Part shown: positions 1-64,000 of the stretch, in pieces
Layout of the letters: each line of letters starts with the position of its first letter
How positions within the stretch are numbered: position 1 is the first letter of the stretch
Assembly (NCBI RefSeq): GCF_003258605.2
Contig: NZ_CP031264.1
Location: 1,550,001 to 1,614,000, forward strand
Direction: 5' to 3'
Origin: Peterkaempfera bronchialis
GTDB lineage: Bacteria; Actinomycetota; Actinomycetes; Streptomycetales; Streptomycetaceae
DNA: 64,000 nt
Made by a program: the position numbers and the translations under genes
The notes under the pieces: generated by a model
Told to the model about the DNA's origin: nothing
The model's input: the letters and a program-made list of their open reading frames with translations, nothing else
The model's database searches: none

Positions 1-833
1 GCTCTCCGCCCGACGGCCCCCCGGGGTCCGAGGGGGACAGGGGCGGCGGGGTGTACGGCTCGACCTGCCTCTACGCGGTGTACGACCCCGTCACCGGCCA
101 CTGCTCGATGGCCAGCGCGGGCCATCCGCCGCCGGTGGTGGTCGCGGCCGGGGAGGCGGCCGGGATCGCGGACCTCAAGCCCGGTCCGGCGCTGGGCGTG
201 GGCGGGGAGCCGTTCGAGCAGTTGGACCTGGGGCTGCCGCCGGGCAGTGTGCTGGCGCTCTTCACGGAGAAGCTGCTCTCCGCCTCCGGGGAGAGCCCCG
301 GGGAGCGGCTGCGGCGGCTCTGCGCGCAGGTCGAGTCGGCGGCGGCGCCGCAGGCGTCGCCGGCCGAGGTGGGCCGGAACGTGCTGGACAACCTGCTGCC
401 GGAGCCGCCCGAGCAGGACCTGGCGCTGCTGGTGAGCCGGGTCCGGGCGCTGCCCGCCAGCATGACGGCGGCCTGGGAGTTCCCGGGTGAGCCGACGGCG
501 GTGGCGGAGGCGCGGGAGCTGGTCATCGCGCAGCTGACGGAGTGGCGGCTGGAGGAGCTGGCGTTCACCACCGAGCTGATCGCCAGTGAGCTGGTGACCA
601 ACTCGATCCGCTACGCCGGGGCGCCCGTCGGTCTGCGGCTGATCCGGGACAAGGTGCTGATGTGCGAGGTGTCCGACCCCAGTCAGACCCAGCCGAGGCT
701 GCGCCGCGCCCGGCCGACCGACGAGGGCGGGCGCGGGCTCTTCCTGATCGCGCAGCTCGCGCACCGCTGGGGCAGCCGCTACACCCGGTTCGGGAAGACC
801 ATCTGGACCGAGCAGTTGCTGCCTCCCGGCTGA
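1..833 (+). CDS. SpoIIE-type PP2C phosphatase / anti-sigma HATPase protein (3' part)
   Basis: The start lies before the window; the frame (first full codon at base 3) is open from the edge. The first ~140 residues are the end of a SpoIIE/RsbU-like phosphatase domain (YAVYDPVTGHCSMASAGHPP). From about base 470 there is an RsbW-like GHKL kinase domain, with N-box ELVTNSIRYA and a G2-like DEGGRGLFLIAQLAHRWG. Such fusions act in partner-switching control of alternative sigma factors in actinomycetes. Oddity: the segment that normally reads YTDGLVE near the end of the phosphatase domain reads LFTEKLL, so a usual metal-binding Asp-Gly is absent and phosphatase activity may be weak. N-terminal sensor domains cannot be seen. 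Confidence 0.85.
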   Translation, partial: SPPDGPPGSEGDRGGGVYGSTCLYAVYDPVTGHCSMASAGHPPPVVVAAGEAAGIADLKPGPALGVGGEPFEQLDLGLPPGSVLALFTEKLLSASGESPGERLRRLCAQVESAAAPQASPAEVGRNVLDNLLPEPPEQDLALLVSRVRALPASMTAAWEFPGEPTAVAEARELVIAQLTEWRLEELAFTTELIASELVTNSIRYAGAPVGLRLIRDKVLMCEVSDPSQTQPRLRRARPTDEGGRGLFLIAQLAHRWGSRYTRFGKTIWTEQLLPPG

Positions 834-923
834 CCGGCACCAGAGGCCGCCCTGCCCTGGCGGGGTCCGGCCGGGGCGCGCACGATGGGGAGAGGGGCCG
901 CATCCAACCCGGGAGGTCCGGAG

Positions 924-1346
924 ATGAGTACAGCCAGGGAGATCATGCATCTGGGCGCGCAGTGTGTCAGCGAGCACGAGACGCTGGACGCCGCAGCCCG
1001 GATGATGCGGGAGCTGAATGTCGGGTCGCTGCCGATCTGCGGGGACGACGACCGGCTCAAGGGGATCGTCACCGACCGCGACATCGTGGTGAAGTGCCTG
1101 GCCGAGGGCGAGGACCCGGCCGTGATGACCGCCGGGGAACTGGCTCAGGGCCGCCCGCTGGTGGTGCGTGACAGCGATGACGCGGACCAGGTGCTGCGGG
1201 TCATGGAGCAGCACCGGGTGCGCCGCCTGCCGGTGATCGACCATGACGACCACCGCCTGGTCGGCATGATCAGCGAGGCGGACGTGGCCCGCAACCTTCC
1301 CCGGGAGCGGGTGGCGGAGTTCGTCACCGCGGTCTGCGCCGAGTGA
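924..1346 (+). CDS. CBS domain protein
   Basis: A 140-residue protein made of two CBS repeats (about residues 8-65 and 75-130), with the usual G-hydrophobic-(V/I)-T/S-(D/E)-xD signatures: LKGIVTDRDIV and LVGMISEADVA. Stand-alone CBS pairs bind adenine nucleotides and usually act as energy sensors or regulatory modules; no target is visible here. The ATG at 924 is chosen because GGGAGG lies about 8 bases upstream; an in-frame start at 885 would add a tail that does not look like the family. It follows the SpoIIE/HATPase gene by 90 bases and could be co-transcribed. Confidence 0.85.
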   Translation: MSTAREIMHLGAQCVSEHETLDAAARMMRELNVGSLPICGDDDRLKGIVTDRDIVVKCLAEGEDPAVMTAGELAQGRPLVVRDSDDADQVLRVMEQHRVRRLPVIDHDDHRLVGMISEADVARNLPRERVAEFVTAVCAE

Positions 1347-1358
1347 GGCCCGGGCCTG

Positions 1359-1415
1359 TCACGGCAGGTCACGGCAGTCACGGCAGTCACGGCAGGCTCC
1401 CGGCAGGTCACGGCA
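1359..1415. repeat. Tandem TCACGGCAG 9-mer array between convergent genes
   Basis: Units of TCACGGCAG occur at 1359, 1369, 1378 and 1387, followed by two variants up to 1415. The array runs into the last codons and stop (1408-1410) of the convergent hemerythrin gene. Function unknown; it may simply be replication slippage in an intergenic spacer. Confidence 0.7.
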
Positions 1416-2130
1416 GGTGCGGCGGCTCGTCGTCCCAGAGTTCGGCGGTGACGCGGGCATAGGTGTCCCGCCAGTGCGGCCACTGGCGGACGGCCGAGTC
1501 GTCGCACTGGTGCAGCAGGTCGTCGGCGATGCTCGGCGGGACGCCGTCCAGCAGCCAGGCCAGCAGGTCGGCGGTGCCCGGCCCGGCGGCGCGGGTCCAG
1601 CGGAGCAGGTCGGCGAGGGTGCCGATCTCGGCGTCCTCGGCGAAGGCGTCGCGCATCACGGGGAGCACCTGGGTCTCCTCGATCCGCAGGTGGCCCTGGA
1701 GTTCGATGGCGAACCCCTCCATCACATGCGCGGCGTTCCAGGCGCCGCTGCGGGTGAGGGCGGTCTCCAGGACGCACGCGGTGGTGGCGGCGGCGCTCTG
1801 CTCCAGCCCGTGGTGGTCGGCCTCCAGCCAGTTGGCGAGCAGCCGCAGTTCGGGCACGGTACGGCGGAGCAGCGGCCAGAGCCGGGCGTCCTGGTACTCG
1901 TGGTAGCGCAGCAGCATGTCGGCCAGGAACTGCCAGTGCCGCACCACGGCGTCGGCGCGGACCTCGTCGCGCGGGCCCAGGGTGCGGATGGCGGCCGGGA
2001 GGCGCAGCAGGTCGCGGCGGAGGGCGGCGTGTATCAGGAGCAGGCCGGCGAACCGGACGGTTCCGCCCCCGGCTGCGGGGCTCCCGAACTCGCGGACGTT
2101 CTGGGCGAGGACGAACGGGGCAGCGGACAT
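1408..2130 (-). CDS. Hemerythrin HHE-domain protein
   Basis: About 240 residues, mostly alpha-helical, with conserved His/Glu pairs in the helices that bind di-iron in hemerythrin HHE proteins (IHAALRRDLLRL, RYHEYQDARLWPLL, LEADHHGLEQ, LQGHLRIEETQVLPV). Such proteins bind O2 or NO, or act in iron or redox stress; the exact role is not known. The ATG at 2130 is preferred over a GTG at 2139 because GGAA lies 9 bases before the ATG but touches the GTG. It converges on the CBS gene across a 9-bp repeat array. Confidence 0.8.
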   Translation of the reverse strand: MSAAPFVLAQNVREFGSPAAGGGTVRFAGLLLIHAALRRDLLRLPAAIRTLGPRDEVRADAVVRHWQFLADMLLRYHEYQDARLWPLLRRTVPELRLLANWLEADHHGLEQSAAATTACVLETALTRSGAWNAAHVMEGFAIELQGHLRIEETQVLPVMRDAFAEDAEIGTLADLLRWTRAAGPGTADLLAWLLDGVPPSIADDLLHQCDDSAVRQWPHWRDTYARVTAELWDDEPPHLP

Positions 2131-2342
2131 ACTGCTCACTTCCGGACGGCCGGGGCGGGTGGTCGGCCCGGGCCTGGTAGGGGGGTCGCGGCGAGGGCGG
2201 CCGCGGTGTCCCCAGGGTGCACGGCGCGGATAATCGTGGGATCAACGCGCACGTCGCAGGCCTACGGCGGCCGGATCGGGCACGGACACCGCCTAGGGTT
2301 GGGACCGCAACGATCCCCGAGTACGGCAGGAGGGCCGGCAGC

Positions 2343-2552
2343 ATGGGCGGCATCGGAGACTGGGTGGACAAGGCCAGGCAGTTCGCCGAGGAGCACCCTG
2401 ACCAGATCGGCAAGATCGCCGACAAGGCGGAGGAGTTCGCCAAGGAGCGGACCGGTCATCGCTATGACGACCAGATCGCCAAGGGCGTGGACCAGCTCCA
2501 GAGCCGGCTCGGCGGGGACCGCAAGGACGGCGAGGCGGACCGCAAGGAGTAG
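2343..2552 (+). CDS. MT0933/Rv0909-like small antitoxin-family protein
   Basis: A 69-residue, highly charged helical protein (DWVDKARQFAEEHPDQIGKI ... GHRYDDQIAKGVDQL). The pattern and length match the MT0933-like antitoxin family common in actinomycetes, named from a mycobacterial toxin-antitoxin pair. No adjacent toxin ORF is visible, so it is a solitary family member and its antitoxin role is only inferred. AGGAGG about 10 bases upstream supports the ATG at 2343. Confidence 0.7.
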   Translation: MGGIGDWVDKARQFAEEHPDQIGKIADKAEEFAKERTGHRYDDQIAKGVDQLQSRLGGDRKDGEADRKE

Positions 2553-2636
2553 CAGTGCGCGGCGGGCCGGGCCGGGCGGGACACGCACGGCCCGGCCGCC
2601 GGACATCGGGGCGTCCGGGATGCCATGGTGTTGGCC

Positions 2637-3212
2637 ATGACCGTGCTCTCCACCGACCATCCGCTGACCCCGCAGCACGCCCGCCTGCTGCTGGCCGGGT
2701 TGCCCACCGAGATCGCCCCGGGGCTGGACGAGGCCGAGCTGGCCGGGGTGGAGCGGCGCTGGGGGTTCCGGTTCGCGCCGGAGCACCGCACCCTGCTCTC
2801 CGCCGGTCTGCCGCTGGGCGACGGCTGGCCGGACTGGCGCTCCGGCGACCCGGACCGGTTGGCCGCCCGGCTGGCCTGGCCGGTGGAGGGGGTGCTGTCG
2901 GAGGTCGGACCAACGTCGTTCTGGGTGCCGGCCTGGGGACCGCGTCCGGGCGACGACGCGGAGGCGGAGGCGGCGATCCGGCTGCTGCTGGCCGGGGCCC
3001 CGGCGATGGTCCCGGTCTTCGGCCACCGCTATCTGCCGGCCGACCCCGAGGTGACGGGGTACCCGGTGCTGTCGATGTACGGGGTGGATGTCATCCACTA
3101 CGGCCTCGACCTGCTGGACTACCTGTACCGCGAGTTCGGCGTGGGCGAGCCGGCGGAGGACCGGCTGCCGCTGCGGGTGCCGTTCTGGTCGGACGTCATC
3201 GACGCGGCCTGA
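2637..3212 (+). CDS. SMI1/KNR4 (SUKH) family protein
   Basis: 191 residues (195 if started at the ATG at 2625). The sequence fits the SMI1/KNR4 superfamily: an acidic helical N-terminus (EAELAGVERRWGFRFAPEHR) followed by a leucine-, tryptophan- and proline-rich sheet region (LPLGDGWPDW, GYPVLSMYGVDVIHYG). SUKH proteins often act as immunity proteins against polymorphic toxins; here no toxin is adjacent, so it may be a stand-alone immunity or housekeeping copy. It converges on the amylase gene, with a strong hairpin between them. Confidence 0.7.
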   Translation: MTVLSTDHPLTPQHARLLLAGLPTEIAPGLDEAELAGVERRWGFRFAPEHRTLLSAGLPLGDGWPDWRSGDPDRLAARLAWPVEGVLSEVGPTSFWVPAWGPRPGDDAEAEAAIRLLLAGAPAMVPVFGHRYLPADPEVTGYPVLSMYGVDVIHYGLDLLDYLYREFGVGEPAEDRLPLRVPFWSDVIDAA

Positions 3213-3222
3213 GGCCATGGCC

Positions 3223-3275
3223 GCGCCCTGCCCGGCTCTCGGTCGAGGGCTCCCGATCGAGGCCGGGCAGGGGGC
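3223..3275. terminator. Bidirectional hairpin between convergent genes
   Basis: An inverted repeat with arms roughly at 3223-3236 (CGCCCTGCCCGGC) and 3261-3275 (GGCCGGGCAGGGGGC), plus a nested TCGGTCGA/GATCGA pair in the loop. Its position between the SMI1 gene and the amylase gene suits a shared terminator. Confidence 0.6.
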
Positions 3276-3292
3276 GGCGGTCTGGCGGGAGG

Positions 3293-5065
3293 TCAGTTGC
3301 GCCAGGTGTCGTTGAGGGTGACCTTGCCGCCGGTGGGGACGGTGGCGGTGCGGTTGGCGCCGGTCTCCCAGGTGACATTGCCGCCGGCGTCCTTGCGTAT
3401 GTACTTGTACTCGAAGGAGGTGTTGGCGCTCATGGCGACGTCGAGCCTCCACACCGGGTAGCTCGCCGAGGAGAGCAGCAGGGCCTTGCCGGTGTCCCAG
3501 TTGCCGAGGGTGGCGGTGTTGCCGACCACATAGATGTTCTGGCCGAACACGGTGGTGGCGTTGACCGCGAAGGAGGCTCCGGTGGCGGAGGTGGGGTTGG
3601 CGGTGGGGGTCGTGGTGGAGCCGGGGGCGCCGGTGTACAGGGCGATGGCGTCGCCCGCGCCGACGGTGGCGGTGAACCGGCCGTCGGAGCCGATGGTGTA
3701 GGTGGTGCCGGTGCAGCCGCCGCCGCTGGTGGGGTCGCCGTGCTGGATGTCGCAGTAGGTCCCGGCGGGCAGCGAGGTCTGGAAGGTCTGGGTGATCGCG
3801 CCGTTCTCGTGGTTGATCGCGACATAGCCCTTGCTGCCGCGGCCGAAGGCGATGGCGTTGTTGCCGTTGGACCACCAGTTGGTCACCGAGGTGCCGGAGA
3901 CCGCGTTGCGGAAGCCCACCATGTTGGCGATCTGCTGCCACTTGTGCTGGCACTTCCAGCCGTCGCTGTAGCAGGCGTTGACGGTGCCGCCGTTGGGCGG
4001 GCCGGCGTCGTTGTCGGAGAACTCGTAGCCGGAGTAGACGTTGGGCGAGCCATAGGGCCAGGCCAGCAGGAAGACATTGGCCAGGGTGTAGGTGTTGCCG
4101 TACTTGTAGGTGAGGGTGGAGCCGTTGCGCTCGGTGTCCCAGTTGTCGACGAAGGTGCGGGCCTTGTCGCTGGAGAGGTAGCCCCAGGAGGCGCCCCAGT
4201 TGGAGAGGGAGGAGAGCCGGTCGCCGGTGAAGATCCGTTTGAGGTCGGTGGCGGAGCGGAACTCGTCCACGTCGCCGTTGCCGGTGTACTCGCCGGGCTG
4301 GATGGCCTCGCCGGCGCCGTAGATGACCTCCTGGGCCCAGAAGATGCCCGGGTTGCTGAGCTTGGACTTGATGGCGGCCAGGTCGGAGGCGGCCATGTGC
4401 TTGGCCGCGTCGATCCGGAAGCCGTCGACGCCCAGCGAGATGAGGTTGTTGAGGTAGGCGGCGATGGTGCTGCGGACGTAGTCGCTGCCGGTGTCCAGGT
4501 CCGCGAGGCCGACCAGTTCGCAGTTCTGGACGTTGCTCCGGTCGCCGTAGTTGGTGATGTCGCTGCGGCAGCTGTGGAAGTCCTGGTTGGCGTAGTAGCC
4601 CGGGTAGTTGTACTTGGTGTACTGGCTGCCGCCGGTTCCGGTGCCGGAGCCGGCCGACATGTGGTTGATCACCGCGTCGGCGAGCACCTTGACGCCCGCC
4701 GCGTGGCAGGTGTTCACCATGTTCCGGAATGAGGTGGCGTCACCGAGCCGGCCGGCGATCCGGTAGCTGACCGGCTGGTAGGAGGTCCACCACTGCGGGC
4801 CCTGGATGTGCTCGGTCGCCGGGGAGACCTCCACATATCCATAGCCCTTGGGGCCGAGGGTGCCGGTGCACTCCTTGGCGACGGAGTCGTACTTCCACTC
4901 GAAGAGGGTGGCGGTGACGTCCTTGCTGCCGGGCGGGGTGGCGTTGGCCGTGGGGACGAGGGCGAGGCCGGTGCCGACCGAGAGGCTGAGCACGGCGGCT
5001 GCGGTGAGGGCTCCGGCGGCGCGCGACCGGCGTCTGGGCTGCGGCTCGGGGGTGGGGTGGTCCAC
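3293..5065 (-). CDS. Secreted alpha-amylase (GH13) with C-terminal CBM20
   Basis: 590 residues: a signal peptide (RRRSRAAG then a hydrophobic run ending near ANA), a GH13 barrel, and a C-terminal CBM20 starch-binding domain (about residues 495-590, ending NDTWRN). GH13 region I is DAVINHM, the nucleophile Asp is in [11 protein letters not shown] (about residue 218) and the acid/base Glu in EVIYGAGE. It hydrolyses internal alpha-1,4 bonds of starch outside the cell. Oddity: region IV reads VDNWDTERN, with Trp (codon 4139-4141) where the family usually has His. The start is GTG at 5065, seven bases after AGGAG. It is transcribed in the same direction as the upstream pullulanase gene and shares an upstream element with it. 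Confidence 0.93.
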
Positions 5066-5107
5066 GGTGTCTCCTGGGGGGCTGGAGGTGGGCGGAGAGA
5101 GCGATCC

Positions 5108-5161
5108 GCAATCCCCTTCAGCAAGTTGCTGCAAGTCCGGTGAAACTTGCTGGAAACTTGC
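5108..5161 (-). promoter_or_regulatory. Candidate MalR/Reg1-type operator of the amylase gene
   Basis: The strand as given holds TTCAGCAAGttgctGCAAG (5117-5135), preceded by GCAATCC (5108) and followed by two ACTTGC boxes (5145, 5156). This is a cluster of GCAAG/CTTGC half-sites 43-100 bases upstream of the amylase start. Streptomyces amylase promoters are known to carry such repeats for the LacI-family maltose repressor MalR/Reg1. A near copy lies upstream of the pullulanase gene. Confidence 0.6.
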
Positions 5162-5230
5162 CGTGCGCAGAACCTAGAGCTCTGACCGGACCCCGTCAAG
5201 ACTCCCCGCAGAACTCCCCCACCGCATGGC

Positions 5231-5265
5231 GGAGGGCCCTCCCATGAGCTGCGGGAGGGCCCTCC
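5231..5265 (-). terminator. Hairpin downstream of the pullulanase gene
   Basis: The perfect arms GGAGGGCCCTCCC (5231-5243) and GGGAGGGCCCTCC (5253-5265) lie 28 bases beyond the pullulanase stop, separated by a 9-base loop. It has no T-run, as is common for actinomycete hairpin terminators. Confidence 0.65.
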
Positions 5266-5292
5266 ACCGAATACTGACTGTCCGTCAGGACG

Positions 5293-10811
<5,519 letters not shown>

Positions 10812-10866
10812 GGATGGACTCCCTACTCCCTCTACGGCGGATCGAGTGGCAGGACCGTAGTGGCCT

Positions 10867-10894
10867 GCAATCCGTTTCAGCAAGATGACGCAAG
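10867..10894 (-). promoter_or_regulatory. Candidate MalR/Reg1-type operator of the pullulanase gene
   Basis: Contains GCAATCC, two variable bases, then TTCAGCAAGatgacGCAAG. Across 28 bases it matches the element upstream of the amylase gene at about three quarters of positions, with both GCAAG boxes kept at the same spacing. It lies 56 bases before the GTG at 10811. Confidence 0.6.
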
Positions 10895-11365
10895 AACGGC
10901 GCCGAGGTCTTGACTCCCCCGGCCCGCAAGGGCAGGGTCGGGGTGCGCACTCCGCAATCGCACCGCTGCCGACCGGCCGGGCTCCCCGACCCCGCTGTGG
11001 CCCGGCGGTCCGGCGGCAGGCGGAGCAGGCGCATCGCGCACCCCCGGTGAGGGTCGGGGGCCGCGCGGAGAGGATGGCCGCCCGTCGGGGGTTCCGACGT
11101 CCGACGGGCGAGGCCCCCCGGATCGGGCCGCGTCTGCGGCCACCCCCTACCTGTGGCAGCGGCGCTCCCTAGGCCCAGAGGGGTACATGCGGTGAAGAAT
11201 CCCCGACCAAGGGATGATCGGGGGCTACGGGGCGGTCTGGCAGACTACTCCCCCATGGGGGAACCGACCGATATCCACGCAGCCGGCGCAGAGTGCGCCC
11301 GAGTGGTGCGACCCGCCGGTTCCGTCGCTGGTCAGCACAGCAGCGACGGGACGCGCCGCACCGCC
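10895..11365. other. Intergenic spacer between pullulanase and PAP2 genes
   Basis: Divergent spacer of about 470 bases. Apart from the operator at its left edge and in-frame upstream starts for the PAP2 gene (ATG at 11255), I see no gene, RNA or clear repeat. Confidence 0.5.
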
Positions 11366-12229
11366 ATGACACGCACCCTGCGGGAGCGGGTAGGCCACTG
11401 GCGGCGGTTCCCCGGCAGACCCCGGCTCTGGTTCGAACTGCTGCTGATCGCGGTCAGCTACTGGGTGTACTCACTGATCCGCAACGCGGTCCCCGAGCAG
11501 GAGCGGTCGGCCCAGCAGCACGCCCGGCAGATCTGGGGCCTGGAGCAGCACCTCGGCATCGCCGTGGAGAAGAGCGTCAACCACGCGGTGAACTCGGTCA
11601 CCTGGCTGATCACCGGCATGAACTACTACTACGCCACCCTGCACTTCATCATCACCATCGGCGTGCTGGTCTGGGTCTTCCGGTGCCATCCGGGCCGGTA
11701 CGCGGCCGTCCGCACCGGGCTCTTCGTGACCACCGGCATCGCCCTGGTCGGGTACTACTTCTATCCGCTGGCGCCGCCCCGGCTGATGACCGGCGAGAGC
11801 TTTGTGGACACCGTGGCGGTGCACCACACCTGGGGGTCGATGGCCTCCGGCGACATGGCGCATGTCTCCAACCAGTACGCGGCGATGCCGTCGATGCACA
11901 TCGGCTGGTCGCTCTGGTGCGGGCTGACCATCGCCTTCCTCACCCGGCACCGCTGGGCGCGGGTGCTGGGCCTGCTCTATCCGCTGGCCACGCTGACGGT
12001 GATCGTCGCCACCGCCAACCACTTCCTGATGGACGCGGTCGGCGGCGTCGGCTGCCTGACCGTGGGCCTCACGGCCTCCCGGCTGGTCTACCACCGCTGG
12101 GCGTTCCACCTGCCGCAGCTGCCGCACCAGCACCTCCCGGCCGGAGCCGCCGGGCAGGGCGGGCCGACGCTGCCCCGGCCGGCCACCGAGGAGCCGGAGC
12201 AGCCCAAGGTGGCCGCCTCCAGCCGCTGA
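11366..12229 (+). CDS. PAP2-superfamily membrane phosphatase
   Basis: 287 residues from the ATG at 11366. There are several membrane helices (LWFELLLIAVSYWVYSLI, TLHFIITIGVLVWVF and others) and PAP2 core elements: the SMHIG motif of the active site (YAAMPSMHIGWSLW) and NHFLMDAVGG, with the histidine of the third phosphatase motif. It resembles inositol-phosphorylceramide synthase/PAP2-like enzymes and probably acts on lipid phosphates at the membrane. The start is uncertain: an in-frame ATG at 11255 would add a polar, family-atypical N-terminus. Synteny of a PAP2 gene with glnE is common in Streptomyces. Confidence 0.85.
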   Translation: MTRTLRERVGHWRRFPGRPRLWFELLLIAVSYWVYSLIRNAVPEQERSAQQHARQIWGLEQHLGIAVEKSVNHAVNSVTWLITGMNYYYATLHFIITIGVLVWVFRCHPGRYAAVRTGLFVTTGIALVGYYFYPLAPPRLMTGESFVDTVAVHHTWGSMASGDMAHVSNQYAAMPSMHIGWSLWCGLTIAFLTRHRWARVLGLLYPLATLTVIVATANHFLMDAVGGVGCLTVGLTASRLVYHRWAFHLPQLPHQHLPAGAAGQGGPTLPRPATEEPEQPKVAASSR

Positions 12230-12245
12230 CCCGCGCGGCCCCCGG

Positions 12246-15200
12246 TCAGCCGTAGAAGATCCGCTCCACGGCGGCCCGCGCCCGCCGCGTCGTACGGCGG
12301 TAGTCGTCGACCATCGCCCCCGCGTGCCCGCCCCCGTAGCCGAGGTAGCGGGCCACCCCGCCGAGCTCCCGCACATCCACCGGGAAGCTGTCCCCGGGCC
12401 GCCCCCGCACCAGCATCACCGCGTTGCGGACCCGGGTGGCCAGCACCCAGGCGGCGTCCAGCACCTCGGCGTCCTCCTGCTCGATCAGCTCCGCCTCGCG
12501 GGCCACCGCCAGCGCGGCCCGGGTACGGGTGGTGCGCAGCTCCGGCACCAGGTGGCCGTGCTGGAGCTGGAGCAGCTGCACCGTCCACTCCACGTCGGCG
12601 AGACCGCCCCGGCCGATCTTGAAGTGGGTGGTGGGGTCGGCGCCGCGCGGCAGCCGCTCGGACTCCACCCGGGCCTTGATCCGGCGGATCTCCCGCAGAT
12701 CGGCGTCGTCCACCCCGTCCGCCGGATAGCGCAGCGGGTCGATCAGCTCCCGGAACCGCTCCCCCAGCTCGGCGTCGCCGGCGACCGGCTCCGCGCGCAG
12801 CAGGGCCTGGCTCTCCCAGGCGTGCGACCAGCGGCGGTAGTACGCGGCGTACGAGGCCAGGGTCCGTACCAGCGGTCCCTGCCGCCCCTCGGGCCGCAGG
12901 TCGGCGTCGACCAGCAGCGGCGGTTCGGTGGAGGGGGCGGCGAGCAGGGTGCGCAGCTCATTGCAGACGGTCCGGGCGGCGCGGGCGGCGGTGGCCTCGT
13001 CGGCGCCCGGCAGCGGATCGTGGACGAAGAGCACATCGGCGTCGGAGCCGTAGCCCAGCTCATGCCCGCCGAAGCGGCCCATCGCGATGACCGCGATCCG
13101 GGTCGGCAGCTCCTCCTCGGCGGTCCCCTGCCAGCCGTCGACGGCGGCCCGCAGGGCGCCCTCCAGGGTGGCGGCGTTGAGGTCGGTGAGGGCCTCGCCT
13201 GCGGCGTCCACTGCCGTGGACGGGTCGTCGCCGAGTCGGCCGAGCAGGTCGGCGGCGGCGGTGCGGAAGAGTTCCCGGCGGCGCACCGAGCGGGCTGCCA
13301 CCACGCCGTCGGAGGCGCTGCCGGCCCGGCCGACGGCGGCCAGTACCTCCTGCTGGAGCCCGGCCCGGCCGCGCGGCACCAGCCCGTCCGGGTCGCCCAG
13401 CATGGCGACCGCCTCGGGGGCGCGCAGCAGCAGGTCGGGGGCGAGCCGACCGGCCGAGAGCACCCGGGCCAGATACTCGGCGGTGGCCCCCTCGTCGCGG
13501 AGCAGCCGCAGGTACCAGGGGGTGGCGCCGAGCGCGTCGGAGACCCGGCGGAAGTTGAGCAGCCCGGCGTCGGGATCGGCGGAGTCGGCGAACCAGCCGA
13601 GCAGCACCGGCAGCAGGGTGCGCTGGATCGCCGCCTTGCGGCTCACCCCGGAGGCCAGCGCGGAGAGGTGGCGCAGCGCGGCGGCGGGGTCGGCGTAGCC
13701 CAGCGCCTCCAGCCGGGCGCGGGCGGCCTGCGGGGAGAGCCCGGCCTCGCCGGGGGCGAGGCGGGCGACGGCGTCCAGCAGCGGCCGGTAGAAGAGCTTC
13801 TCGTGGAGGCGGCGGACCTCCATGGCGTGCCGCTTCCAGACCCGGTCCAGCTCCTTCACCGGGTCGGTACGGAAGCCCAGCGACCGGCCGAGGCGCCGCA
13901 GGTCGGCCTCGTCGCGCGGGAGCAGATGGGTGCGGCGCAGCCGGTACAGCTGGATGCGGTGCTCCAGGGTGCGCAGAAAGCGGTACGCGGCGTCGAGGGA
14001 GGCGGCGTCGGTACGGCCCACATAGCCGCCGGCGGAGAGCTCGGCGAGCGCCTGGAGGGTGTTGGGGCTGTGCAGCGTGGAGTCGGTGCGGCCGTGCACC
14101 AGTTGCAGCAGCTGCACGGAGAACTCCACGTCGCGCAGGCCGCCGGGGCCGAGCTTCAGCTCCCGGTCGACCTCGGCGCTGGGGATGGAGTCCACCACGC
14201 GGCGGCGCATCTGCTGCACATCGGCGACGAAGTTCTCCCGGTCGGCGGCCTTCCAGACCAGCGGGGTGACGGCGTCCAGGTACTCCCGGCCGAGGTCGGC
14301 GTCGCCGGCCACCGGGCGGGCCTTGAGCAGCGCCTGGAACTCCCAGGTCTTGGCCCACCGCTGGTAGTAGGCGAGATGGCTGGCCAGGGTGCGGACCAGC
14401 GGGCCGTTGCGGCCCTCGGGGCGGAGGTTGGCGTCGACCGGCCAGATGGTGCCCTCACCGGTGGTGTCGGAGCAGAGCCGCATCATCCGGGAGGCCAGCC
14501 GGGTGGCGGCCCGGAGGGCCTGCTGCTCCTCCGCGTCACCGGCCGGTTCGGCGACGAAGATCACATCCACGTCGGAGATGTAGTTGAGCTCCCGGCCGCC
14601 GCACTTGCCCATCCCGATCACGGCGAGTCGGCAGGCGCGGGCGGCCTCCGGGTCCTCCTCGCCGGCGATCTCCAGGGCGGCGCGGAGGGTGGCGCCGGCC
14701 AGGTCGGCGAGTTCGGCGGCGGTCTGCGCCAGGTCGGTGCTGCCGGTGACGTCGCGGGCGGCGATGGCCAGTACGCAGCGGCGGTAGCCGAGCCGCAGGG
14801 CGTCGGCCGCGTCGGCGGTGCCCCGGCGGCGTACACCGTCCCGCAGGGCGGCCAGGAAGTCCTCCGGGCCCGGGTGCATGTCGCGGACCTCGAAGGTCAC
14901 CAGGGCGTGCCAGTCGCCGGGGTGGCGGGCCAGGTGGTCGCCCAGGGCGGCGGAGGTGCCCAGGACGCCGAGCAGCCGGTCGCGCAGCGGCTTGGCGGTG
15001 GTGAGGGTGTCCAGCAGGCGGCGGCGCTCGTCGGCGCCCAGCGCCTCGGCCATCCGGGAGAGGCCCAGCAGCGCCAGGTCGGGGTCGGCGGTGGCGGCCA
15101 GTGCGTCCAGCAGCACGCTGTCCTGCTCCAGGCCGCCCAGCGCGGGCTCGCCGAGCAGCCGCAGCGCCGTCCCGGGGTCGGTGAACCCCCGGCGGGCAAG

Positions 15201-15248
15201 CCGCACCTCGGGACGGCTGGTGCGGCCCTCACGCGGCACTGCCGACAT
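12246..15248 (-). CDS. glnE: Glutamine synthetase adenylyltransferase/adenylyl-removase
   Basis: About 1,000 residues, full length for GlnE. Two nucleotidyltransferase domains are visible: an N-terminal de-adenylylase (GMGKCGGRELNYISDVDVIF) and a C-terminal adenylyltransferase (AMGRFGGHELGYGSDADVLF), each followed by the helical GlnE regulatory domain with GPGGLRDVEF or GRGGLADVEW. It sets glutamine synthetase I activity according to nitrogen status. The start is ambiguous: GGAGG at about 15265 serves either GTG 15254 or ATG 15248. It converges on the PAP2 gene with only 16 bases between. No adenylylatable glnA lies in the window. Confidence 0.95.
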   Translation of the reverse strand: MSAVPREGRTSRPEVRLARRGFTDPGTALRLLGEPALGGLEQDSVLLDALAATADPDLALLGLSRMAEALGADERRRLLDTLTTAKPLRDRLLGVLGTSAALGDHLARHPGDWHALVTFEVRDMHPGPEDFLAALRDGVRRRGTADAADALRLGYRRCVLAIAARDVTGSTDLAQTAAELADLAGATLRAALEIAGEEDPEAARACRLAVIGMGKCGGRELNYISDVDVIFVAEPAGDAEEQQALRAATRLASRMMRLCSDTTGEGTIWPVDANLRPEGRNGPLVRTLASHLAYYQRWAKTWEFQALLKARPVAGDADLGREYLDAVTPLVWKAADRENFVADVQQMRRRVVDSIPSAEVDRELKLGPGGLRDVEFSVQLLQLVHGRTDSTLHSPNTLQALAELSAGGYVGRTDAASLDAAYRFLRTLEHRIQLYRLRRTHLLPRDEADLRRLGRSLGFRTDPVKELDRVWKRHAMEVRRLHEKLFYRPLLDAVARLAPGEAGLSPQAARARLEALGYADPAAALRHLSALASGVSRKAAIQRTLLPVLLGWFADSADPDAGLLNFRRVSDALGATPWYLRLLRDEGATAEYLARVLSAGRLAPDLLLRAPEAVAMLGDPDGLVPRGRAGLQQEVLAAVGRAGSASDGVVAARSVRRRELFRTAAADLLGRLGDDPSTAVDAAGEALTDLNAATLEGALRAAVDGWQGTAEEELPTRIAVIAMGRFGGHELGYGSDADVLFVHDPLPGADEATAARAARTVCNELRTLLAAPSTEPPLLVDADLRPEGRQGPLVRTLASYAAYYRRWSHAWESQALLRAEPVAGDAELGERFRELIDPLRYPADGVDDADLREIRRIKARVESERLPRGADPTTHFKIGRGGLADVEWTVQLLQLQHGHLVPELRTTRTRAALAVAREAELIEQEDAEVLDAAWVLATRVRNAVMLVRGRPGDSFPVDVRELGGVARYLGYGGGHAGAMVDDYRRTTRRARAAVERIFYG

Positions 15249-15473
15249 CTCCACGGCGATCACCCCTCCGTCCACCACGGCTACCGGCTCCGAGCCTAGA
15301 GCCCCGGCCCCGCGCTGGCAGGACCGGCTCGGCAACGGACTGCTGCCGTTCGCCGACTCGTCACCGCCCGACCCGGCGGCGGAGCGAGGACGGAGAAGGG
15401 AGCCGGGAGCGGCGGCGGGGACCGGGTGGTGCTGGACGGACGGACGCCCACTCCTCGCAACCGGCGGGGCGGG

Positions 15474-16628
15474 TCAGCGGGTGAGGGCGGCGAAGGGGAC
15501 CGGGGCGGTGGTGGGCTGGGGTTCGGGGTGGGCCGGGTGGGTCCAGAGGCCCGCGTCGGCCAGCAGGGGCAGCACGCCCTCGCCGAACCAGTAGGCCTCC
15601 TCGACGTGGGGGTGCCCGGAGAGGATGAACTCGTCGATGCCGAGCCGGTGGTACTCGGTGATCCGTTCCGCGACCTCGGCATGGCTGCCCACCAGCGCGG
15701 TCCCGGCGCCGCCCCGGACCAGCCCGATCCCCGCCCAGAGGTTCGGTGCGACCTCCAGCCCGTCCCGGCCGCCGCCGTGCAGGGCGAGCATGCGCCGCTG
15801 CCCCTCGGACTCGCTGCGCGCCAGCCCCGCCTGGACGGCCTGGACGGTCTCCGGGGCGAAGCCGTCCAGCAGCCGCCGGGCCTCGGCCCATGCCTGGTCG
15901 GCGGTGTCCCGGGTGATGACGTGCAGCCGGATGCCGAAGCGGACGGTGCGGCCCGCCCGCCCCGCCAGGCGGCGGATCCAGGCGATCTTCTCGGCGACCT
16001 GCGCCGGCGGTTCGCCCCAGGTGAGGTAGACGTCGCTGTGGCGGGCCGCGACATCCCCGGCGGCGGGCGAGGAGCCGCCGAAGTAGACCTCCGGGACGGG
16101 GTCGGGCAGCCGGCCGAGCCGGGCCTGCTCGACCCGCAGGTGGTCTCCGGTGAAGTCGACCGTGCCGCCCTGCCACAGGGCTCGGACGATCTCCAGGAAC
16201 TCGCCGGTCCTGGCGTAGCGGGCGTCCTTGTCCAGGAAGTCGCCGTATGCCCGCTGCTCATGGCTCTCGCCGCCGGTGACCACGTTCAGCAGCAGCCTGC
16301 CGCCGCTGTGCCGCTGGAAGGTGGTGGCCATCTGGGCGGCGAGGGTGGGGGCGACCAGGCCGGGGCGGAAGGCGACCAGGAACTTCAGCCGCTCGGTCTC
16401 CCGGGCGAGCATGGCGGTGGTGAGCCAGGCGTCCTCGCACCAGGCGCCGGTGGGGGTGAGGGCGCCGGTGAAGCCCAACTCCTCGGCGGCGCGGGCGACC
16501 TGGGTGAGGTAGCCGAGGGTGGCGGGGCGTTGGCCGCCCGCAGCCGCTGCGGGCAGGCCGTGCCCGCCTCCGACCACATGGCGGCTGTCGCCGTAGGTGG
16601 GCAGGAACCAGTGGAAGGTCAGGGCCAC
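15474..16628 (-). CDS. ssuD: FMNH2-dependent alkanesulfonate monooxygenase
   Basis: 384 residues, bacterial luciferase-like fold, typical SsuD length and motifs (LTFHWFLPTYGDSR at the N-terminus, RFLLNVVTGG-like GRLLLNVVTGGESHEQRAYGDF, PEVYFGGSSPAA). It oxidises alkanesulfonates with O2 and FMNH2 to aldehyde and sulfite, releasing sulfur for assimilation. It is the last gene of a five-gene operon, 45 bases after the SfnB-like gene; reduced flavin should come from the NADPH:FMN reductase encoded upstream. GTG start at 16628 with GGAGA six bases before. Confidence 0.9.
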   Translation of the reverse strand: MALTFHWFLPTYGDSRHVVGGGHGLPAAAAGGQRPATLGYLTQVARAAEELGFTGALTPTGAWCEDAWLTTAMLARETERLKFLVAFRPGLVAPTLAAQMATTFQRHSGGRLLLNVVTGGESHEQRAYGDFLDKDARYARTGEFLEIVRALWQGGTVDFTGDHLRVEQARLGRLPDPVPEVYFGGSSPAAGDVAARHSDVYLTWGEPPAQVAEKIAWIRRLAGRAGRTVRFGIRLHVITRDTADQAWAEARRLLDGFAPETVQAVQAGLARSESEGQRRMLALHGGGRDGLEVAPNLWAGIGLVRGGAGTALVGSHAEVAERITEYHRLGIDEFILSGHPHVEEAYWFGEGVLPLLADAGLWTHPAHPEPQPTTAPVPFAALTR

Positions 16629-16673
16629 GGGGGTCTCCGGGGGTGGGGATGCGGGCGGGCGTACGGGCGGCGG

Positions 16674-17897
16674 TCAGAGCAGGCCGTGGCGGGGCGGCCG
16701 GGTGCCGTTGAGCAGGTAGCGGCCGATGTGCTGGACCTTCCAGCGGGCCGGGTCGTGCAGGGTGTGGGTGCGGGCGTCGCGCCAGTGGCGGTGGAGGCCG
16801 AGGCTGTCCAGGGCGGCGCGGGTACCGGCCAGTTCGAAGAGGGCGCTGCCGGTGTCGACCGCCGTGGTGGCGGCATGGGCCTTGGCGGCGGCCACGGCGA
16901 TGGACGCCTCGGCGGCGGTGTCGTCGGTGAGGTCGGCCGTGGCGGTGTCCACCGCGCGGGCGGCCGCGGTCAGCAGTGCCTCGGTGGCGCGCAGTTGGAT
17001 GCCCAGTTCGCCGAAGCGCTGGATCAGCAGCGGGTCCTCGGCGGCGGTCGCCACGCCGCTCTCGAACCAGGGGCGGCTCCTGGTACGGACGAACTCGGCG
17101 GCCTCGGCCAGGGCTGCGGCGGCGATGCCGGTGTCGATGGCGGTGTGCAGCAGTTGGGCGACGGCGCCATGCAGTTGGGGCCCCTGGAAGGTCAGGTGGT
17201 GGGGGACGACGCGGTCGGCCGGGATGCGGACCCCCTCCAGTCGGACGGTGCCGCTGGCGGTGGTGCGCTGGCCCATGCCGTCCCAGTCGTCGGCGACGGT
17301 CAGCCCGGGGGCGTCGCGCGGCACATAGGCGACCTGGAGGGTGCCGTCCTCGGCCCGGGCGAGGACGGGGATCCAGTGCGCGAAGAGGGCGCCGGTGCAG
17401 TAGTGCTTGACGCCGGTGAGCAGGTGGGAGCCGTCCGCCGCCGGGGTGAGCCGGGTGCGGATGTCCTGGATGTGCCGGGTACCGGCCTCGGACTGGGCGT
17501 TGCCGAGCCGGCGCCCGGCCAGCACCTCGCGGTGGAAGAACTCCTGCTGCGCGGGGGTGCCCTGGCGGCGCAGCACCCCCACATAGACGAAGTGGCTCTG
17601 CGGGATCTGGGCGAGGCTGGGGTCGGCGGTGGCCAGCAGGCGGAAGACCTCGGCCAGGGTCTCGGCCCTGACGTCGGCTCCGCCGTGGGCGGCGGGCACG
17701 GTGATGCCGAGCAGACCGGAGGCGGAGAGGCGCTCGACCTCGGCGTACGGGAGCCTGCGGTCCCGGTCGCGCTCTGCGGCTCCGGCGCGGAACTCGTCGG
17801 CCAGCCGCGCGGCCACGGCCAGCGCTTCGGCGTCGTCGGCGATCACCCGTGCGGGGTCGGCTGCGGTCGCGGTGCGGACGGGGGCGGGGGCGGTCAC
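16674..17897 (-). CDS. sfnB: SfnB-family acyl-CoA dehydrogenase-like sulfur acquisition oxidoreductase
   Basis: 407 residues with the acyl-CoA dehydrogenase fold (RLSASGLLGITVPAAHGGAD; LPQSHF-like AQIPQSHFVYVGVLR; DDWDGMGQRTTASG; C-terminal ARTHTLHDPARWKVQHIGRY). The HTLHDP and GMGQR signatures point to the SfnB/DszC group, flavin-dependent oxygenases linked to sulfone and thiophene sulfur use, not beta-oxidation. GTG start at 17897 with AGGAG six bases upstream. It lies 29 bases after the FMN reductase gene in the same operon. The substrate is not evident. Confidence 0.85.
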   Translation of the reverse strand: MTAPAPVRTATAADPARVIADDAEALAVAARLADEFRAGAAERDRDRRLPYAEVERLSASGLLGITVPAAHGGADVRAETLAEVFRLLATADPSLAQIPQSHFVYVGVLRRQGTPAQQEFFHREVLAGRRLGNAQSEAGTRHIQDIRTRLTPAADGSHLLTGVKHYCTGALFAHWIPVLARAEDGTLQVAYVPRDAPGLTVADDWDGMGQRTTASGTVRLEGVRIPADRVVPHHLTFQGPQLHGAVAQLLHTAIDTGIAAAALAEAAEFVRTRSRPWFESGVATAAEDPLLIQRFGELGIQLRATEALLTAAARAVDTATADLTDDTAAEASIAVAAAKAHAATTAVDTGSALFELAGTRAALDSLGLHRHWRDARTHTLHDPARWKVQHIGRYLLNGTRPPRHGLL

Positions 17898-17926
17898 GGG
17901 GTTCTCCTGCGTCGTGGGGGCGGCGG

Positions 17927-18487
17927 TCAGCCGGCGGCGGCGAGGGCCGGGGCCGGGACCGGCCGGAGGGCGGCGGAGAACTGGTCGACCAGCCGGCCCA
18001 GGATGGCCTCGGTGCCGGGCTCGACGGCGGTGGTGCCGTCCTCCCGTACGGTGATGTGCCGGTCCAGGACGAACCAGCCCGGGACGATGTGCAGCGCCCC
18101 CATGGAGGAGAGCACCGGCCGCAGCGCGTAGTCGACGGCCAGGGCGTGCGCGGTGGAGCCTCCGGTGGCCAGCGGCAGCACGGTCTTGTCCGCCAGCGCG
18201 TACTGCGGCAGCAGGTCGAGCAGCGACTTCAGCAGGCCGGAGTAGGCGGCCTTGTAGACGGGGGTGCCGATGACCACGCCGTCGGCCTGGTGGAAGAGTG
18301 CGGCGGCGCGGACCACCTCGGGGTGGCTCGTGTCCGCGCCGAGCAGGGCTTCGGCGGGCAGCGTGCGGGCGTCGAGGGGTATCACGTGGTGGCCCTGGGC
18401 GGTGAGCCGCGCATCGAGGTGGCGGAGCAGCCGGGCGGTGCGGGAGGTGGCGGAGGGGCTTCCGGAGACGGACAGGACGGTGGCCAT
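17927..18487 (-). CDS. NADPH-dependent FMN reductase (SsuE/MsuE-like)
   Basis: 186 residues with the flavodoxin-like FMN reductase fold: VLSVSGSPSATSRTARLL (phosphate loop), ADGVVIGTPVYKAAYSGLLK and LPLATGGSTAHALAVDYALRPVL. It supplies FMNH2 to the two luciferase-like monooxygenases and two acyl-CoA-dehydrogenase-like oxygenases of the operon. The ATG at 18487 is preferred; a longer frame upstream is only translation of the 9-bp repeat array. Confidence 0.9.
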   Translation of the reverse strand: MATVLSVSGSPSATSRTARLLRHLDARLTAQGHHVIPLDARTLPAEALLGADTSHPEVVRAAALFHQADGVVIGTPVYKAAYSGLLKSLLDLLPQYALADKTVLPLATGGSTAHALAVDYALRPVLSSMGALHIVPGWFVLDRHITVREDGTTAVEPGTEAILGRLVDQFSAALRPVPAPALAAAG

Positions 18488-18526
18488 GGGGATTCTCGCC
18501 TTCGCGGCAGGAGGAGCGGCAGGGGG

Positions 18527-18580
18527 TGACAGCAGTGACATCAGTGACAGCAGTGACAGGGGTGACAGGAGTGACATCAG
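18527..18580. repeat. Six tandem 9-bp TGACAnnnG units inside the sulfur operon
   Basis: Units start at 18527, 18536, 18545, 18554, 18563 and 18572 (TGACAGCAG, TGACATCAG and variants). They fill the 150-base gap between the DszC-like and FMN reductase genes, the widest gap in the operon. Confidence 0.75.
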
Positions 18581-18637
18581 GGGCAGAAGGGCGCCGGGTG
18601 CACCGCCCGGGACGGCGGGCGCACCCGGCGCGGGCGG

Positions 18638-19858
18638 TCAGGAGTACCAGGTGGGCTCGGGGATCTCGTCGGTGAGGACGAACCGGCCGACCTCGCGGCG
18701 CTTGTAGGCGACCGGGTCGTGCAGGGTGTGGGTGCGGACATTGCGCCAGAAGCGGTCCAGGCCCTCGGCGGCGGCGGTGGCGCGGGCGCCGGTGACCTCG
18801 AAGATGCGGTGGGTGACCTCCAGGGCGACATCGGTGGCCCGCGCCTTCACGGCGGCGACCCGGACCTCGAACTCGCCCCGGCTGCGGGCGGTCACGGCGT
18901 CCGGGTCGTCATGGAGCCGCTGCCCCTCCTCGGCGATCCGGTCGGCCAGCGCCTCGGCGGCCCAGAGCTTGGCGGTGAGGTCGCCGTAGGCGTCGATGAC
19001 ATAGGGCTCGTCGACGGCCTGCTCATAGCCGCCGTGCAGCCAGGAGCGGGACTTGGTGCGGGTGTAGGTGGCGGCGGTCTCCAGCGCTCCGGCGGCGATG
19101 CCCAGGTAGAAGTTGGCGAAGACCAGCTGGATGGTGGGCACGTTCAGGGTGTTGTAGACGCGCGGCTGGAACTGCTTGTCGACATAGCCGGCGGCCGAGG
19201 CCCAGGGGACGCGGACGCCGTCGATGGTGACGCTGCCGCTCTCGGTGAGGCGCTGGCCGATGTTGTCCCAGTCGTCGTGGAAGGTCAGACCCTGGCTGTC
19301 GGACGGGACGATGGCGAAGACATGCTGGTCGGTGCCGTCCAGGACGCCTTCCAGCACGGTGACGTCGGAGACCCGGCTGCCGGTGGAGAAGGTCTTGCGG
19401 CCGGTGAAGACCAGGGTGTCGCCCTCGTCCCGGACCACGACATCGCGGTCGCGCGGGTTGACGGCCCCGCCGAAGAACCACTGCCGGCGGGCGGCCTCGG
19501 CCTCCACCTGCTCCCACTGCTCGCGGGTGCCGACCAGCCGGGCGGCCCAGTTCCAGAGGTAGTGGTAGCCCAGCAGTTGGGCGATGGAGCCGTCCGCCTT
19601 GGCCACCTCACGTACGACGCGGTAGGCGGTGGGCCAGTCCTGTCCACCGCCGCCGTGCTGGACCGGGCCCAGCAGGGTGACCAGGCCGGAGTCCTTCAGC
19701 AGCCGGACCTCGGCGTGCGGGGTGGCACCGGCCCGGTCGCGGGCGGCGGCGTCGGTGGCCAGGACGGCGGCGACCTCGGCGGCGCGGTCGATCCAGCCCT
19801 GGGTACCGGTCGGGGCCGGGCGGGTCTGCCAGTCGGCCGGGGTGGCGGTGGTGCTCAT
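18638..19858 (-). CDS. DszC/SfnB-like flavin-dependent oxygenase (acyl-CoA dehydrogenase fold)
   Basis: 406 residues, acyl-CoA dehydrogenase fold with DszC-like features: QLLGYHYLWNWAARLVG, FFGGAVNPRD, FTGRKTFSTGS, FHDDWDNIGQRLTESGS and C-terminal RTHTLHDPVAYKRREVGRF. DszC oxidises dibenzothiophene to the sulfone; relatives act on other thio-compounds. It is probably an FMNH2-dependent S-oxygenase. ATG at 19858 with AGGAGA seven bases upstream. It is the second structural gene of the operon, a paralogue of the sfnB-like gene at 16674. Confidence 0.87.
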   Translation of the reverse strand: MSTTATPADWQTRPAPTGTQGWIDRAAEVAAVLATDAAARDRAGATPHAEVRLLKDSGLVTLLGPVQHGGGGQDWPTAYRVVREVAKADGSIAQLLGYHYLWNWAARLVGTREQWEQVEAEAARRQWFFGGAVNPRDRDVVVRDEGDTLVFTGRKTFSTGSRVSDVTVLEGVLDGTDQHVFAIVPSDSQGLTFHDDWDNIGQRLTESGSVTIDGVRVPWASAAGYVDKQFQPRVYNTLNVPTIQLVFANFYLGIAAGALETAATYTRTKSRSWLHGGYEQAVDEPYVIDAYGDLTAKLWAAEALADRIAEEGQRLHDDPDAVTARSRGEFEVRVAAVKARATDVALEVTHRIFEVTGARATAAAEGLDRFWRNVRTHTLHDPVAYKRREVGRFVLTDEIPEPTWYS

Positions 19859-19937
19859 GGGGGCTCTCCTCTTCGGGGGTGCGGCTGAGGGCGTGGCGTG
19901 CGGCTGCGGGCGTGGCGTGCGGCTGCGGGCGTACGGG

Positions 19938-21071
19938 TCAGGCCAGGGCTGCGGCGGCCGGGTCCGGCTCGGCGGGGGTCTGCGCCTCCAGCTCGCGTAC
20001 CAGCGGCAGCACCCTCCGGCCGAAGTACTCGACCTCCTCCAGGTAGTGCAGGAAGCCGAGCAGGAAGAGGTCCACGCCGAGCCGCTTGTAGGCGACGATC
20101 CGCTCCGCGATCTGCTCCGGGGTGCCGATCAGGCCTGTGCGGAAGCCGTCGTTGTACTGGACCAGGTCCTCGAAGGAGGAGTCCTGCCACATGCCCCTGC
20201 CGTCGGCGGTGGACTGCCCGGCCTGCCGGACGGCGGCGCCGAAGCCGTGCACCGCCTCGGTGTCGGCCTTGGCGACGATCTCCCGCAGCACCTCGCGGGC
20301 CTCGGCCTCGGTGTCCCGGGCGATCAGGAAGCCATTGAGGCCGAAGCGCGGTGCGGGGCGTCCGGCCAGCTTGGCGGCGGCGGCGATGTCGCCGAGCTGC
20401 TCGGTGACGCCGTCGAAGTCGCGGCCGTTGCTGAAGTACCAGTCGGAGACCCGTCCGGCCATCGCGCGGGCGGCGGTGGAGTTGCCGCCCTGGAAGATCT
20501 CCGGGTGCGGGCGGCCGGGGCTGCCGAGCGGCTTGGGCTTGAGGGAGAAGTCGCGGATGCGGTAGAAGTCACCGGCCAGTTCCGCGTGGTCCTCGGTCCA
20601 GATGGCGCGCAGCGCCCGGATGAACTCCTCCGAGCGGCGGTAGCGCTCGTCGTGCTCCAGCCAGGGCTCGCCCAGCGCGGTGAACTCGCCCTTGAACCAG
20701 CCGCTGACGACATTCACGGCGAACCGGCCGCCGGAGAGGTGGTCGGCGGTGGCGCCCAGCTTGGCCAGCACGCCGGGGTGCCAGAGTCCCGGGTGGACGG
20801 CGGCGATGACCTTCAGCCGCTCGGTGGCCAGCAGCAGCGCCAGGCTGAAGCTGGTGGACTCGTGCTGGTACTCGGCGCCGTAGCTGGCCATGTAGCGGAC
20901 CTGGCTCAGCGCGTAGTCGAATCCGCTGTTCTCCGCCAGCACGGCCAGCTCGCGGTTGTAGTCGTAGCCCCAGTCGGTGCGCTGCTCGATCCTGCTGGTG
21001 ACCAGGCCACCGCTGACATTGGGCACCCAGTAGGCGAAACGCACGGGTTCGGAGGACGGCGGGACGGACAT
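19938..21071 (-). CDS. sfnG: Dimethyl sulfone monooxygenase, SfnG-like
   Basis: 377 residues, luciferase-like flavin monooxygenase. SfnG features include FAYWVPNVSGGLVTSRIEQR at the start, AVHPGLWHPGVLAKL, NVVSGWFKGEF and PEIFQGGNSTAAR. SfnG converts dimethyl sulfone to methanesulfinate with FMNH2. ATG at 21071 (GGGAG before it) is chosen over an upstream ATG that would add ten residues. It is the first structural gene after the leader peptide; the 175 bases between leader and sfnG hold short GC-rich inverted repeats that could form attenuator structures. Confidence 0.9.
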   Translation of the reverse strand: MSVPPSSEPVRFAYWVPNVSGGLVTSRIEQRTDWGYDYNRELAVLAENSGFDYALSQVRYMASYGAEYQHESTSFSLALLLATERLKVIAAVHPGLWHPGVLAKLGATADHLSGGRFAVNVVSGWFKGEFTALGEPWLEHDERYRRSEEFIRALRAIWTEDHAELAGDFYRIRDFSLKPKPLGSPGRPHPEIFQGGNSTAARAMAGRVSDWYFSNGRDFDGVTEQLGDIAAAAKLAGRPAPRFGLNGFLIARDTEAEAREVLREIVAKADTEAVHGFGAAVRQAGQSTADGRGMWQDSSFEDLVQYNDGFRTGLIGTPEQIAERIVAYKRLGVDLFLLGFLHYLEEVEYFGRRVLPLVRELEAQTPAEPDPAAAALA

Positions 21072-21246
21072 CGGGGACTCCCGGTACAGGAAAGTGGGCA
21101 TGGCGGAACAGCACCCGGAGATTCATCGGGAAAGCCCGGAAAAAGGGCCGGGTGAATCAGGGGAGGAAGAAAGGGAAGGAGCGCACCGGCGGCGTGGGCC
21201 TGGTCCCGGTCACGGGGTGGCGGCGGCGTGGTGGCAGGGCCGGAAC

Positions 21247-21333
21247 TCAGGCTCCGCAGCAGCAACAGAAGGCGCTGGAGACACGCGCGAGGTCGACATG
21301 GCGTCGCCGCGTGAGGTCCTGTCGCATCTTCAT
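21247..21333 (-). CDS. Cysteine-rich leader peptide of the sulfur operon
   Basis: A 28-residue ORF: MKM, then RRRHVDLARVSS, then AFCCCCGA and stop. Four consecutive Cys codons (TGT TGC TGC TGC) sit three codons before the stop. The RRxHVDLxRV core followed by Cys residues matches the putative leader peptides found before sulfur genes in actinobacteria. In mycobacteria, leaderless polycysteine ORFs are known cysteine-responsive attenuators. No Shine-Dalgarno is visible; a TTGACG/TTCAAT promoter places the transcript start at the A of the ATG (21333), so it is probably leaderless. Inference: ribosomes stalling on the Cys codons when cysteine is scarce switch on sfnG and the genes downstream. 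Confidence 0.85.
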   Translation of the reverse strand: MKMRQDLTRRRHVDLARVSSAFCCCCGA

Positions 21334-21340
21334 GGGAAGG

Positions 21341-21370
21341 ATTGAACCAAGCCGGCCCCCTGTCCGTCAA
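21341..21370 (-). promoter_or_regulatory. Promoter of the leader peptide and sulfur operon
   Basis: On the minus strand, -35 TTGACG (21370-21365), an 18-base spacer, then -10-like TTCAAT (21346-21341). Seven bases separate the -10 from the ATG of the leader peptide, so transcription should start at or within a base of the start codon. Confidence 0.6.
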
Positions 21371-21410
21371 GAAAATCGGGGACGCGAAAAGCCGCCGCAA
21401 TCCTTTGGCC

Positions 21411-21446
21411 AGGGAATACGCGGCGATTCGGTATCCACGATTCCCT
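21411..21446. promoter_or_regulatory. Inverted repeat, candidate LysR-type binding site
   Basis: Perfect 7-bp arms, AGGGAAT (21411-21417) and ATTCCCT (21440-21446), lie 22 bases apart between the divergent lysR gene and the sulfur operon promoter. This is where LysR regulators normally bind; which site is bound is inference. Confidence 0.4.
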
Positions 21447-21493
21447 GATAGGGTTTCCCTTCAGGACCGGGCCGGGGAGGGGCGGACACCGCT

Positions 21494-22486
21494 GTGCGGA
21501 TCGAGCAGCTGGAGTACATCACCGCGGTCACCCGGCTGGGCTCGCTGCGCCGCGCCGCCGAGGAACTGCACATCTCGCAGCCCGCCCTCAGCGAGACGGT
21601 GCGCAATCTGGAGCGCGAACTCGGCGTCGACCTGCTCGACCGCAGGCGCTCCGGAGCCAGGATCAGCGACGAGGGCAGCGAGCTGCTGCCGCATATCGTC
21701 GGCGTGCTGGACGCGGTCGACCGGCTCCGCCGTGCCGCCCACGACCAGCATCTGACCAGCCGCATGGTGCGTCTCGGCACGGTCAACGCCGCCACCGTCC
21801 CGCTGCTGGTGCCCACCGTGCGCGCCTTCCGCGAGGCCCACCCGGGCACCCAGGTGGAGGTGGTCGGGGCGCAGCAGGCCGAGATCCACCGCGCGCTGCT
21901 GGAAGGCAGCCTCGACCTGGGGCTGGTGAACTATCTGCGGGGCGACGACCTGCCCCCGGACTTCCAGGCCACCGAGCTGCTGCGCGGGCGGCCGGTGGTC
22001 TGCATGCGGCCCGACAGCCCGCTGGCCGCGCTCCCGGCGGTCCGGGTGGCCGATCTGCTCCGGGAACCGCTGATCGTGATGCGGGCCGGGTATGTGATGC
22101 ACCGTTATGTGCACCGCCTGCTGGCGGACCGCACCCCCGCCTTCTCCTACTCCACCGACGGTGCGGAGATGGGCAAGCTCATGGTCGCCGAAGGGCTCGG
22201 CGCCACGGTGCTGCCCGACTTCAGCGTCACCGGGGACCCGCTGGAGCGGCTGGGGGCGATCACCCACCGGCCGCTCGCGGACGACGACACCGACGTCCTG
22301 CTGGTCCTCCAGCGCCGCCGGTCGGGCACCGTGCCGCGGGCGGCCCGCAGTCTGCACGAGAGCTTCGTACGGTGCGCCGAGCAGTACCGCCGCAGCCCGG
22401 CCGGCGGTCAGCCGCCGGCGTCCCCGAGTTCCCCGAGTTCCCCGAGTTCTGCGGGGACGGCGGCGCCGAGGGCGTCAAGGAGCTGA
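21494..22486 (+). CDS. LysR-family transcriptional regulator of the sulfur operon (predicted)
   Basis: 330 residues. The N-terminal LysR helix-turn-helix is clear (MRIEQLEYITAVTRLGSLRR, AAEELHISQPALSETVRNLE) and is followed by the periplasmic-binding-protein-like effector domain (about residues 90-300). GTG start at 21494 after GGGAGGGG. Its divergent position from the leader-sfnG operon suggests it controls sulfur scavenging as CysB/Cbl or SfnR do elsewhere. The C-terminus is a low-complexity SPSSPSSPSS tail, encoded by 9-bp repeats that overlap the end of the convergent DUF302 gene by 79 bases. Confidence 0.9.
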   Translation: MRIEQLEYITAVTRLGSLRRAAEELHISQPALSETVRNLERELGVDLLDRRRSGARISDEGSELLPHIVGVLDAVDRLRRAAHDQHLTSRMVRLGTVNAATVPLLVPTVRAFREAHPGTQVEVVGAQQAEIHRALLEGSLDLGLVNYLRGDDLPPDFQATELLRGRPVVCMRPDSPLAALPAVRVADLLREPLIVMRAGYVMHRYVHRLLADRTPAFSYSTDGAEMGKLMVAEGLGATVLPDFSVTGDPLERLGAITHRPLADDDTDVLLVLQRRRSGTVPRAARSLHESFVRCAEQYRRSPAGGQPPASPSSPSSPSSAGTAAPRASRS

Positions 22487-22950
22487 GCGACCAGCCGGTC
22501 GAGGTGGTGGCCGACCTCGGTGATGGCGGGGTCGCCGTAACTGGCGAAGAAGGTGCTGGGCTGGTCGACCGCGAACCGGGTCTGCCCCCGGCTGTCCTCG
22601 TAGATGACCGTGCGCAGCGGTGCGTGGAGCATGACCGCCGGGTCGTGGCGGAACATGCGCTCGGCGATGACGTGGTTGCCCATCAGGTACTCGGCGCACT
22701 TCCAGCCGGACGGCGAGGCGGCCATCATGGCGGTGACATCGGCCTTCCAGTAGATCATGAAGCCATGCGGGGCATTGCTCCCGGCCAGCTCCAGTACGGC
22801 GTCCCAACTGGTCAGTCGGCCGAAGCGGGCGGTGTCGACGACGGGCACCAGCTCTTCGTAGCGGCGCACGGCCTGGTCGTAGGGGTGCGGCAGGGCCACG
22901 TCGAGTCGGCGGACCTGGTGGACGACGGGTCGGGTCTCTGTCGAGGTCAC
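22408..22950 (-). CDS. DUF302-domain protein
   Basis: 180 residues with the DUF302 pattern (LPHPYDQAVRRYEELVP; YWKADVTAMM; YLMGNHVIAERMF; HAPLRTVIYED; QPSTFFASYGDPAI). The family folds as a small alpha/beta domain of unknown biochemistry, often linked to redox or stress genes. It is last in an apparent MFS-marR-DUF302 operon, 51 bases after marR. The C-terminal LGELGELGD tail comes from the 9-bp repeats shared with the lysR 3' end. Confidence 0.8.
   Translation of the reverse strand: MTSTETRPVVHQVRRLDVALPHPYDQAVRRYEELVPVVDTARFGRLTSWDAVLELAGSNAPHGFMIYWKADVTAMMAASPSGWKCAEYLMGNHVIAERMFRHDPAVMLHAPLRTVIYEDSRGQTRFAVDQPSTFFASYGDPAITEVGHHLDRLVAQLLDALGAAVPAELGELGELGDAGG
22421..22447. repeat. Three tandem TCCCCGAGT 9-mers coding on both strands
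   Basis: Units at 22421, 22430 and 22439 lie in the overlap of the convergent lysR and DUF302 genes, encoding SSP repeats on one strand and GEL repeats on the other. Confidence 0.7.
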
Positions 22951-23001
22951 GGCGGTGCGCCTTCCGGTCGGGGGTGATGTGGGGGGGTTTCGATGGCGGC
23001 C

Positions 23002-23505
23002 TCAGGCTGGGCGGTCCGCGTCCGGCAGCGATCCCGGGGCGAGGCTGTCGGCCAGCGACTCCAGCACCGGGAGCGCGGCGGCGAGCCGGGCCAGGTCGTC
23101 GGCGGGCAGGGCGGTGACCGGGGCGGTCAGCCGGTCCAGGCTCTCCCGGCAGACGGCGTCCAGGACGGCCGTACCGCCGGGGGTGAGGACCAGCAGCGAG
23201 GCCCGCTGGTCGACCGGGTCGGCCCGGCGGGCCACCAGATCGGCGTCGACCAGGATGTCGAGCAGCCTGGAAACGCTGGGCGCGCTGGTACCCAGCCGAC
23301 GGGCCAGATCGCCGACCCGCAGCGGGCCGTGGGCGGCCAGGGCGACCAGGGCGGCGAGCCGGGTGGGGGTCAGGCCGTGCTCCGCCGCCGGGATGCGCAG
23401 CCCGTACGCCAGGCGCAGCGCCGCGCCCCGCAGCCGGGTCACGACCGCATCGGGGCTGCCGGGCGGTGCTGCCTGGTGGGCAGGTGCCTGCTGCTGCTCG
23501 GTCAT
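23002..23505 (-). CDS. MarR-family transcriptional regulator
   Basis: 167 residues with a MarR winged helix (LTPTRLAALVALAAHGPLRV, GDLARRLGTSAPSVSRLLD, then DPVDQRASLLVLTPGG in the wing). The start overlaps the MFS stop by four bases (ATGA), so the two are translationally coupled. It most likely represses its own operon through the palindrome at 25658-25677; the ligand is probably the exported compound. Confidence 0.9.
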   Translation of the reverse strand: MTEQQQAPAHQAAPPGSPDAVVTRLRGAALRLAYGLRIPAAEHGLTPTRLAALVALAAHGPLRVGDLARRLGTSAPSVSRLLDILVDADLVARRADPVDQRASLLVLTPGGTAVLDAVCRESLDRLTAPVTALPADDLARLAAALPVLESLADSLAPGSLPDADRPA

Positions 23506-25625
23506 GGCGCCTCGCTGTCCAGTGAGAGATACAGGGCCGGTCGGGCGCCGTCCACCGCAGTGCTGTCGGGCAGCGGGCGGTCGGGCAGCGGCCCGGGCGC
23601 GGTCGTCCAGCGGTTGCCGCCGGGCAGACCCGGCAGCCGGAAGGTGCCGTCGCTCCCGGTGGTGGTCCGCCCGGCGACGCTCCCGTCCGGGCCGAGGGCC
23701 AGCACCTCCGCGCCGGGCAGCGGGGCATCACCGCCCGGCCCTCGGACCACGCCGATCAGTCGCCCGTCCGTCCGCAGGGCGAGACCGGCGGACGGCGGAC
23801 GGCCGTTGCCGCTGACGGTGACCCCCAGCGCGGCGGGGCGGCAGCCGGGCGCGGTGGCGATCACCGTGTAGGAGGTCGCGGCCGGAGCGGCCGGGGCGGC
23901 GACGGGCTGGTCCCGGTGCACATACTTGCCGCCGCGCAGCCAGGAGGCCACGGCGGCGACCACACAGGCCGCGATGGCAAAGGCGAACGCGGTGTCCAGG
24001 CCCTGTCCGAACGGTCCGGAGACCAGGGCGGGGAAGAAGCCCCGGCCGGTCAGGTAGGCCGCGTGCCCGGCCGGCAGATGGGCGAGCACCGTGGGTCCGA
24101 GCAGCGCCCGGATCGGGTTGTAGCCCAGCAGCGAGGCGAAGAGCACCGAGACCGGCGGCAGGTGCGCCAGCCGGGCGGCGTCGGCTGCGGGCACGCCCTG
24201 GGTGGCCAGGCCGGTCGAGAGCGCGTGCGGCAGCGAGGCGGACAGGCCGAGGATCATCAGGCTGAAGAAGACGCCGATCGAGAGCACCATGGCCGAGTTC
24301 TGGAAGGTGGTGCTCATGCCGCCGCCGACGCCGCGCTGGTTGGCGGGCAGGCTGTTCATGATCCCGGCGCGGTTCGGGGAGGCGAAGAGTCCCATGCCGA
24401 TGCCGTTGAGCAGCAGGATCGCGGCGAAGACCCAGTAGGTGAAGTCCACCGGCAGCAGGGCCAGCAGCACAAAGCTGCCGGCGGCCACCAGCATGCCCCC
24501 GGTGGCGAACGGCCGCGCCCCGAAGTGGTCGGAGAGCCAGCCCGAGACCGGTCCCGCGATCAGGAACCCGGCCGTCAGCGGCAGCATGTAGATGCCCGCC
24601 CAGAGCGGGGTGGAGGCGAAGTCATAGCCGTGCTGCGGCAGCCAGATGCCCTGCAACCAGATGATCAGTATGAACATCAGTCCGCCCCGGCCCATCCCGG
24701 AGAGCAGGCTGGCCACATTCCCGGCGGTGAACGCACGGATGCGGAAGAGGCTCATCCGGAACATCGGGTCGGCGACCCGGGTCTCCACGATGCCGAACAG
24801 CACCAGCACCGCCGCGCCGCCGATCAGGGCGGCCAGCACCAGGGGGTTGGTCCAGCCCATGGTGTGCCCGTGGTAGGGCTGGATGCCGTAGGTGATCCCG
24901 GCCAGCACCGCGATCAGCCCCACGGCGAAGGTCACATTGCCCCACCAGTCCAGCCGGGCGGGCTGCCGGATGCCGGTGTCATGCAGCTTCCGGTACGCCC
25001 AGAAGGTGCCGAACAGCCCGAACGGCACCGACACCAGGAACACCAGATGCCACTCCACCGGAGCGAGCAGCCCGCCGAGCACCAGCCCGATGAACGACCC
25101 GGCGATCCCCGCGACCTGGTTGAGGCCCAGTGCCAGGCCGCGCTGGTCGACCGGGAAGGCATCGGTGATGATCGCGTTGGAGTTCGCCATCAGCATCGCG
25201 CCGCCGACCCCCTGGGCCACCCGCATCAGGATCAGCCAGAGCGCACCGGCCGTGCCATGCATCCAGGTCACCGCCAGCAGCACCGAGAAGACGCTGAAGA
25301 CGGCGAAGCCCGCGTTGTACATGCGGACCCGGCCGTACATGTCCCCGAGTCTGCCGAAGCTGACCACCAGCACCGCCGTGACCACCAGATAGCCCATGAT
25401 CAACCAGAGCAGCAGGCTGGTGTTGCCCGGCTGGAGCGGGTTGATCCGCAGGCCCCGGAAGATGTCCGGCAGCGCGATCAGCAGGATCGACCCGTTGATG
25501 GTGGCCATCAGCATGCCCAGCGTGGTGTTGGACAGGACGATCCACTTGTAGTGCGGGCGGGCGGTGTCGGCGGCGGCCCTGGCCTGCCGCCGCTCCGTAC
25601 GGGACAGGGGAGGCGCCGCAGCCAT
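23502..25625 (-). CDS. DHA2-type MFS drug efflux transporter with C-terminal beta-sandwich domain
   Basis: 707 residues. Residues ~1-560 form a 14-helix DHA2-type MFS permease (LLWLIMGYLVVTAVLVVSFG, then GRLGDMYGRVRMY as motif A; RVAQGVGGAMLM; GLALGLNQVAGIAGSFIG as the antiporter motif). Residues ~565-707 form an extra soluble domain resembling the carboxypeptidase-regulatory/prealbumin-like fold (RLIGVVRG, PLPGAEVLALGPDGSVAGRT, GSDGTFRLPGLPGG). It presumably exports a toxic compound. The ATG at 25625 is preferred, with GAGGA ten bases upstream; GTG at 25631/25634 also possible. It is first in an operon with marR and the DUF302 gene. Confidence 0.88.
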   Translation of the reverse strand: MAAAPPLSRTERRQARAAADTARPHYKWIVLSNTTLGMLMATINGSILLIALPDIFRGLRINPLQPGNTSLLLWLIMGYLVVTAVLVVSFGRLGDMYGRVRMYNAGFAVFSVFSVLLAVTWMHGTAGALWLILMRVAQGVGGAMLMANSNAIITDAFPVDQRGLALGLNQVAGIAGSFIGLVLGGLLAPVEWHLVFLVSVPFGLFGTFWAYRKLHDTGIRQPARLDWWGNVTFAVGLIAVLAGITYGIQPYHGHTMGWTNPLVLAALIGGAAVLVLFGIVETRVADPMFRMSLFRIRAFTAGNVASLLSGMGRGGLMFILIIWLQGIWLPQHGYDFASTPLWAGIYMLPLTAGFLIAGPVSGWLSDHFGARPFATGGMLVAAGSFVLLALLPVDFTYWVFAAILLLNGIGMGLFASPNRAGIMNSLPANQRGVGGGMSTTFQNSAMVLSIGVFFSLMILGLSASLPHALSTGLATQGVPAADAARLAHLPPVSVLFASLLGYNPIRALLGPTVLAHLPAGHAAYLTGRGFFPALVSGPFGQGLDTAFAFAIAACVVAAVASWLRGGKYVHRDQPVAAPAAPAATSYTVIATAPGCRPAALGVTVSGNGRPPSAGLALRTDGRLIGVVRGPGGDAPLPGAEVLALGPDGSVAGRTTTGSDGTFRLPGLPGGNRWTTAPGPLPDRPLPDSTAVDGARPALYLSLDSEAP

Positions 25626-25657
25626 GGGCACCACTTCCTCGCACGAGGAGGGCTGGA

Positions 25658-25677
25658 TAGTTGCCTATCTCAAACTA
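25658..25677. promoter_or_regulatory. Palindromic candidate MarR operator
   Basis: TAGTT (25658-25662) and AACTA (25673-25677) form perfect arms around 10 bases, 33 bases upstream of the MFS start in an AT-richer patch. Size and spacing are those of MarR-family operators. Confidence 0.55.
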
Positions 25678-25726
25678 ACCACAATGCGCACATATGGTCC
25701 ACTTCCCCTCGGGCCGGGCCGACCGC

Positions 25727-25966
25727 TCAGGACTCGTCCTGGTCCTCGTCCTCGCCCTCGTCCTGGTCCTCGCCCTCGATGAGGCTGATCACCGCATTGG
25801 GACAGAGCGCGGCGGCGAGCCGGGCCTGGTCGTGGAGTTCGGCCGGCGGGTGGTCGTCGAGCAGCACGACGGTGCCGTCGTCCTCCGACTGGTCGAAGAG
25901 TTCGGGGGCGTTGAGCGCGCACTGACCGGCGCCTCGGCAGCGGTCGTGGTCCACTCTGATCCTCAT
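25727..25966 (-). CDS. [3Fe-4S] ferredoxin, P450 redox partner
   Basis: 79 residues. The Cys ligands are in DHDRCRGAGQCALNAPELF and ALCPNAVISL: a CxxxxxC...CP pattern with a non-Cys at the middle position, typical of the 3Fe-4S ferredoxins that follow actinomycete P450 genes. It passes electrons to the P450 encoded 13 bases upstream. Oddity: a very acidic C-terminal tail (GEDQDEGEDEDQDES) coded by a short DNA repeat. Confidence 0.9.
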   Translation of the reverse strand: MRIRVDHDRCRGAGQCALNAPELFDQSEDDGTVVLLDDHPPAELHDQARLAAALCPNAVISLIEGEDQDEGEDEDQDES

Positions 25967-25979
25967 GGCACGGTCACCG

Positions 25980-27218
25980 CTACCAGGTGACGGGGAGCCG
26001 GTGCACCCCGTAGATGAACATGTCGTCGCGCATCGGCACCCGGCCGGGCGGCACCGCGAGGTCGAGCGCGGGGAAGCGCCGGAGCAGGGCCGGGTAGGCG
26101 ATCTTCATCTCCACCCGGGCGAGCTGCTGGCCCAGGCACTGGTGGATCCCGTGCCCGAAGGCGACATGCTGCGCCGGGGGCCGGGCGAGGTCCAGCTCAT
26201 CGGGGTCCGGGAAGTGCTCCGGGTCCCGGTTGGCGGAGGCGAGCGAGGCGACCACGGTCTCCCCCGCCCGGATCAGCCGACCGCCCACCTCCACGTCCTC
26301 GCGGGCCACCCGGACGGTGCCGAACTGCACGATGGTGAGGTAGCGCAGCAGCTCCTCGACCGCACGGTCCACCAGCTCGGGGTCCTCCCGCAGGGCGCGA
26401 AGCTGCTCGGGGTGGCAGAGCAGCGCATAGGTGCCCAGCGCGAGCATGTTGGCGGTCGTCTCATGCCCGGCGACCAGCAGCAGGCGCCCCAGCCCGGCCA
26501 GCTCCGCGTCACCGAGCGGGGCGTCCGGGTCGCCGTCCCGGATCAGCGTGCCCAGCAGCGTGTCGTCGGGGTGGTCCCGCTTGGCGGCGACCAGGCCGAG
26601 CATGTACGCCCACAGCTCGTCGCGCGCCGCCCGCACGGTCTGCTCGTCGGCGTCCAGCCGGAGCAGGGTCGCGGTGCACCGCTGGAAGGTCGCCCTGTCC
26701 TCGTACGGCACGCCGAGCAGTTCGCAGATCACCAGCGAGGGGATCGGGCGCGCGAAGTCCGCCACCAGGTCCGTCGGGGGACCGCCGCGCTCCATCGCGT
26801 CCAGGTGGTCCGCGACGATCTGCTCGATGCGCGGGGCCAGCTCGCGCATCCGGCGCACCGTGAAGTGGCGGGTGAGCAGGTGCCGGTAGCGGGTGTGCTG
26901 CGGCGGGTCCATGCCGATCAGCGATCCGGCCAGGTCCGGCGACTCGCTCCGGAGCAGCGGGAACCGCCGCACCGGCGACGAGGCCCGCAGCCGGTCCGAG
27001 CTGAACCGGTCGTCCGCCAGCACCGCGCGGACGTCCTCGTGCCGGGTGAGCAGCCAGCCGGTCTTCCCGTCGGGGAAGGCCAGCCTGCTGACCGGCTCCT
27101 CCTCACGCAGTGCCCCGAGTTCCCCGGGCGGGTCGAAGGGGCAGCCACGGTGCGTCGGCAGCGGGGCCGGAGCCGGGGGCTGGGACGACGGCGTACGGGG
27201 AGGCAGCGTCACGGACAT
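25980..27218 (-). CDS. Cytochrome P450 (CYP105-like)
   Basis: 412 residues. The I-helix oxygen-binding motif is AGHETTANM, the K-helix ExxR is in EELLRYL...R, and the heme loop FGHGIHQCLGQQLAR carries the Cys ligand near residue 360. It lacks membrane anchors, so it is a soluble class I P450. With its ferredoxin it hydroxylates an unknown small molecule or xenobiotic. A divergent direct repeat (CCGGTCATAT/CCGGACATAT, about 27325-27362) lies upstream. A ferredoxin reductase could be the flavoprotein encoded just upstream. Confidence 0.93.
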   Translation of the reverse strand: MSVTLPPRTPSSQPPAPAPLPTHRGCPFDPPGELGALREEEPVSRLAFPDGKTGWLLTRHEDVRAVLADDRFSSDRLRASSPVRRFPLLRSESPDLAGSLIGMDPPQHTRYRHLLTRHFTVRRMRELAPRIEQIVADHLDAMERGGPPTDLVADFARPIPSLVICELLGVPYEDRATFQRCTATLLRLDADEQTVRAARDELWAYMLGLVAAKRDHPDDTLLGTLIRDGDPDAPLGDAELAGLGRLLLVAGHETTANMLALGTYALLCHPEQLRALREDPELVDRAVEELLRYLTIVQFGTVRVAREDVEVGGRLIRAGETVVASLASANRDPEHFPDPDELDLARPPAQHVAFGHGIHQCLGQQLARVEMKIAYPALLRRFPALDLAVPPGRVPMRDDMFIYGVHRLPVTW

Positions 27219-27366
27219 CGGGGTCTCCCTCCAGGACGGCCCAGCCGACCGGGTCCCGCCGACGCCGCGTCGGCGGCCATCCGGTCGGCCGGTGCCACCA
27301 GAGCCTCTGCCCCCGAGGATAGACCTGGCCGTATATGTCCGGCATTACGGCGATATGACCGGACGA

Positions 27367-28434
27367 TCAGCGCAGAATGGCCACCACGAGCCGGACGATG
27401 CCCGCCTTGACCAGCCGCCCCACCGCTCCGGTGAAGACCATCGGCCGCATCGAGTCGTCGCCGTGGACCAGCTGCACCAGGCCGTCCCGCCGCCCGAGGC
27501 TCAGGCACTGCACCTGGTACCGGAAGGTGAACGGCGCGGACGTCCGGCCGCTGAGCACCCTGCCCAGGTAGCGGCCCATCGGCTGGGCGGTCGCACAGCC
27601 CATCCGCAGCGTGCCGACGCGCGGCAGGGTGACGGCGGCGGCGTCGCCGATCACATAGACGTCCGGGTGCGAGACCGAGCGCAGATACGCGTCCACCACC
27701 GCCCGGCCGTCCGGGGCCACCGTCAGCCCGGCCTCGGCGGCCAGTGCATGCGGCTCCATCGAGGCGGCCCAGGCGACCACGTCGGCCTCCACCGTGCCCT
27801 GCGCGGTGTGCAGCCCGTCCGGGCCGACGGCGGTGACCCGGGTGTGCTCGTACAGCCGGACGCCGAGCCGTTCCAGCACCCGCAGCACCTGGGCCCGTCC
27901 GGCGGCCGAGAACCAGCCGCCGACCTCGTCGGCCGTGACCAGCCGGACCTGCCACTCCGGGTATGCCTCGGCAAGCTCGGCGGCGAGTTCGATACCGGTC
28001 GCGCCGCCGCCGACCACGGCCAGCGTGCCCGGCCGGGGCGCCTCGCTCAGCCGCTGCCGCAGCTCGGCGGCGCGCTCGGCCGGGTAGGCGTGCTCGGCGG
28101 CGCCGGGGATCCCGTGCCAGGCGGTGCGGCTGCCCAGGGCGTAGACCAGGGTGTCGTACCCGATGGCCTGGCCGGAGTCGGTCATCAGCTTGCGGCCCAG
28201 CAGGTCCAGTTCGGTCACCCGGGCCCGGAGGTGCGTGACCCGGCGGCCGCGCAGCAGCTGGTCGACGGCGGGCCGGTGCTCGGGGTGGCCGGCAGCGGTC
28301 TCATGCTGGCGGACCCGGTGCAGGAAGCGGGTCTCCGGAGCGATCAGGGTCACCCGGTCGCGGCGGCCCGCGCGGGTGGCGGCGGTCAGGCCCGCGTAGC
28401 CCGCGCCGATGACCACGATGTGGCGATCGGTCAC
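27367..28434 (-). CDS. FAD/NAD(P)-dependent oxidoreductase (NDH-2/ferredoxin reductase-like)
   Basis: 355 residues with two Rossmann motifs: FAD-binding VVIGAGYAGLTAATRA at the N-terminus and NAD(P)-binding VVGGGATGIELAAELAE near residue 140, plus VYVIGDAAAV for FAD. It resembles type II NADH dehydrogenase-like proteins that are the usual targets of ECF41 sigma factors. GTG start at 28434 with GGAGGA about eight bases before. The gene follows the ECF41 sigma gene and has an ECF41-type promoter of its own. It could also feed electrons to the P450/ferredoxin pair downstream. Confidence 0.88.
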   Translation of the reverse strand: MTDRHIVVIGAGYAGLTAATRAGRRDRVTLIAPETRFLHRVRQHETAAGHPEHRPAVDQLLRGRRVTHLRARVTELDLLGRKLMTDSGQAIGYDTLVYALGSRTAWHGIPGAAEHAYPAERAAELRQRLSEAPRPGTLAVVGGGATGIELAAELAEAYPEWQVRLVTADEVGGWFSAAGRAQVLRVLERLGVRLYEHTRVTAVGPDGLHTAQGTVEADVVAWAASMEPHALAAEAGLTVAPDGRAVVDAYLRSVSHPDVYVIGDAAAVTLPRVGTLRMGCATAQPMGRYLGRVLSGRTSAPFTFRYQVQCLSLGRRDGLVQLVHGDDSMRPMVFTGAVGRLVKAGIVRLVVAILR

Positions 28435-28480
28435 TGTGTCCTCCTCCGATGCGATGTCTCATGCATGCGTTCGGGAAGGG

Positions 28481-28507
28481 GACGGAGCAGCCGGTCGGGA
28501 TGTGACA
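28481..28507 (-). promoter_or_regulatory. ECF41-type promoter of the oxidoreductase gene
   Basis: On the minus strand, TGTCACA (28507-28501), a 16-base spacer, then CGTC (28484-28481), 47 bases before the GTG start. This matches the published ECF41 target consensus TGTCACA...CGTC, and the matching sigma factor gene lies just upstream. Confidence 0.8.
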
Positions 28508-28517
28508 GTGAGGCGCG

Positions 28518-29405
28518 TCACACCAGGTGGGCGAGCTTCTCCGGGTTGACCACGATATGCACCTCGGTGATCCGGCCGTCCGCGACGGTGAAGGCGAGCA
28601 CGCCGCCGACCCGGCCCGGGGACTCGTACCAGACCACCCCCGGCTCGCCGTTGACCCGGGCGAAGCCGAACGAGGCACCCGACTCCGGGGCGAGCCACCT
28701 GGCGGCCAGTCCGGCCACCAGCCGGGCCACCCGCTCGGCGCCCCGGATCGGCCGCACGCCGGCCGAGACGATGCCGCCGCCGTCCGAGTGCCAGACCACC
28801 TCGGGGTCGAGCGCCGCCATCAGGCCCGCGAGGTCCCCCTGTGCGGTGGCCGCCGCAAAGGCGCTGACGGCCCGGCGGTGCTCGGCCGGGTCGACGGTGC
28901 CGCGCCGGCCGCCCTCCCGGACCCGTCGGCGGGCTCGGGAGGCCAGCTGTCGGACGGCGTCGGGGGTGCGGTCGAGGGCGGCGGCGATCTCACCGAAGCC
29001 GACCGCGAACAGGTCGTGCAGCACAAACGCCGCCCGCTCGGCCGGGGTGAGCTGCTCCATCACCGCCAGCACGGCCAGCGACACCTCCTCCCCCAACTCG
29101 GCCCGCTCGGCGGGCGACTCCCCGTCATCGGTGACCAACGGCTCGGGCAGCCACTCGCCGTAGTACGACTCCCGGCGGGCCCGGGCGGAGCCGAGCAGGT
29201 CATAGCAGAGCCGCGTGACCACGGTGGTGAGGTACGCCCGGACATCCGCCACCTGCGACCAGTCAACCGCCTGCCAGCGCAGCCACGCCTCCTGCACCAC
29301 GTCCTCGGCATCGGTGACCGAGCCCAGCAGCCGGTACGCCACCGCCCCCAGATAGCGCCGCTGAGCCTCGAACGCGTCCACACCAGCAGAGTCGCCGTCA
29401 GTCAC
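28518..29405 (-). CDS. ECF41-family sigma factor with SnoaL-like C-terminal domain
   Basis: 295 residues: sigma-2 (about 10-80, YLGAVAYRLLGSVTDAEDVV), sigma-4 (about 115-170, LTPAERAAFVLHDLFAVGFG) and a fused C-terminal SnoaL-like domain (about 180-295). ECF41 hallmarks are present: WLPEPL in the linker, DGGG in the extension and NPEKL near the C-terminus. In this group the extension replaces a separate anti-sigma factor. The predicted target is the oxidoreductase immediately downstream. GTG start at 29405. Confidence 0.93.
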   Translation of the reverse strand: MTDGDSAGVDAFEAQRRYLGAVAYRLLGSVTDAEDVVQEAWLRWQAVDWSQVADVRAYLTTVVTRLCYDLLGSARARRESYYGEWLPEPLVTDDGESPAERAELGEEVSLAVLAVMEQLTPAERAAFVLHDLFAVGFGEIAAALDRTPDAVRQLASRARRRVREGGRRGTVDPAEHRRAVSAFAAATAQGDLAGLMAALDPEVVWHSDGGGIVSAGVRPIRGAERVARLVAGLAARWLAPESGASFGFARVNGEPGVVWYESPGRVGGVLAFTVADGRITEVHIVVNPEKLAHLV

Positions 29406-29616
29406 CCGCCCACGGTAGCGCCCCCACCGGCCACCCGGCCCGGAACCAAAGGTGACCTTCGCCGCGGGGGGAGGCGGTTCGGGGCTGTCCGAATCAGGGC
29501 GCTAGGGCGTATGCGCACTATTGACGGTACATCGACATGTGGGGAGGCTGGGGGCTGCGAGGTCCGACACACCCTATGCGGCAGGCCGAGTCCTGCCGTC
29601 CCGAGGAGGCTGGCAC

Positions 29617-30948
29617 ATGCGGCTCCGCCCAAGAGGCCGAACCACCCGCGCATGGACCATAGGCACCGTCGTCGCACTTCTCTTCGCAGCAGCAGGACCA
29701 GCCGCGGCCGCAGGCCCCGGAACCGCCGAACCCACCGGCGGCAAGCAGTTGACCACCGCCCCGCCCACCATCCCGTTCGCCTCCGTCGAGGGCGCGCAGG
29801 CGCATGCCTTCGCCGTGCAGAGTGCGCTGGACCAGGCGGCCGACCGGATCAGGGCCGTCGCCGACTCACTCGCCCCGGCCCGCGACGGCTCCGGCTTCGC
29901 CGGTGACCGCGTGGATGTCGCGGGGAACGCGGTGACGCTCTACTGGCACGGCACCGTTCCCGCCAAGGTGCGCTCCGCCGTCACCGACGCCCGCCGCGCG
30001 GGGATCACCGTCACCGTCGAGTCGGCCGCCTACACCTTCGACCAACTGCTCGCCGAGACCGACCGGTTGGTGAGCGAGGTCCGGGCGGTCGGCGGCCGGG
30101 CGATCACCTCGGCCGGGCCGCGCCCGGACGGCAACGGCGTCCAGGTCTCGGTGGCGCCCGCACCGGCCGGGTTCGCCGCGCAGAGCCTCCAGCAGGTCGA
30201 CGCGGAACTGACCCGCTCGGTGGCCCTCGACGTGACCACCGGCGAGGCGCCCCGCGCGGCGAGCCGACTCGCGGACAGCGCACCCTTCTGGGGCTCCGCC
30301 TACGCCGACATCTACAGCGGCAGCACCTACCAGGGCTCCTGTACCACCGGCTTCGGTGTGGCGGGGAACAACGGCGCCGCCCGCTATCTGCTCACCGCCG
30401 CGCACTGCGGCGGCGGCCAGTGGCGGACGGCACTGGGCACCGTGATCGGCAGCGTCATCCCCACCCAGGACCTCAGCCACGACGCCGAGTTGATCCTCAC
30501 CGACGCGGGCAACGGCATCTACGAGGGCGCCTCGATCCAGGTCCAGGACACCTACTCCGGCCGTCTGGTCACCAGCGCGTCCACCAGCCATGTCGGCGAC
30601 TCGATCTGCCACGGCGGCGCGTTCACCGGCAGCATCTGCGGCTACGTGGTGGCGGGCGTCGGCCAGAGCTTCACCATCGGCGGCTTCGGCGCGGTCAAGG
30701 ACATGGTCCAGGCCGAGGCCCCCAACCATGTCTCCGGACTCGGCAACGGCGACAGCGGCGGTCCCGTCTACACCATCAACAGCAGCGGCTACGGCGTGGC
30801 ACGCGGCACCGTCAGCGCCTACTCCGGCGTCGCGTCCGAAGAGGTGGACTGCCCCGGCGTGCCCACCGGCGGAGGCCGCCACTGCTCCTGGAAGTGGTGG
30901 TACCCCGACGTCACCAAGCAACTCGCCGGCGTCGGCGTCCACTTCTGA
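29617..30948 (+). CDS. Secreted chymotrypsin-like serine protease (streptogrisin/alpha-lytic type)
   Basis: 443 residues: signal peptide (RAWTIGTVVALLFAAAGPAA), a ~190-residue pro-region and an S1 protease domain. The triad is His in LLTAAHCGGG (~residue 262), Asp in LSHDAELIL and Ser in GNGDSGGPV (~379). It is secreted as a zymogen whose pro-region acts as folding chaperone. The ATG at 29617 follows GAGGAGG. It converges on a lipoprotein gene. Confidence 0.92.
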   Translation: MRLRPRGRTTRAWTIGTVVALLFAAAGPAAAAGPGTAEPTGGKQLTTAPPTIPFASVEGAQAHAFAVQSALDQAADRIRAVADSLAPARDGSGFAGDRVDVAGNAVTLYWHGTVPAKVRSAVTDARRAGITVTVESAAYTFDQLLAETDRLVSEVRAVGGRAITSAGPRPDGNGVQVSVAPAPAGFAAQSLQQVDAELTRSVALDVTTGEAPRAASRLADSAPFWGSAYADIYSGSTYQGSCTTGFGVAGNNGAARYLLTAAHCGGGQWRTALGTVIGSVIPTQDLSHDAELILTDAGNGIYEGASIQVQDTYSGRLVTSASTSHVGDSICHGGAFTGSICGYVVAGVGQSFTIGGFGAVKDMVQAEAPNHVSGLGNGDSGGPVYTINSSGYGVARGTVSAYSGVASEEVDCPGVPTGGGRHCSWKWWYPDVTKQLAGVGVHF

Positions 30949-30974
30949 CCGTCGCCCCACCCGGCCGCCCAGCA

Positions 30975-31000
30975 GGCCCGGCCGCCCAGCAGGCCGGGCC
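30975..31000. terminator. Hairpin between convergent protease and lipoprotein genes
   Basis: Perfect arms GGCCCGGCC (30975-30983) and GGCCGGGCC (30992-31000) with an 8-base loop, 27 bases after the protease stop. Confidence 0.6.
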
Positions 31001-31056
31001 GCCCGACACCGCACGCCCGCGCCCCCGCACGGTGGCCCTCTCGGCACCGCCCTGCC

Positions 31057-31665
31057 TCACCCCACCGGGTACGTCGGGGAGAAGCGGGGGCCCGGCCCGG
31101 CGGTGGGGCGGCCGGGCCGCACCACGATCCGGGCGTCGTAGTGCCGGGAGAGCCGGGCGGCCTCCGCCTCCGTCCCGGCGGTGGTGAGGACGCTGACGCC
31201 GGAGCCGTCGGACAGCGGGCCCGCGCCGTTGACGGCGATGCCCTGCTGCCGCCAGTAGGCGGTGTCGGCGACGATCCGGTCCACCAGCGCGGCCATCTCC
31301 CGCTCGGACAACTCCGCGTCCGCGAAGCGCAGTTCGGCCCCCGGGGCGCCCGCACGCACCGCACGGTCCAGGTCGCTGCCCGGCTTGCGGTGGACGGTGA
31401 GCGTACCCGCCCGCCGGTCCACCACGGTCCCCGCGTACCACCCGGCGAAGCGAGCGCGGCCGATCCGGTCCACCGCATCGGCCGCCGACGCGAGAGCATC
31501 GCCCTCGGCGTCCCCCGCAGTGGGAGGGGAAGAGAGCGGCCCCCTGGAGGACGGCGCGGCGGCCGTCTCCCTCCCCGACCCGCACCCCGCCACGGCCGCA
31601 CCCACAACCGCAGCCACCGCCGCCGCACACACCATCCTCGCCAGCCGCCCCGCCTTCACCCGCAT
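31057..31665 (-). CDS. Putative lipoprotein
   Basis: 202 residues. A type II signal peptide ends in the lipobox AVAGC (Cys at residue 28), so the protein is probably anchored outside the membrane. The rest has no family I recognise; it alternates acidic helices (ELSEREMAALVDRIVADTAY) and short strands. ATG at 31665 after GGGAGGAG. Confidence 0.7.
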   Translation of the reverse strand: MRVKAGRLARMVCAAAVAAVVGAAVAGCGSGRETAAAPSSRGPLSSPPTAGDAEGDALASAADAVDRIGRARFAGWYAGTVVDRRAGTLTVHRKPGSDLDRAVRAGAPGAELRFADAELSEREMAALVDRIVADTAYWRQQGIAVNGAGPLSDGSGVSVLTTAGTEAEAARLSRHYDARIVVRPGRPTAGPGPRFSPTYPVG

Positions 31666-31973
31666 CGCCCACTCCTCCCACGTCGACCGGTCCGCATATC
31701 TGACGGCGTACAGACGAATCGGGTTCCCCTGCGGCAGTGGCCCGCAGACGCTCATCCGACGCGACTCCGGCACTGCGGCGTGAACCCGCTCGGCGAGGGC
31801 CATGCCCACCGTGCGCGCCCAGACCGGTCCGCGAACCGGCGGGTCCCGCACGGTGAGCGCTGGGAACGGCCAGCCGGAGACCGAAAGACCTGGTGTCGGA
31901 GCCGCCCTGGCACCATGCCCGCCATGGAACGTGCACGCGCGCTCGAAGACCTGGACGGCCGCCCCTGGTCCAA

Positions 31974-32431
31974 CTCGACCTGACGGGCGGCACCGCCGGC
32001 ATCCGCCGCACCCTCCCACCGGCGGCCTGACAACCCTCCCCACCGAGACCCGCAGCTCCAAACGCCGTATCGCTCTGGCCGACCCCCACATCACCTCGCT
32101 GCGCGCCCACCAGACCCAGCAGGACCAGGAGCAGAAGAAGGCCGACGGAAGCTGGGTGGACGGGGGCCATGTCTTCACCCGGCCCGACGGCCACCCGGTC
32201 GAACCAGCTACCCTCACCCGACACTTCAAGGCACTCCGCCGACGAACGGGACTCCGCCAGACCCGATAGCACGACCTCCGGCACTCGACCGCGACCCTTC
32301 TCCTGGAACAGGGCGTCGAACTCGTCGTCATCAAGGAAATCCTCAGCCACGCCCTCCACAACCCCTCGGAGGTCACCGCCGAGCCCGACGACGGCGACGA
32401 TCCACCGCTTTGTGCAGCGCCCGTCCGCTGA
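31974..32431 (+). pseudogene. Remnant of a tyrosine integrase 3' end
   Basis: The translation in pieces parallels the intact integrase at 37419: LDLTGGTAGIRR, then after a frameshift GGLTTLPTETRSSKRRIALA, then RTGLRQTR and an in-frame TAG (32267-32269), then HDLRHSTATLLLEQGVELVV. After LSHA about 25 residues that include the catalytic Tyr are missing, and the tail ends APVR-stop just as the intact gene ends TVIR-stop. It is dead: frameshift, stop and deletion. The 5' two thirds are gone. Confidence 0.85.
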
Positions 32432-32432
32432 C

Positions 32433-32455
32433 GTTGCCGTCAACTACTCCCGTCA
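32433..32455. repeat. GTTGCCGTCA box after the integrase remnant
   Basis: GTTGCCGTCA (32433-32442) follows the remnant's stop by one base, then a degenerate CCGTCA (32450-32455). The same arrangement follows the intact integrase at 38689, so this is an old att-type or integrase arm site. Confidence 0.6.
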
Positions 32456-33116
32456 GCCACCTCCAAGAGACCACAGCAGCCCCGCCGGAAAACCCGACGG
32501 AGCTGCTTTCTGCATGTCAGATAACTATTCCCTACCCGCAAATAGACGAATCCGGAGACTTATTGCCGCAAGGAAATCTACGGCTCACATAGACGGCATG
32601 ATCACGGAGTTCCGAGAATACTTGCCACTGCTTCATGAACCTGGGCAGCGATACGGGCCAGCTACCTGAGATCGTCAGCTCCATGGGCGGCCATTTCCAT
32701 CTGCCACTCGATAAACATTGGGGTGAACCAGATGAGCTACACAAGCCCCGACTCGATCATCTCCCCAGGCTGCGGGATCCGCGAAAGCAGCGCCACGTAA
32801 GCCTCGCCCGCATCCAGATCGAACTGCCCCGATCAAGACAACCTCCTACGGCCAGAACCCGACTACCGCTTCCGCTGGCACATTCCGCCAGATTACGGGA
32901 AGGGGCCATCGAAAATATCCGCATGCCCAAATGGAATGCGGCGCAGGTCGATTGCCACTACTCCATTACCCTGATTGCATTTTCCAAAGGCGGTGGCTGG
33001 ATCCTTACCTGTGGCCATCCAGGGCGTCATCTTCTTTCCGGAAGAGAGACCTCACCGAGCATCTATTCGGCGGAGCCTCTCGAAATGTCCACAGCATGTT
33101 ATGAGCTGAGCCCGAA
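32456..33116. other. Lower-GC stretch without a confident gene
   Basis: About 660 bases with visibly lower GC than the surroundings. All frames are broken or look random; one plus-strand frame has a protein-like piece (RPEPDYRFRWHIPPDYGKGP, ~32845-32905) bounded by stops, perhaps a dead immunity gene. I see no RNA gene. Confidence 0.45.
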
Positions 33117-33377
33117 TTACCGACTCACCTGAAGGCGCTCCTCCAGGGTTTCCAGTGAAATCTCACCTTGCACCCACGCGGTGACGTATTGCAGGTCATG
33201 AGCCGAAAGACCGAAGGCCGATCGAAGCACTTGAGACAGCCGGAACGGCACCAAACTCAAGTTCGGGTGCTTGTCGATTAGGAGATCGGCGATCTCCGCG
33301 ATACTGCACCCAATTTCGTGGTACTCGACGGCCAAGCGTGCCAATCGTTCATTTTCCTCGCCCATCAGTTCCCTCAT
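33117..33377 (-). CDS. Small protein, putative immunity partner of the orphan toxin tip
   Basis: 86 residues, mostly helical (ENERLARLAVEYHEIGCSIA, EIADLLIDKHPNL, ETLEERLQVSR). No family recognised. Its ATG (33377) overlaps the stop of the toxin-like fragment by four bases (ATGA), the usual layout of a polymorphic-toxin tip and its immunity gene. That pairing is the only evidence for function. Confidence 0.55.
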   Translation of the reverse strand: MRELMGEENERLARLAVEYHEIGCSIAEIADLLIDKHPNLSLVPFRLSQVLRSAFGLSAHDLQYVTAWVQGEISLETLEERLQVSR

Positions 33378-33721
33378 CTTCGGAATGTAGCAAGGACTTG
33401 CTGGAAGTCCCCGTCGAGCCTCGGAACTGCTTCATCGATCCTCGCGCGAGTGAAGCCATATCTGGCTGCCTGTCTTCCATTCCAGGTCCCCTTGGCCGCC
33501 GATACTAGGCTCGCACCACCACGGACAGCTTCGTTGAAGCCTCCAAGGTTATCGCCGTATACCCAGATCCCCTGAACGCCCTGAACTCGGTCCCCGAAGT
33601 GGCCCATAACTTCGTCGAACATCGCCTTACCCCGCAACGGCGAACCCTTGTCGGGATTGTTGTGCTGGTCAGCGAATTCCGGCCGGTCCGTAGGTGTGCG
33701 TGGAAGTACCGTGCTGTGCGC
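33374..33721 (-). pseudogene. Orphan C-terminal toxin-like tip without an N-terminal half
   Basis: The open frame on the minus strand reads PTDRPEFADQHNNPDKGSP, then LRGKAMFDEVMGHFGDRVQG and on to RR at 33374. It looks like the C-terminal end of a polymorphic secreted protein: no start codon context, no signal peptide, a Pro/Asn-rich junction and a conserved-looking small domain. The frame stays open through the repeat at 33726-33747 but loses protein character there. ATG at 33637 could start an 87-residue product, but has no good ribosome site. The domain is unassigned. Confidence 0.6.
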
Positions 33722-33725
33722 CCCT

Positions 33726-33756
33726 GTTGCCGTCGGCGTTGCCGTCAGACGGCAAC
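33726..33756. repeat. Left candidate att site (double GTTGCCGTC box plus inverted copy)
   Basis: GTTGCCGTCG (33726) and GTTGCCGTCA (33738) lie 12 bases apart, as at the right end (38689/38701), with one mismatch in 22 bases. An inverted GACGGCAAC (33748-33756) follows directly, making an almost perfect hairpin. Confidence 0.6.
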
Positions 33757-34304
33757 GCGCCTGAGGGCGGTGGAGTGGGCTTTGGCCGGTGTCCTACCCG
33801 GGTTGGGGTCGGGCATGGTCAGGGGGCCGTACGCTGGCCCGGCAACTCGGGCAGGCTTTGGACCTGCCCGGAATTTGAACGAGTGGCCCCCTGGCCTTGC
33901 CCGACGCGGGCCCCGACCCGGGGAGGTGGGTAAAGCCCATGGAGCCGACCGGCCCCACCCCCGGGCCTTCGGCTCAGCCAACTCCCCGCCGTCGCCTCGC
34001 CGTCGGCCTGGCGTTCGCTGTGCGGGCGCGTCCGGCTTTCTCCGCGCTTCCGTTCGTCCGCTGTGCTGTCTCTGCGCGGCCTGGTCGCTGGCCGGCCCGC
34101 GGTGGCGGAGCCGAGAGCGGGCCGGGTGGGCGGCCGTGCCGCGCGCGACCCGCGCCAGCGGGTCGCCTTGAAGACGTAGAGAAAGTTTGGACGCATCCCG
34201 CTTCGGCGGTACGCCCTGGCTGTCGGTTGAGCGTTCGGCTGGGCTGCTGGCCTGGTGCGATGGCCCACGGGTTGTGGGTCCTGTTCCGGCTGGCGACGGT
34301 GGTT
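33757..34304. other. GC-rich segment without a confident gene
   Basis: Open frames exist on both strands but are Arg/Pro/Ser-rich and lack family character, ribosome sites or codon-position bias. It may be noncoding element DNA. No RNA gene is recognised. Confidence 0.4.
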
Positions 34305-34535
34305 CTACTCGGCTCGGGTGACCTTGGCGTGGTCGGTGACGACGCGTCTGAACAGGTCGTGGCCGGTGCGTCCGGTATGGCGGAGTGCCCACTCCTGTGC
34401 GGCTTCCTGCTCGGCGAGGGGTCCGGATTCGGCTCCGCAGTTAGCAGCGGTGCAGAACGCCTCGTAGGTGATGCCGCCTTCGGGTGCGTGGCGGATGGTG
34501 TGGGTGACGTGCCGGTATACAGCGCGGGGGCTCAC
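34305..34535 (-). CDS. Small ICE-associated protein (DUF7848-like)
   Basis: 76 residues: YRHVTHTIRHAPEGGITYEA, then FCTAANCGAESGPLAEQEAA and ALRHTGRTGHDLFRRV. The Cys pair and QEWALRHTGRTGH motif match a small protein family common in Streptomyces integrative elements. Its ATG overlaps the previous stop by four bases. Function unknown. Confidence 0.6.
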   Translation of the reverse strand: MSPRAVYRHVTHTIRHAPEGGITYEAFCTAANCGAESGPLAEQEAAQEWALRHTGRTGHDLFRRVVTDHAKVTRAE

Positions 34536-34729
34536 TGGTGGCCCTCCGGGTGGCGTCGCATGTAGACGTTGCAGTCGCTGACGGTGGTCATGTCGCCGAC
34601 CGCGCGGGCCCGGTCACGTACGTTGGCCAGCTCCGCGCACCCCGCACAGCCCTCAACGGGTACCGGCTCCAGCTCCAGGCGCAAGGGGAGTTCAACTGGC
34701 GGGGTCGAGTACCTGGTCGGCTCCGTCAC
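34532..34729 (-). CDS. Small ICE-associated conserved protein
   Basis: 65 residues from the GTG at 34729 (AGGTGG nine bases upstream). Contains CAGCAELANVRDRARAVGD and SDCNVYMRRHPEGH, a pattern seen in many hypothetical proteins of actinomycete integrative elements; the CxxC suggests a small metal-bound fold. Coupled to the next gene by an ATGA overlap. Divergent from the GntR gene. Confidence 0.6.
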   Translation of the reverse strand: MTEPTRYSTPPVELPLRLELEPVPVEGCAGCAELANVRDRARAVGDMTTVSDCNVYMRRHPEGHQ

Positions 34730-34830
34730 TGCACATCGCCACCTTTCGAACGTCACATGGCCGACCTCTTGACAGGCCGGTGCTCTAGTTCAGTATTCGA
34801 TTGGCCGAAGCACTCCCGCTACGGTTCGTA

Positions 34831-34844
34831 GTGCACTAGTGTGC
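34831..34844. promoter_or_regulatory. Palindrome upstream of the GntR gene
   Basis: GTGCACTAGTGTGC, with the palindromic core CACTAG/CTAGTG, lies 42 bases before the GntR start, in the divergent promoter region with the small ICE genes. It is a plausible autoregulatory KorSA-type operator. Confidence 0.4.
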
Positions 34845-34885
34845 CCTCGCTGACATCACGTCAACTCAACGGAGGAGCACGCCTT

Positions 34886-35608
34886 ATGCCCAGTCCCAAG
34901 ACGTTCACGAAGATCGCGGATCACTTCCGGGAGCGCATCCTGTCGGGAGAGCTTGAGCCGGGCGCCAAGCTGCCGACCAACCGGGAGATCGCCGGGCAGT
35001 GGCAGGCCGCAGCCGCCACCGTCTCCCGCGCCTTGCAGGCCCTCCAGGTCGAGAACTTCATCCGCACCACCCCCAGGGGCACCTACGTCGCCGACGACCC
35101 TCGCTGGACGCTGTCGGCGCGGGACCGGCTGGCCCGGGTCCAGCGGGTGAAGTCGTTCCTAGCGGAGGGCGAGACGAGCCGGGTGACGGCCGCCGAACTG
35201 ATCACCCCGCCGCTGTACGTGGCGGAGATCTTCGACCTGGAAGCCGGAGACCAGGTGGTCCGGCGCGAGTGGCTGGCCGGCCGGGGCAAGACCCGGACCG
35301 TGTTCGCCGTGACCTGGTACCCGGCCCCATTCGCCGCCCTCGTGCCGGACCTGTTGAACACCGCCCCGGGCCGCAATCACGGACTGTCCGCCCGGGTTCT
35401 GGAAGCCACCGGGCGCACGATCACCCACGCCCGTGACGACATGCACGCCCGCCCCGCCGACGCCCGAGAGGCAAGCGCACTGGGGCTGCCGGTCGGCTCC
35501 CCGATCCTGGCCGGCGCCCACCGCTGGTCGGACGCGGAGGGGATCATCGAGTACGGGGAGTGGTGCCTGCCGCCCCGGTTCACCATCGGCTACGAGTACC
35601 AGCCCTGA
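34886..35608 (+). CDS. GntR/HutC-family regulator (KorSA-like)
   Basis: 240 residues: GntR winged helix at the N-terminus (FTKIADHFRERILSGELEPG, KLPTNREIAGQWQ, VSRALQALQVENFI) and a UTRA effector domain (TAAELITPPLYVAEIF through FTIGYEYQP). In pSAM2-type elements such a protein represses transfer functions. ATG at 34886 with GGAGGAG eight bases upstream. With the transfer genes deleted, its remaining targets are likely the small ICE genes and itself. Confidence 0.88.
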   Translation: MPSPKTFTKIADHFRERILSGELEPGAKLPTNREIAGQWQAAAATVSRALQALQVENFIRTTPRGTYVADDPRWTLSARDRLARVQRVKSFLAEGETSRVTAAELITPPLYVAEIFDLEAGDQVVRREWLAGRGKTRTVFAVTWYPAPFAALVPDLLNTAPGRNHGLSARVLEATGRTITHARDDMHARPADAREASALGLPVGSPILAGAHRWSDAEGIIEYGEWCLPPRFTIGYEYQP

Positions 35609-35678
35609 CCGATCCACGCGAAGCGTCCCCGAATGCCAGCCCGCGGCCTTCGGGGACGCCGTCGTTCACGCGCCCACC

Positions 35679-36548
35679 TCAGTCCGCGTCGCGGCCTTCG
35701 AGGCGTTCGACACGCTCCTCAAGCTCCTCGATCCGCTCCAGGGCTCGTTCCAGCTTGTAGGCGAGATCCGCTACTCCGGCCACCGCCGGGAACTCGTTCC
35801 GCGGGGTAGCCGACGCTTCGTCCGGCTCGTCCACCGGCTGCACCGAGACCGGTACCTCGGTGCCGAACTCGCCTCCCACGACGACATACGCCATCGACCC
35901 GTTGCGCTGGTGGGCCTTCTTCATCCTGCCTTCCAGGGTGAGGAAGGTCAGTGCCTGGTCGGCGGATTCCGGGTCGCCGCCGATCGTGTCGACCACGTCG
36001 TCCACGGTGACCGTGGCTCCCCTGGCGAGTGAGCCGTCTCTGATCTTGTGGACCAGGCGGCCGTGGATGAGCTGGGTGGCGAAGCCGTGGTCGTCCCAGT
36101 CGCGTACGTAGACCTCGTCGCCAGGCAGTTCGCCGGGGTAGCGCAGGAGGAAGTTGCCCGCCAGCAGAGAGATGGCATTGGTGACGACGTTGAGCGGCAC
36201 CGCGTAGTGCTCCGCCAGGACCTCGCGGGCGGGGAGCCTGGCTCCGGGTGCCAGGGTGCCGGAGTAGATCTGCTGCTGGAGGTCGCCGGCGACCTTCTCG
36301 AAGGCGTCCTCGAAGTCGGCCGAGCGCGTGACGAAGGTGCCGCGCCCCTGGCGGGCGATGACCCAGCCCTCGTTCCTGAGGAGCCGGATGGCCTTCTGCA
36401 CGGTCAGGCTCGATGCCTTGTAGGTCTGCATGAGCTGGCTCTGCGTCGGCAGGAGCTGGCCTGGACGCAGTTCGCCGTCCCGGATCTGCTGCCGCAGGTC
36501 GTCCGCGATGCGCTCGAATGTCAAGCGCGCTTCGTCAGCAGCAGCCAT
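35679..36548 (-). CDS. GntR-like regulator with repeated winged helices and coiled-coil tail
   Basis: 289 residues from the second ATG (36548, GGGGA six bases upstream; 36554 is the alternative). Two clear GntR-type winged helices: FERIADDLRQQIRDGELRPG and FEKVAGDLQQQIYSGTLAPG; a third degenerate one is at FATQLIHGRLVHKIRDGSLA. The C-terminus is a heptad coiled coil (LERALERIEELEERVERLEG). No ligand domain is visible. Divergent from the ICE gene at 36775. Confidence 0.8.
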   Translation of the reverse strand: MAAADEARLTFERIADDLRQQIRDGELRPGQLLPTQSQLMQTYKASSLTVQKAIRLLRNEGWVIARQGRGTFVTRSADFEDAFEKVAGDLQQQIYSGTLAPGARLPAREVLAEHYAVPLNVVTNAISLLAGNFLLRYPGELPGDEVYVRDWDDHGFATQLIHGRLVHKIRDGSLARGATVTVDDVVDTIGGDPESADQALTFLTLEGRMKKAHQRNGSMAYVVVGGEFGTEVPVSVQPVDEPDEASATPRNEFPAVAGVADLAYKLERALERIEELEERVERLEGRDAD

Positions 36549-36774
36549 GTCCATCCCCAGTCCGAGTCCGATTCCACCCGCCGCAGGCCGCCCGCTGTCT
36601 GTCGTGTTTCACCAGCTCAGCGGCCTCACGGGGTCAGGGTAGCCGCCGGATGGATGGACCACCCCAAGAACGGATGGAACTCAATAGGGATGGACTTCGG
36701 ATCGGATGAATGTATGGTTGCGGCACGCGATCACCCACACGAGTGACTCGCACCCCTCTACCTGGAGGTTTGCC

Positions 36775-37110
36775 GTGAAGACCATGCCCATCGACCAGTC
36801 CCAGGCCCTGGTGATCCTGGCCTCCGAGTCCCGGCCGCACTTCAAGGACCGCGAAGGCCAGCAGCCTGCGATCGACCGGGCCACCGGCGCCCACCTGCAC
36901 CTGGTGGACGTGATGTTCGCCTTCAACGGCCGCGCCGAAGTGATCACCATGAAGGTCCCGGAGCCGGGCCTGGGCAAGGGCCTGAAGGTCGGCCTGCCGG
37001 TCGTCTTCACCAGGCTTGTCGCGTCGGCCTGGGAGAACGAGATCAACGGCAAGGACCGGCACGGCATCTCCTTGCGCGCCGACGCCGTCACCGCCAAGGC
37101 GGGCGCCTGA
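36775..37110 (+). CDS. Conserved ICE protein (SCO3933-like small protein)
   Basis: 111 residues, start GTG with GGAGG eight bases upstream. MPIDQSQALVILASESRP, TGAHLHLVDVMFAFNGRAEV and HGISLRADAVTAK match small proteins that sit just before the FtsK/TraB-like gene in actinomycete integrative elements; function not established. Its stop overlaps the next start (TGATGA). Confidence 0.65.
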   Translation: MKTMPIDQSQALVILASESRPHFKDREGQQPAIDRATGAHLHLVDVMFAFNGRAEVITMKVPEPGLGKGLKVGLPVVFTRLVASAWENEINGKDRHGISLRADAVTAKAGA

Positions 37111-37385
37111 TGACCGGCACCCCCCTCGGGCTCGCGCTCCTCGCCGTGGTCGGCCTCGGCGTGCTCGGGCTGCTGGGCTGGGCCGGGTACCGCTTCGCCC
37201 GCTGGTACCGGGCCGATGCCGAGACCCGGGTCAGTCTGCGGCAGGCGCGGCGGCTGCGGTGGGGCTGGAAACGGCTCGCCCCGATGCTCGGCCTGGCAGT
37301 CAAGGACGCCACCCCTGCGCACCCGACGACTCGCCTCACCGACCATCGGCCGCGCCCGCCGCATCCCCTCCCACGCCCTCGCTGA
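37110..37385 (+). pseudogene. 5' fragment of an FtsK/TraB-like transfer gene
   Basis: The start has one membrane helix (GLALLAVVGLGVLGLLGWAG), then RRLRWGWKRLAPMLGLAVKD, ATP, which matches the N-terminus of AICE FtsK-like DNA translocases. After about residue 70 the sequence turns into Pro/Arg-rich nonsense and stops: the gene is cut near 37315-37345 and joined to the xis 3' end. The ATPase is absent. Confidence 0.65.
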
Positions 37386-37422
37386 CTACATCCACCGCCA
37401 CGTAGAAGAGGCCGCCCGATGA
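37340..37422 (+). pseudogene. 3' fragment of an excisionase (xis) gene
   Basis: In the frame ending TGA at 37420-37422 the sequence reads TIGRARRIPSHALADYIHRH, VEEAAR. This is the typical C-terminus of AICE MerR/Xis-type excisionases, and its stop overlaps the integrase ATG (ATGA) as in intact elements. The helix-turn-helix N-terminus is gone. Confidence 0.65.
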
Positions 37423-38687
37423 CCGCCCCCCAGCGCAGGAAGGCCCGCGCCAACGGCGAAGGCACCATCTACCAACGCAAGGACGGCCGCTGGGAAGCCA
37501 CCGGCTACGTCCTCGCCGCCAACGGCACCCGCAAACGCGTCCGGGTCTACGGCACCACCCGCAAGAACGCGGCCGACAAGCTCGCCGAAAAGATCGCCGA
37601 CAGCAACCGCGGGCTGCCCGTCGCCACCGCCGACAGCACCGTCGGCGACTACCTCACCTACTGGCTGGGCAGCGTCGCCATCCACCGACTCCGCGAGAAC
37701 ACCCACACCCGCTACGCCACCTGCGTCCGCCTCCACCTCATCCCCGGCCTCGGCACCAAGAAGATCGCCCGCCTCACCGCCAAGGACGTGCGCACCTTCC
37801 TCGACCGGCTCCGCACCACCTGCCAGTGCTGCACCCAGGGACTCGACACCGAACGGAAGAAGTGCTGCGCGATCGGCGAGTGCTGCCAGAAGCGGCTGTC
37901 CGCTTTGACCGTGACCTACGTGCACTCGGTGCTCAAGTCGGCGCTGGAGCACGCGGTCCGGGAGGACGAGTTGCCCCGCAACGTCGCCCGGAACGTCAAG
38001 ACCACCACGCAGCGGCCGAGGCGCTTCCCGCCCCTCACCGCATCCGAAGTCCGCCAGTTCCTCGACGCAGCCCGCGCCGACCGGCTCGACGCCCTGTACG
38101 AACTCGCCCTGCGCACCGGACTCCGCAAAGGCGAACTCCTCGGCCTGCACTGGGAAGACCTCGACCTCACCACCGGAACGGCCAACATCCGCCGCTCGCT
38201 CCAGCGCACCCGCACCGCTGGCCTCACGCAACTGCCCACCAAGACCCGGGCCTCCGAGCGTCGCATTGCGCTGCCGACCGAATGCATCGACTCCCTCCAG
38301 GAACACAAGGAACGGCAGGACACGGAGCGCGAGAACGCAGGGCCGGACTGGAGAGACAACGGCCTCGTCTTCACCACGCCCATAGGACGGCCTCTCGACC
38401 CGGCCAACCTCACCCGCCGCTTCCGCAGCTTCCTCGGCCGGGCCGGACTCCGACGCATCCGCTTCCACGACCTACGCCACTCGACCGCCACTCTGCTCCT
38501 GGAACAGGGGGTCGACCTCGTCGTGATCAAGGAACTCCTCGGCCACGCCCACATCGGCGTCACCGCCGGCGTCTACACCCACGTCCGACTCCGCCTCCAA
38601 CGCCAAGCCATCGACACCCTTGGCAACGCCCTCGGCCCGACCGACGACGACCCTGACGCCCCACCTGCTGCAACGGTCATCCGCTGA
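37419..38687 (+). CDS. int: Tyrosine site-specific integrase
   Basis: 422 residues, apparently intact: N-terminal arm-binding domain (GEGTIYQRKDGRWEATGYVL), SAM-like core-binding domain, and catalytic domain with Arg in LALRTGLRKGELLGLHWEDL, HDLRHSTATLLL, LGHAHIGVTAGVYTHV (Tyr nucleophile in VYTHV). A Cys-rich insert (CQCCTQGLDTERKKCC ... ECC) in the core-binding domain is a known variant of this group. It is preceded by the xis remnant (ATGA overlap) and followed two bases later by the double GTTGCCGTCA box. Confidence 0.93.
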   Translation: MTAPQRRKARANGEGTIYQRKDGRWEATGYVLAANGTRKRVRVYGTTRKNAADKLAEKIADSNRGLPVATADSTVGDYLTYWLGSVAIHRLRENTHTRYATCVRLHLIPGLGTKKIARLTAKDVRTFLDRLRTTCQCCTQGLDTERKKCCAIGECCQKRLSALTVTYVHSVLKSALEHAVREDELPRNVARNVKTTTQRPRRFPPLTASEVRQFLDAARADRLDALYELALRTGLRKGELLGLHWEDLDLTTGTANIRRSLQRTRTAGLTQLPTKTRASERRIALPTECIDSLQEHKERQDTERENAGPDWRDNGLVFTTPIGRPLDPANLTRRFRSFLGRAGLRRIRFHDLRHSTATLLLEQGVDLVVIKELLGHAHIGVTAGVYTHVRLRLQRQAIDTLGNALGPTDDDPDAPPAATVIR

Positions 38688-38688
38688 C

Positions 38689-38710
38689 GTTGCCGTCAGC
38701 GTTGCCGTCA
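38689..38710. repeat. Right candidate att site (double GTTGCCGTCA box)
   Basis: GTTGCCGTCA at 38689-38698 and again at 38701-38710, directly after the integrase stop. One mismatch in 22 bases to the pair at 33726. Confidence 0.6.
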
Positions 38711-38746
38711 AAGCCCCGCCAGCGTGCATGCTGGCGGGGCTTTGAC
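38707..38746. terminator. Strong bidirectional terminator after int
   Basis: Perfect 17-base arms (38707-38723, GTCAAAGCCCCGCCAGC; 38730-38746) with a 6-base loop and T/A flanks. It serves int and the convergent immunity gene. Confidence 0.85.
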
Positions 38747-38760
38747 GGTTCGCTATGCCG

Positions 38761-39396
38761 CTAGAGTTCCCAGTTGCTAAGCGCGGCAACCTCTTCGATG
38801 GAAGGCGCCAGCCTCTCACTGAAGCCGGTCGATGATGCCTGGATTCGGTTCACAACCGAGGCGCGAGGTGCTCCCTGACCAGAAACTGTCGCCTCACGAG
38901 CAAGAACGTCAATTATTTCACGCTCCGCGTCGATCTCCATTTGAACAAGAGGTCCTACTGGAGGGGAGGGGTCGCCATATCTGACGACCACAGGCTTCTC
39001 TCCACCTACCTTGAAGTCGAGCATGGAGAGCAGTGACCTGACGGTGTTGATAGCCATCTCGGCCTTTACGGCGGATGGCCTCATTGAAACCGCGAGAGCG
39101 TTGCCGACCAACGCCATGGATTGAGCCACATAGAACTCAGGTTGAGAGGAATCATCCTCGCCATCCTGAGATTCCAGCTCTAGCTCATCCAGCGCCTCGG
39201 CGCACTCATCCTGCACGGAATCCCCAGCAGCTGCCGCCCAGACGAGACCGAGCGATGCGGCGACCCACTCAGACTGCTCCGACCGGCCAAGGGATCGACA
39301 GAAGCCAGCACCCCGCTCCGCTGCTGCGGCGCAAATCAGCGCCAGTTCAGATTCCGAAGCATTCGAGATTGCCTGCAGTTCCGGCGAAATCTCCAT
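38761..39396 (-). CDS. Putative immunity protein for the Rhs deaminase-like toxin
   Basis: 211 residues, acidic, largely helical (SELALICAAAAERGAGFCRS, EWVAASLGLVWAAAAGDS, DECAEALDELELESQDGEDD). No family is recognised. It starts six bases after the Rhs stop, the same orientation, which is where the cognate immunity gene of a polymorphic toxin sits. Codon use and GC are lower than in neighbouring core genes. Direct toxin binding is inferred from position only. Confidence 0.7.
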   Translation of the reverse strand: MEISPELQAISNASESELALICAAAAERGAGFCRSLGRSEQSEWVAASLGLVWAAAAGDSVQDECAEALDELELESQDGEDDSSQPEFYVAQSMALVGNALAVSMRPSAVKAEMAINTVRSLLSMLDFKVGGEKPVVVRYGDPSPPVGPLVQMEIDAEREIIDVLAREATVSGQGAPRASVVNRIQASSTGFSERLAPSIEEVAALSNWEL

Positions 39397-39402
39397 ATCC
39401 CT

Positions 39403-42400
39403 CTAGCCTCCAGTGGCCCAGAAGATTGTGAATGGCGAGTTCTGTGCGGCATGACCACGTATCCCCGCACCTCCCGCTGTTATCCCCCGGGTATTCAGCA
39501 TGGGCAAACAGATGGAAACGCAGAAGTTTCTTGATGCCGCACCAAACACAGCATGCTCGTTGGGGCCCAAACTGTTGAGAATCCCTTCTTCTGCATGCCC
39601 GGCAGCCTGCACGAACTCCTCCCCTGGCCGCAACGTCCAGCCGGACGGCATAGCACCACCTCCATTGATTCCAATGCGGGTGGTGAACGCCTTCGTTTTG
39701 GAGTTAAAGACGCCGATTACTGCCGTAGTGCCCTTAACGTCCGCCATGAAGTAGTCATTACGCGAGGCCTGCAATTCTTCCGCACGGCCAAGTGCGAGCA
39801 TTGCATCGTCTTCAGTCGCAACCCCTGGGCCACAGTTGTGAACCAGGACCGGCGTGGCCCCCGCGAGCACATAGTACGTGTGGAGGTTGCCGACGGTCAG
39901 GTTGTGGACGGTGGTTTGCTGGGCTGTCCAGTGCTTGATCGCCGTGATCTGGACGTGGGTGCCGGCGCTGGTGCGGAGCCACTGGCCGGGCTGGAGGTCG
40001 GTGGCATCGATCCACTTGCCGAGTTCGGGGACCCAGAAGGGGTGGCCGTCGGTCGCGGTGATCTCGGCGGTCTTCGGGCCGCCCTGGGCGTGGGTGTCGA
40101 TGGTGATCTGCACCAGGTGCTTGACGCCCTCGCCCTTGATCTCGGCGGTGACCGTCTCCGCCCGGGTGGTGCCCGTCTCCTGGTCGGTGGCCTTGACCTG
40201 GTCGCCGGGCTTGATGTCCTCGATCGGCTTGGCGGTGCCGTCGGCCATCAGGACCTGGGTGCCTGAGGTGAAGCTGTTGCTGGTGCAGCCGTCGTCGGCC
40301 TTGCCCGAGCCGCCGCTTCCGCTGGTGCCGCCGCTGCTGCGGGCGGAGCCGCCGGAGGAGCCGCCAGGTTTGGACGGGCTCTTGCCGCCGCTGGTTCCGG
40401 AGGCGGAGGAGCCCTTGGGGTTGGCCTTGGCCTGGGCCTGTTTCTGGACCGGGTTGCCGGTCTTCTTGGTGATGTTGACCGCGCTGTTGCTGGTTGTGTC
40501 CAGCTTGCTGGTGGGTTTCTTCTTGGCCGCCTGGGCGGCCTTCTTGGCCCGTTCGATGGCCGCCTTCTTGGCGCTGAGCGCCGCGCGTTCGGCCGCGCGG
40601 GCGGCGGCCAGCACGGCCTCGGCCGCTTTCTTGGCCGTTCGCCATGCCTGGATGGCGGAGATGGTGCGGTTGACGGCCTTGAACACCGACGGGATCTTGC
40701 CGAGCTTGCTCCAGGGGATCGCGCTGACGATGACGCCCCCGCAGGCCCACATGTCGCCGCCGAAGCAGGATATGGCGTCGTTGATGCCGATGAAGTCGGC
40801 CAGCACCTCCCAGGCCGCGGAGAGGATCACCGAGGTGAGGGAGCGGTTCATGGCGGCCTGGGACTGGGCGACCTGGGCTGCGGTGAGGCCCGCGCCCGCC
40901 AGGGCGGCGGCCAGTTCGGAGGCGGTCAGCGCCACCGACAGGCCCGATGGGTCGGACAGGGTGACCGGGTTGTTGTGGGCGTAGGCGTAGCCGTTGGCCT
41001 GCATCGGGTCCGCCAGGTCGAGGACCGGGTCGGCGGAGAGGAAGCGTCCGACGGCGGGGTCGTACAGGCGGGCGCCGAGCAGGGTGTAGCCGGAGGCGTC
41101 GTCGCGGGTCGCCCCGAGGAACCCGGTGTGGGTCTGGAGGTTGGCGGCGGTGGCGCCGGCGGCGCGCTGGTTGCCGAAGGGGTCCTGCTTGCGGACCCGG
41201 ACCACCATGGAGCCGCTGAGGACGACCTCCGCATAGGCACTGCCCTGGTGGTCGCCGACGAGGGCGGTGAGCTGTGCGGCGGCGGAACCGTACGCGTAGC
41301 GCAGGACCGTGCCGCCGGGGACCGCGTAGGAGCGCTGGGTGTTGACCAGGGTGCCGCCCTGCTGGACGGTGACCTCGGCCTCGCCCAGGTGCAGGGTGGC
41401 CTGCCGGTTCTGGATGGTCAGCAGCGGGGAGCCGTCGGGCCCGTAGATGTGGCGGGTCTGGTTCTGCGCCTCCCAGGTCTGGGCGGCGGAGGTGCCGCAG
41501 GTGGCCAGCACGATCGGGGTGGCGTCGGCGGTGGCGGAGTCCTTGACGGCGAGGCAGAGGCCGGAGGACTGGTGGGTGAGCTGCCCGGTGGAGGTGTTGC
41601 GCTTCAGCTGCTGTGCGGCAGCGCCGCTGCACTTCTGCAGCTGCATCGCCGAACCGGCCGTGTTGGCGGCGGGCTGGGCACACCAGCCGTCGTGGATGGA
41701 CAGGGCACCCAGGTTGGGGTCGCCCTGGCCCGGGGAGGGGGTGAAGGTCCACTTCTGGGCGGGCGAGGTGTTGCAGCTGTACAGCTGGATCGGCTGACCG
41801 GACGCCGCGGCACCGGACTTGAGGTCGAGGCACTTCTCTGCCAGGCCGACGTAGGGGGTCTTCCCGCCGCTGCCCTGGCCGGTGATCCGCTCGACCTGGC
41901 CGTCCCAGGTCCAGCTGAGCTCCTGCTTGTCGCCGTTCTGGAGCGAGGTGACGGACTTGGTCTCGCCGGTCAGCTCGTACAGCCGCTCGGCCTCGGCGGT
42001 GACCTGGGCACCGGCCGGGGTGGTGTACCTCCTGGTCGCCTTGGTGAGGGTGCGGGGCTGGCTGCCGTCGGCCTTGCCGTAGGCGTAGTCGGTGACGGCG
42101 TCCTTGGCGGTGTTGCCGGTGAGGTCCTTCTCTACCAGCTTGCTGCGGTTGCCGAGCAGGTCGTACTCGTACTCCTGCCAGAAGCCCGAGCCGTCGGTCC
42201 CGGCGGTCACGTTGACGGTCCCGTCCGCCTTGACCGGCCCGGTGGCGCAGGACGCCTGGTCCTTGGAGGTCCAAGCCTTCTTCAGCTGGCCGACCGGGTC
42301 ATAGGTGAAGCACTGCCGCTCCTCGATGCCGACGGAGTTCTCGCGGATCGCGGTGACATTGCCCGCGTTGTCGTACCAGTACGAGCGGTGCGAGACAAGG

Positions 42401-45400
42401 CTGCCGCCGACGAGGGCGGTGTCCCCGGTCTGTTCGCGGAAGACCTGCTGGTCGGTGAGCGCGCCGCTGGCCTCGTCGTAGTTGGCGAGGGCCCACACCC
42501 GGTTGGGCTGTGCGCCGAGGGTGGAGCGCAGCACCTGGCCGTAGGCGGAGTAGACCGCCTCGGCTCCGTACCAGTTCTTGCCGGACACGGACAGCGGCAG
42601 GCCGTCCTTGTCGTAGCGCACCACCAGTTGCTCGGAGCTGAAGCCGCCGACGTCGGGCAGCGTGGCCGTCTCCACCAGGCCGGTGTCCGAGTAGGTGTAG
42701 CCGTAGCCATATGAGGGCTTGAGGCCCCAGGCGTCGGCTATGGACTTCGGCAGGGTGAGGGCGGTGGAGACGGGCTGGTAGTCGGGGGTGTAGCCGCCGA
42801 CCTTCAGGGTGTACGGCAGGCCGTCGGTGTAGCGGGTGGCGGAGGCGGGCAGGCCCTTGCCGCCGGCGGCCGTGTCATAGGTGTATTCGGCGAGCAGGGT
42901 GCCGGTGTCGCCGCCGAGCCGCTGCTCGGTGGGGCGGGACACCTTGTCGTAGCCGGTCCAGACGGTGACGCCGCGCGCATTGGTGATGGTCTTCGGCCGG
43001 TCGAGGTGGTCGTAGGTGGTCTGGGTGGTGCCGGCGTCGGGGTCGGTGGCGGTCTTCACCAGGCCGCGCTGGTTGTAGGTCCAGGACCAGGCGTGGCCGG
43101 GGTCGGCGGAGTGGGTGGCCTTCTCCAGCAGGCCGCGCGCGTTGTACGTGTACTCCATCGTGGTGAACGCGGTGCGGGCGGCGTTGCTGAAGGTGTCCAC
43201 GCGGACCGTGCGGCCCAGCGCGTCCGTGTACAGCTTGTAGGAGGCGGCGCCCGCCGGGTTGATCACCGTGGAGTGGTCCGCGCCGTAGGCGTAGCGGGTG
43301 GCCCGGTCCGCACTCTCCTTGCCTCGCAGGACGGGCATTTCCTCGACCACGCGGCCGAGGCCGTCGTAGGTATAGCGGGTGGCGTTGGGCACGGCCGTGT
43401 CGGCGAGCGGGGTGAACAGCTTGCCGCTGGGAGTGCCCTTGGCGAAGTAGGCGTTGTTGGTCTGCCACACCTCGCCGGAGCTGTTGTGCAGCGTGTCCGT
43501 GACCAGGATGCCGCCGCCGGTGGCCTGCTCCTGGCTCTGCCGCTCGCGGCCCAGGCCGTCGTAGAAGGTGACGGCGGTCTCGACGCGGTCCTCGTGGCCG
43601 CGCGTGTGGGTGGTGACGTACGGCGGCTTGCCGACCGGGGTGGCGTACACGGCCCTGAAGTCGGGCACGGCCGTGGTGGAGGGGGTGCGTCCGGGAGCCC
43701 AGGCTTCGACGAGGCGGCCCAGCGGGTCGTACTTGGCCTCGCTGCTGTGCCCGTTGACGTCCGTGGTCTTGAGGGAGACGGCCCGGCCGGGGTCCAGTTC
43801 GCTGGTCTGCTGGTGCAGCAGCGGGTCCTTCTCGATGACCTTGTACGCCTGCCCGGTGGGCGGGTCGTAGCTGATCGTGGAGGAGTTGCCGTCGGGGTCG
43901 GTGCGCCTGGTGACGCGGCCGATGGCGTCGAATTCGGTGGTGCCGTCGGACTGGTAGTCGGAACCGTCGGCCTTCAGCGACCAGGTCCGGGTCGCGAGGC
44001 CGCGGGTCGTCTCGGCCAGGTCGGCACCGTACTTCTGGCCGTCGTAGGCGACGAGGAAGGCATCGCTCAGGGTCTTCAGATCGTCGAAGTTGGCCTTCGC
44101 ACAGGTCGTCGGGCTGGTGCGGGACCGCTTGGTCAGGCCGATGATGTGCTTGTCGCTGCTGTCGACGTACTCCAGGAGCGTGCAGGACTCGTCGCCGCTC
44201 TTCCCGGTGTCGCCCAGCATCTCCACCTGCGTGGGCAGGCCATAGGTCGGCTCGAACGTCGTCCTGGTCTCGACCACGCGCTCGGTGCGCTTGTCGTCGC
44301 CAGTGCCGGAGGATTTGGTGTACGAGACCTGCCGGGGCTCGGTGACACGCCAGGCGCGCAGGGCGCTGAGGCCGTCGTCGCGCTCCCGTTTGGCGAGCTC
44401 GGTGGCCTCGGGGTACGTGATGCTGCGGGTGAGCCAGGCGGTGTCGGCGTCGCCGGCGTCGGCGTAGGTGAGCTCCTCGGCGATGCGCCCGGCGAAGGGC
44501 TCCTTGTCCTTGGCGATCTCGATGGTGCCGCTGATGTCCTTCACAGGCACGGTCGCGCCCATGCCGCGGAAGTAGCGGGTGACGGACTTGGACCGCCTAC
44601 TGCCGATGGCGGGGTCATCCGCACCGGTGAGGACGGCGACCCGCTCGAAGCCGGCGAACTCGGAGTAGGTGCGGGTGGACTTCTTGGTGAACTCCTGCTC
44701 CGCGAGCCGCCACCCGGCGTTTGTGTACGTATAGGCGGTGACGGTGCTGAACGCGCCGTCGACATTGGGGAGTTCCTCGATGCCGGCGACCACGTACTTG
44801 TGGAACCAGTCGATGTCCTCCTTCTCCGGGTCCGGGTGCCAGAAGGCCGGGTAGCACAGGCGGGTGTTGGCCTTCAGTGCGGCCGTGTCGTCCTTGCCGG
44901 GCAGGCCGCTGCCGGTGGCGCACTGGCCTGCGGGCTCGCGGTAGGTGACGACGGTCTCGCCGCCGTACTCGTTGATGACGCGGGCGATGCGCAGCCGGGA
45001 GAAGCCGGGGCGCGGGTCGCCGCCTGCCCGCTTGACGCGGTTCGGCATGTCCTCGTCGTTGTACTCGAAGCGCACCGGGTTGAGGGTGGCGGCGGTCCTG
45101 CCGTCCGCGCCGTGGCCTGTGCGCGTGATCGACTCCAGCCACAGGGCGGTGTTGGGGCCGGTCTTGAGGACGGGGAAGGAGTGCTTCAGCTGGTAGGAGT
45201 CGACGGGCTGGAGGCCGGTCGAGCCCCTGGTGCGCTGCGCCGATGTCGTGATCTTGTCCAGGCGGTGACGGGAGAAGAAGGACGGCGAGGCGTTCCAGCA
45301 CATCTGACCCGAGGCGCAGCGCAGATTCGCCGGAGTGTCGTACCAGATGCGGTACTTGCCGGGGTCCTTGTCGGTGAAGTTGGCCTCGGTGCAGGTGAGG

Positions 45401-47313
45401 GTGCCCACGGTGAGGCAGCGTTCGGCGACGGTGAAGGCGATGCGGGCCAGCGGTGCGGCCGAGAAGAGGGTCTCCTTGCGCTGCCCGTAGTCGATGCGGG
45501 CGAGGTGGCCGCCGCGGTGGTAGGCGACCGGGGCCTTGAAGTTGAAGTTCTTCGCGTAGTAGTTGGTCTCGCGCACCCACCACAGGGACATGGCGTTGCC
45601 GTGGACGTCCTCCACGTAGTCGAGAGACCAGCGCCATGCCTGGGCGCAGGAGGAACCGGCGAAGTCGCCCGCCTTGTAGCAGGGTTCTTCCTTGTGGTTG
45701 CCGAACACCGGCACGGTCAGGACGGAGTCGGTGACCGGGTCGTCGTCCGAGGTGTCGGGGGTGCCCTTGTCGGACCAGCCGGGCAGGCGGTTGAGGCCGA
45801 AGTGGTAGGCGGTGCCGTCGCGGGTGGTGACGATCCAGTACTCGCCGTCCGCGTCACCGTTCTTCAGGCGTGTGTCCTTGACCAGCTGGACCCTGGAGCC
45901 GTCGCCGTTGGCGGTGGTCCAGGTCTCCTGGTCCTGGTCCCAGACCAGTTCGGTGGTCATGCCGCCGAGGGACAGGGTGGCGTTGTCGGAGCCCCAGCAC
46001 AGGTCGCCGGTGCGGTGGTTGGCGTTGTTCGCCCCCGCCTTCTTCGAGTCCTGGGTGCAGCCGGCGTAGGTACGGGTGATCGCTCCCGCGCCGTACTCCC
46101 AGCCGTCGCCGATCCAGGACGCCTGGTTGTTGGTGGCGGAGGTGCGGCCGTCCACCGACTGCGAGGAGTACGAGAGGGCCACCTTCGGCATGAGGCCGCC
46201 CGCCGTCTCGGGCGTCTGCACCTGGTACGAGTAGGTGAACGCACCGGAGGAGGAGCCTGCGGCCCAGGAGCCGGAGGACAGCAGTGGCGTGGCGGTGTAG
46301 TCGCCTGCCGCCGAGGCGCCGGTGTCGAGCGCGCCGACGACTCGCGGGCTCGGCTCGTCGGCGGCGGTCAGGGCGGCCGTGTGGACCGAAGCCCCGCTGG
46401 CCCCGCTGGCCCCGGAGGCGGGGGCGGAGGTGGGGGCGCCGCCGACCAGTTGGCCGACGGGCACGGTGCCGGTGATGACGCGTCGGGTCGGTGTGTCCTC
46501 GGCGGCCATGGTGCGGGTGGGCGCTGCCTCGGTGGGCAGCAGCTCCACCTCGCTGGGCAGCGGCTGGAAGGTGTGCTCGCCGGGGGTGGCGGACAGGGTC
46601 CGCGCCTCCACGCCGGGGGCCCCGGCGGACACGGCCTCCACATCCGCGTCGGGGGCGCACTCGCCGCTGTAGGGGGAGGTGAGGACGCAGCCGGGGAGCA
46701 GCATCAGGCCGAAGCGGTCGGCGGCCTGCGGACCGTAGAGATCGGCGAAGGCCGTGTAGTCGACGCTGAGGGCGACCTCGGCGGCCGGGTCGGCGTCGGC
46801 GGGCGGCGTGATCCGCATGATCAGGCCGGAGACACCCGCGGTCTGGGATGCCTCGGGAGCGGCCAGCTCCACGGTCCACCGGCCGGCGAGGGCGGCCGGG
46901 TCGCCGCCCTCCGGGACTCCGAGGGCAACCGGCAGGTCGGAGACGGGAGCGGTGGCACCGGGCTGGACTCCGGTCAGGTCCACGGTGCCGCTTTCCGGCT
47001 TCCAGGGGGTGACGGCCTGTGGCTCGTACGGGACCACCGGGACCTCGTCGGCGGTGGTCAGGTCCGTCTCGGCGTTCTGGTCCTGGGTGACCGCCTCGCG
47101 CTCGGGTAGGTCCGGCAGTTCGAGCTGCGTATCCTCGCGGTGCATGCCGGGGCCGGGCACCGCCCAGGCCGGGGCGGACAGGCTCGTCGCCGTCAGCGCG
47201 GAGGCCAGTAGCAGGACGATCGCCGTGCGGGCACGACTCCGCCGGCGGCGGGCGGACTCCGGCAGGGCCGGTCGGCCACGCCCCCGCCAGGACAGCGGAC
47301 CTGTAGCACGCAT
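39403..47313 (-). CDS. Secreted Rhs polymorphic toxin with ricin-like, Hint and deaminase-like domains
   Basis: 2,636 residues. Signal peptide (TAIVLLLASALTATSLSAPA WA); long Rhs/YD-repeat shell; an embedded ricin-B/CBM13-like trefoil (about 1828-1958, EKCLDLKSG ... AQTWEAQ); Rhs core (GARLYDPAVGRFLSADPVLD, NNPVTLSDPSGL); Lys/Ala helical linker; Gly/Ser spacer; Hint domain (about 2342-2493, CTSNSFTSGTQVLMADGT to VLVHNC) that should cut off the tip; and a ~140-residue toxin with HAEEGIL and SRNFCVSICLPML, the His-Glu and Cys-pair pattern of zinc nucleic-acid/nucleotide deaminases. The Cys spacing is CxxxC, not the usual CxxC. Likely role: contact- or secretion-dependent killing of relatives. 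An immunity gene follows six bases later. Confidence 0.9.
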   Translation of the reverse strand: MRATGPLSWRGRGRPALPESARRRRSRARTAIVLLLASALTATSLSAPAWAVPGPGMHREDTQLELPDLPEREAVTQDQNAETDLTTADEVPVVPYEPQAVTPWKPESGTVDLTGVQPGATAPVSDLPVALGVPEGGDPAALAGRWTVELAAPEASQTAGVSGLIMRITPPADADPAAEVALSVDYTAFADLYGPQAADRFGLMLLPGCVLTSPYSGECAPDADVEAVSAGAPGVEARTLSATPGEHTFQPLPSEVELLPTEAAPTRTMAAEDTPTRRVITGTVPVGQLVGGAPTSAPASGASGASGASVHTAALTAADEPSPRVVGALDTGASAAGDYTATPLLSSGSWAAGSSSGAFTYSYQVQTPETAGGLMPKVALSYSSQSVDGRTSATNNQASWIGDGWEYGAGAITRTYAGCTQDSKKAGANNANHRTGDLCWGSDNATLSLGGMTTELVWDQDQETWTTANGDGSRVQLVKDTRLKNGDADGEYWIVTTRDGTAYHFGLNRLPGWSDKGTPDTSDDDPVTDSVLTVPVFGNHKEEPCYKAGDFAGSSCAQAWRWSLDYVEDVHGNAMSLWWVRETNYYAKNFNFKAPVAYHRGGHLARIDYGQRKETLFSAAPLARIAFTVAERCLTVGTLTCTEANFTDKDPGKYRIWYDTPANLRCASGQMCWNASPSFFSRHRLDKITTSAQRTRGSTGLQPVDSYQLKHSFPVLKTGPNTALWLESITRTGHGADGRTAATLNPVRFEYNDEDMPNRVKRAGGDPRPGFSRLRIARVINEYGGETVVTYREPAGQCATGSGLPGKDDTAALKANTRLCYPAFWHPDPEKEDIDWFHKYVVAGIEELPNVDGAFSTVTAYTYTNAGWRLAEQEFTKKSTRTYSEFAGFERVAVLTGADDPAIGSRRSKSVTRYFRGMGATVPVKDISGTIEIAKDKEPFAGRIAEELTYADAGDADTAWLTRSITYPEATELAKRERDDGLSALRAWRVTEPRQVSYTKSSGTGDDKRTERVVETRTTFEPTYGLPTQVEMLGDTGKSGDESCTLLEYVDSSDKHIIGLTKRSRTSPTTCAKANFDDLKTLSDAFLVAYDGQKYGADLAETTRGLATRTWSLKADGSDYQSDGTTEFDAIGRVTRRTDPDGNSSTISYDPPTGQAYKVIEKDPLLHQQTSELDPGRAVSLKTTDVNGHSSEAKYDPLGRLVEAWAPGRTPSTTAVPDFRAVYATPVGKPPYVTTHTRGHEDRVETAVTFYDGLGRERQSQEQATGGGILVTDTLHNSSGEVWQTNNAYFAKGTPSGKLFTPLADTAVPNATRYTYDGLGRVVEEMPVLRGKESADRATRYAYGADHSTVINPAGAASYKLYTDALGRTVRVDTFSNAARTAFTTMEYTYNARGLLEKATHSADPGHAWSWTYNQRGLVKTATDPDAGTTQTTYDHLDRPKTITNARGVTVWTGYDKVSRPTEQRLGGDTGTLLAEYTYDTAAGGKGLPASATRYTDGLPYTLKVGGYTPDYQPVSTALTLPKSIADAWGLKPSYGYGYTYSDTGLVETATLPDVGGFSSEQLVVRYDKDGLPLSVSGKNWYGAEAVYSAYGQVLRSTLGAQPNRVWALANYDEASGALTDQQVFREQTGDTALVGGSLVSHRSYWYDNAGNVTAIRENSVGIEERQCFTYDPVGQLKKAWTSKDQASCATGPVKADGTVNVTAGTDGSGFWQEYEYDLLGNRSKLVEKDLTGNTAKDAVTDYAYGKADGSQPRTLTKATRRYTTPAGAQVTAEAERLYELTGETKSVTSLQNGDKQELSWTWDGQVERITGQGSGGKTPYVGLAEKCLDLKSGAAASGQPIQLYSCNTSPAQKWTFTPSPGQGDPNLGALSIHDGWCAQPAANTAGSAMQLQKCSGAAAQQLKRNTSTGQLTHQSSGLCLAVKDSATADATPIVLATCGTSAAQTWEAQNQTRHIYGPDGSPLLTIQNRQATLHLGEAEVTVQQGGTLVNTQRSYAVPGGTVLRYAYGSAAAQLTALVGDHQGSAYAEVVLSGSMVVRVRKQDPFGNQRAAGATAANLQTHTGFLGATRDDASGYTLLGARLYDPAVGRFLSADPVLDLADPMQANGYAYAHNNPVTLSDPSGLSVALTASELAAALAGAGLTAAQVAQSQAAMNRSLTSVILSAAWEVLADFIGINDAISCFGGDMWACGGVIVSAIPWSKLGKIPSVFKAVNRTISAIQAWRTAKKAAEAVLAAARAAERAALSAKKAAIERAKKAAQAAKKKPTSKLDTTSNSAVNITKKTGNPVQKQAQAKANPKGSSASGTSGGKSPSKPGGSSGGSARSSGGTSGSGGSGKADDGCTSNSFTSGTQVLMADGTAKPIEDIKPGDQVKATDQETGTTRAETVTAEIKGEGVKHLVQITIDTHAQGGPKTAEITATDGHPFWVPELGKWIDATDLQPGQWLRTSAGTHVQITAIKHWTAQQTTVHNLTVGNLHTYYVLAGATPVLVHNCGPGVATEDDAMLALGRAEELQASRNDYFMADVKGTTAVIGVFNSKTKAFTTRIGINGGGAMPSGWTLRPGEEFVQAAGHAEEGILNSLGPNEHAVFGAASRNFCVSICLPMLNTRGITAGGAGIRGHAAQNSPFTIFWATGG

Positions 47314-47766
47314 ACGTGTCGACTCCCACCCGGGCGCGAAGGAAGAGGAATGGATCGAGGTGTGAGGACACCAAGGGGCACAGGCCGGTTGAGGCGTGTG
47401 CGCCCAGAACTCTCCGGTACGGCCACCGCCTCATTCAAGATCACGGGGTGTGACGGCAGGGGTGTGGAAGTGAAATGCCCCACTGTGCATCAGCAATCAG
47501 AACGAATAAACGACGATCATTCAGATGGTCCGGGTAAACCATCTCTTTCCCGTATCTTTACTCTGACGACAACACCTCAGATCCAGACATATCGGGCGTC
47601 ACTCTCCTCGACCGCCGGGCTTTGATACCGAATCAATAAACTTTCCTCTCCGGGTTCACCTGCCCGGATGTGTGCGATCGTGTGCGCGTTCTCTGCCCCG
47701 CGGCCCGCCGAACGGGGTTCTCTGTGCCGCCCCCTTTCCGCCTGGTCCCCACGGGAGTAGACCGCC
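47314..47766. other. Divergent intergenic region, Rhs versus DNRLRE gene
   Basis: About 450 bases; the middle (47490-47650) is AT-richer than anything nearby and must hold the divergent promoters. No small gene or RNA is evident. An in-frame plus-strand ORF at 47350-47625 has no family character. Confidence 0.5.
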
Positions 47767-50700
47767 GTGACCGCGCCTCGCCTCCTCAGCCCCTTTGTGC
47801 GCACCCGCACCAGGCTGCTCTGCACCCTTGGCCTTCTTCTGGCCGCACTCACCGCCTCCCTGCTGCCGTGGTGGCAGCCGGAAGACAGCACGCGTACCCG
47901 CCAGGGCGGGACCGTTGACGCCCGTCCGGCGGCGACCGGACTCCGCGACGAGGCCGCCGCCCTGGCCGAGGCACGCCGCAGCGGCAAGCAGGTGCTTGTG
48001 GAGACGGCCACCACCGCCACCTCCCTCACCTGGGCGCTGCCGAGCGGCCAGTGGCGTACCCGGATCCACGCCGTGCCCCAGCGGGCGAGGAACGCGCAGG
48101 GCACCTGGGCGGCCATCGACACCAGGCTGGAGCGGACCGGGAACACCGCCGGCGGGCTGGGGATTCGACCCGTCAACGCCCCTGTCCCCGTACGCTTCTC
48201 CAACGGCGGCTCCAACGGCCGCTCCAACGGCCGCTCCAACGGCGACTCCGACGGAGCCCGGCAGGACGAGCGCCGCGCGGAGCGCTCGCAGAGCAGGGTC
48301 CGGCTCACCGCAGAGGGCGGCGGTGCTCCCGCCGGGGAGACCGTCCTGGCCGAGCTGGAGATCGCCGGTCACACCGTGGCCTACGCCTGGCCCGGTCCGC
48401 TGCCGGAGCCGGTGCTCGACGGCCCCCGCGCCCTCTACCCCGAGGTCCTGCCGGGCGTGGACCTGCTGCTCGTCGCCCGGGAGGAGGGCGGCTTCGGACA
48501 GCTGCTCATCGTCAAGACCCGGGAAGCCGCCGCACAGGAGGCTCTCAGCACCCTGACCTACGGCCTGCGTTCGCAGACGGCGGTCTTCCGGCACGACGGC
48601 ACCACCGGCGGGGTGCAGGTCCTCGACCCGGGCAGCGGGGAGGAGATCGCCTCGATCCCCACGCCGTTCGCCTGGGACTCCTCCGGCCAGGACCCCGAGG
48701 CCCCCGAGACCGCCCCCCGAACCGCCGTGGCCACCGCCTCCGATGTGCTGGCGCTCTCCGGTCTGAGCGGCATCGAGCCGGGTGCCCACAGGAGTCCGCT
48801 GCCGACCCGGCTCGAAGGCGAGGGAACCGGCAGCGCCCGCCTGAGCCTGGAGGTCGCGGCCACCGGTCTGCTCACCGACCAGGACGTCCGCTTCCCCGTC
48901 TTCCTGGACCCGACGCTCACCGGCGGCTGGCAGGCGTGGACCACCGCCTACAAGCCGTATCCCAACACCAGCTTCTACAACGGCACCAACTTCAACTCCG
49001 GAACCTCGGACGCCCGGGTGGGCTATGAGAGCGACACCAAGGGCACCGCCCGGTCCTTCTGGCGTCTGGGCTACTCCAGCAGCCTCAGCGGCGCGGACAT
49101 CACGTCGGCGAAGTTCAAGGTCCTGAACAACCACTCCTGGTCCTGCACGACCCGTGAGTTCCAGCTCTGGCTGACCGGCGCCATCTCCTCCGGCACCACC
49201 TGGGCCAAGCAGCCGGCCTGGACGACGTTGCAGGACAAGCTCTCCTTCGCCCATGGCTGGTCCAGCGCCTGCGCCGACGACTATGTGATGTTCGACGTGC
49301 GGAAGGCCGCTCAGGTCGGCGCGGACTCCGGCTGGTCCAGCATCACGCTCGGAATGCAGGCCACCAACGAGTCCGACACCCAGACCTGGCGCAAGTTCCG
49401 GGCCACCGACGCGGCGCTGGAGATGGTCTACAACCGCAAGCCCAACGAGCCGACCGGGGGCACGACATCACCCGGCGGCGCCTGCGTGCCCGGTCCCGGG
49501 GCAGGCCGTGCGGTCGCCAGGACCAATATCGTCCTCTCGGCGACCGCCACGGACCCCGACGGCAATCTGAAGGGCCTGCGCTTCCGCTTCTGGAAGAACG
49601 GCGGGACGGCTCCCGCCGGGACCCTCGTCACCAGCCTGAGCAGCGGCAAGGCCACGCTGACGATCCCCTCCACCAGCCTGGAGGACAAGGCCACCTACTC
49701 ATGGGACGTGCGCGCCGAGGACACGACGGGAGCCGTCTCCAGCTACTTCCCGCCGGGCGCGGAACCCTGCCGCATCACCGTCGACGCCTCCGCACCCCCG
49801 GCTCCGGACGTCACCAGCCCGGTGTTCAAGGAGGCCACCCCCGACGGCGCCACCTGGGCGACCGCGAAGTTCGGCCAGCCCGGTCCCATCACCTTCACCG
49901 CCGCCGGCGCGGCCAAGTTCAGCTACGCCTTCGAGGGCCTCAACGCCAAGGAGGTCAAGGCCACCTCCGGCACCGCCACCGTGACCGACCTCAAGCCGCC
50001 TCACTCGGGCCCCACCTATCTGCACGTGTAGCCTATGACGCGGTCGGCAACCGCAGCGTCCGCACCGACTATGTCTTCTATGTGCCGCCGCGCGACACGG
50101 CCGACGGGCCCGGCGACACCGGCGGCGACGGACGCGCCGACCTGATCATCGTGGACGCCTCCGGCAATCTGCGGACCTACCCCGGCGACGTGGACGGCGG
50201 ACTGTACGGCTCCCTCGCCGCCTCCTACGCCACCGGCAACAAGCTCAACCCCCCGGGCCACTGGTACGACCCCGCCACCGGGAAGGCAGCCCTGATCAGC
50301 AAGTACTCGGACGCCTACCCCGGCGACGGCGTCACCGACCTGTTCGCCCGCACCCCTGACGGCCGCTTCTGGCTCTACCCAGGCGACGGCTACGGCAGCT
50401 TCAACGTGGACCAGCGGCTGCGGGTCAGGCTGCCCGCCAACGCACCGGACCCGGCGACCTGGACCCAGATCAAGGCGGTCGGCGACGTCACCGGCGACAA
50501 GCTGCCGGACCTGTTCCTGCGGGCCGGAGGCGCGTTCTGGGCGCTGACCGGCTACACAGGCGCAAGCTTCCAGCAGGCGACCCTCATGGGCGGCGAGACC
50601 TGGACCCGCCGCGACATCGTCAATGTGGCCGACATCGACCTGGACGGCACCCCTGACCTGCTGTGGCGCAACCTGGACAACGGCAATATGTACCTCCGCC

Positions 50701-50984
50701 ACGGCAAGCCGGGCACGGCCACCGGCAGCGTCGACCTGGCCTCGCTGATGGTGGCCGCCAACTCCCGCGACGGGGACGTCTCGTACGGGACCAACTGGTC
50801 GGAGGGGAACGTGTCGACGGTCATCGGCATCCCTGATGTGAACGGGGACAAGGTGCCCGACATGTGGGCCCGCTACGCGTCGGACGGGCAGATGCGGGTG
50901 TACCACCCGACCACGACCAACACCAAGCCCCCCGTGAGGATCGTCCTGACGGCGGACTGGACGAAGGTCAAGGCTTTCGGCTGA
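47767..50984 (+). CDS. Secreted DNRLRE / FG-GAP repeat protein (apparent frameshift)
   Basis: About 1,070 residues if joined. N-terminal signal/anchor (LLCTLGLLLAALTASLLPWW); a DNRLRE-like domain (TSFYNGTNFNSGTSDARVGY, RSFWRLGY); an Ig-like segment; then five FG-GAP/VCBS-like repeats (DGRADLIIVDASGNLRTYPG, GDGVTDLFARTPDGRFWLYP, TGDKLPDLF, DGTPDLLWRNL, NGDKVPDMWARY). The first frame stops at 50029-50031 (GTG TAG) while the next frame continues AYDAVGNRSVRTDYVF; one base (e.g. TAC for TA) restores the reading. Such proteins are companions, or N-terminal parts, of secreted Rhs proteins in Streptomyces. It diverges from the Rhs gene. Confidence 0.82.
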
Positions 50985-51138
50985 GACCCTCTCGCGGGCG
51001 GGCGCGGCTCGCCCCCACTGACAGCTCGGGTGGCCGGCGGCGGCTTGGGTGGATGGTGGGGGCGAGCGGTTGTCGGATGGGAGTGGCGGCTTGCCCGACG
51101 CCTGTCGGATGACCAGGCCGGGCGTTCGATGGAATGGT

Positions 51139-51828
51139 ATGACGACCATCCCACCCGACGAGAGGGAAGCGTTGGACAGCGCCATGGGCACCAGGGCCGC
51201 CGTGGTGGACTCCACCCGGCAGGGCGGCGACACGGTCGCGCTGACCTTCGACGACGGCCCCGACCCCGAGCACACACCGGGACTGCTCGCGGTGCTGCGT
51301 CGGCACCGGGTCACGGCGGTGTTCTGCCTGCGCGGCGACCAGGTGCAGGCCGCGCCGGAGCTGGTGCGGGCGATCGTTGCCGACGGCCACCAGCTGGGCA
51401 ACCACTCCATGCGCCATGACGACATGAGCGGCTGGCCGCCGGAGCGGATCCGCGCCGACCTGGCGCAGGCCGATGCGCTGATCCGCAGCGCGGCCCCGGG
51501 GGCTCGGGTTCCCTGGTTCCGCGCCCCGTACGGGAGATGGGGGCGGACCCCGCAGGTCGCCGCCGAGCTGGGGATGCAGTCGCTGGGGTGGCGGCTGGAG
51601 GTCGGCGACTGGGAGGCGCCGGGCGCCGATGAACTGGTCGGCCGCCTGGAGCGGGGCACCGCGCCGGGCGCGGTGGTGCTGCTGCACGACGGCGGCGGCG
51701 ACCGCTCCGGGACCGTCGAAGCCGTCGACCGGTTCATCCCCGCCCTCCACGCCAGGGGCTGGAGCTTCGGCCTGCCCGCCGACCCGACCCGACGCCCAGG
51801 AGACCACTGTGCGCACCCTCGCCCGTAG
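51139..51828 (+). CDS. Polysaccharide deacetylase (NodB/CE4)
   Basis: 229 residues. NodB motifs: TFDDGPDPEHT (catalytic Asp and metal Asp), NHSMRHDD (metal His pair), WFRAPYGRWG and VVLLHDGGGDRSG. No signal peptide, so it may act inside or be exported otherwise. It removes N- or O-acetyl groups from polysaccharide such as chitin oligomers, peptidoglycan or xylan. The start could also be TTG at 51172 (GAGAGGGA upstream). It overlaps the next gene by 20 bases, implying co-translation. Confidence 0.88.
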   Translation: MTTIPPDEREALDSAMGTRAAVVDSTRQGGDTVALTFDDGPDPEHTPGLLAVLRRHRVTAVFCLRGDQVQAAPELVRAIVADGHQLGNHSMRHDDMSGWPPERIRADLAQADALIRSAAPGARVPWFRAPYGRWGRTPQVAAELGMQSLGWRLEVGDWEAPGADELVGRLERGTAPGAVVLLHDGGGDRSGTVEAVDRFIPALHARGWSFGLPADPTRRPGDHCAHPRP

Positions 51829-53131
51829 CGTGGCACTGCTCGCCTCGCTCCTCGTCCTGGCTGCCGCGCCGGCCACAGCTGCCACCCCGAAGGCCGCGAC
51901 CCCGAAGGCCGCCGCCCCAAAAGCCGCCGCCCCAAAAGCCGCCACCTGCAGCTGGACCGGTAGCTGGGCGACCGCGCCCACCAGTACCCCGCCCACGGTC
52001 GTGACGGTCTTCGAGAAGCAGACGATCCGGCAGACGGTGCACCTCAGCAGTGGCGGCGGCGCCGTGCGCATCCGGCTCTCCAACGAGTTCGGCGACCAGC
52101 CGCTGGTGATCGGCGAAGCCCGGGTGGCCCGCCCCGCCGGGTCCGACGGACAGCGGATCGACCCGCGCACCGACCACCGGGTGACCTTCGGCGGCCGGAC
52201 CTCGGTGACCGTCCCGGCGGGCGCCCCGCTCCTCAGCGACCCGGTCGCGCTGCCGGTACCGGCCGGGGGCGACCTGGTGGTGAGCCTCTATCTGCCGCGC
52301 CGTACGCCCGGCAGCACCCTGCACGCCTTCTCCTTCCAGCACAACTTCGTCGCCGCCGGCAATGCCACGGCCTCGGCCGCCATCCGGCCGACCGCGACGA
52401 TGGACGCCTGGTACTTCCTGACCGGGGTCAGCGTCGCCTCCAAGGAGCGCCGCGCCGCCTCCGTGATCGCCCTCGGCGACTCCATCACCGACGGCGCCAA
52501 CACCACGCCCAACGCCGACCACCGCTGGCCCGACCTGCTCGCCCGCACCTTCCGCGACCACGCCGGACTGCGCCGGCTGGGCGTGCTCAACGCGGGGATC
52601 AGCGGCAACCGGCTGCTGCACGACCCCAACCCCCCGGCGGGCTCCGATGCCGAGTCCTACGCCGCGTTCTTCGGGCAGTCCGCACTCCGCCGCTTCGACC
52701 GGGACGTCGCGGCCCAGCCCGACGCCCGCTATCTGGTCGTCCTGCTGGGCGTCAATGACCTCGGCCACCCCGGCACCACCGCCCCCGCCTCCGAGAAGGT
52801 CTCCGCAGCGGACATCATCGAGGGCCACCGCCAGCTCATCGCCCGCGCCCACGACCGGGGCCTGAAGGTCTACGGCGCCACCATCACCCCGTTCAAGGAC
52901 GACACCTTCGGCTTCTACAACCCCGAGAACGAGGCCGCCCGGCAGACCGTCAACCGCTGGATCCGCACCAGCGGCGCCTATGACGCGGTGATCGACTTCG
53001 ACGCGGCGCTGCGCGACCCCCGCCACCCCGACCGGCTGCTCGCCCGCTACGACAGCGGCGACCACCTGCACCCCAACGACGCCGGGACCTCGGCGATGGC
53101 AGCCGCCGTCCCGCTCCGGCTCTTCCGCTGA
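51809..53131 (+). CDS. Secreted SGNH/GDSL hydrolase
   Basis: 440 residues; GTG start after CAGGAGA. A signal peptide (SVALLASLLVLAAAPATA) is followed by a PKAA repeat linker and a beta-sandwich, then the SGNH domain: block I ALGDSITDGANTT, block II ISGNRLL, block III GVNDLG, block V DHLHPND. An esterase or lipase acting on acyl or acetyl esters, with a paralogue at 56776. Confidence 0.9.
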   Translation: MRTLARSVALLASLLVLAAAPATAATPKAATPKAAAPKAAAPKAATCSWTGSWATAPTSTPPTVVTVFEKQTIRQTVHLSSGGGAVRIRLSNEFGDQPLVIGEARVARPAGSDGQRIDPRTDHRVTFGGRTSVTVPAGAPLLSDPVALPVPAGGDLVVSLYLPRRTPGSTLHAFSFQHNFVAAGNATASAAIRPTATMDAWYFLTGVSVASKERRAASVIALGDSITDGANTTPNADHRWPDLLARTFRDHAGLRRLGVLNAGISGNRLLHDPNPPAGSDAESYAAFFGQSALRRFDRDVAAQPDARYLVVLLGVNDLGHPGTTAPASEKVSAADIIEGHRQLIARAHDRGLKVYGATITPFKDDTFGFYNPENEAARQTVNRWIRTSGAYDAVIDFDAALRDPRHPDRLLARYDSGDHLHPNDAGTSAMAAAVPLRLFR

Positions 53132-53206
53132 CCGACCCGACCGCCCGTCACCGAACGGCAGATCGGCCGAACCACCGACCGTCTGCGAGAAGCCCGGAGG
53201 ACCGGT

Positions 53207-54169
53207 ATGCGCCACCCCTTCGACCCCGAGCTGGCGGCAGCCCTCGCCATGGCCCCCGAGGTCGACCTCTCCGACCTCGCGGCGGCCAGGGCCGCCCAGG
53301 CGGAGGAGCTGGCGGCGGACCCGGCCGCCGCCGAGGGGCGGGGCGGTGCCGAGGGCGTCGAGGTGGGGGAGGTCAAGGTGCCCTGCCGCGACGCCTCCCG
53401 GCACCTGCTGCTGCGCACCTACCGGCCCCGGGACGTCCCCGGCCCGCTGCCGGTCCTCTACGGCATCCACGGAGGCGGGTATGTGCTCGGCTCGCCCGAG
53501 GTGGACCACGACACCAACCTGCGGTTCTGCCGCGAACTGGGCGCGCTGGTGGTCTCCGTGGACTACCGGCTCGCCCCGGAACACCCCTACCCCGCGGCCC
53601 TGGAGGACTGCTACGCGGGGCTGTGCGCCCTGGTCGAGCGCGCCGCCGAGCTGGACCTGCGGCCCGACCGGCTCGCGGTGTGGGGCGACAGCGCGGGAGC
53701 CGGCCTGGCCACCGCCCTGACCATGCTCGCCCGCGACCGGGGCGGCCCGGCCATCCGCTTCCAGCACCTGCACAGCCCCGCCGTCGACGACCGGCTGGCC
53801 ACCCCCAGCGCTCGGCGCTTCACCGACACCCCGGTGTGGAACCGCCGCAACGCCGAAATCAGCTGGGACGCCTACCTCGGCCCCGGCACCCCGGGTTCTG
53901 ACGGCGTCCCCCCGTACGCGGCGCCCGCCCGCGCCCGCACCGCCGACCTGGTCGGGCTGCCGCCCGCGTATATCGCCGTGATGGAGTTCGACCCGCTGCG
54001 CGACGAGGGCATCGACTACGCCCGCGCCCTGCTGGCCGCCGGGGTCCCCACCGAACTGCACCTCTTCCCCGGCACCTTCCACGGCGCGGCCATGGTGCCG
54101 CACGCCGCCGTCGTCCAGCGCATCACCGCCGAGGCGGTCGCCGTGCTGCGCCGGGCGCTGGGGCGGTGA
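53207..54169 (+). CDS. HSL-type alpha/beta hydrolase (esterase)
   Basis: 320 residues, hormone-sensitive lipase group: oxyanion loop GIHGGGYVLGS, nucleophile GDSAGAGL, acid Asp in EFDPLRDEG, His in PGTFHGAAM. Cytoplasmic (no signal peptide). Acts on short-chain acyl esters, true substrate unknown. It ends three bases from the convergent PucR-like gene, the likely regulator by position. Confidence 0.9.
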   Translation: MRHPFDPELAAALAMAPEVDLSDLAAARAAQAEELAADPAAAEGRGGAEGVEVGEVKVPCRDASRHLLLRTYRPRDVPGPLPVLYGIHGGGYVLGSPEVDHDTNLRFCRELGALVVSVDYRLAPEHPYPAALEDCYAGLCALVERAAELDLRPDRLAVWGDSAGAGLATALTMLARDRGGPAIRFQHLHSPAVDDRLATPSARRFTDTPVWNRRNAEISWDAYLGPGTPGSDGVPPYAAPARARTADLVGLPPAYIAVMEFDPLRDEGIDYARALLAAGVPTELHLFPGTFHGAAMVPHAAVVQRITAEAVAVLRRALGR

Positions 54170-54172
54170 CCG

Positions 54173-55311
54173 TCATGGCGGGTCGGCCAACCGCATCGCA
54201 TACAGCGCCAGTTGGGCGCGGAAACGGTCCTGCGGATCGCGCAGCCGCCAGCCCAGCGCGTCCTCGACATGGGCCAGCCGGGCCGCCACCGAGCTGTGGT
54301 GCAGATGCAGCTCGGTCGCGGCCTGCCGCAGGGACCCGGTACGGCAGAACGCCGCCAGCGCGGCCAGGACCAGCGGGCCCCCGTCCCGGCCCGCCAAGCC
54401 GTGCAGGGCCCGGACGTCCGGCTGCGCGGAGAGCGCCCCGGCCGGGATCGCCCCCAGCAGCGCGACCGGCCCCAGGGCGTCATGGTCGACCACCGCCTCG
54501 ACCGGGTCGCCCGCCACCGCGAAGCGCAGCGCCAGCCGTGCCTGCCCCCAGGACGCCTCCGCGTCCAGCGGGTCCACGGCGCCGCCGACACCCACCCGCA
54601 CCCCGCTCGCCGGGCCCCGGTCCCGCTCTGCTCCCGGGCCCGCTCGCCGACCACCGCCCGCAGCTCCCCGGCCGGGGAGGCTCCACCGCCCCGGCGCTGG
54701 ATCAGCGCCACCCCCAGCTGGCCGAGCGCGGCCAACCGCACCGTCCCCCACCCGGTGCCGCGCCCGATCAGCGCCACCGCCTGCACCCCCGCGTCGGCGC
54801 CACCGCCGCCGGCCAGCGCGACCACCCGCAGCGGCAACTCGGGCGCCAACCCGAGCAGCCGCAGCGCCCGCGCCCGGTCGGCCACCGCCTCCCGTACCGA
54901 GAGGACCAGCTCCACCAGGGCCGGATCGGCCACATGGGGTGCGGTGGTCCGTACGGGTGTCCCGTCCGCCATGCGGGCGGCCAGCGCCATCCACTCCAGT
55001 ACGAGTTCGTCCAGCGGGCCGGGCCCGCCGGGCCGCTCCAGCCAGACCCGTCCGGCCGCGCCGAGATCGGCGCTCCCGGACACCCGAGCCGGCCCTCCCG
55101 GAAGTGCGATGCCATCCGGGCCGAACCGCACCGTACGGCCGTCCGCCGACTCCAGCCCGGCCGGGCATTCGGCCAGGCCGGCGGTGGACCGCACCAGTGC
55201 CGGCGGATCGACGGCGCCTCCTGCCAGCAGCGCCTCGTAGTGCGCGATCACCCGTACCGCGGTCGCCGCGTCCGGGTCAAGCGCCGACAGGCGCAGCAGC
55301 AGCCCCTTCAC
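54173..55311 (-). CDS. PucR/CdaR-like helix-turn-helix regulator (apparent frameshift)
   Basis: About 379 residues when joined. The first part (GTG 55311) reads to ELRAVVGERAREQ; the frame then drifts into Arg/Trp-rich nonsense while the frame one base over continues RDRGPASGVRVGVGGAVDPL to the C-terminal PucR helix-turn-helix (FCRTGSLRQAATELHLHHSS, VAARLAHVEDALGWRL). One missing base at ~54625-54632 explains it. Likely regulates adjacent esterase genes. Confidence 0.75.
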
Positions 55312-55337
55312 CGTCCGCAGTCTAGAGAGGACACGAC

Positions 55338-56702
55338 ATGTTCGACAGAAGCAGGAGCAGAAGGAAAGGCAGGGCGCTGCTCACCGCTCTGCTGGGCGGG
55401 GTGGTACCGCTGCTGGCGGCACTGCTGATGGCCGCGCCGAGCGCGCACGCCGCCTCGCTGACCGAGGTGACCGGGTTCGGGAGCAACCCCAGCAACCTGC
55501 GGATGTACGCCTACGTCCCGAACAACGTCTCCGCCAAGCCGCCGATCCTGGTGGCGGTGCACTACTGCACCGGGTCCGGCCCGGCGTTCTTCTCGGGCAG
55601 CGAGTTCGCCTCGCTGGCGGACCGGTACGGGTTCATCGTGATCTACCCGTCGGCCACCCGGGACGGCAGCTGCTTCGACGTCTCCTCGCCGCAGGCGCTG
55701 AAGCGGGGCGGTGGCAGCGACCCGGTGGGCATCATGTCGATGGTGACCTACGCCGAGCAGCACTACGGCGGCGACCCGAACCGGGTCTATGTCACCGGTG
55801 CCTCCTCGGGCGCGATGATGACCAATGTGCTGCTGGGCGACTACCCGGACGTCTTCAAGGCCGGGTCCGCGTTCATGGGTGTGCCGTTCGGGTGCTTCGC
55901 CACCACCGACGGCTCCAGCTGGAACAGCGCCTGTGCCAACGGCCAGGTCAGCAAGACCCCGCAGCAGTGGGGCGACCTGGTGCGGGCGGCCTACCCGGGG
56001 TACAGCGGCGCGCGGCCGAGGATGCAGCTGTGGCACGGCACCGCGGACCCCACGCTCCAGTACCCGAACTTCGGGGAGGAGATCAAGCAGTGGACCAATG
56101 TCCTCGGCGTGAGCCAGACAGCGGTCTTCACCGACCACCCGCAGTCGTCCTGGACCCGTACCCGCTACGGTGCCACCGGCACCCAGGCCCCGGTCGAGGC
56201 CATCAGCATCCAGGGCGTGGGGCACTCGCTGCCCACCAACGGCATGGCGGCCCAGGCCATCGCCTTCTTCGGCCTTGACGGCAGCACCCCGCCGACCAGC
56301 CCCCCGACGAACCCGCCGACCACTCCCCCGACCACTCCGCCGACGAGCCAGCCCCCGACCACGCCGCCGCCGACCTCCCCGAGCGGCGCCTGCAAGGTCG
56401 AGTACACCGTCAGCGCCTGGAACAACGGCCTGACCACCGCCATCAACATCACCAACACCGGAAGCACGACGGTCAACGGCTGGTCCCTGGCCTTCACCCT
56501 GCCCTCCGGACAGGTCATCACCTCCGGCTGGAACGCCACCTACAGTCCCACCAGCGGTGCCGTGACCGCCAAGGACGCCGGGTACAACGCCGTGCTCAGC
56601 CCCGGCGCCTCGACGTCCATCGGCTTCCAGGCCACGCACACCGGCAACGCCGGCAAGCCCGCCTCGTTCACCCTCAACGGCGCTGCCTGCCAGACCGTCT
56701 GA
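55338..56702 (+). CDS. Secreted CE1/PHB-depolymerase-like esterase with CBM2
   Basis: 454 residues: signal peptide (to SAHAA), a CE1-like esterase (LVAVHYCTGSGPAFFSG; Ser in VTGASSGAMMT; Asp in GTADPTLQYPNF; His in GVGHSLP), a Pro/Thr linker, and a C-terminal CBM2 cellulose/xylan-binding module (CKVEYTVSAWNNGLTTAINI to [11 protein letters not shown]). Probably an acetyl-xylan or feruloyl esterase that helps the GH10 xylanase. AGAGG precedes the ATG by about 9 bases. Confidence 0.92.
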   Translation: MFDRSRSRRKGRALLTALLGGVVPLLAALLMAAPSAHAASLTEVTGFGSNPSNLRMYAYVPNNVSAKPPILVAVHYCTGSGPAFFSGSEFASLADRYGFIVIYPSATRDGSCFDVSSPQALKRGGGSDPVGIMSMVTYAEQHYGGDPNRVYVTGASSGAMMTNVLLGDYPDVFKAGSAFMGVPFGCFATTDGSSWNSACANGQVSKTPQQWGDLVRAAYPGYSGARPRMQLWHGTADPTLQYPNFGEEIKQWTNVLGVSQTAVFTDHPQSSWTRTRYGATGTQAPVEAISIQGVGHSLPTNGMAAQAIAFFGLDGSTPPTSPPTNPPTTPPTTPPTSQPPTTPPPTSPSGACKVEYTVSAWNNGLTTAINITNTGSTTVNGWSLAFTLPSGQVITSGWNATYSPTSGAVTAKDAGYNAVLSPGASTSIGFQATHTGNAGKPASFTLNGAACQTV

Positions 56703-56720
56703 GTACGGCTGCGCACAGCG

Positions 56721-56760
56721 GCAGGTGCGGACCGGGGGGCGACCCTCGATCCGCACCTGC
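56721..56760. terminator. Hairpin between convergent esterase genes
   Basis: Perfect 11-base arms GCAGGTGCGGA (56721-56731) and TCCGCACCTGC (56750-56760), 19 bases after the esterase stop. Confidence 0.75.
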
Positions 56761-56775
56761 TCGCCGCGGGCTGCC

Positions 56776-58137
56776 TCAGCCGGCGTAGCCGAACCCCGGC
56801 GGGAGCGGCCGCTGCTGGAAGAGGGTGGTCGGGACGGCCTCTGCCAGGGCCTGGTAGCCGACCGGGTTGAAGTGCAGGTGGTCACCGACGTCCAAGGTCG
56901 GCCTCAGCTGCCTGGGGTTCTGCGGATCGCGTGCGGCGCGGTCGAAGTCGATCAGGCTGTCGAACCGCCCGCTGGTGCGCATCCAGGTGTTGACGGTCTG
57001 CCGGGCCAACTCGCGGTACCCGCTGGGGTCGTCGTAGTCGTTGCCTCCGAAGGGGGTGATCGTGGCCCCGTACACCCGGATGCCCTGCGCATGCGCCCTG
57101 GCGATGATCTGCTCGTACGCCGCGATCAGATCGGCTGCGACCTGCCGCTGGGCCGCCTGGGTGGCCTCCGCCGTACCGATGTCGTTGACCCCCTCGAAGA
57201 CCAGCAGCCAGTCGACCCCGCTCTGCGCCAGGACGTCACGGTCCAGCCGGGCCAGGCCGTTGGGGCCGAGGCCGTCGTTCAGCAGCCGGTTGCCGCCGGC
57301 CGCCTGGTTGAGCAGCGCGGTCGCGGCGGTCTGCGGGCCGGCCTTCAGCCGCTTCAGCAGCTGGTCGGGCCAGCGGTCGTTGCCGTTGGTGGTGGACCCT
57401 CGGCCGTCCGTCAGGGAGTCGCCGAGTACCACGGCGGCGGAGGTCTTGGCCTTGGACCAGACCTCCACACCGCTGACGAAGTACCAGTGGTCGGCGGTGG
57501 TGGCCCCGGCCAGGCTCGTGTCCGACAGGTGGTCACCGGCCAGCATGTACGAGGTGGTTCGGGACCCCGGGTGGGAGGTGATCGACGTGGATGCCTGGCC
57601 GCTGGCCAGGTAGATCGTCACCGTCAGATTGGAGTCGGGCTGGAGCGGGAAGTCGAGCGGGTCGGAGAGCGCTTGCGCCCCGGCCGGTACGGAGACCGAC
57701 GAGCGGCCCTGGAAGGTCAGCCGGTGGGCGGTACCGGCCTGTATCGCGCCGGTGCCGGGCGCCCCGCCGGCCGGGAGGGCCACCGACACCGCGGTGACGG
57801 GCAGCACCGCTCCTCCGAACGCGTTGGAGATGCGGAGCCGGATGTGGTTGCCGCCGACCGAGACATGGACGGTCTGGCGCAGGGTGGTGTCCACCATGAC
57901 GGCGCTGTCCTGGGTGAACGGTGCCGGCGGCATGTTGGAGGGCTCGGTCAGCTGCGGCATCGCGGCCCAGGTGCCCACCCAGTGGGCGTTGGGCTCTCTC
58001 GGACCGGCGGCCCCGATGGGGCCCGGCGCGTGGGTGTCGGGCGTGTGGCCGGCTCCCGCCGCCGGTGTGGTCACGGTGATGGCGGCCGCGAGGGCCGCCA
58101 CCGAGATCAAGCTGACGAGCGATGACTTTGCGCGCAT
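56776..58137 (-). CDS. Secreted SGNH/GDSL hydrolase
   Basis: 453 residues with a signal peptide (SLISVAALAAAITVTTPAAG A), a beta-sandwich and the SGNH domain: VVLGDSLTDGRG, AAGGNRLL, EGVNDIG, DVGDHLHFNP. Paralogue of the enzyme at 51809. Its promoter region is shared with the divergent xylanase gene and holds two CGAAA palindromes, suggesting joint induction by plant-cell-wall sugars. Substrate inferred to be an acetylated polysaccharide. Confidence 0.9.
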   Translation of the reverse strand: MRAKSSLVSLISVAALAAAITVTTPAAGAGHTPDTHAPGPIGAAGPREPNAHWVGTWAAMPQLTEPSNMPPAPFTQDSAVMVDTTLRQTVHVSVGGNHIRLRISNAFGGAVLPVTAVSVALPAGGAPGTGAIQAGTAHRLTFQGRSSVSVPAGAQALSDPLDFPLQPDSNLTVTIYLASGQASTSITSHPGSRTTSYMLAGDHLSDTSLAGATTADHWYFVSGVEVWSKAKTSAAVVLGDSLTDGRGSTTNGNDRWPDQLLKRLKAGPQTAATALLNQAAGGNRLLNDGLGPNGLARLDRDVLAQSGVDWLLVFEGVNDIGTAEATQAAQRQVAADLIAAYEQIIARAHAQGIRVYGATITPFGGNDYDDPSGYRELARQTVNTWMRTSGRFDSLIDFDRAARDPQNPRQLRPTLDVGDHLHFNPVGYQALAEAVPTTLFQQRPLPPGFGYAG

Positions 58138-58369
58138 GGCAGTGTCCTTCTCCAGGATCTGTGAGGCCCGATTCGGTCCCGAGTGAGCGCTGTCAGGCGG
58201 GCGGCTGCGTGGTCCGGGGGGCGGCGTGCCCCGCTCGGCTGATGGTGAGCCTCGACCGGCTCGGTCCGGCCCGCGACGAAGCGAGTGTCACAGTCGGGTC
58301 AAGCGTTCGCAAGGGGAAGCGCTGTCCGAATGCATGAACAGCACCGCCCCCCGACAGGACCTCTCCGAC

Positions 58370-58388
58370 CTTTCGAAATATTTCGGAA
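58370..58388. promoter_or_regulatory. Palindromic site 1 (CGAAA-type) between GDSL and xylanase genes
   Basis: CTTTCGAAATATTTCGGAA, with the perfect core CGAAATATTTCG (58374-58385). Differs by one base in 19 from site 2. CGAAA repeats are known upstream of Streptomyces xylanase genes. Confidence 0.65.
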
Positions 58389-58495
58389 TGGTACTTCAGG
58401 TAAGGGATTCCGCGACTGGCAGCGCAGGGAAATCGGCCGGTCAACACGCGTAGTGCCAGCTCAGCACAGGGGTGTCAGGTCAGCCCCAGGGAAGA

Positions 58496-58514
58496 CTTTC
58501 GAAATGTTTCGGAA
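58496..58514. promoter_or_regulatory. Palindromic site 2 next to the xylanase promoter
   Basis: CTTTCGAAATGTTTCGGAA, core CGAAATGTTTCG (58500-58511), ten bases before a TTGACG -35-like box (58525-58530) of the xylanase promoter; a repressor here would block polymerase. Confidence 0.65.
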
Positions 58515-58528
58515 ACAATAAGCATTGA

Positions 58529-60223
<1,695 letters not shown>

Positions 60224-60240
60224 CCCTGACAGGACCCAAG

Positions 60241-60268
60241 GCCCGGACCGCCACCGCGCGGTCCGGGC
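60241..60268 (+). terminator. Terminator after the xylanase gene
   Basis: Arms GCCCGGACCG (60241-60250) and CGGTCCGGGC (60259-60268), 8-base loop, followed by TT. Also serves the convergent glnA2-like gene. Confidence 0.75.
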
Positions 60269-60296
60269 TTCCTGCTGTCCCGGGTCCGGCCTGCCG

Positions 60297-61658
60297 CTAC
60301 AGCACCGGGAGGATCTTGCGCAGCTCGAAGGGGGTGACCTCGGAGCGGTACTCCTCCCACTCCTGGCGCTTGTTGCGCAGGAAGAAGTCGAAGACATGCT
60401 CGCCCAGGGTCTCGGCGACCAGCTCGCTGCGCTCCATCAGGTCGATCGCCTCGCCGAGGTTCTGCGGCAGCGGCTCGATGCCCAGGGCGCGGCGCTCGGC
60501 GTCGGTGAGGGCCCAGACGTCGTCGTCAGCGCCGGGCGGGAGCTCGTACCCCTCCTGGATGCCCTTGAGGCCGGCGGCGAGGATGACCGCGTACGCCAGA
60601 TAGGGGTTGCAGCCGGTGTCCAGCGAGCGGACCTCCACCCGGGTGGAGCCCTGCTTGCCGGGCTTGTACATGGGGACCCGGATCAGCGCCGAGCGGTTGT
60701 TGTGGCCCCAGCAGATGTACGACGGGGCCTCGCCGCCGGCCCCGGCGGTGCGCTGCGAGCCGCCCCAGATCCGCTTGTAGGAGTTGACCCACTGGTTGGT
60801 CACGGCCGAGGTCTCGGCGGCGTGCCGGAGCAGACCCGCGATGAAGGAGCGGCCGACCTTGGAGAGCTGGAACTCCGCGCCCGTCTCATGGAAGGCATTG
60901 CGGTCGCCCTCGAAGAGGGAGACATGGGTGTGCATACCGGAGCCGGGGTGCTCGGAGAACGGCTTGGGCATGAAGGTCGCATGGACGCCCTGCTCCAGGG
61001 CGACCTCCTTCATCACCAGCCGGAAGGTCATGATGTTGTCGGCGGTGGAGAGCGCATCGGCGTAGCGCAGGTCGATCTCCTGCTGCCCCGGGGCGCCCTC
61101 GTGGTGGGAGAACTCCACCGAGATGCCCATCGACTCCAGCATGGTGATCGCCTGGCGGCGGAAGTCGTGGCCCACCCCGCGCGGGGTGTGGTCGAAGTAG
61201 CCGGAGCGGTCGGCGGGGATGGGCACCGTGCCGTCGCCGGGCTGGTTCTTCAGCAGGAAGAACTCGATCTCGGGGTGGGTGTAGAAGGTGAAGCCCAGAT
61301 TGGACGCCTTCTCCAGGGTCCGCTTGAGGACATAGCGCGGGTCCGCGTACGAGGGCGACCCGTCCGGCATCAGGATGTCGCAGAACATCCGCGCGGTGCC
61401 CGGCGCCTCGGAGCGCCACGGCAGTATCTGGAATGTGGTCGGGTCCGGCTTGGCGATCATGTCGGACTCATAGACCCGGGCGAAGCCCTCGATGGCCGAG
61501 CCATCGAAGCCGATGCCCTCCTCGAACGCCTGCTCCAGCTCGGCGGGCGCGACCGCCACGGACTTGAGGAACCCGAGCACATCGGTGAACCACAGCCGGA
61601 CGAATCGGATGTCACGCTCTTCGAGCGTCCGGAGCACGAACTCCTGCTGCTTGCCCAT
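60297..61658 (-). CDS. glnA2: GlnA2-like glutamine synthetase-fold ligase (gamma-glutamylpolyamine synthetase)
   Basis: 453 residues, glutamine synthetase fold with GFDGSAIEGF, HPEIEFFLL, GSGMHTHVSLF, NRSALIRVPMY and EVRSLDTGCNPYLAYA. Length and neighbours (nadE) match S. coelicolor SCO2241/GlnA2, which ligates glutamate to polyamines. The adenylylation loop that normally reads NLYDLPPEE is DVWALTDAE, with Trp at the Tyr position, so GlnE should not modify it. ATG at 61658. Confidence 0.88.
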   Translation of the reverse strand: MGKQQEFVLRTLEERDIRFVRLWFTDVLGFLKSVAVAPAELEQAFEEGIGFDGSAIEGFARVYESDMIAKPDPTTFQILPWRSEAPGTARMFCDILMPDGSPSYADPRYVLKRTLEKASNLGFTFYTHPEIEFFLLKNQPGDGTVPIPADRSGYFDHTPRGVGHDFRRQAITMLESMGISVEFSHHEGAPGQQEIDLRYADALSTADNIMTFRLVMKEVALEQGVHATFMPKPFSEHPGSGMHTHVSLFEGDRNAFHETGAEFQLSKVGRSFIAGLLRHAAETSAVTNQWVNSYKRIWGGSQRTAGAGGEAPSYICWGHNNRSALIRVPMYKPGKQGSTRVEVRSLDTGCNPYLAYAVILAAGLKGIQEGYELPPGADDDVWALTDAERRALGIEPLPQNLGEAIDLMERSELVAETLGEHVFDFFLRNKRQEWEEYRSEVTPFELRKILPVL

Positions 61659-61847
61659 GAGGACAGTCTCACCTCTGCTCTTTACGTCCGTGTTACGCAA
61701 GGGAGGACCCCGGGCGGGATCTGCCGGATGTTCCGTTCCCATCATGGCGGATACGGGCCGGTAGTCCGATACCCGGGCGGGCAGCGCACCGCCGCCCCGC
61801 CGCCGGGGGTGCGGCGGTGGGGCGGCGGAGGGGACAGCGGCCGGAGT

Positions 61848-62420
61848 TCAGGAGCGCTCGGCCTTGACGACCTTGGCGGTGAGCGGCGCCTTCAGCCGCT
61901 CCTGGCTGAAGACCACCACCTGCTCGGACTTCCCGGCGGGCACCTGCTTCTTCAGCGCATAGCCGGTGCCCACGACCTTGCCGGAGCGGTCCATGAAGTG
62001 CACCTCGACCGCGTAGTCGGCGGGCTTGGACTGCTTGTTGTCGATCGACAGCCGGGCCGCCGCGCGGCCGGCGCCCGAGCGCGCGGAGACGGCCTGCACG
62101 GCCGTCTCGGAGGCGGCGTTGCCGGTGCCGCGTACGCCGGCCAGCTTGGCCTTGGCCTGGGCCGCGTCGACGCCGCTCTGGGCGGTGGCGCCGGCCGCCG
62201 AGGTGGCCGCCGAGGCGCCCGACTCCGCCGCGGAGGCCGCCTCGCTCGCCTTCTCACTGGCGTCGGCGACCAGCGAGGAGGCGGCCTCGGTGGCCTGCCC
62301 AGCCGCCGACGACGCCTTCTCCTTGGTGCTGCTGCATCCGGCGGTGCCCAGGGCAAGGGCACCGGCTGCCAGCACCGCCACCGCCGCCGCTCCGGCCGAA
62401 CGCTTACGGCTCTGCTGCAT
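61848..62420 (-). CDS. Putative lipoprotein with Ala-rich helical region
   Basis: 190 residues. Lipobox LGTAGC after a signal peptide (AVAVLAAGALALGTAGC); a long Ala/Ser/Glu helical stretch (~30-100) and a C-terminal beta domain (YAVEVHFMDRSGKVVGTGYA, LTAKVVKAERS) resembling extracellular DUF/FxLYD-like domains. GGAGAAGG precedes the ATG. Function unknown. Confidence 0.75.
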   Translation of the reverse strand: MQQSRKRSAGAAAVAVLAAGALALGTAGCSSTKEKASSAAGQATEAASSLVADASEKASEAASAAESGASAATSAAGATAQSGVDAAQAKAKLAGVRGTGNAASETAVQAVSARSGAGRAAARLSIDNKQSKPADYAVEVHFMDRSGKVVGTGYALKKQVPAGKSEQVVVFSQERLKAPLTAKVVKAERS

Positions 62421-62594
62421 CCGTCCTTCTCCTCCGCAGTGGGCGGCACCCCTTCGGCGGCGCCCGTCCCGTCCAGGCTGTCCCGGCGCACCTCCGTCCG
62501 CGATCGTTGCGCGGCCGGGTGGGTGACCGCCCCGGTCGCGGCCGGGGCACCGGCCCGGCGGATATAGCGTCGAAGAGACGATTAGGCTGGGGCC

Positions 62595-64000
62595 GTGCCT
62601 CATCTACGTCTCGCACTCAGCCAGATCGATCCCTATGTCGGCGACATCGCCCGCAACAGCGACGAGATCGTGCGCTGGACCCGGCACGCCGCCGAGCGGG
62701 GGGCCCAGCTGGTGGCCTTCCCGGAGATGGCGCTGACCGGCTACCCCGTGGAGGACCTGGCGCTGCGCCGCTCCTTCGTGGAAGGCTCCCGCACCGCCCT
62801 GGTGGAGCTGGCCGGACGGCTGGCCGCCGAGGGCCTGGGCGCGGTCCCGGTCGTCGTCGGCTACCTGGGCCGCGCCGAGGGGAGCGCCCCGCCGCAGCCG
62901 GGCCGCCCGGCGGGGGCGCCGCAGAACTGCGCGGCGGTGCTGTACGGCGGCCGGGTGGTCACCCGCTTCGCCAAGCACCACCTGCCCAACTACGGCGTCT
63001 TCGACGAGTACCGCTACTTCGTGCCCGGCGACCAGCTGGCCGTGGTCCGGCTGCACGGCGTGGATGTGGCCCTGGCCATCTGCGAGGACATCTGGCAGGA
63101 CGGCGGCCGGGTGACCGCCGCCCGCGAGGCCGGCGCCGGGCTGCTGCTGGTGGTCAACGGCTCGCCGTACGAGCGGGAGAAGGACGACGTCCGGCTGGAG
63201 CTGGTGCGCCGCCGCGCCGCCGAGGCGGGCTGCGCCCTGGCCTATGTCAACATGGTCGGCGCCCAGGACGAGCTGGTCTTCGACGGCGACTCGATCGTGG
63301 TGGACGCCTCGGGCGAGGTCCTGGCCCGCGCCCCGCAGTTCGAGGAGGGCTGCGTCCTGGTCGACCTGGAGCTGCCCGCCGCCGAGACCGACCCCGAGGC
63401 CGCCGCCGAGACCGAGGGCGCCGCCGGTGGGCTGGTGGCCGACGGGCTGCGGGTGGAGCGCACCGTCCTCAGCACCGAACCGCTGCCCGCGCCCGAGCAG
63501 CCGGTGGTCCCGGGGATCGCACCCCGGCTGGGCGACGAGGAGGAGATCTATGCGGCGCTGGTCTCCGGCACCCGCGCCTATGTGCGCAAGAACGGCTTCC
63601 GCTCGGTGCTGATCGGCCTCTCCGGCGGCATCGACTCGGCCCTGGTGGCGGCCATCGCGGTGGACGCGGTCGGCGCGGAGCAGGTGTACGGCGTCTCCAT
63701 GCCGAGCGCGTACTCCTCCCAGCACTCACGGGACGACGCGGCCGAGCTGGCCCGCCGCACCGGGCTGAACTTCCGCACCGTCCCGATCGCCCCGATGTTC
63801 GACGCCTATATGAGCCAGCTGGCGCTGACCGGGCTGGCCGAGGAGAACCTCCAGTCGCGGCTGCGCGGCACCCTGCTGATGGCCATCTCCAACCAGGAGG
63901 GCCACATCGTGCTCGCGCCGGGCAACAAGAGCGAGCTGGCGGTGGGCTACTCCACGCTCTACGGCGACTCGGTCGGCGCCTACGGGCCGATCAAGGACGT
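62595..64000 (+). CDS. nadE: Glutamine-dependent NAD+ synthetase (5' part)
   Basis: Runs off the right edge (468 full codons visible). N-terminal nitrilase-type glutaminase: Glu in FPEMALTGYP, Lys in KHHLPNYGVFDEYRYF, Cys in LAICEDIWQDGG. C-terminal ammonia-ligating synthetase: PP-loop GLSGGIDSALVA, then LAPGNKSELAVGYSTLYGD. Converts deamido-NAD to NAD+. GTG start at 62595. The minus-strand frame over the same DNA is a shadow. Confidence 0.93.
   Translation, partial: MPHLRLALSQIDPYVGDIARNSDEIVRWTRHAAERGAQLVAFPEMALTGYPVEDLALRRSFVEGSRTALVELAGRLAAEGLGAVPVVVGYLGRAEGSAPPQPGRPAGAPQNCAAVLYGGRVVTRFAKHHLPNYGVFDEYRYFVPGDQLAVVRLHGVDVALAICEDIWQDGGRVTAAREAGAGLLLVVNGSPYEREKDDVRLELVRRRAAEAGCALAYVNMVGAQDELVFDGDSIVVDASGEVLARAPQFEEGCVLVDLELPAAETDPEAAAETEGAAGGLVADGLRVERTVLSTEPLPAPEQPVVPGIAPRLGDEEEIYAALVSGTRAYVRKNGFRSVLIGLSGGIDSALVAAIAVDAVGAEQVYGVSMPSAYSSQHSRDDAAELARRTGLNFRTVPIAPMFDAYMSQLALTGLAEENLQSRLRGTLLMAISNQEGHIVLAPGNKSELAVGYSTLYGDSVGAYGPIKD

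Follow-up and report, generated by a model that had tools for sequence, protein, structure and literature searches.

The window analysed is a stretch of 64,000 nucleotides from the genome of Peterkaempfera bronchialis (positions 1,550,001 to 1,614,000 of contig NZ_CP031264.1), and the coordinates given below are those of this stretch unless a genome and contig are named. Its minus strand carries a group of organosulfur genes headed by sfnG (19938-21071), which encodes a dimethylsulfone monooxygenase (TIGR04021, 623 bits for a cut-off of 383). The next gene (18638-19858) codes for a DszC/SfnB-like flavin monooxygenase with an acyl-CoA dehydrogenase fold, whose scores lie under the curated DszC and SfnB cut-offs. 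It is followed by ssuE (17927-18577, start codon uncertain), encoding an NADPH-dependent FMN reductase (TIGR03567, 212 bits, cut-off 164), by a gene for a sulfur acquisition oxidoreductase of the SfnB family (16674-17897; TIGR04022, 560 bits, cut-off 431) and by an ssuD-like gene (15474-16628) for an alkanesulfonate monooxygenase, which with 464 bits falls just under the TIGR03565 cut-off of 518. The intergenic gaps are of about 30 to 80 nt on the same strand, so that an operon running from sfnG to the ssuD-like gene is likely. These profile matches agree with an earlier reading made from the sequence only, which had placed a leader ahead of sfnG and four more desulfurisation genes. The start codon of sfnG (ATG at 21071) is preceded by the Shine-Dalgarno sequence GGGAG (21078-21082, minus strand). 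On the plus strand, a divergent gene (21494-22486) encodes a regulator with matches to the LysR family, none of them over an equivalog cut-off; this regulator is likely to provide a second layer of control. An inverted repeat, AGGGAAT-N22-ATTCCCT, is localized at 21446-21411, in the interval that separates lysR from the leader, and represents a candidate regulator site.

Upstream of sfnG, the minus strand contains a short open reading frame of 28 codons (21333-21247) ending with a TGA stop codon, which encodes the peptide MKMRQDLTRRRHVDLARVSSAFCCCCGA. This ORF and its FCCCCGA end are as the sequence-only reading had described them. The peptide matches the NCBIfam family NF042934 (cis_reg_atten, putative leader peptide) with 36 bits and an E-value of 3.6e-9, the cut-off being 27. 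The RRRHVDLARV core that had been noted lies within the conserved RRHVDLxRVxSAx segment of these actinobacterial leaders. The score obtained with the narrower family of Ms5788A leaders (equivalog NF042933) is 28.8 bits, under the cut-off of 45, and the window leader is thus outside this family. Since it belongs to the known family NF042934, the locus is not of a new kind. No Rfam family was matched in the region 20900-21600, with E-values up to 1.

Eighty loci encoding close relatives of SfnG were compared, of which 65 are from Streptomycetaceae. The leader is found upstream of sfnG in 64 of these 65 loci, and GGAG precedes the sfnG start in all 65. In the 64 leader-bearing loci, the neighbouring genes include lysR (61 loci), ssuE (59), sfnB (59), an ssuD-like gene (58) and a dszC-like gene (37). 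A search by regular expression detected no leader at the 15 other loci (Actinomadura, Microbispora, Nocardia, Gordonia and others), where divergent leaders could escape such a search. The gene sfnG is itself patchily distributed (14 of 150 genomes of the family), and the leader pattern occurs in 100 of 101 family genomes against none for a control with the reversed pattern. From the 64 of 65 loci and from this control, we conclude that the leader is conserved far beyond what chance would give in the sequences compared.

A promoter is predicted immediately before the leader (21370-21341, minus strand), composed of the -35 element TTGACG (21370-21365), a spacer of 18 nt and the -10 element TTCAAT (21346-21341). 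Seven nucleotides (CCTTCCC) separate TTCAAT from the ATG at 21333, and no purine-rich Shine-Dalgarno sequence precedes this ATG in the window. The sequence thus contains the promoter as it had been read, seven bases before the ATG and without a Shine-Dalgarno motif; in a generic sigma-70 scan, it did not pass. With this promoter, transcription is predicted to begin at about 21333 and to give a leaderless mRNA. The distance from TTGAC to the ATG is of 36-37 nt in 51 of the 65 leaders (that of the window counted), despite a variable sequence between the two elements. This geometry is missing in the other 14 leaders, 10 of which have an SD-like sequence. Leaderless initiation, predicted for the window and kept in its geometry in most orthologues, would therefore be usual in these leaders but not obligatory.

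The cysteine codons of the window leader form a contiguous run, TGT (21267-21265) followed by TGC TGC TGC (21264-21256), and the run thus spans 21267-21256 rather than 21250-21265 as it had been placed. Contiguous cysteine codons are also what characterizes the mycobacterial polycysteine leaders. However, the number of cysteines is between one and three in 64 of the 65 leaders and reaches four only in the window; among the ten paralogues in the P. bronchialis genome, the majority have a single cysteine. The three additional TGC codons are not a conserved feature of the orthologues, and the four-cysteine run is not supported as the working feature of the leader.

What is conserved is the peptide core RRHVDLxRVxSAx followed by one cysteine codon in a fixed register, and this codon is UGU. 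It lies 13 codons downstream of the first R of RRHVDL, or 10 downstream of the V, and is TGT in 65 of 65 orthologues; in the window it corresponds to the TGT at 21267-21265, which we propose as the sensing codon. The same position is occupied by TGT in each of the 11 leaders that the genome contains, whereas in its ordinary genes only 16 of 221 cysteine codons (about 7%) are TGT, so that 11 of 11 would be expected by chance with a probability of about 3e-13 if the sites were independent. Searches with the leader pattern retrieved 288 TGT and no TGC sites in the 101 genomes of the family, 111 TGT sites and one TGC site in the class outside the family, and, when the Ser-Ala constraint was removed, 399 TGT and no TGC sites in 119 genomes of the order; as the sites are not phylogenetically independent, these values are counts and not probabilities. 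The contrast between cysteine positions within the same leaders is a stronger argument than these counts. In the leaders of the Ms5788A family, among which are polycysteine leaders like those investigated in mycobacteria, TGT is present in the same register in 29 of the 29 read, whereas the other cysteines are encoded by TGC in 24 of 27 cases at position +3 and in 18 of 24 at position +8. Likewise, the other cysteine codons of the leaders at sfnG loci are divided into 45 TGC and 20 TGT.

Several other origins of this UGU lock were considered and rejected. Phylogenetic inertia does not account for it, as the ten paralogues agree and the neighbouring codons vary synonymously as those of sfnG do (CAC 37 and CAT 28 for H; CGC 38, CGT 21, CGG 4 and AGG 2 for R). 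This variation also indicates that around RRHVDL it is the peptide that is conserved rather than the RNA sequence. The AGY-GCN requirement of the pattern did not create the lock, as the search without the Ser-Ala constraint gave the ratio 399:0, and the scan was not blind to TGC, since it detected one leader-like site with TGC in the class. A low codon bias of short ORFs was also examined: codons ending in T are more common in the leaders than in genes (14 of 67 for CAT and for GAT), well short of 100%. The single TGC case (G170:C282:7095-7130, RRHVDLLRVVSAACRAH) is the only leader-like ORF with TGC at the conserved cysteine codon, and the same genome has a TGT leader too. The base following the register codon is C in 53 of the 67 leaders read, against 27% after the cysteine codons of ordinary genes; as the residue after UGU would not yet be in the peptide at the stall, this preference also suggests a constraint on decoding. 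In the literature consulted, mainly outside subscription papers, we found no description of a UGU rule or of a leader of Streptomyces sfn/ssu genes. The UGU lock is thus a new observation made on a known kind of leader.

The two tRNA-Cys genes found in the genome both have the anticodon GCA (nearly all of the 66 tRNA matches having been read individually). It is thus presumed that the same tRNAs decode both UGC and UGU, the latter by a G-U wobble pair. The second of these genes (G000:C1:2346859-2347099) is divergent, with close matches in about 45 of 61 Streptomycetaceae genomes. A cysteine-rich short ORF (for example MDRKTALATMRCTCACCPAACRTAACCA) lies before it in 6 of the 12 loci that were read, and the cysteine codons of these ORFs comprise 27 TGT and 7 TGC. 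Such an ORF may be a cysteine attenuator of the accessory tRNA-Cys gene. At G005:C2:2067119-2067225, the second tRNA-Cys is matched by two separate segments with about 47 bases between them, an arrangement resembling an interrupted gene.

About ten further leaders of the same family were detected in the 7.09-Mb genome. The genes localized behind them encode a sulfite/nitrite reductase with an APS kinase, a rhodanese, a ThiS-family protein with a cysteine synthase, TauD, sulfonate uptake of the NMT1/SsuA type, a flavoprotein of the DszC/SfnB type, ABC systems of three SBP_bac_5 loci, and a 2OG-Fe(II) oxygenase adjoining a TPP enzyme. For two of them the scores against the family are low (16.2 and 15.5 bits), and it is the shared pattern that led to their acceptance. 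The leader preceding the rhodanese (C1:3040186-3040248, 45.2 bits) is the genome's own representative of the Ms5788A type. The leader at G000:C1:152545-152617 precedes the 2OG-Fe(II) oxygenase and then a TPP-dependent decarboxylase-like gene, an unusual member for a sulfur regulon. As these ten leaders stand before sulfur or transport operons, that of the window is part of a regulon. It does precede a combined sfn/dsz/ssu set, as had been proposed, and is one node among about eleven leader-headed loci.

The leader family and the type of mechanism are already known from NCBIfam and from the mycobacterial literature. The window leader has the same RRHVDLxRVxSAxC core as NF042934 and shows no difference at the level of the family, its cysteine run being unusually long. 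The leaderless polycysteine attenuators of mycobacteria, including the Ms5788A family (Canestrari et al. 2020), resemble it, to the extent that they are described in PMC9031893 and PMC13236596, in the predicted leaderless start, the motif [RK]RRxVDLxR and the cysteine codons before the stop. They also share the register-fixed UGU (Ms5788A family) and a downstream operon of sulfur or cysteine metabolism, which is what the window locus has. The kinship with them that had been suggested for this predicted leaderless cysteine-codon leader of an organosulfur operon is thus supported. The window leader differs by its target, a sulfone/sulfonate operon, and in that an RNA structure freeing the ribosome-binding site is not supported for it in silico. 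Cysteine leader peptides were also described for cys operons of Mycobacterium and Propionibacterium and for cbs of Bifidobacterium (Seliverstov et al. 2005; PMC1262725). Like the window locus, these loci have an ORF with a cysteine run, no terminator and a pyrimidine-rich spacer, and Rho was weakly proposed for the mycobacterial ones; sfn and ssu genes are not among their targets (PMC1262725). Finally, the uORFC-8-2 motif, found before cysS in Rhodobacterales, is a leader ORF with conserved cysteine codons for which attenuation was proposed (PMC8632094). In contrast to the window leader, this alphaproteobacterial motif has a terminator stem and is dominated by UGC, the opposite of the UGU lock (PMC8632094).

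Comparison thus establishes the conserved peptide, the UGU lock, its register and the gene context, and from these we infer a stall of the ribosome, its cause and its effect. The explanation that we consider probable is a ribosome-mediated, cysteine-responsive attenuator before the sfnG operon. From the promoter geometry, the transcript would begin with the leader ATG or very close to it, and translation of the leader would follow at once. When cysteinyl-tRNA is plentiful, the ribosome would quickly reach the stop codon and leave, and the downstream operon would be attenuated. When cysteinyl-tRNA is scarce, the ribosome would stall with UGU (21267-21265) in the A site, a codon that would be read through the G34-U wobble by the only kind of tRNA-Cys found, with anticodon GCA. 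The exit tunnel would then contain the nascent chain RRHVDLxRVxSAx, which probably favours stalling. Slow decoding combined with a nascent chain inclined to arrest would allow one codon to report sensitively on the level of charged tRNA-Cys, and the stall would relieve the attenuation of the operon. Wobble decoding is what we suggest as the reason for UGU; an unrecognised constraint on the nucleotide at its third base is a possible alternative. A point against this explanation is that a UGU stall would be near the stop codon and would alone cover little of the spacer.

The way in which a stall would be transmitted to the operon was considered from the spacer between the leader and sfnG (21072-21246, minus strand). 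This spacer of 175 nt contains much C (about 45%) and little G (about 22%), and is a candidate Rho-loading stretch. The spacers of orthologues and paralogues have a similar composition, and their excess of C over G is greater than that of 48 control upstream regions from the same loci (p = 4e-8). No terminator-like site was detected in the region 20900-21600, which therefore lacks the hairpin and U-run of a trp-type attenuator. A translational attenuation in the mycobacterial style, where the RNA of the leader and spacer hides the sfnG Shine-Dalgarno and a ribosome stalled at cysteine codons breaks the structure, has a precedent, since for mycobacteria a control of translation that depends on the speed of elongation was described (PMC9031893; PMC13236596). 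It is consistent with the sfnG Shine-Dalgarno being mostly paired in the predicted ensembles (mean unpaired 0.20) and with the spacers of many orthologues folding better than shuffled sequences (mean z -1.5). However, blocking a ribosome footprint at the cysteine codons left the mean accessibility of this motif unchanged in the 65 orthologues (0.20 to 0.20), an increase above 0.2 being observed in only 6% of them, and the freeing of a sequestered site by a stalled ribosome was thus not reproduced in silico. Furthermore, the spacer region of the window has no more structure than its shuffled versions, and the leader ORF itself shows no excess of structure (mean z 0.11). The spacers, which are long, vary among loci and show little conservation, and alifold found no supported conserved helix in their last 110 nt near the Shine-Dalgarno. 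The structure prediction that had been suggested for 21072-21246 thus did not yield a conserved attenuator structure, and we consider translational attenuation unlikely. An untranslated C-rich spacer, the lack of an intrinsic terminator and the lack of a stall-dependent change at the Shine-Dalgarno together favour Rho-dependent termination as the output step, which, deduced from composition, would be the weakest step of the proposed attenuator.

The remaining explanations concern what the leader senses and whether it matters. Less probable still than translational attenuation is that the nascent leader peptide is the sensor of a ligand (free cysteine or another sulfur metabolite), in the manner of TnaC and tryptophan, instead of empty tRNA-Cys. 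Such a sensor would fit the strong conservation of RRHVDLxR as a peptide at -13 to -6 from the cysteine codon, where synonymous variation is ordinary, and the fact that one cysteine codon suffices in most leaders. On the other hand, ligand sensing alone leaves the requirement for UGU unexplained, and a stall caused by cysteine would need a response of inverted sign for a scavenging operon. We give the least credit to the divergent LysR regulator being the main control, with a leader of little regulatory effect on the sfnG operon. This explanation agrees with the adjacency of lysR and the leader, kept in 61 of the 64 loci that have the leader, and with the inverted repeat between the two, but the leader peptide and its UGU are kept far better than neutral sequence and recur at ten other loci. 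The cysteine-responsive attenuator stalling at UGU remains the explanation that we prefer.

Beyond this locus, the leaders of Actinomycetes may share one gauge, composed of the peptide [RK]R[RL]x[VI]DLxR and a wobble-read UGU ten codons from the V, the cysteine runs being accessory; we see about equal reason to accept and to doubt this generalization. If it is true, the same single codon would also be the one through which the studied mycobacterial polycysteine attenuators act. Should the UGU lock prove causal, the choice between synonymous codons of one tRNA can be an essential regulatory feature. In P. bronchialis, one type of cysteine-sensing leader would govern sulfone and sulfonate scavenging together with sulfate reduction and cysteine synthesis, and the outcome would be a genome-wide regulon set by ribosomes.
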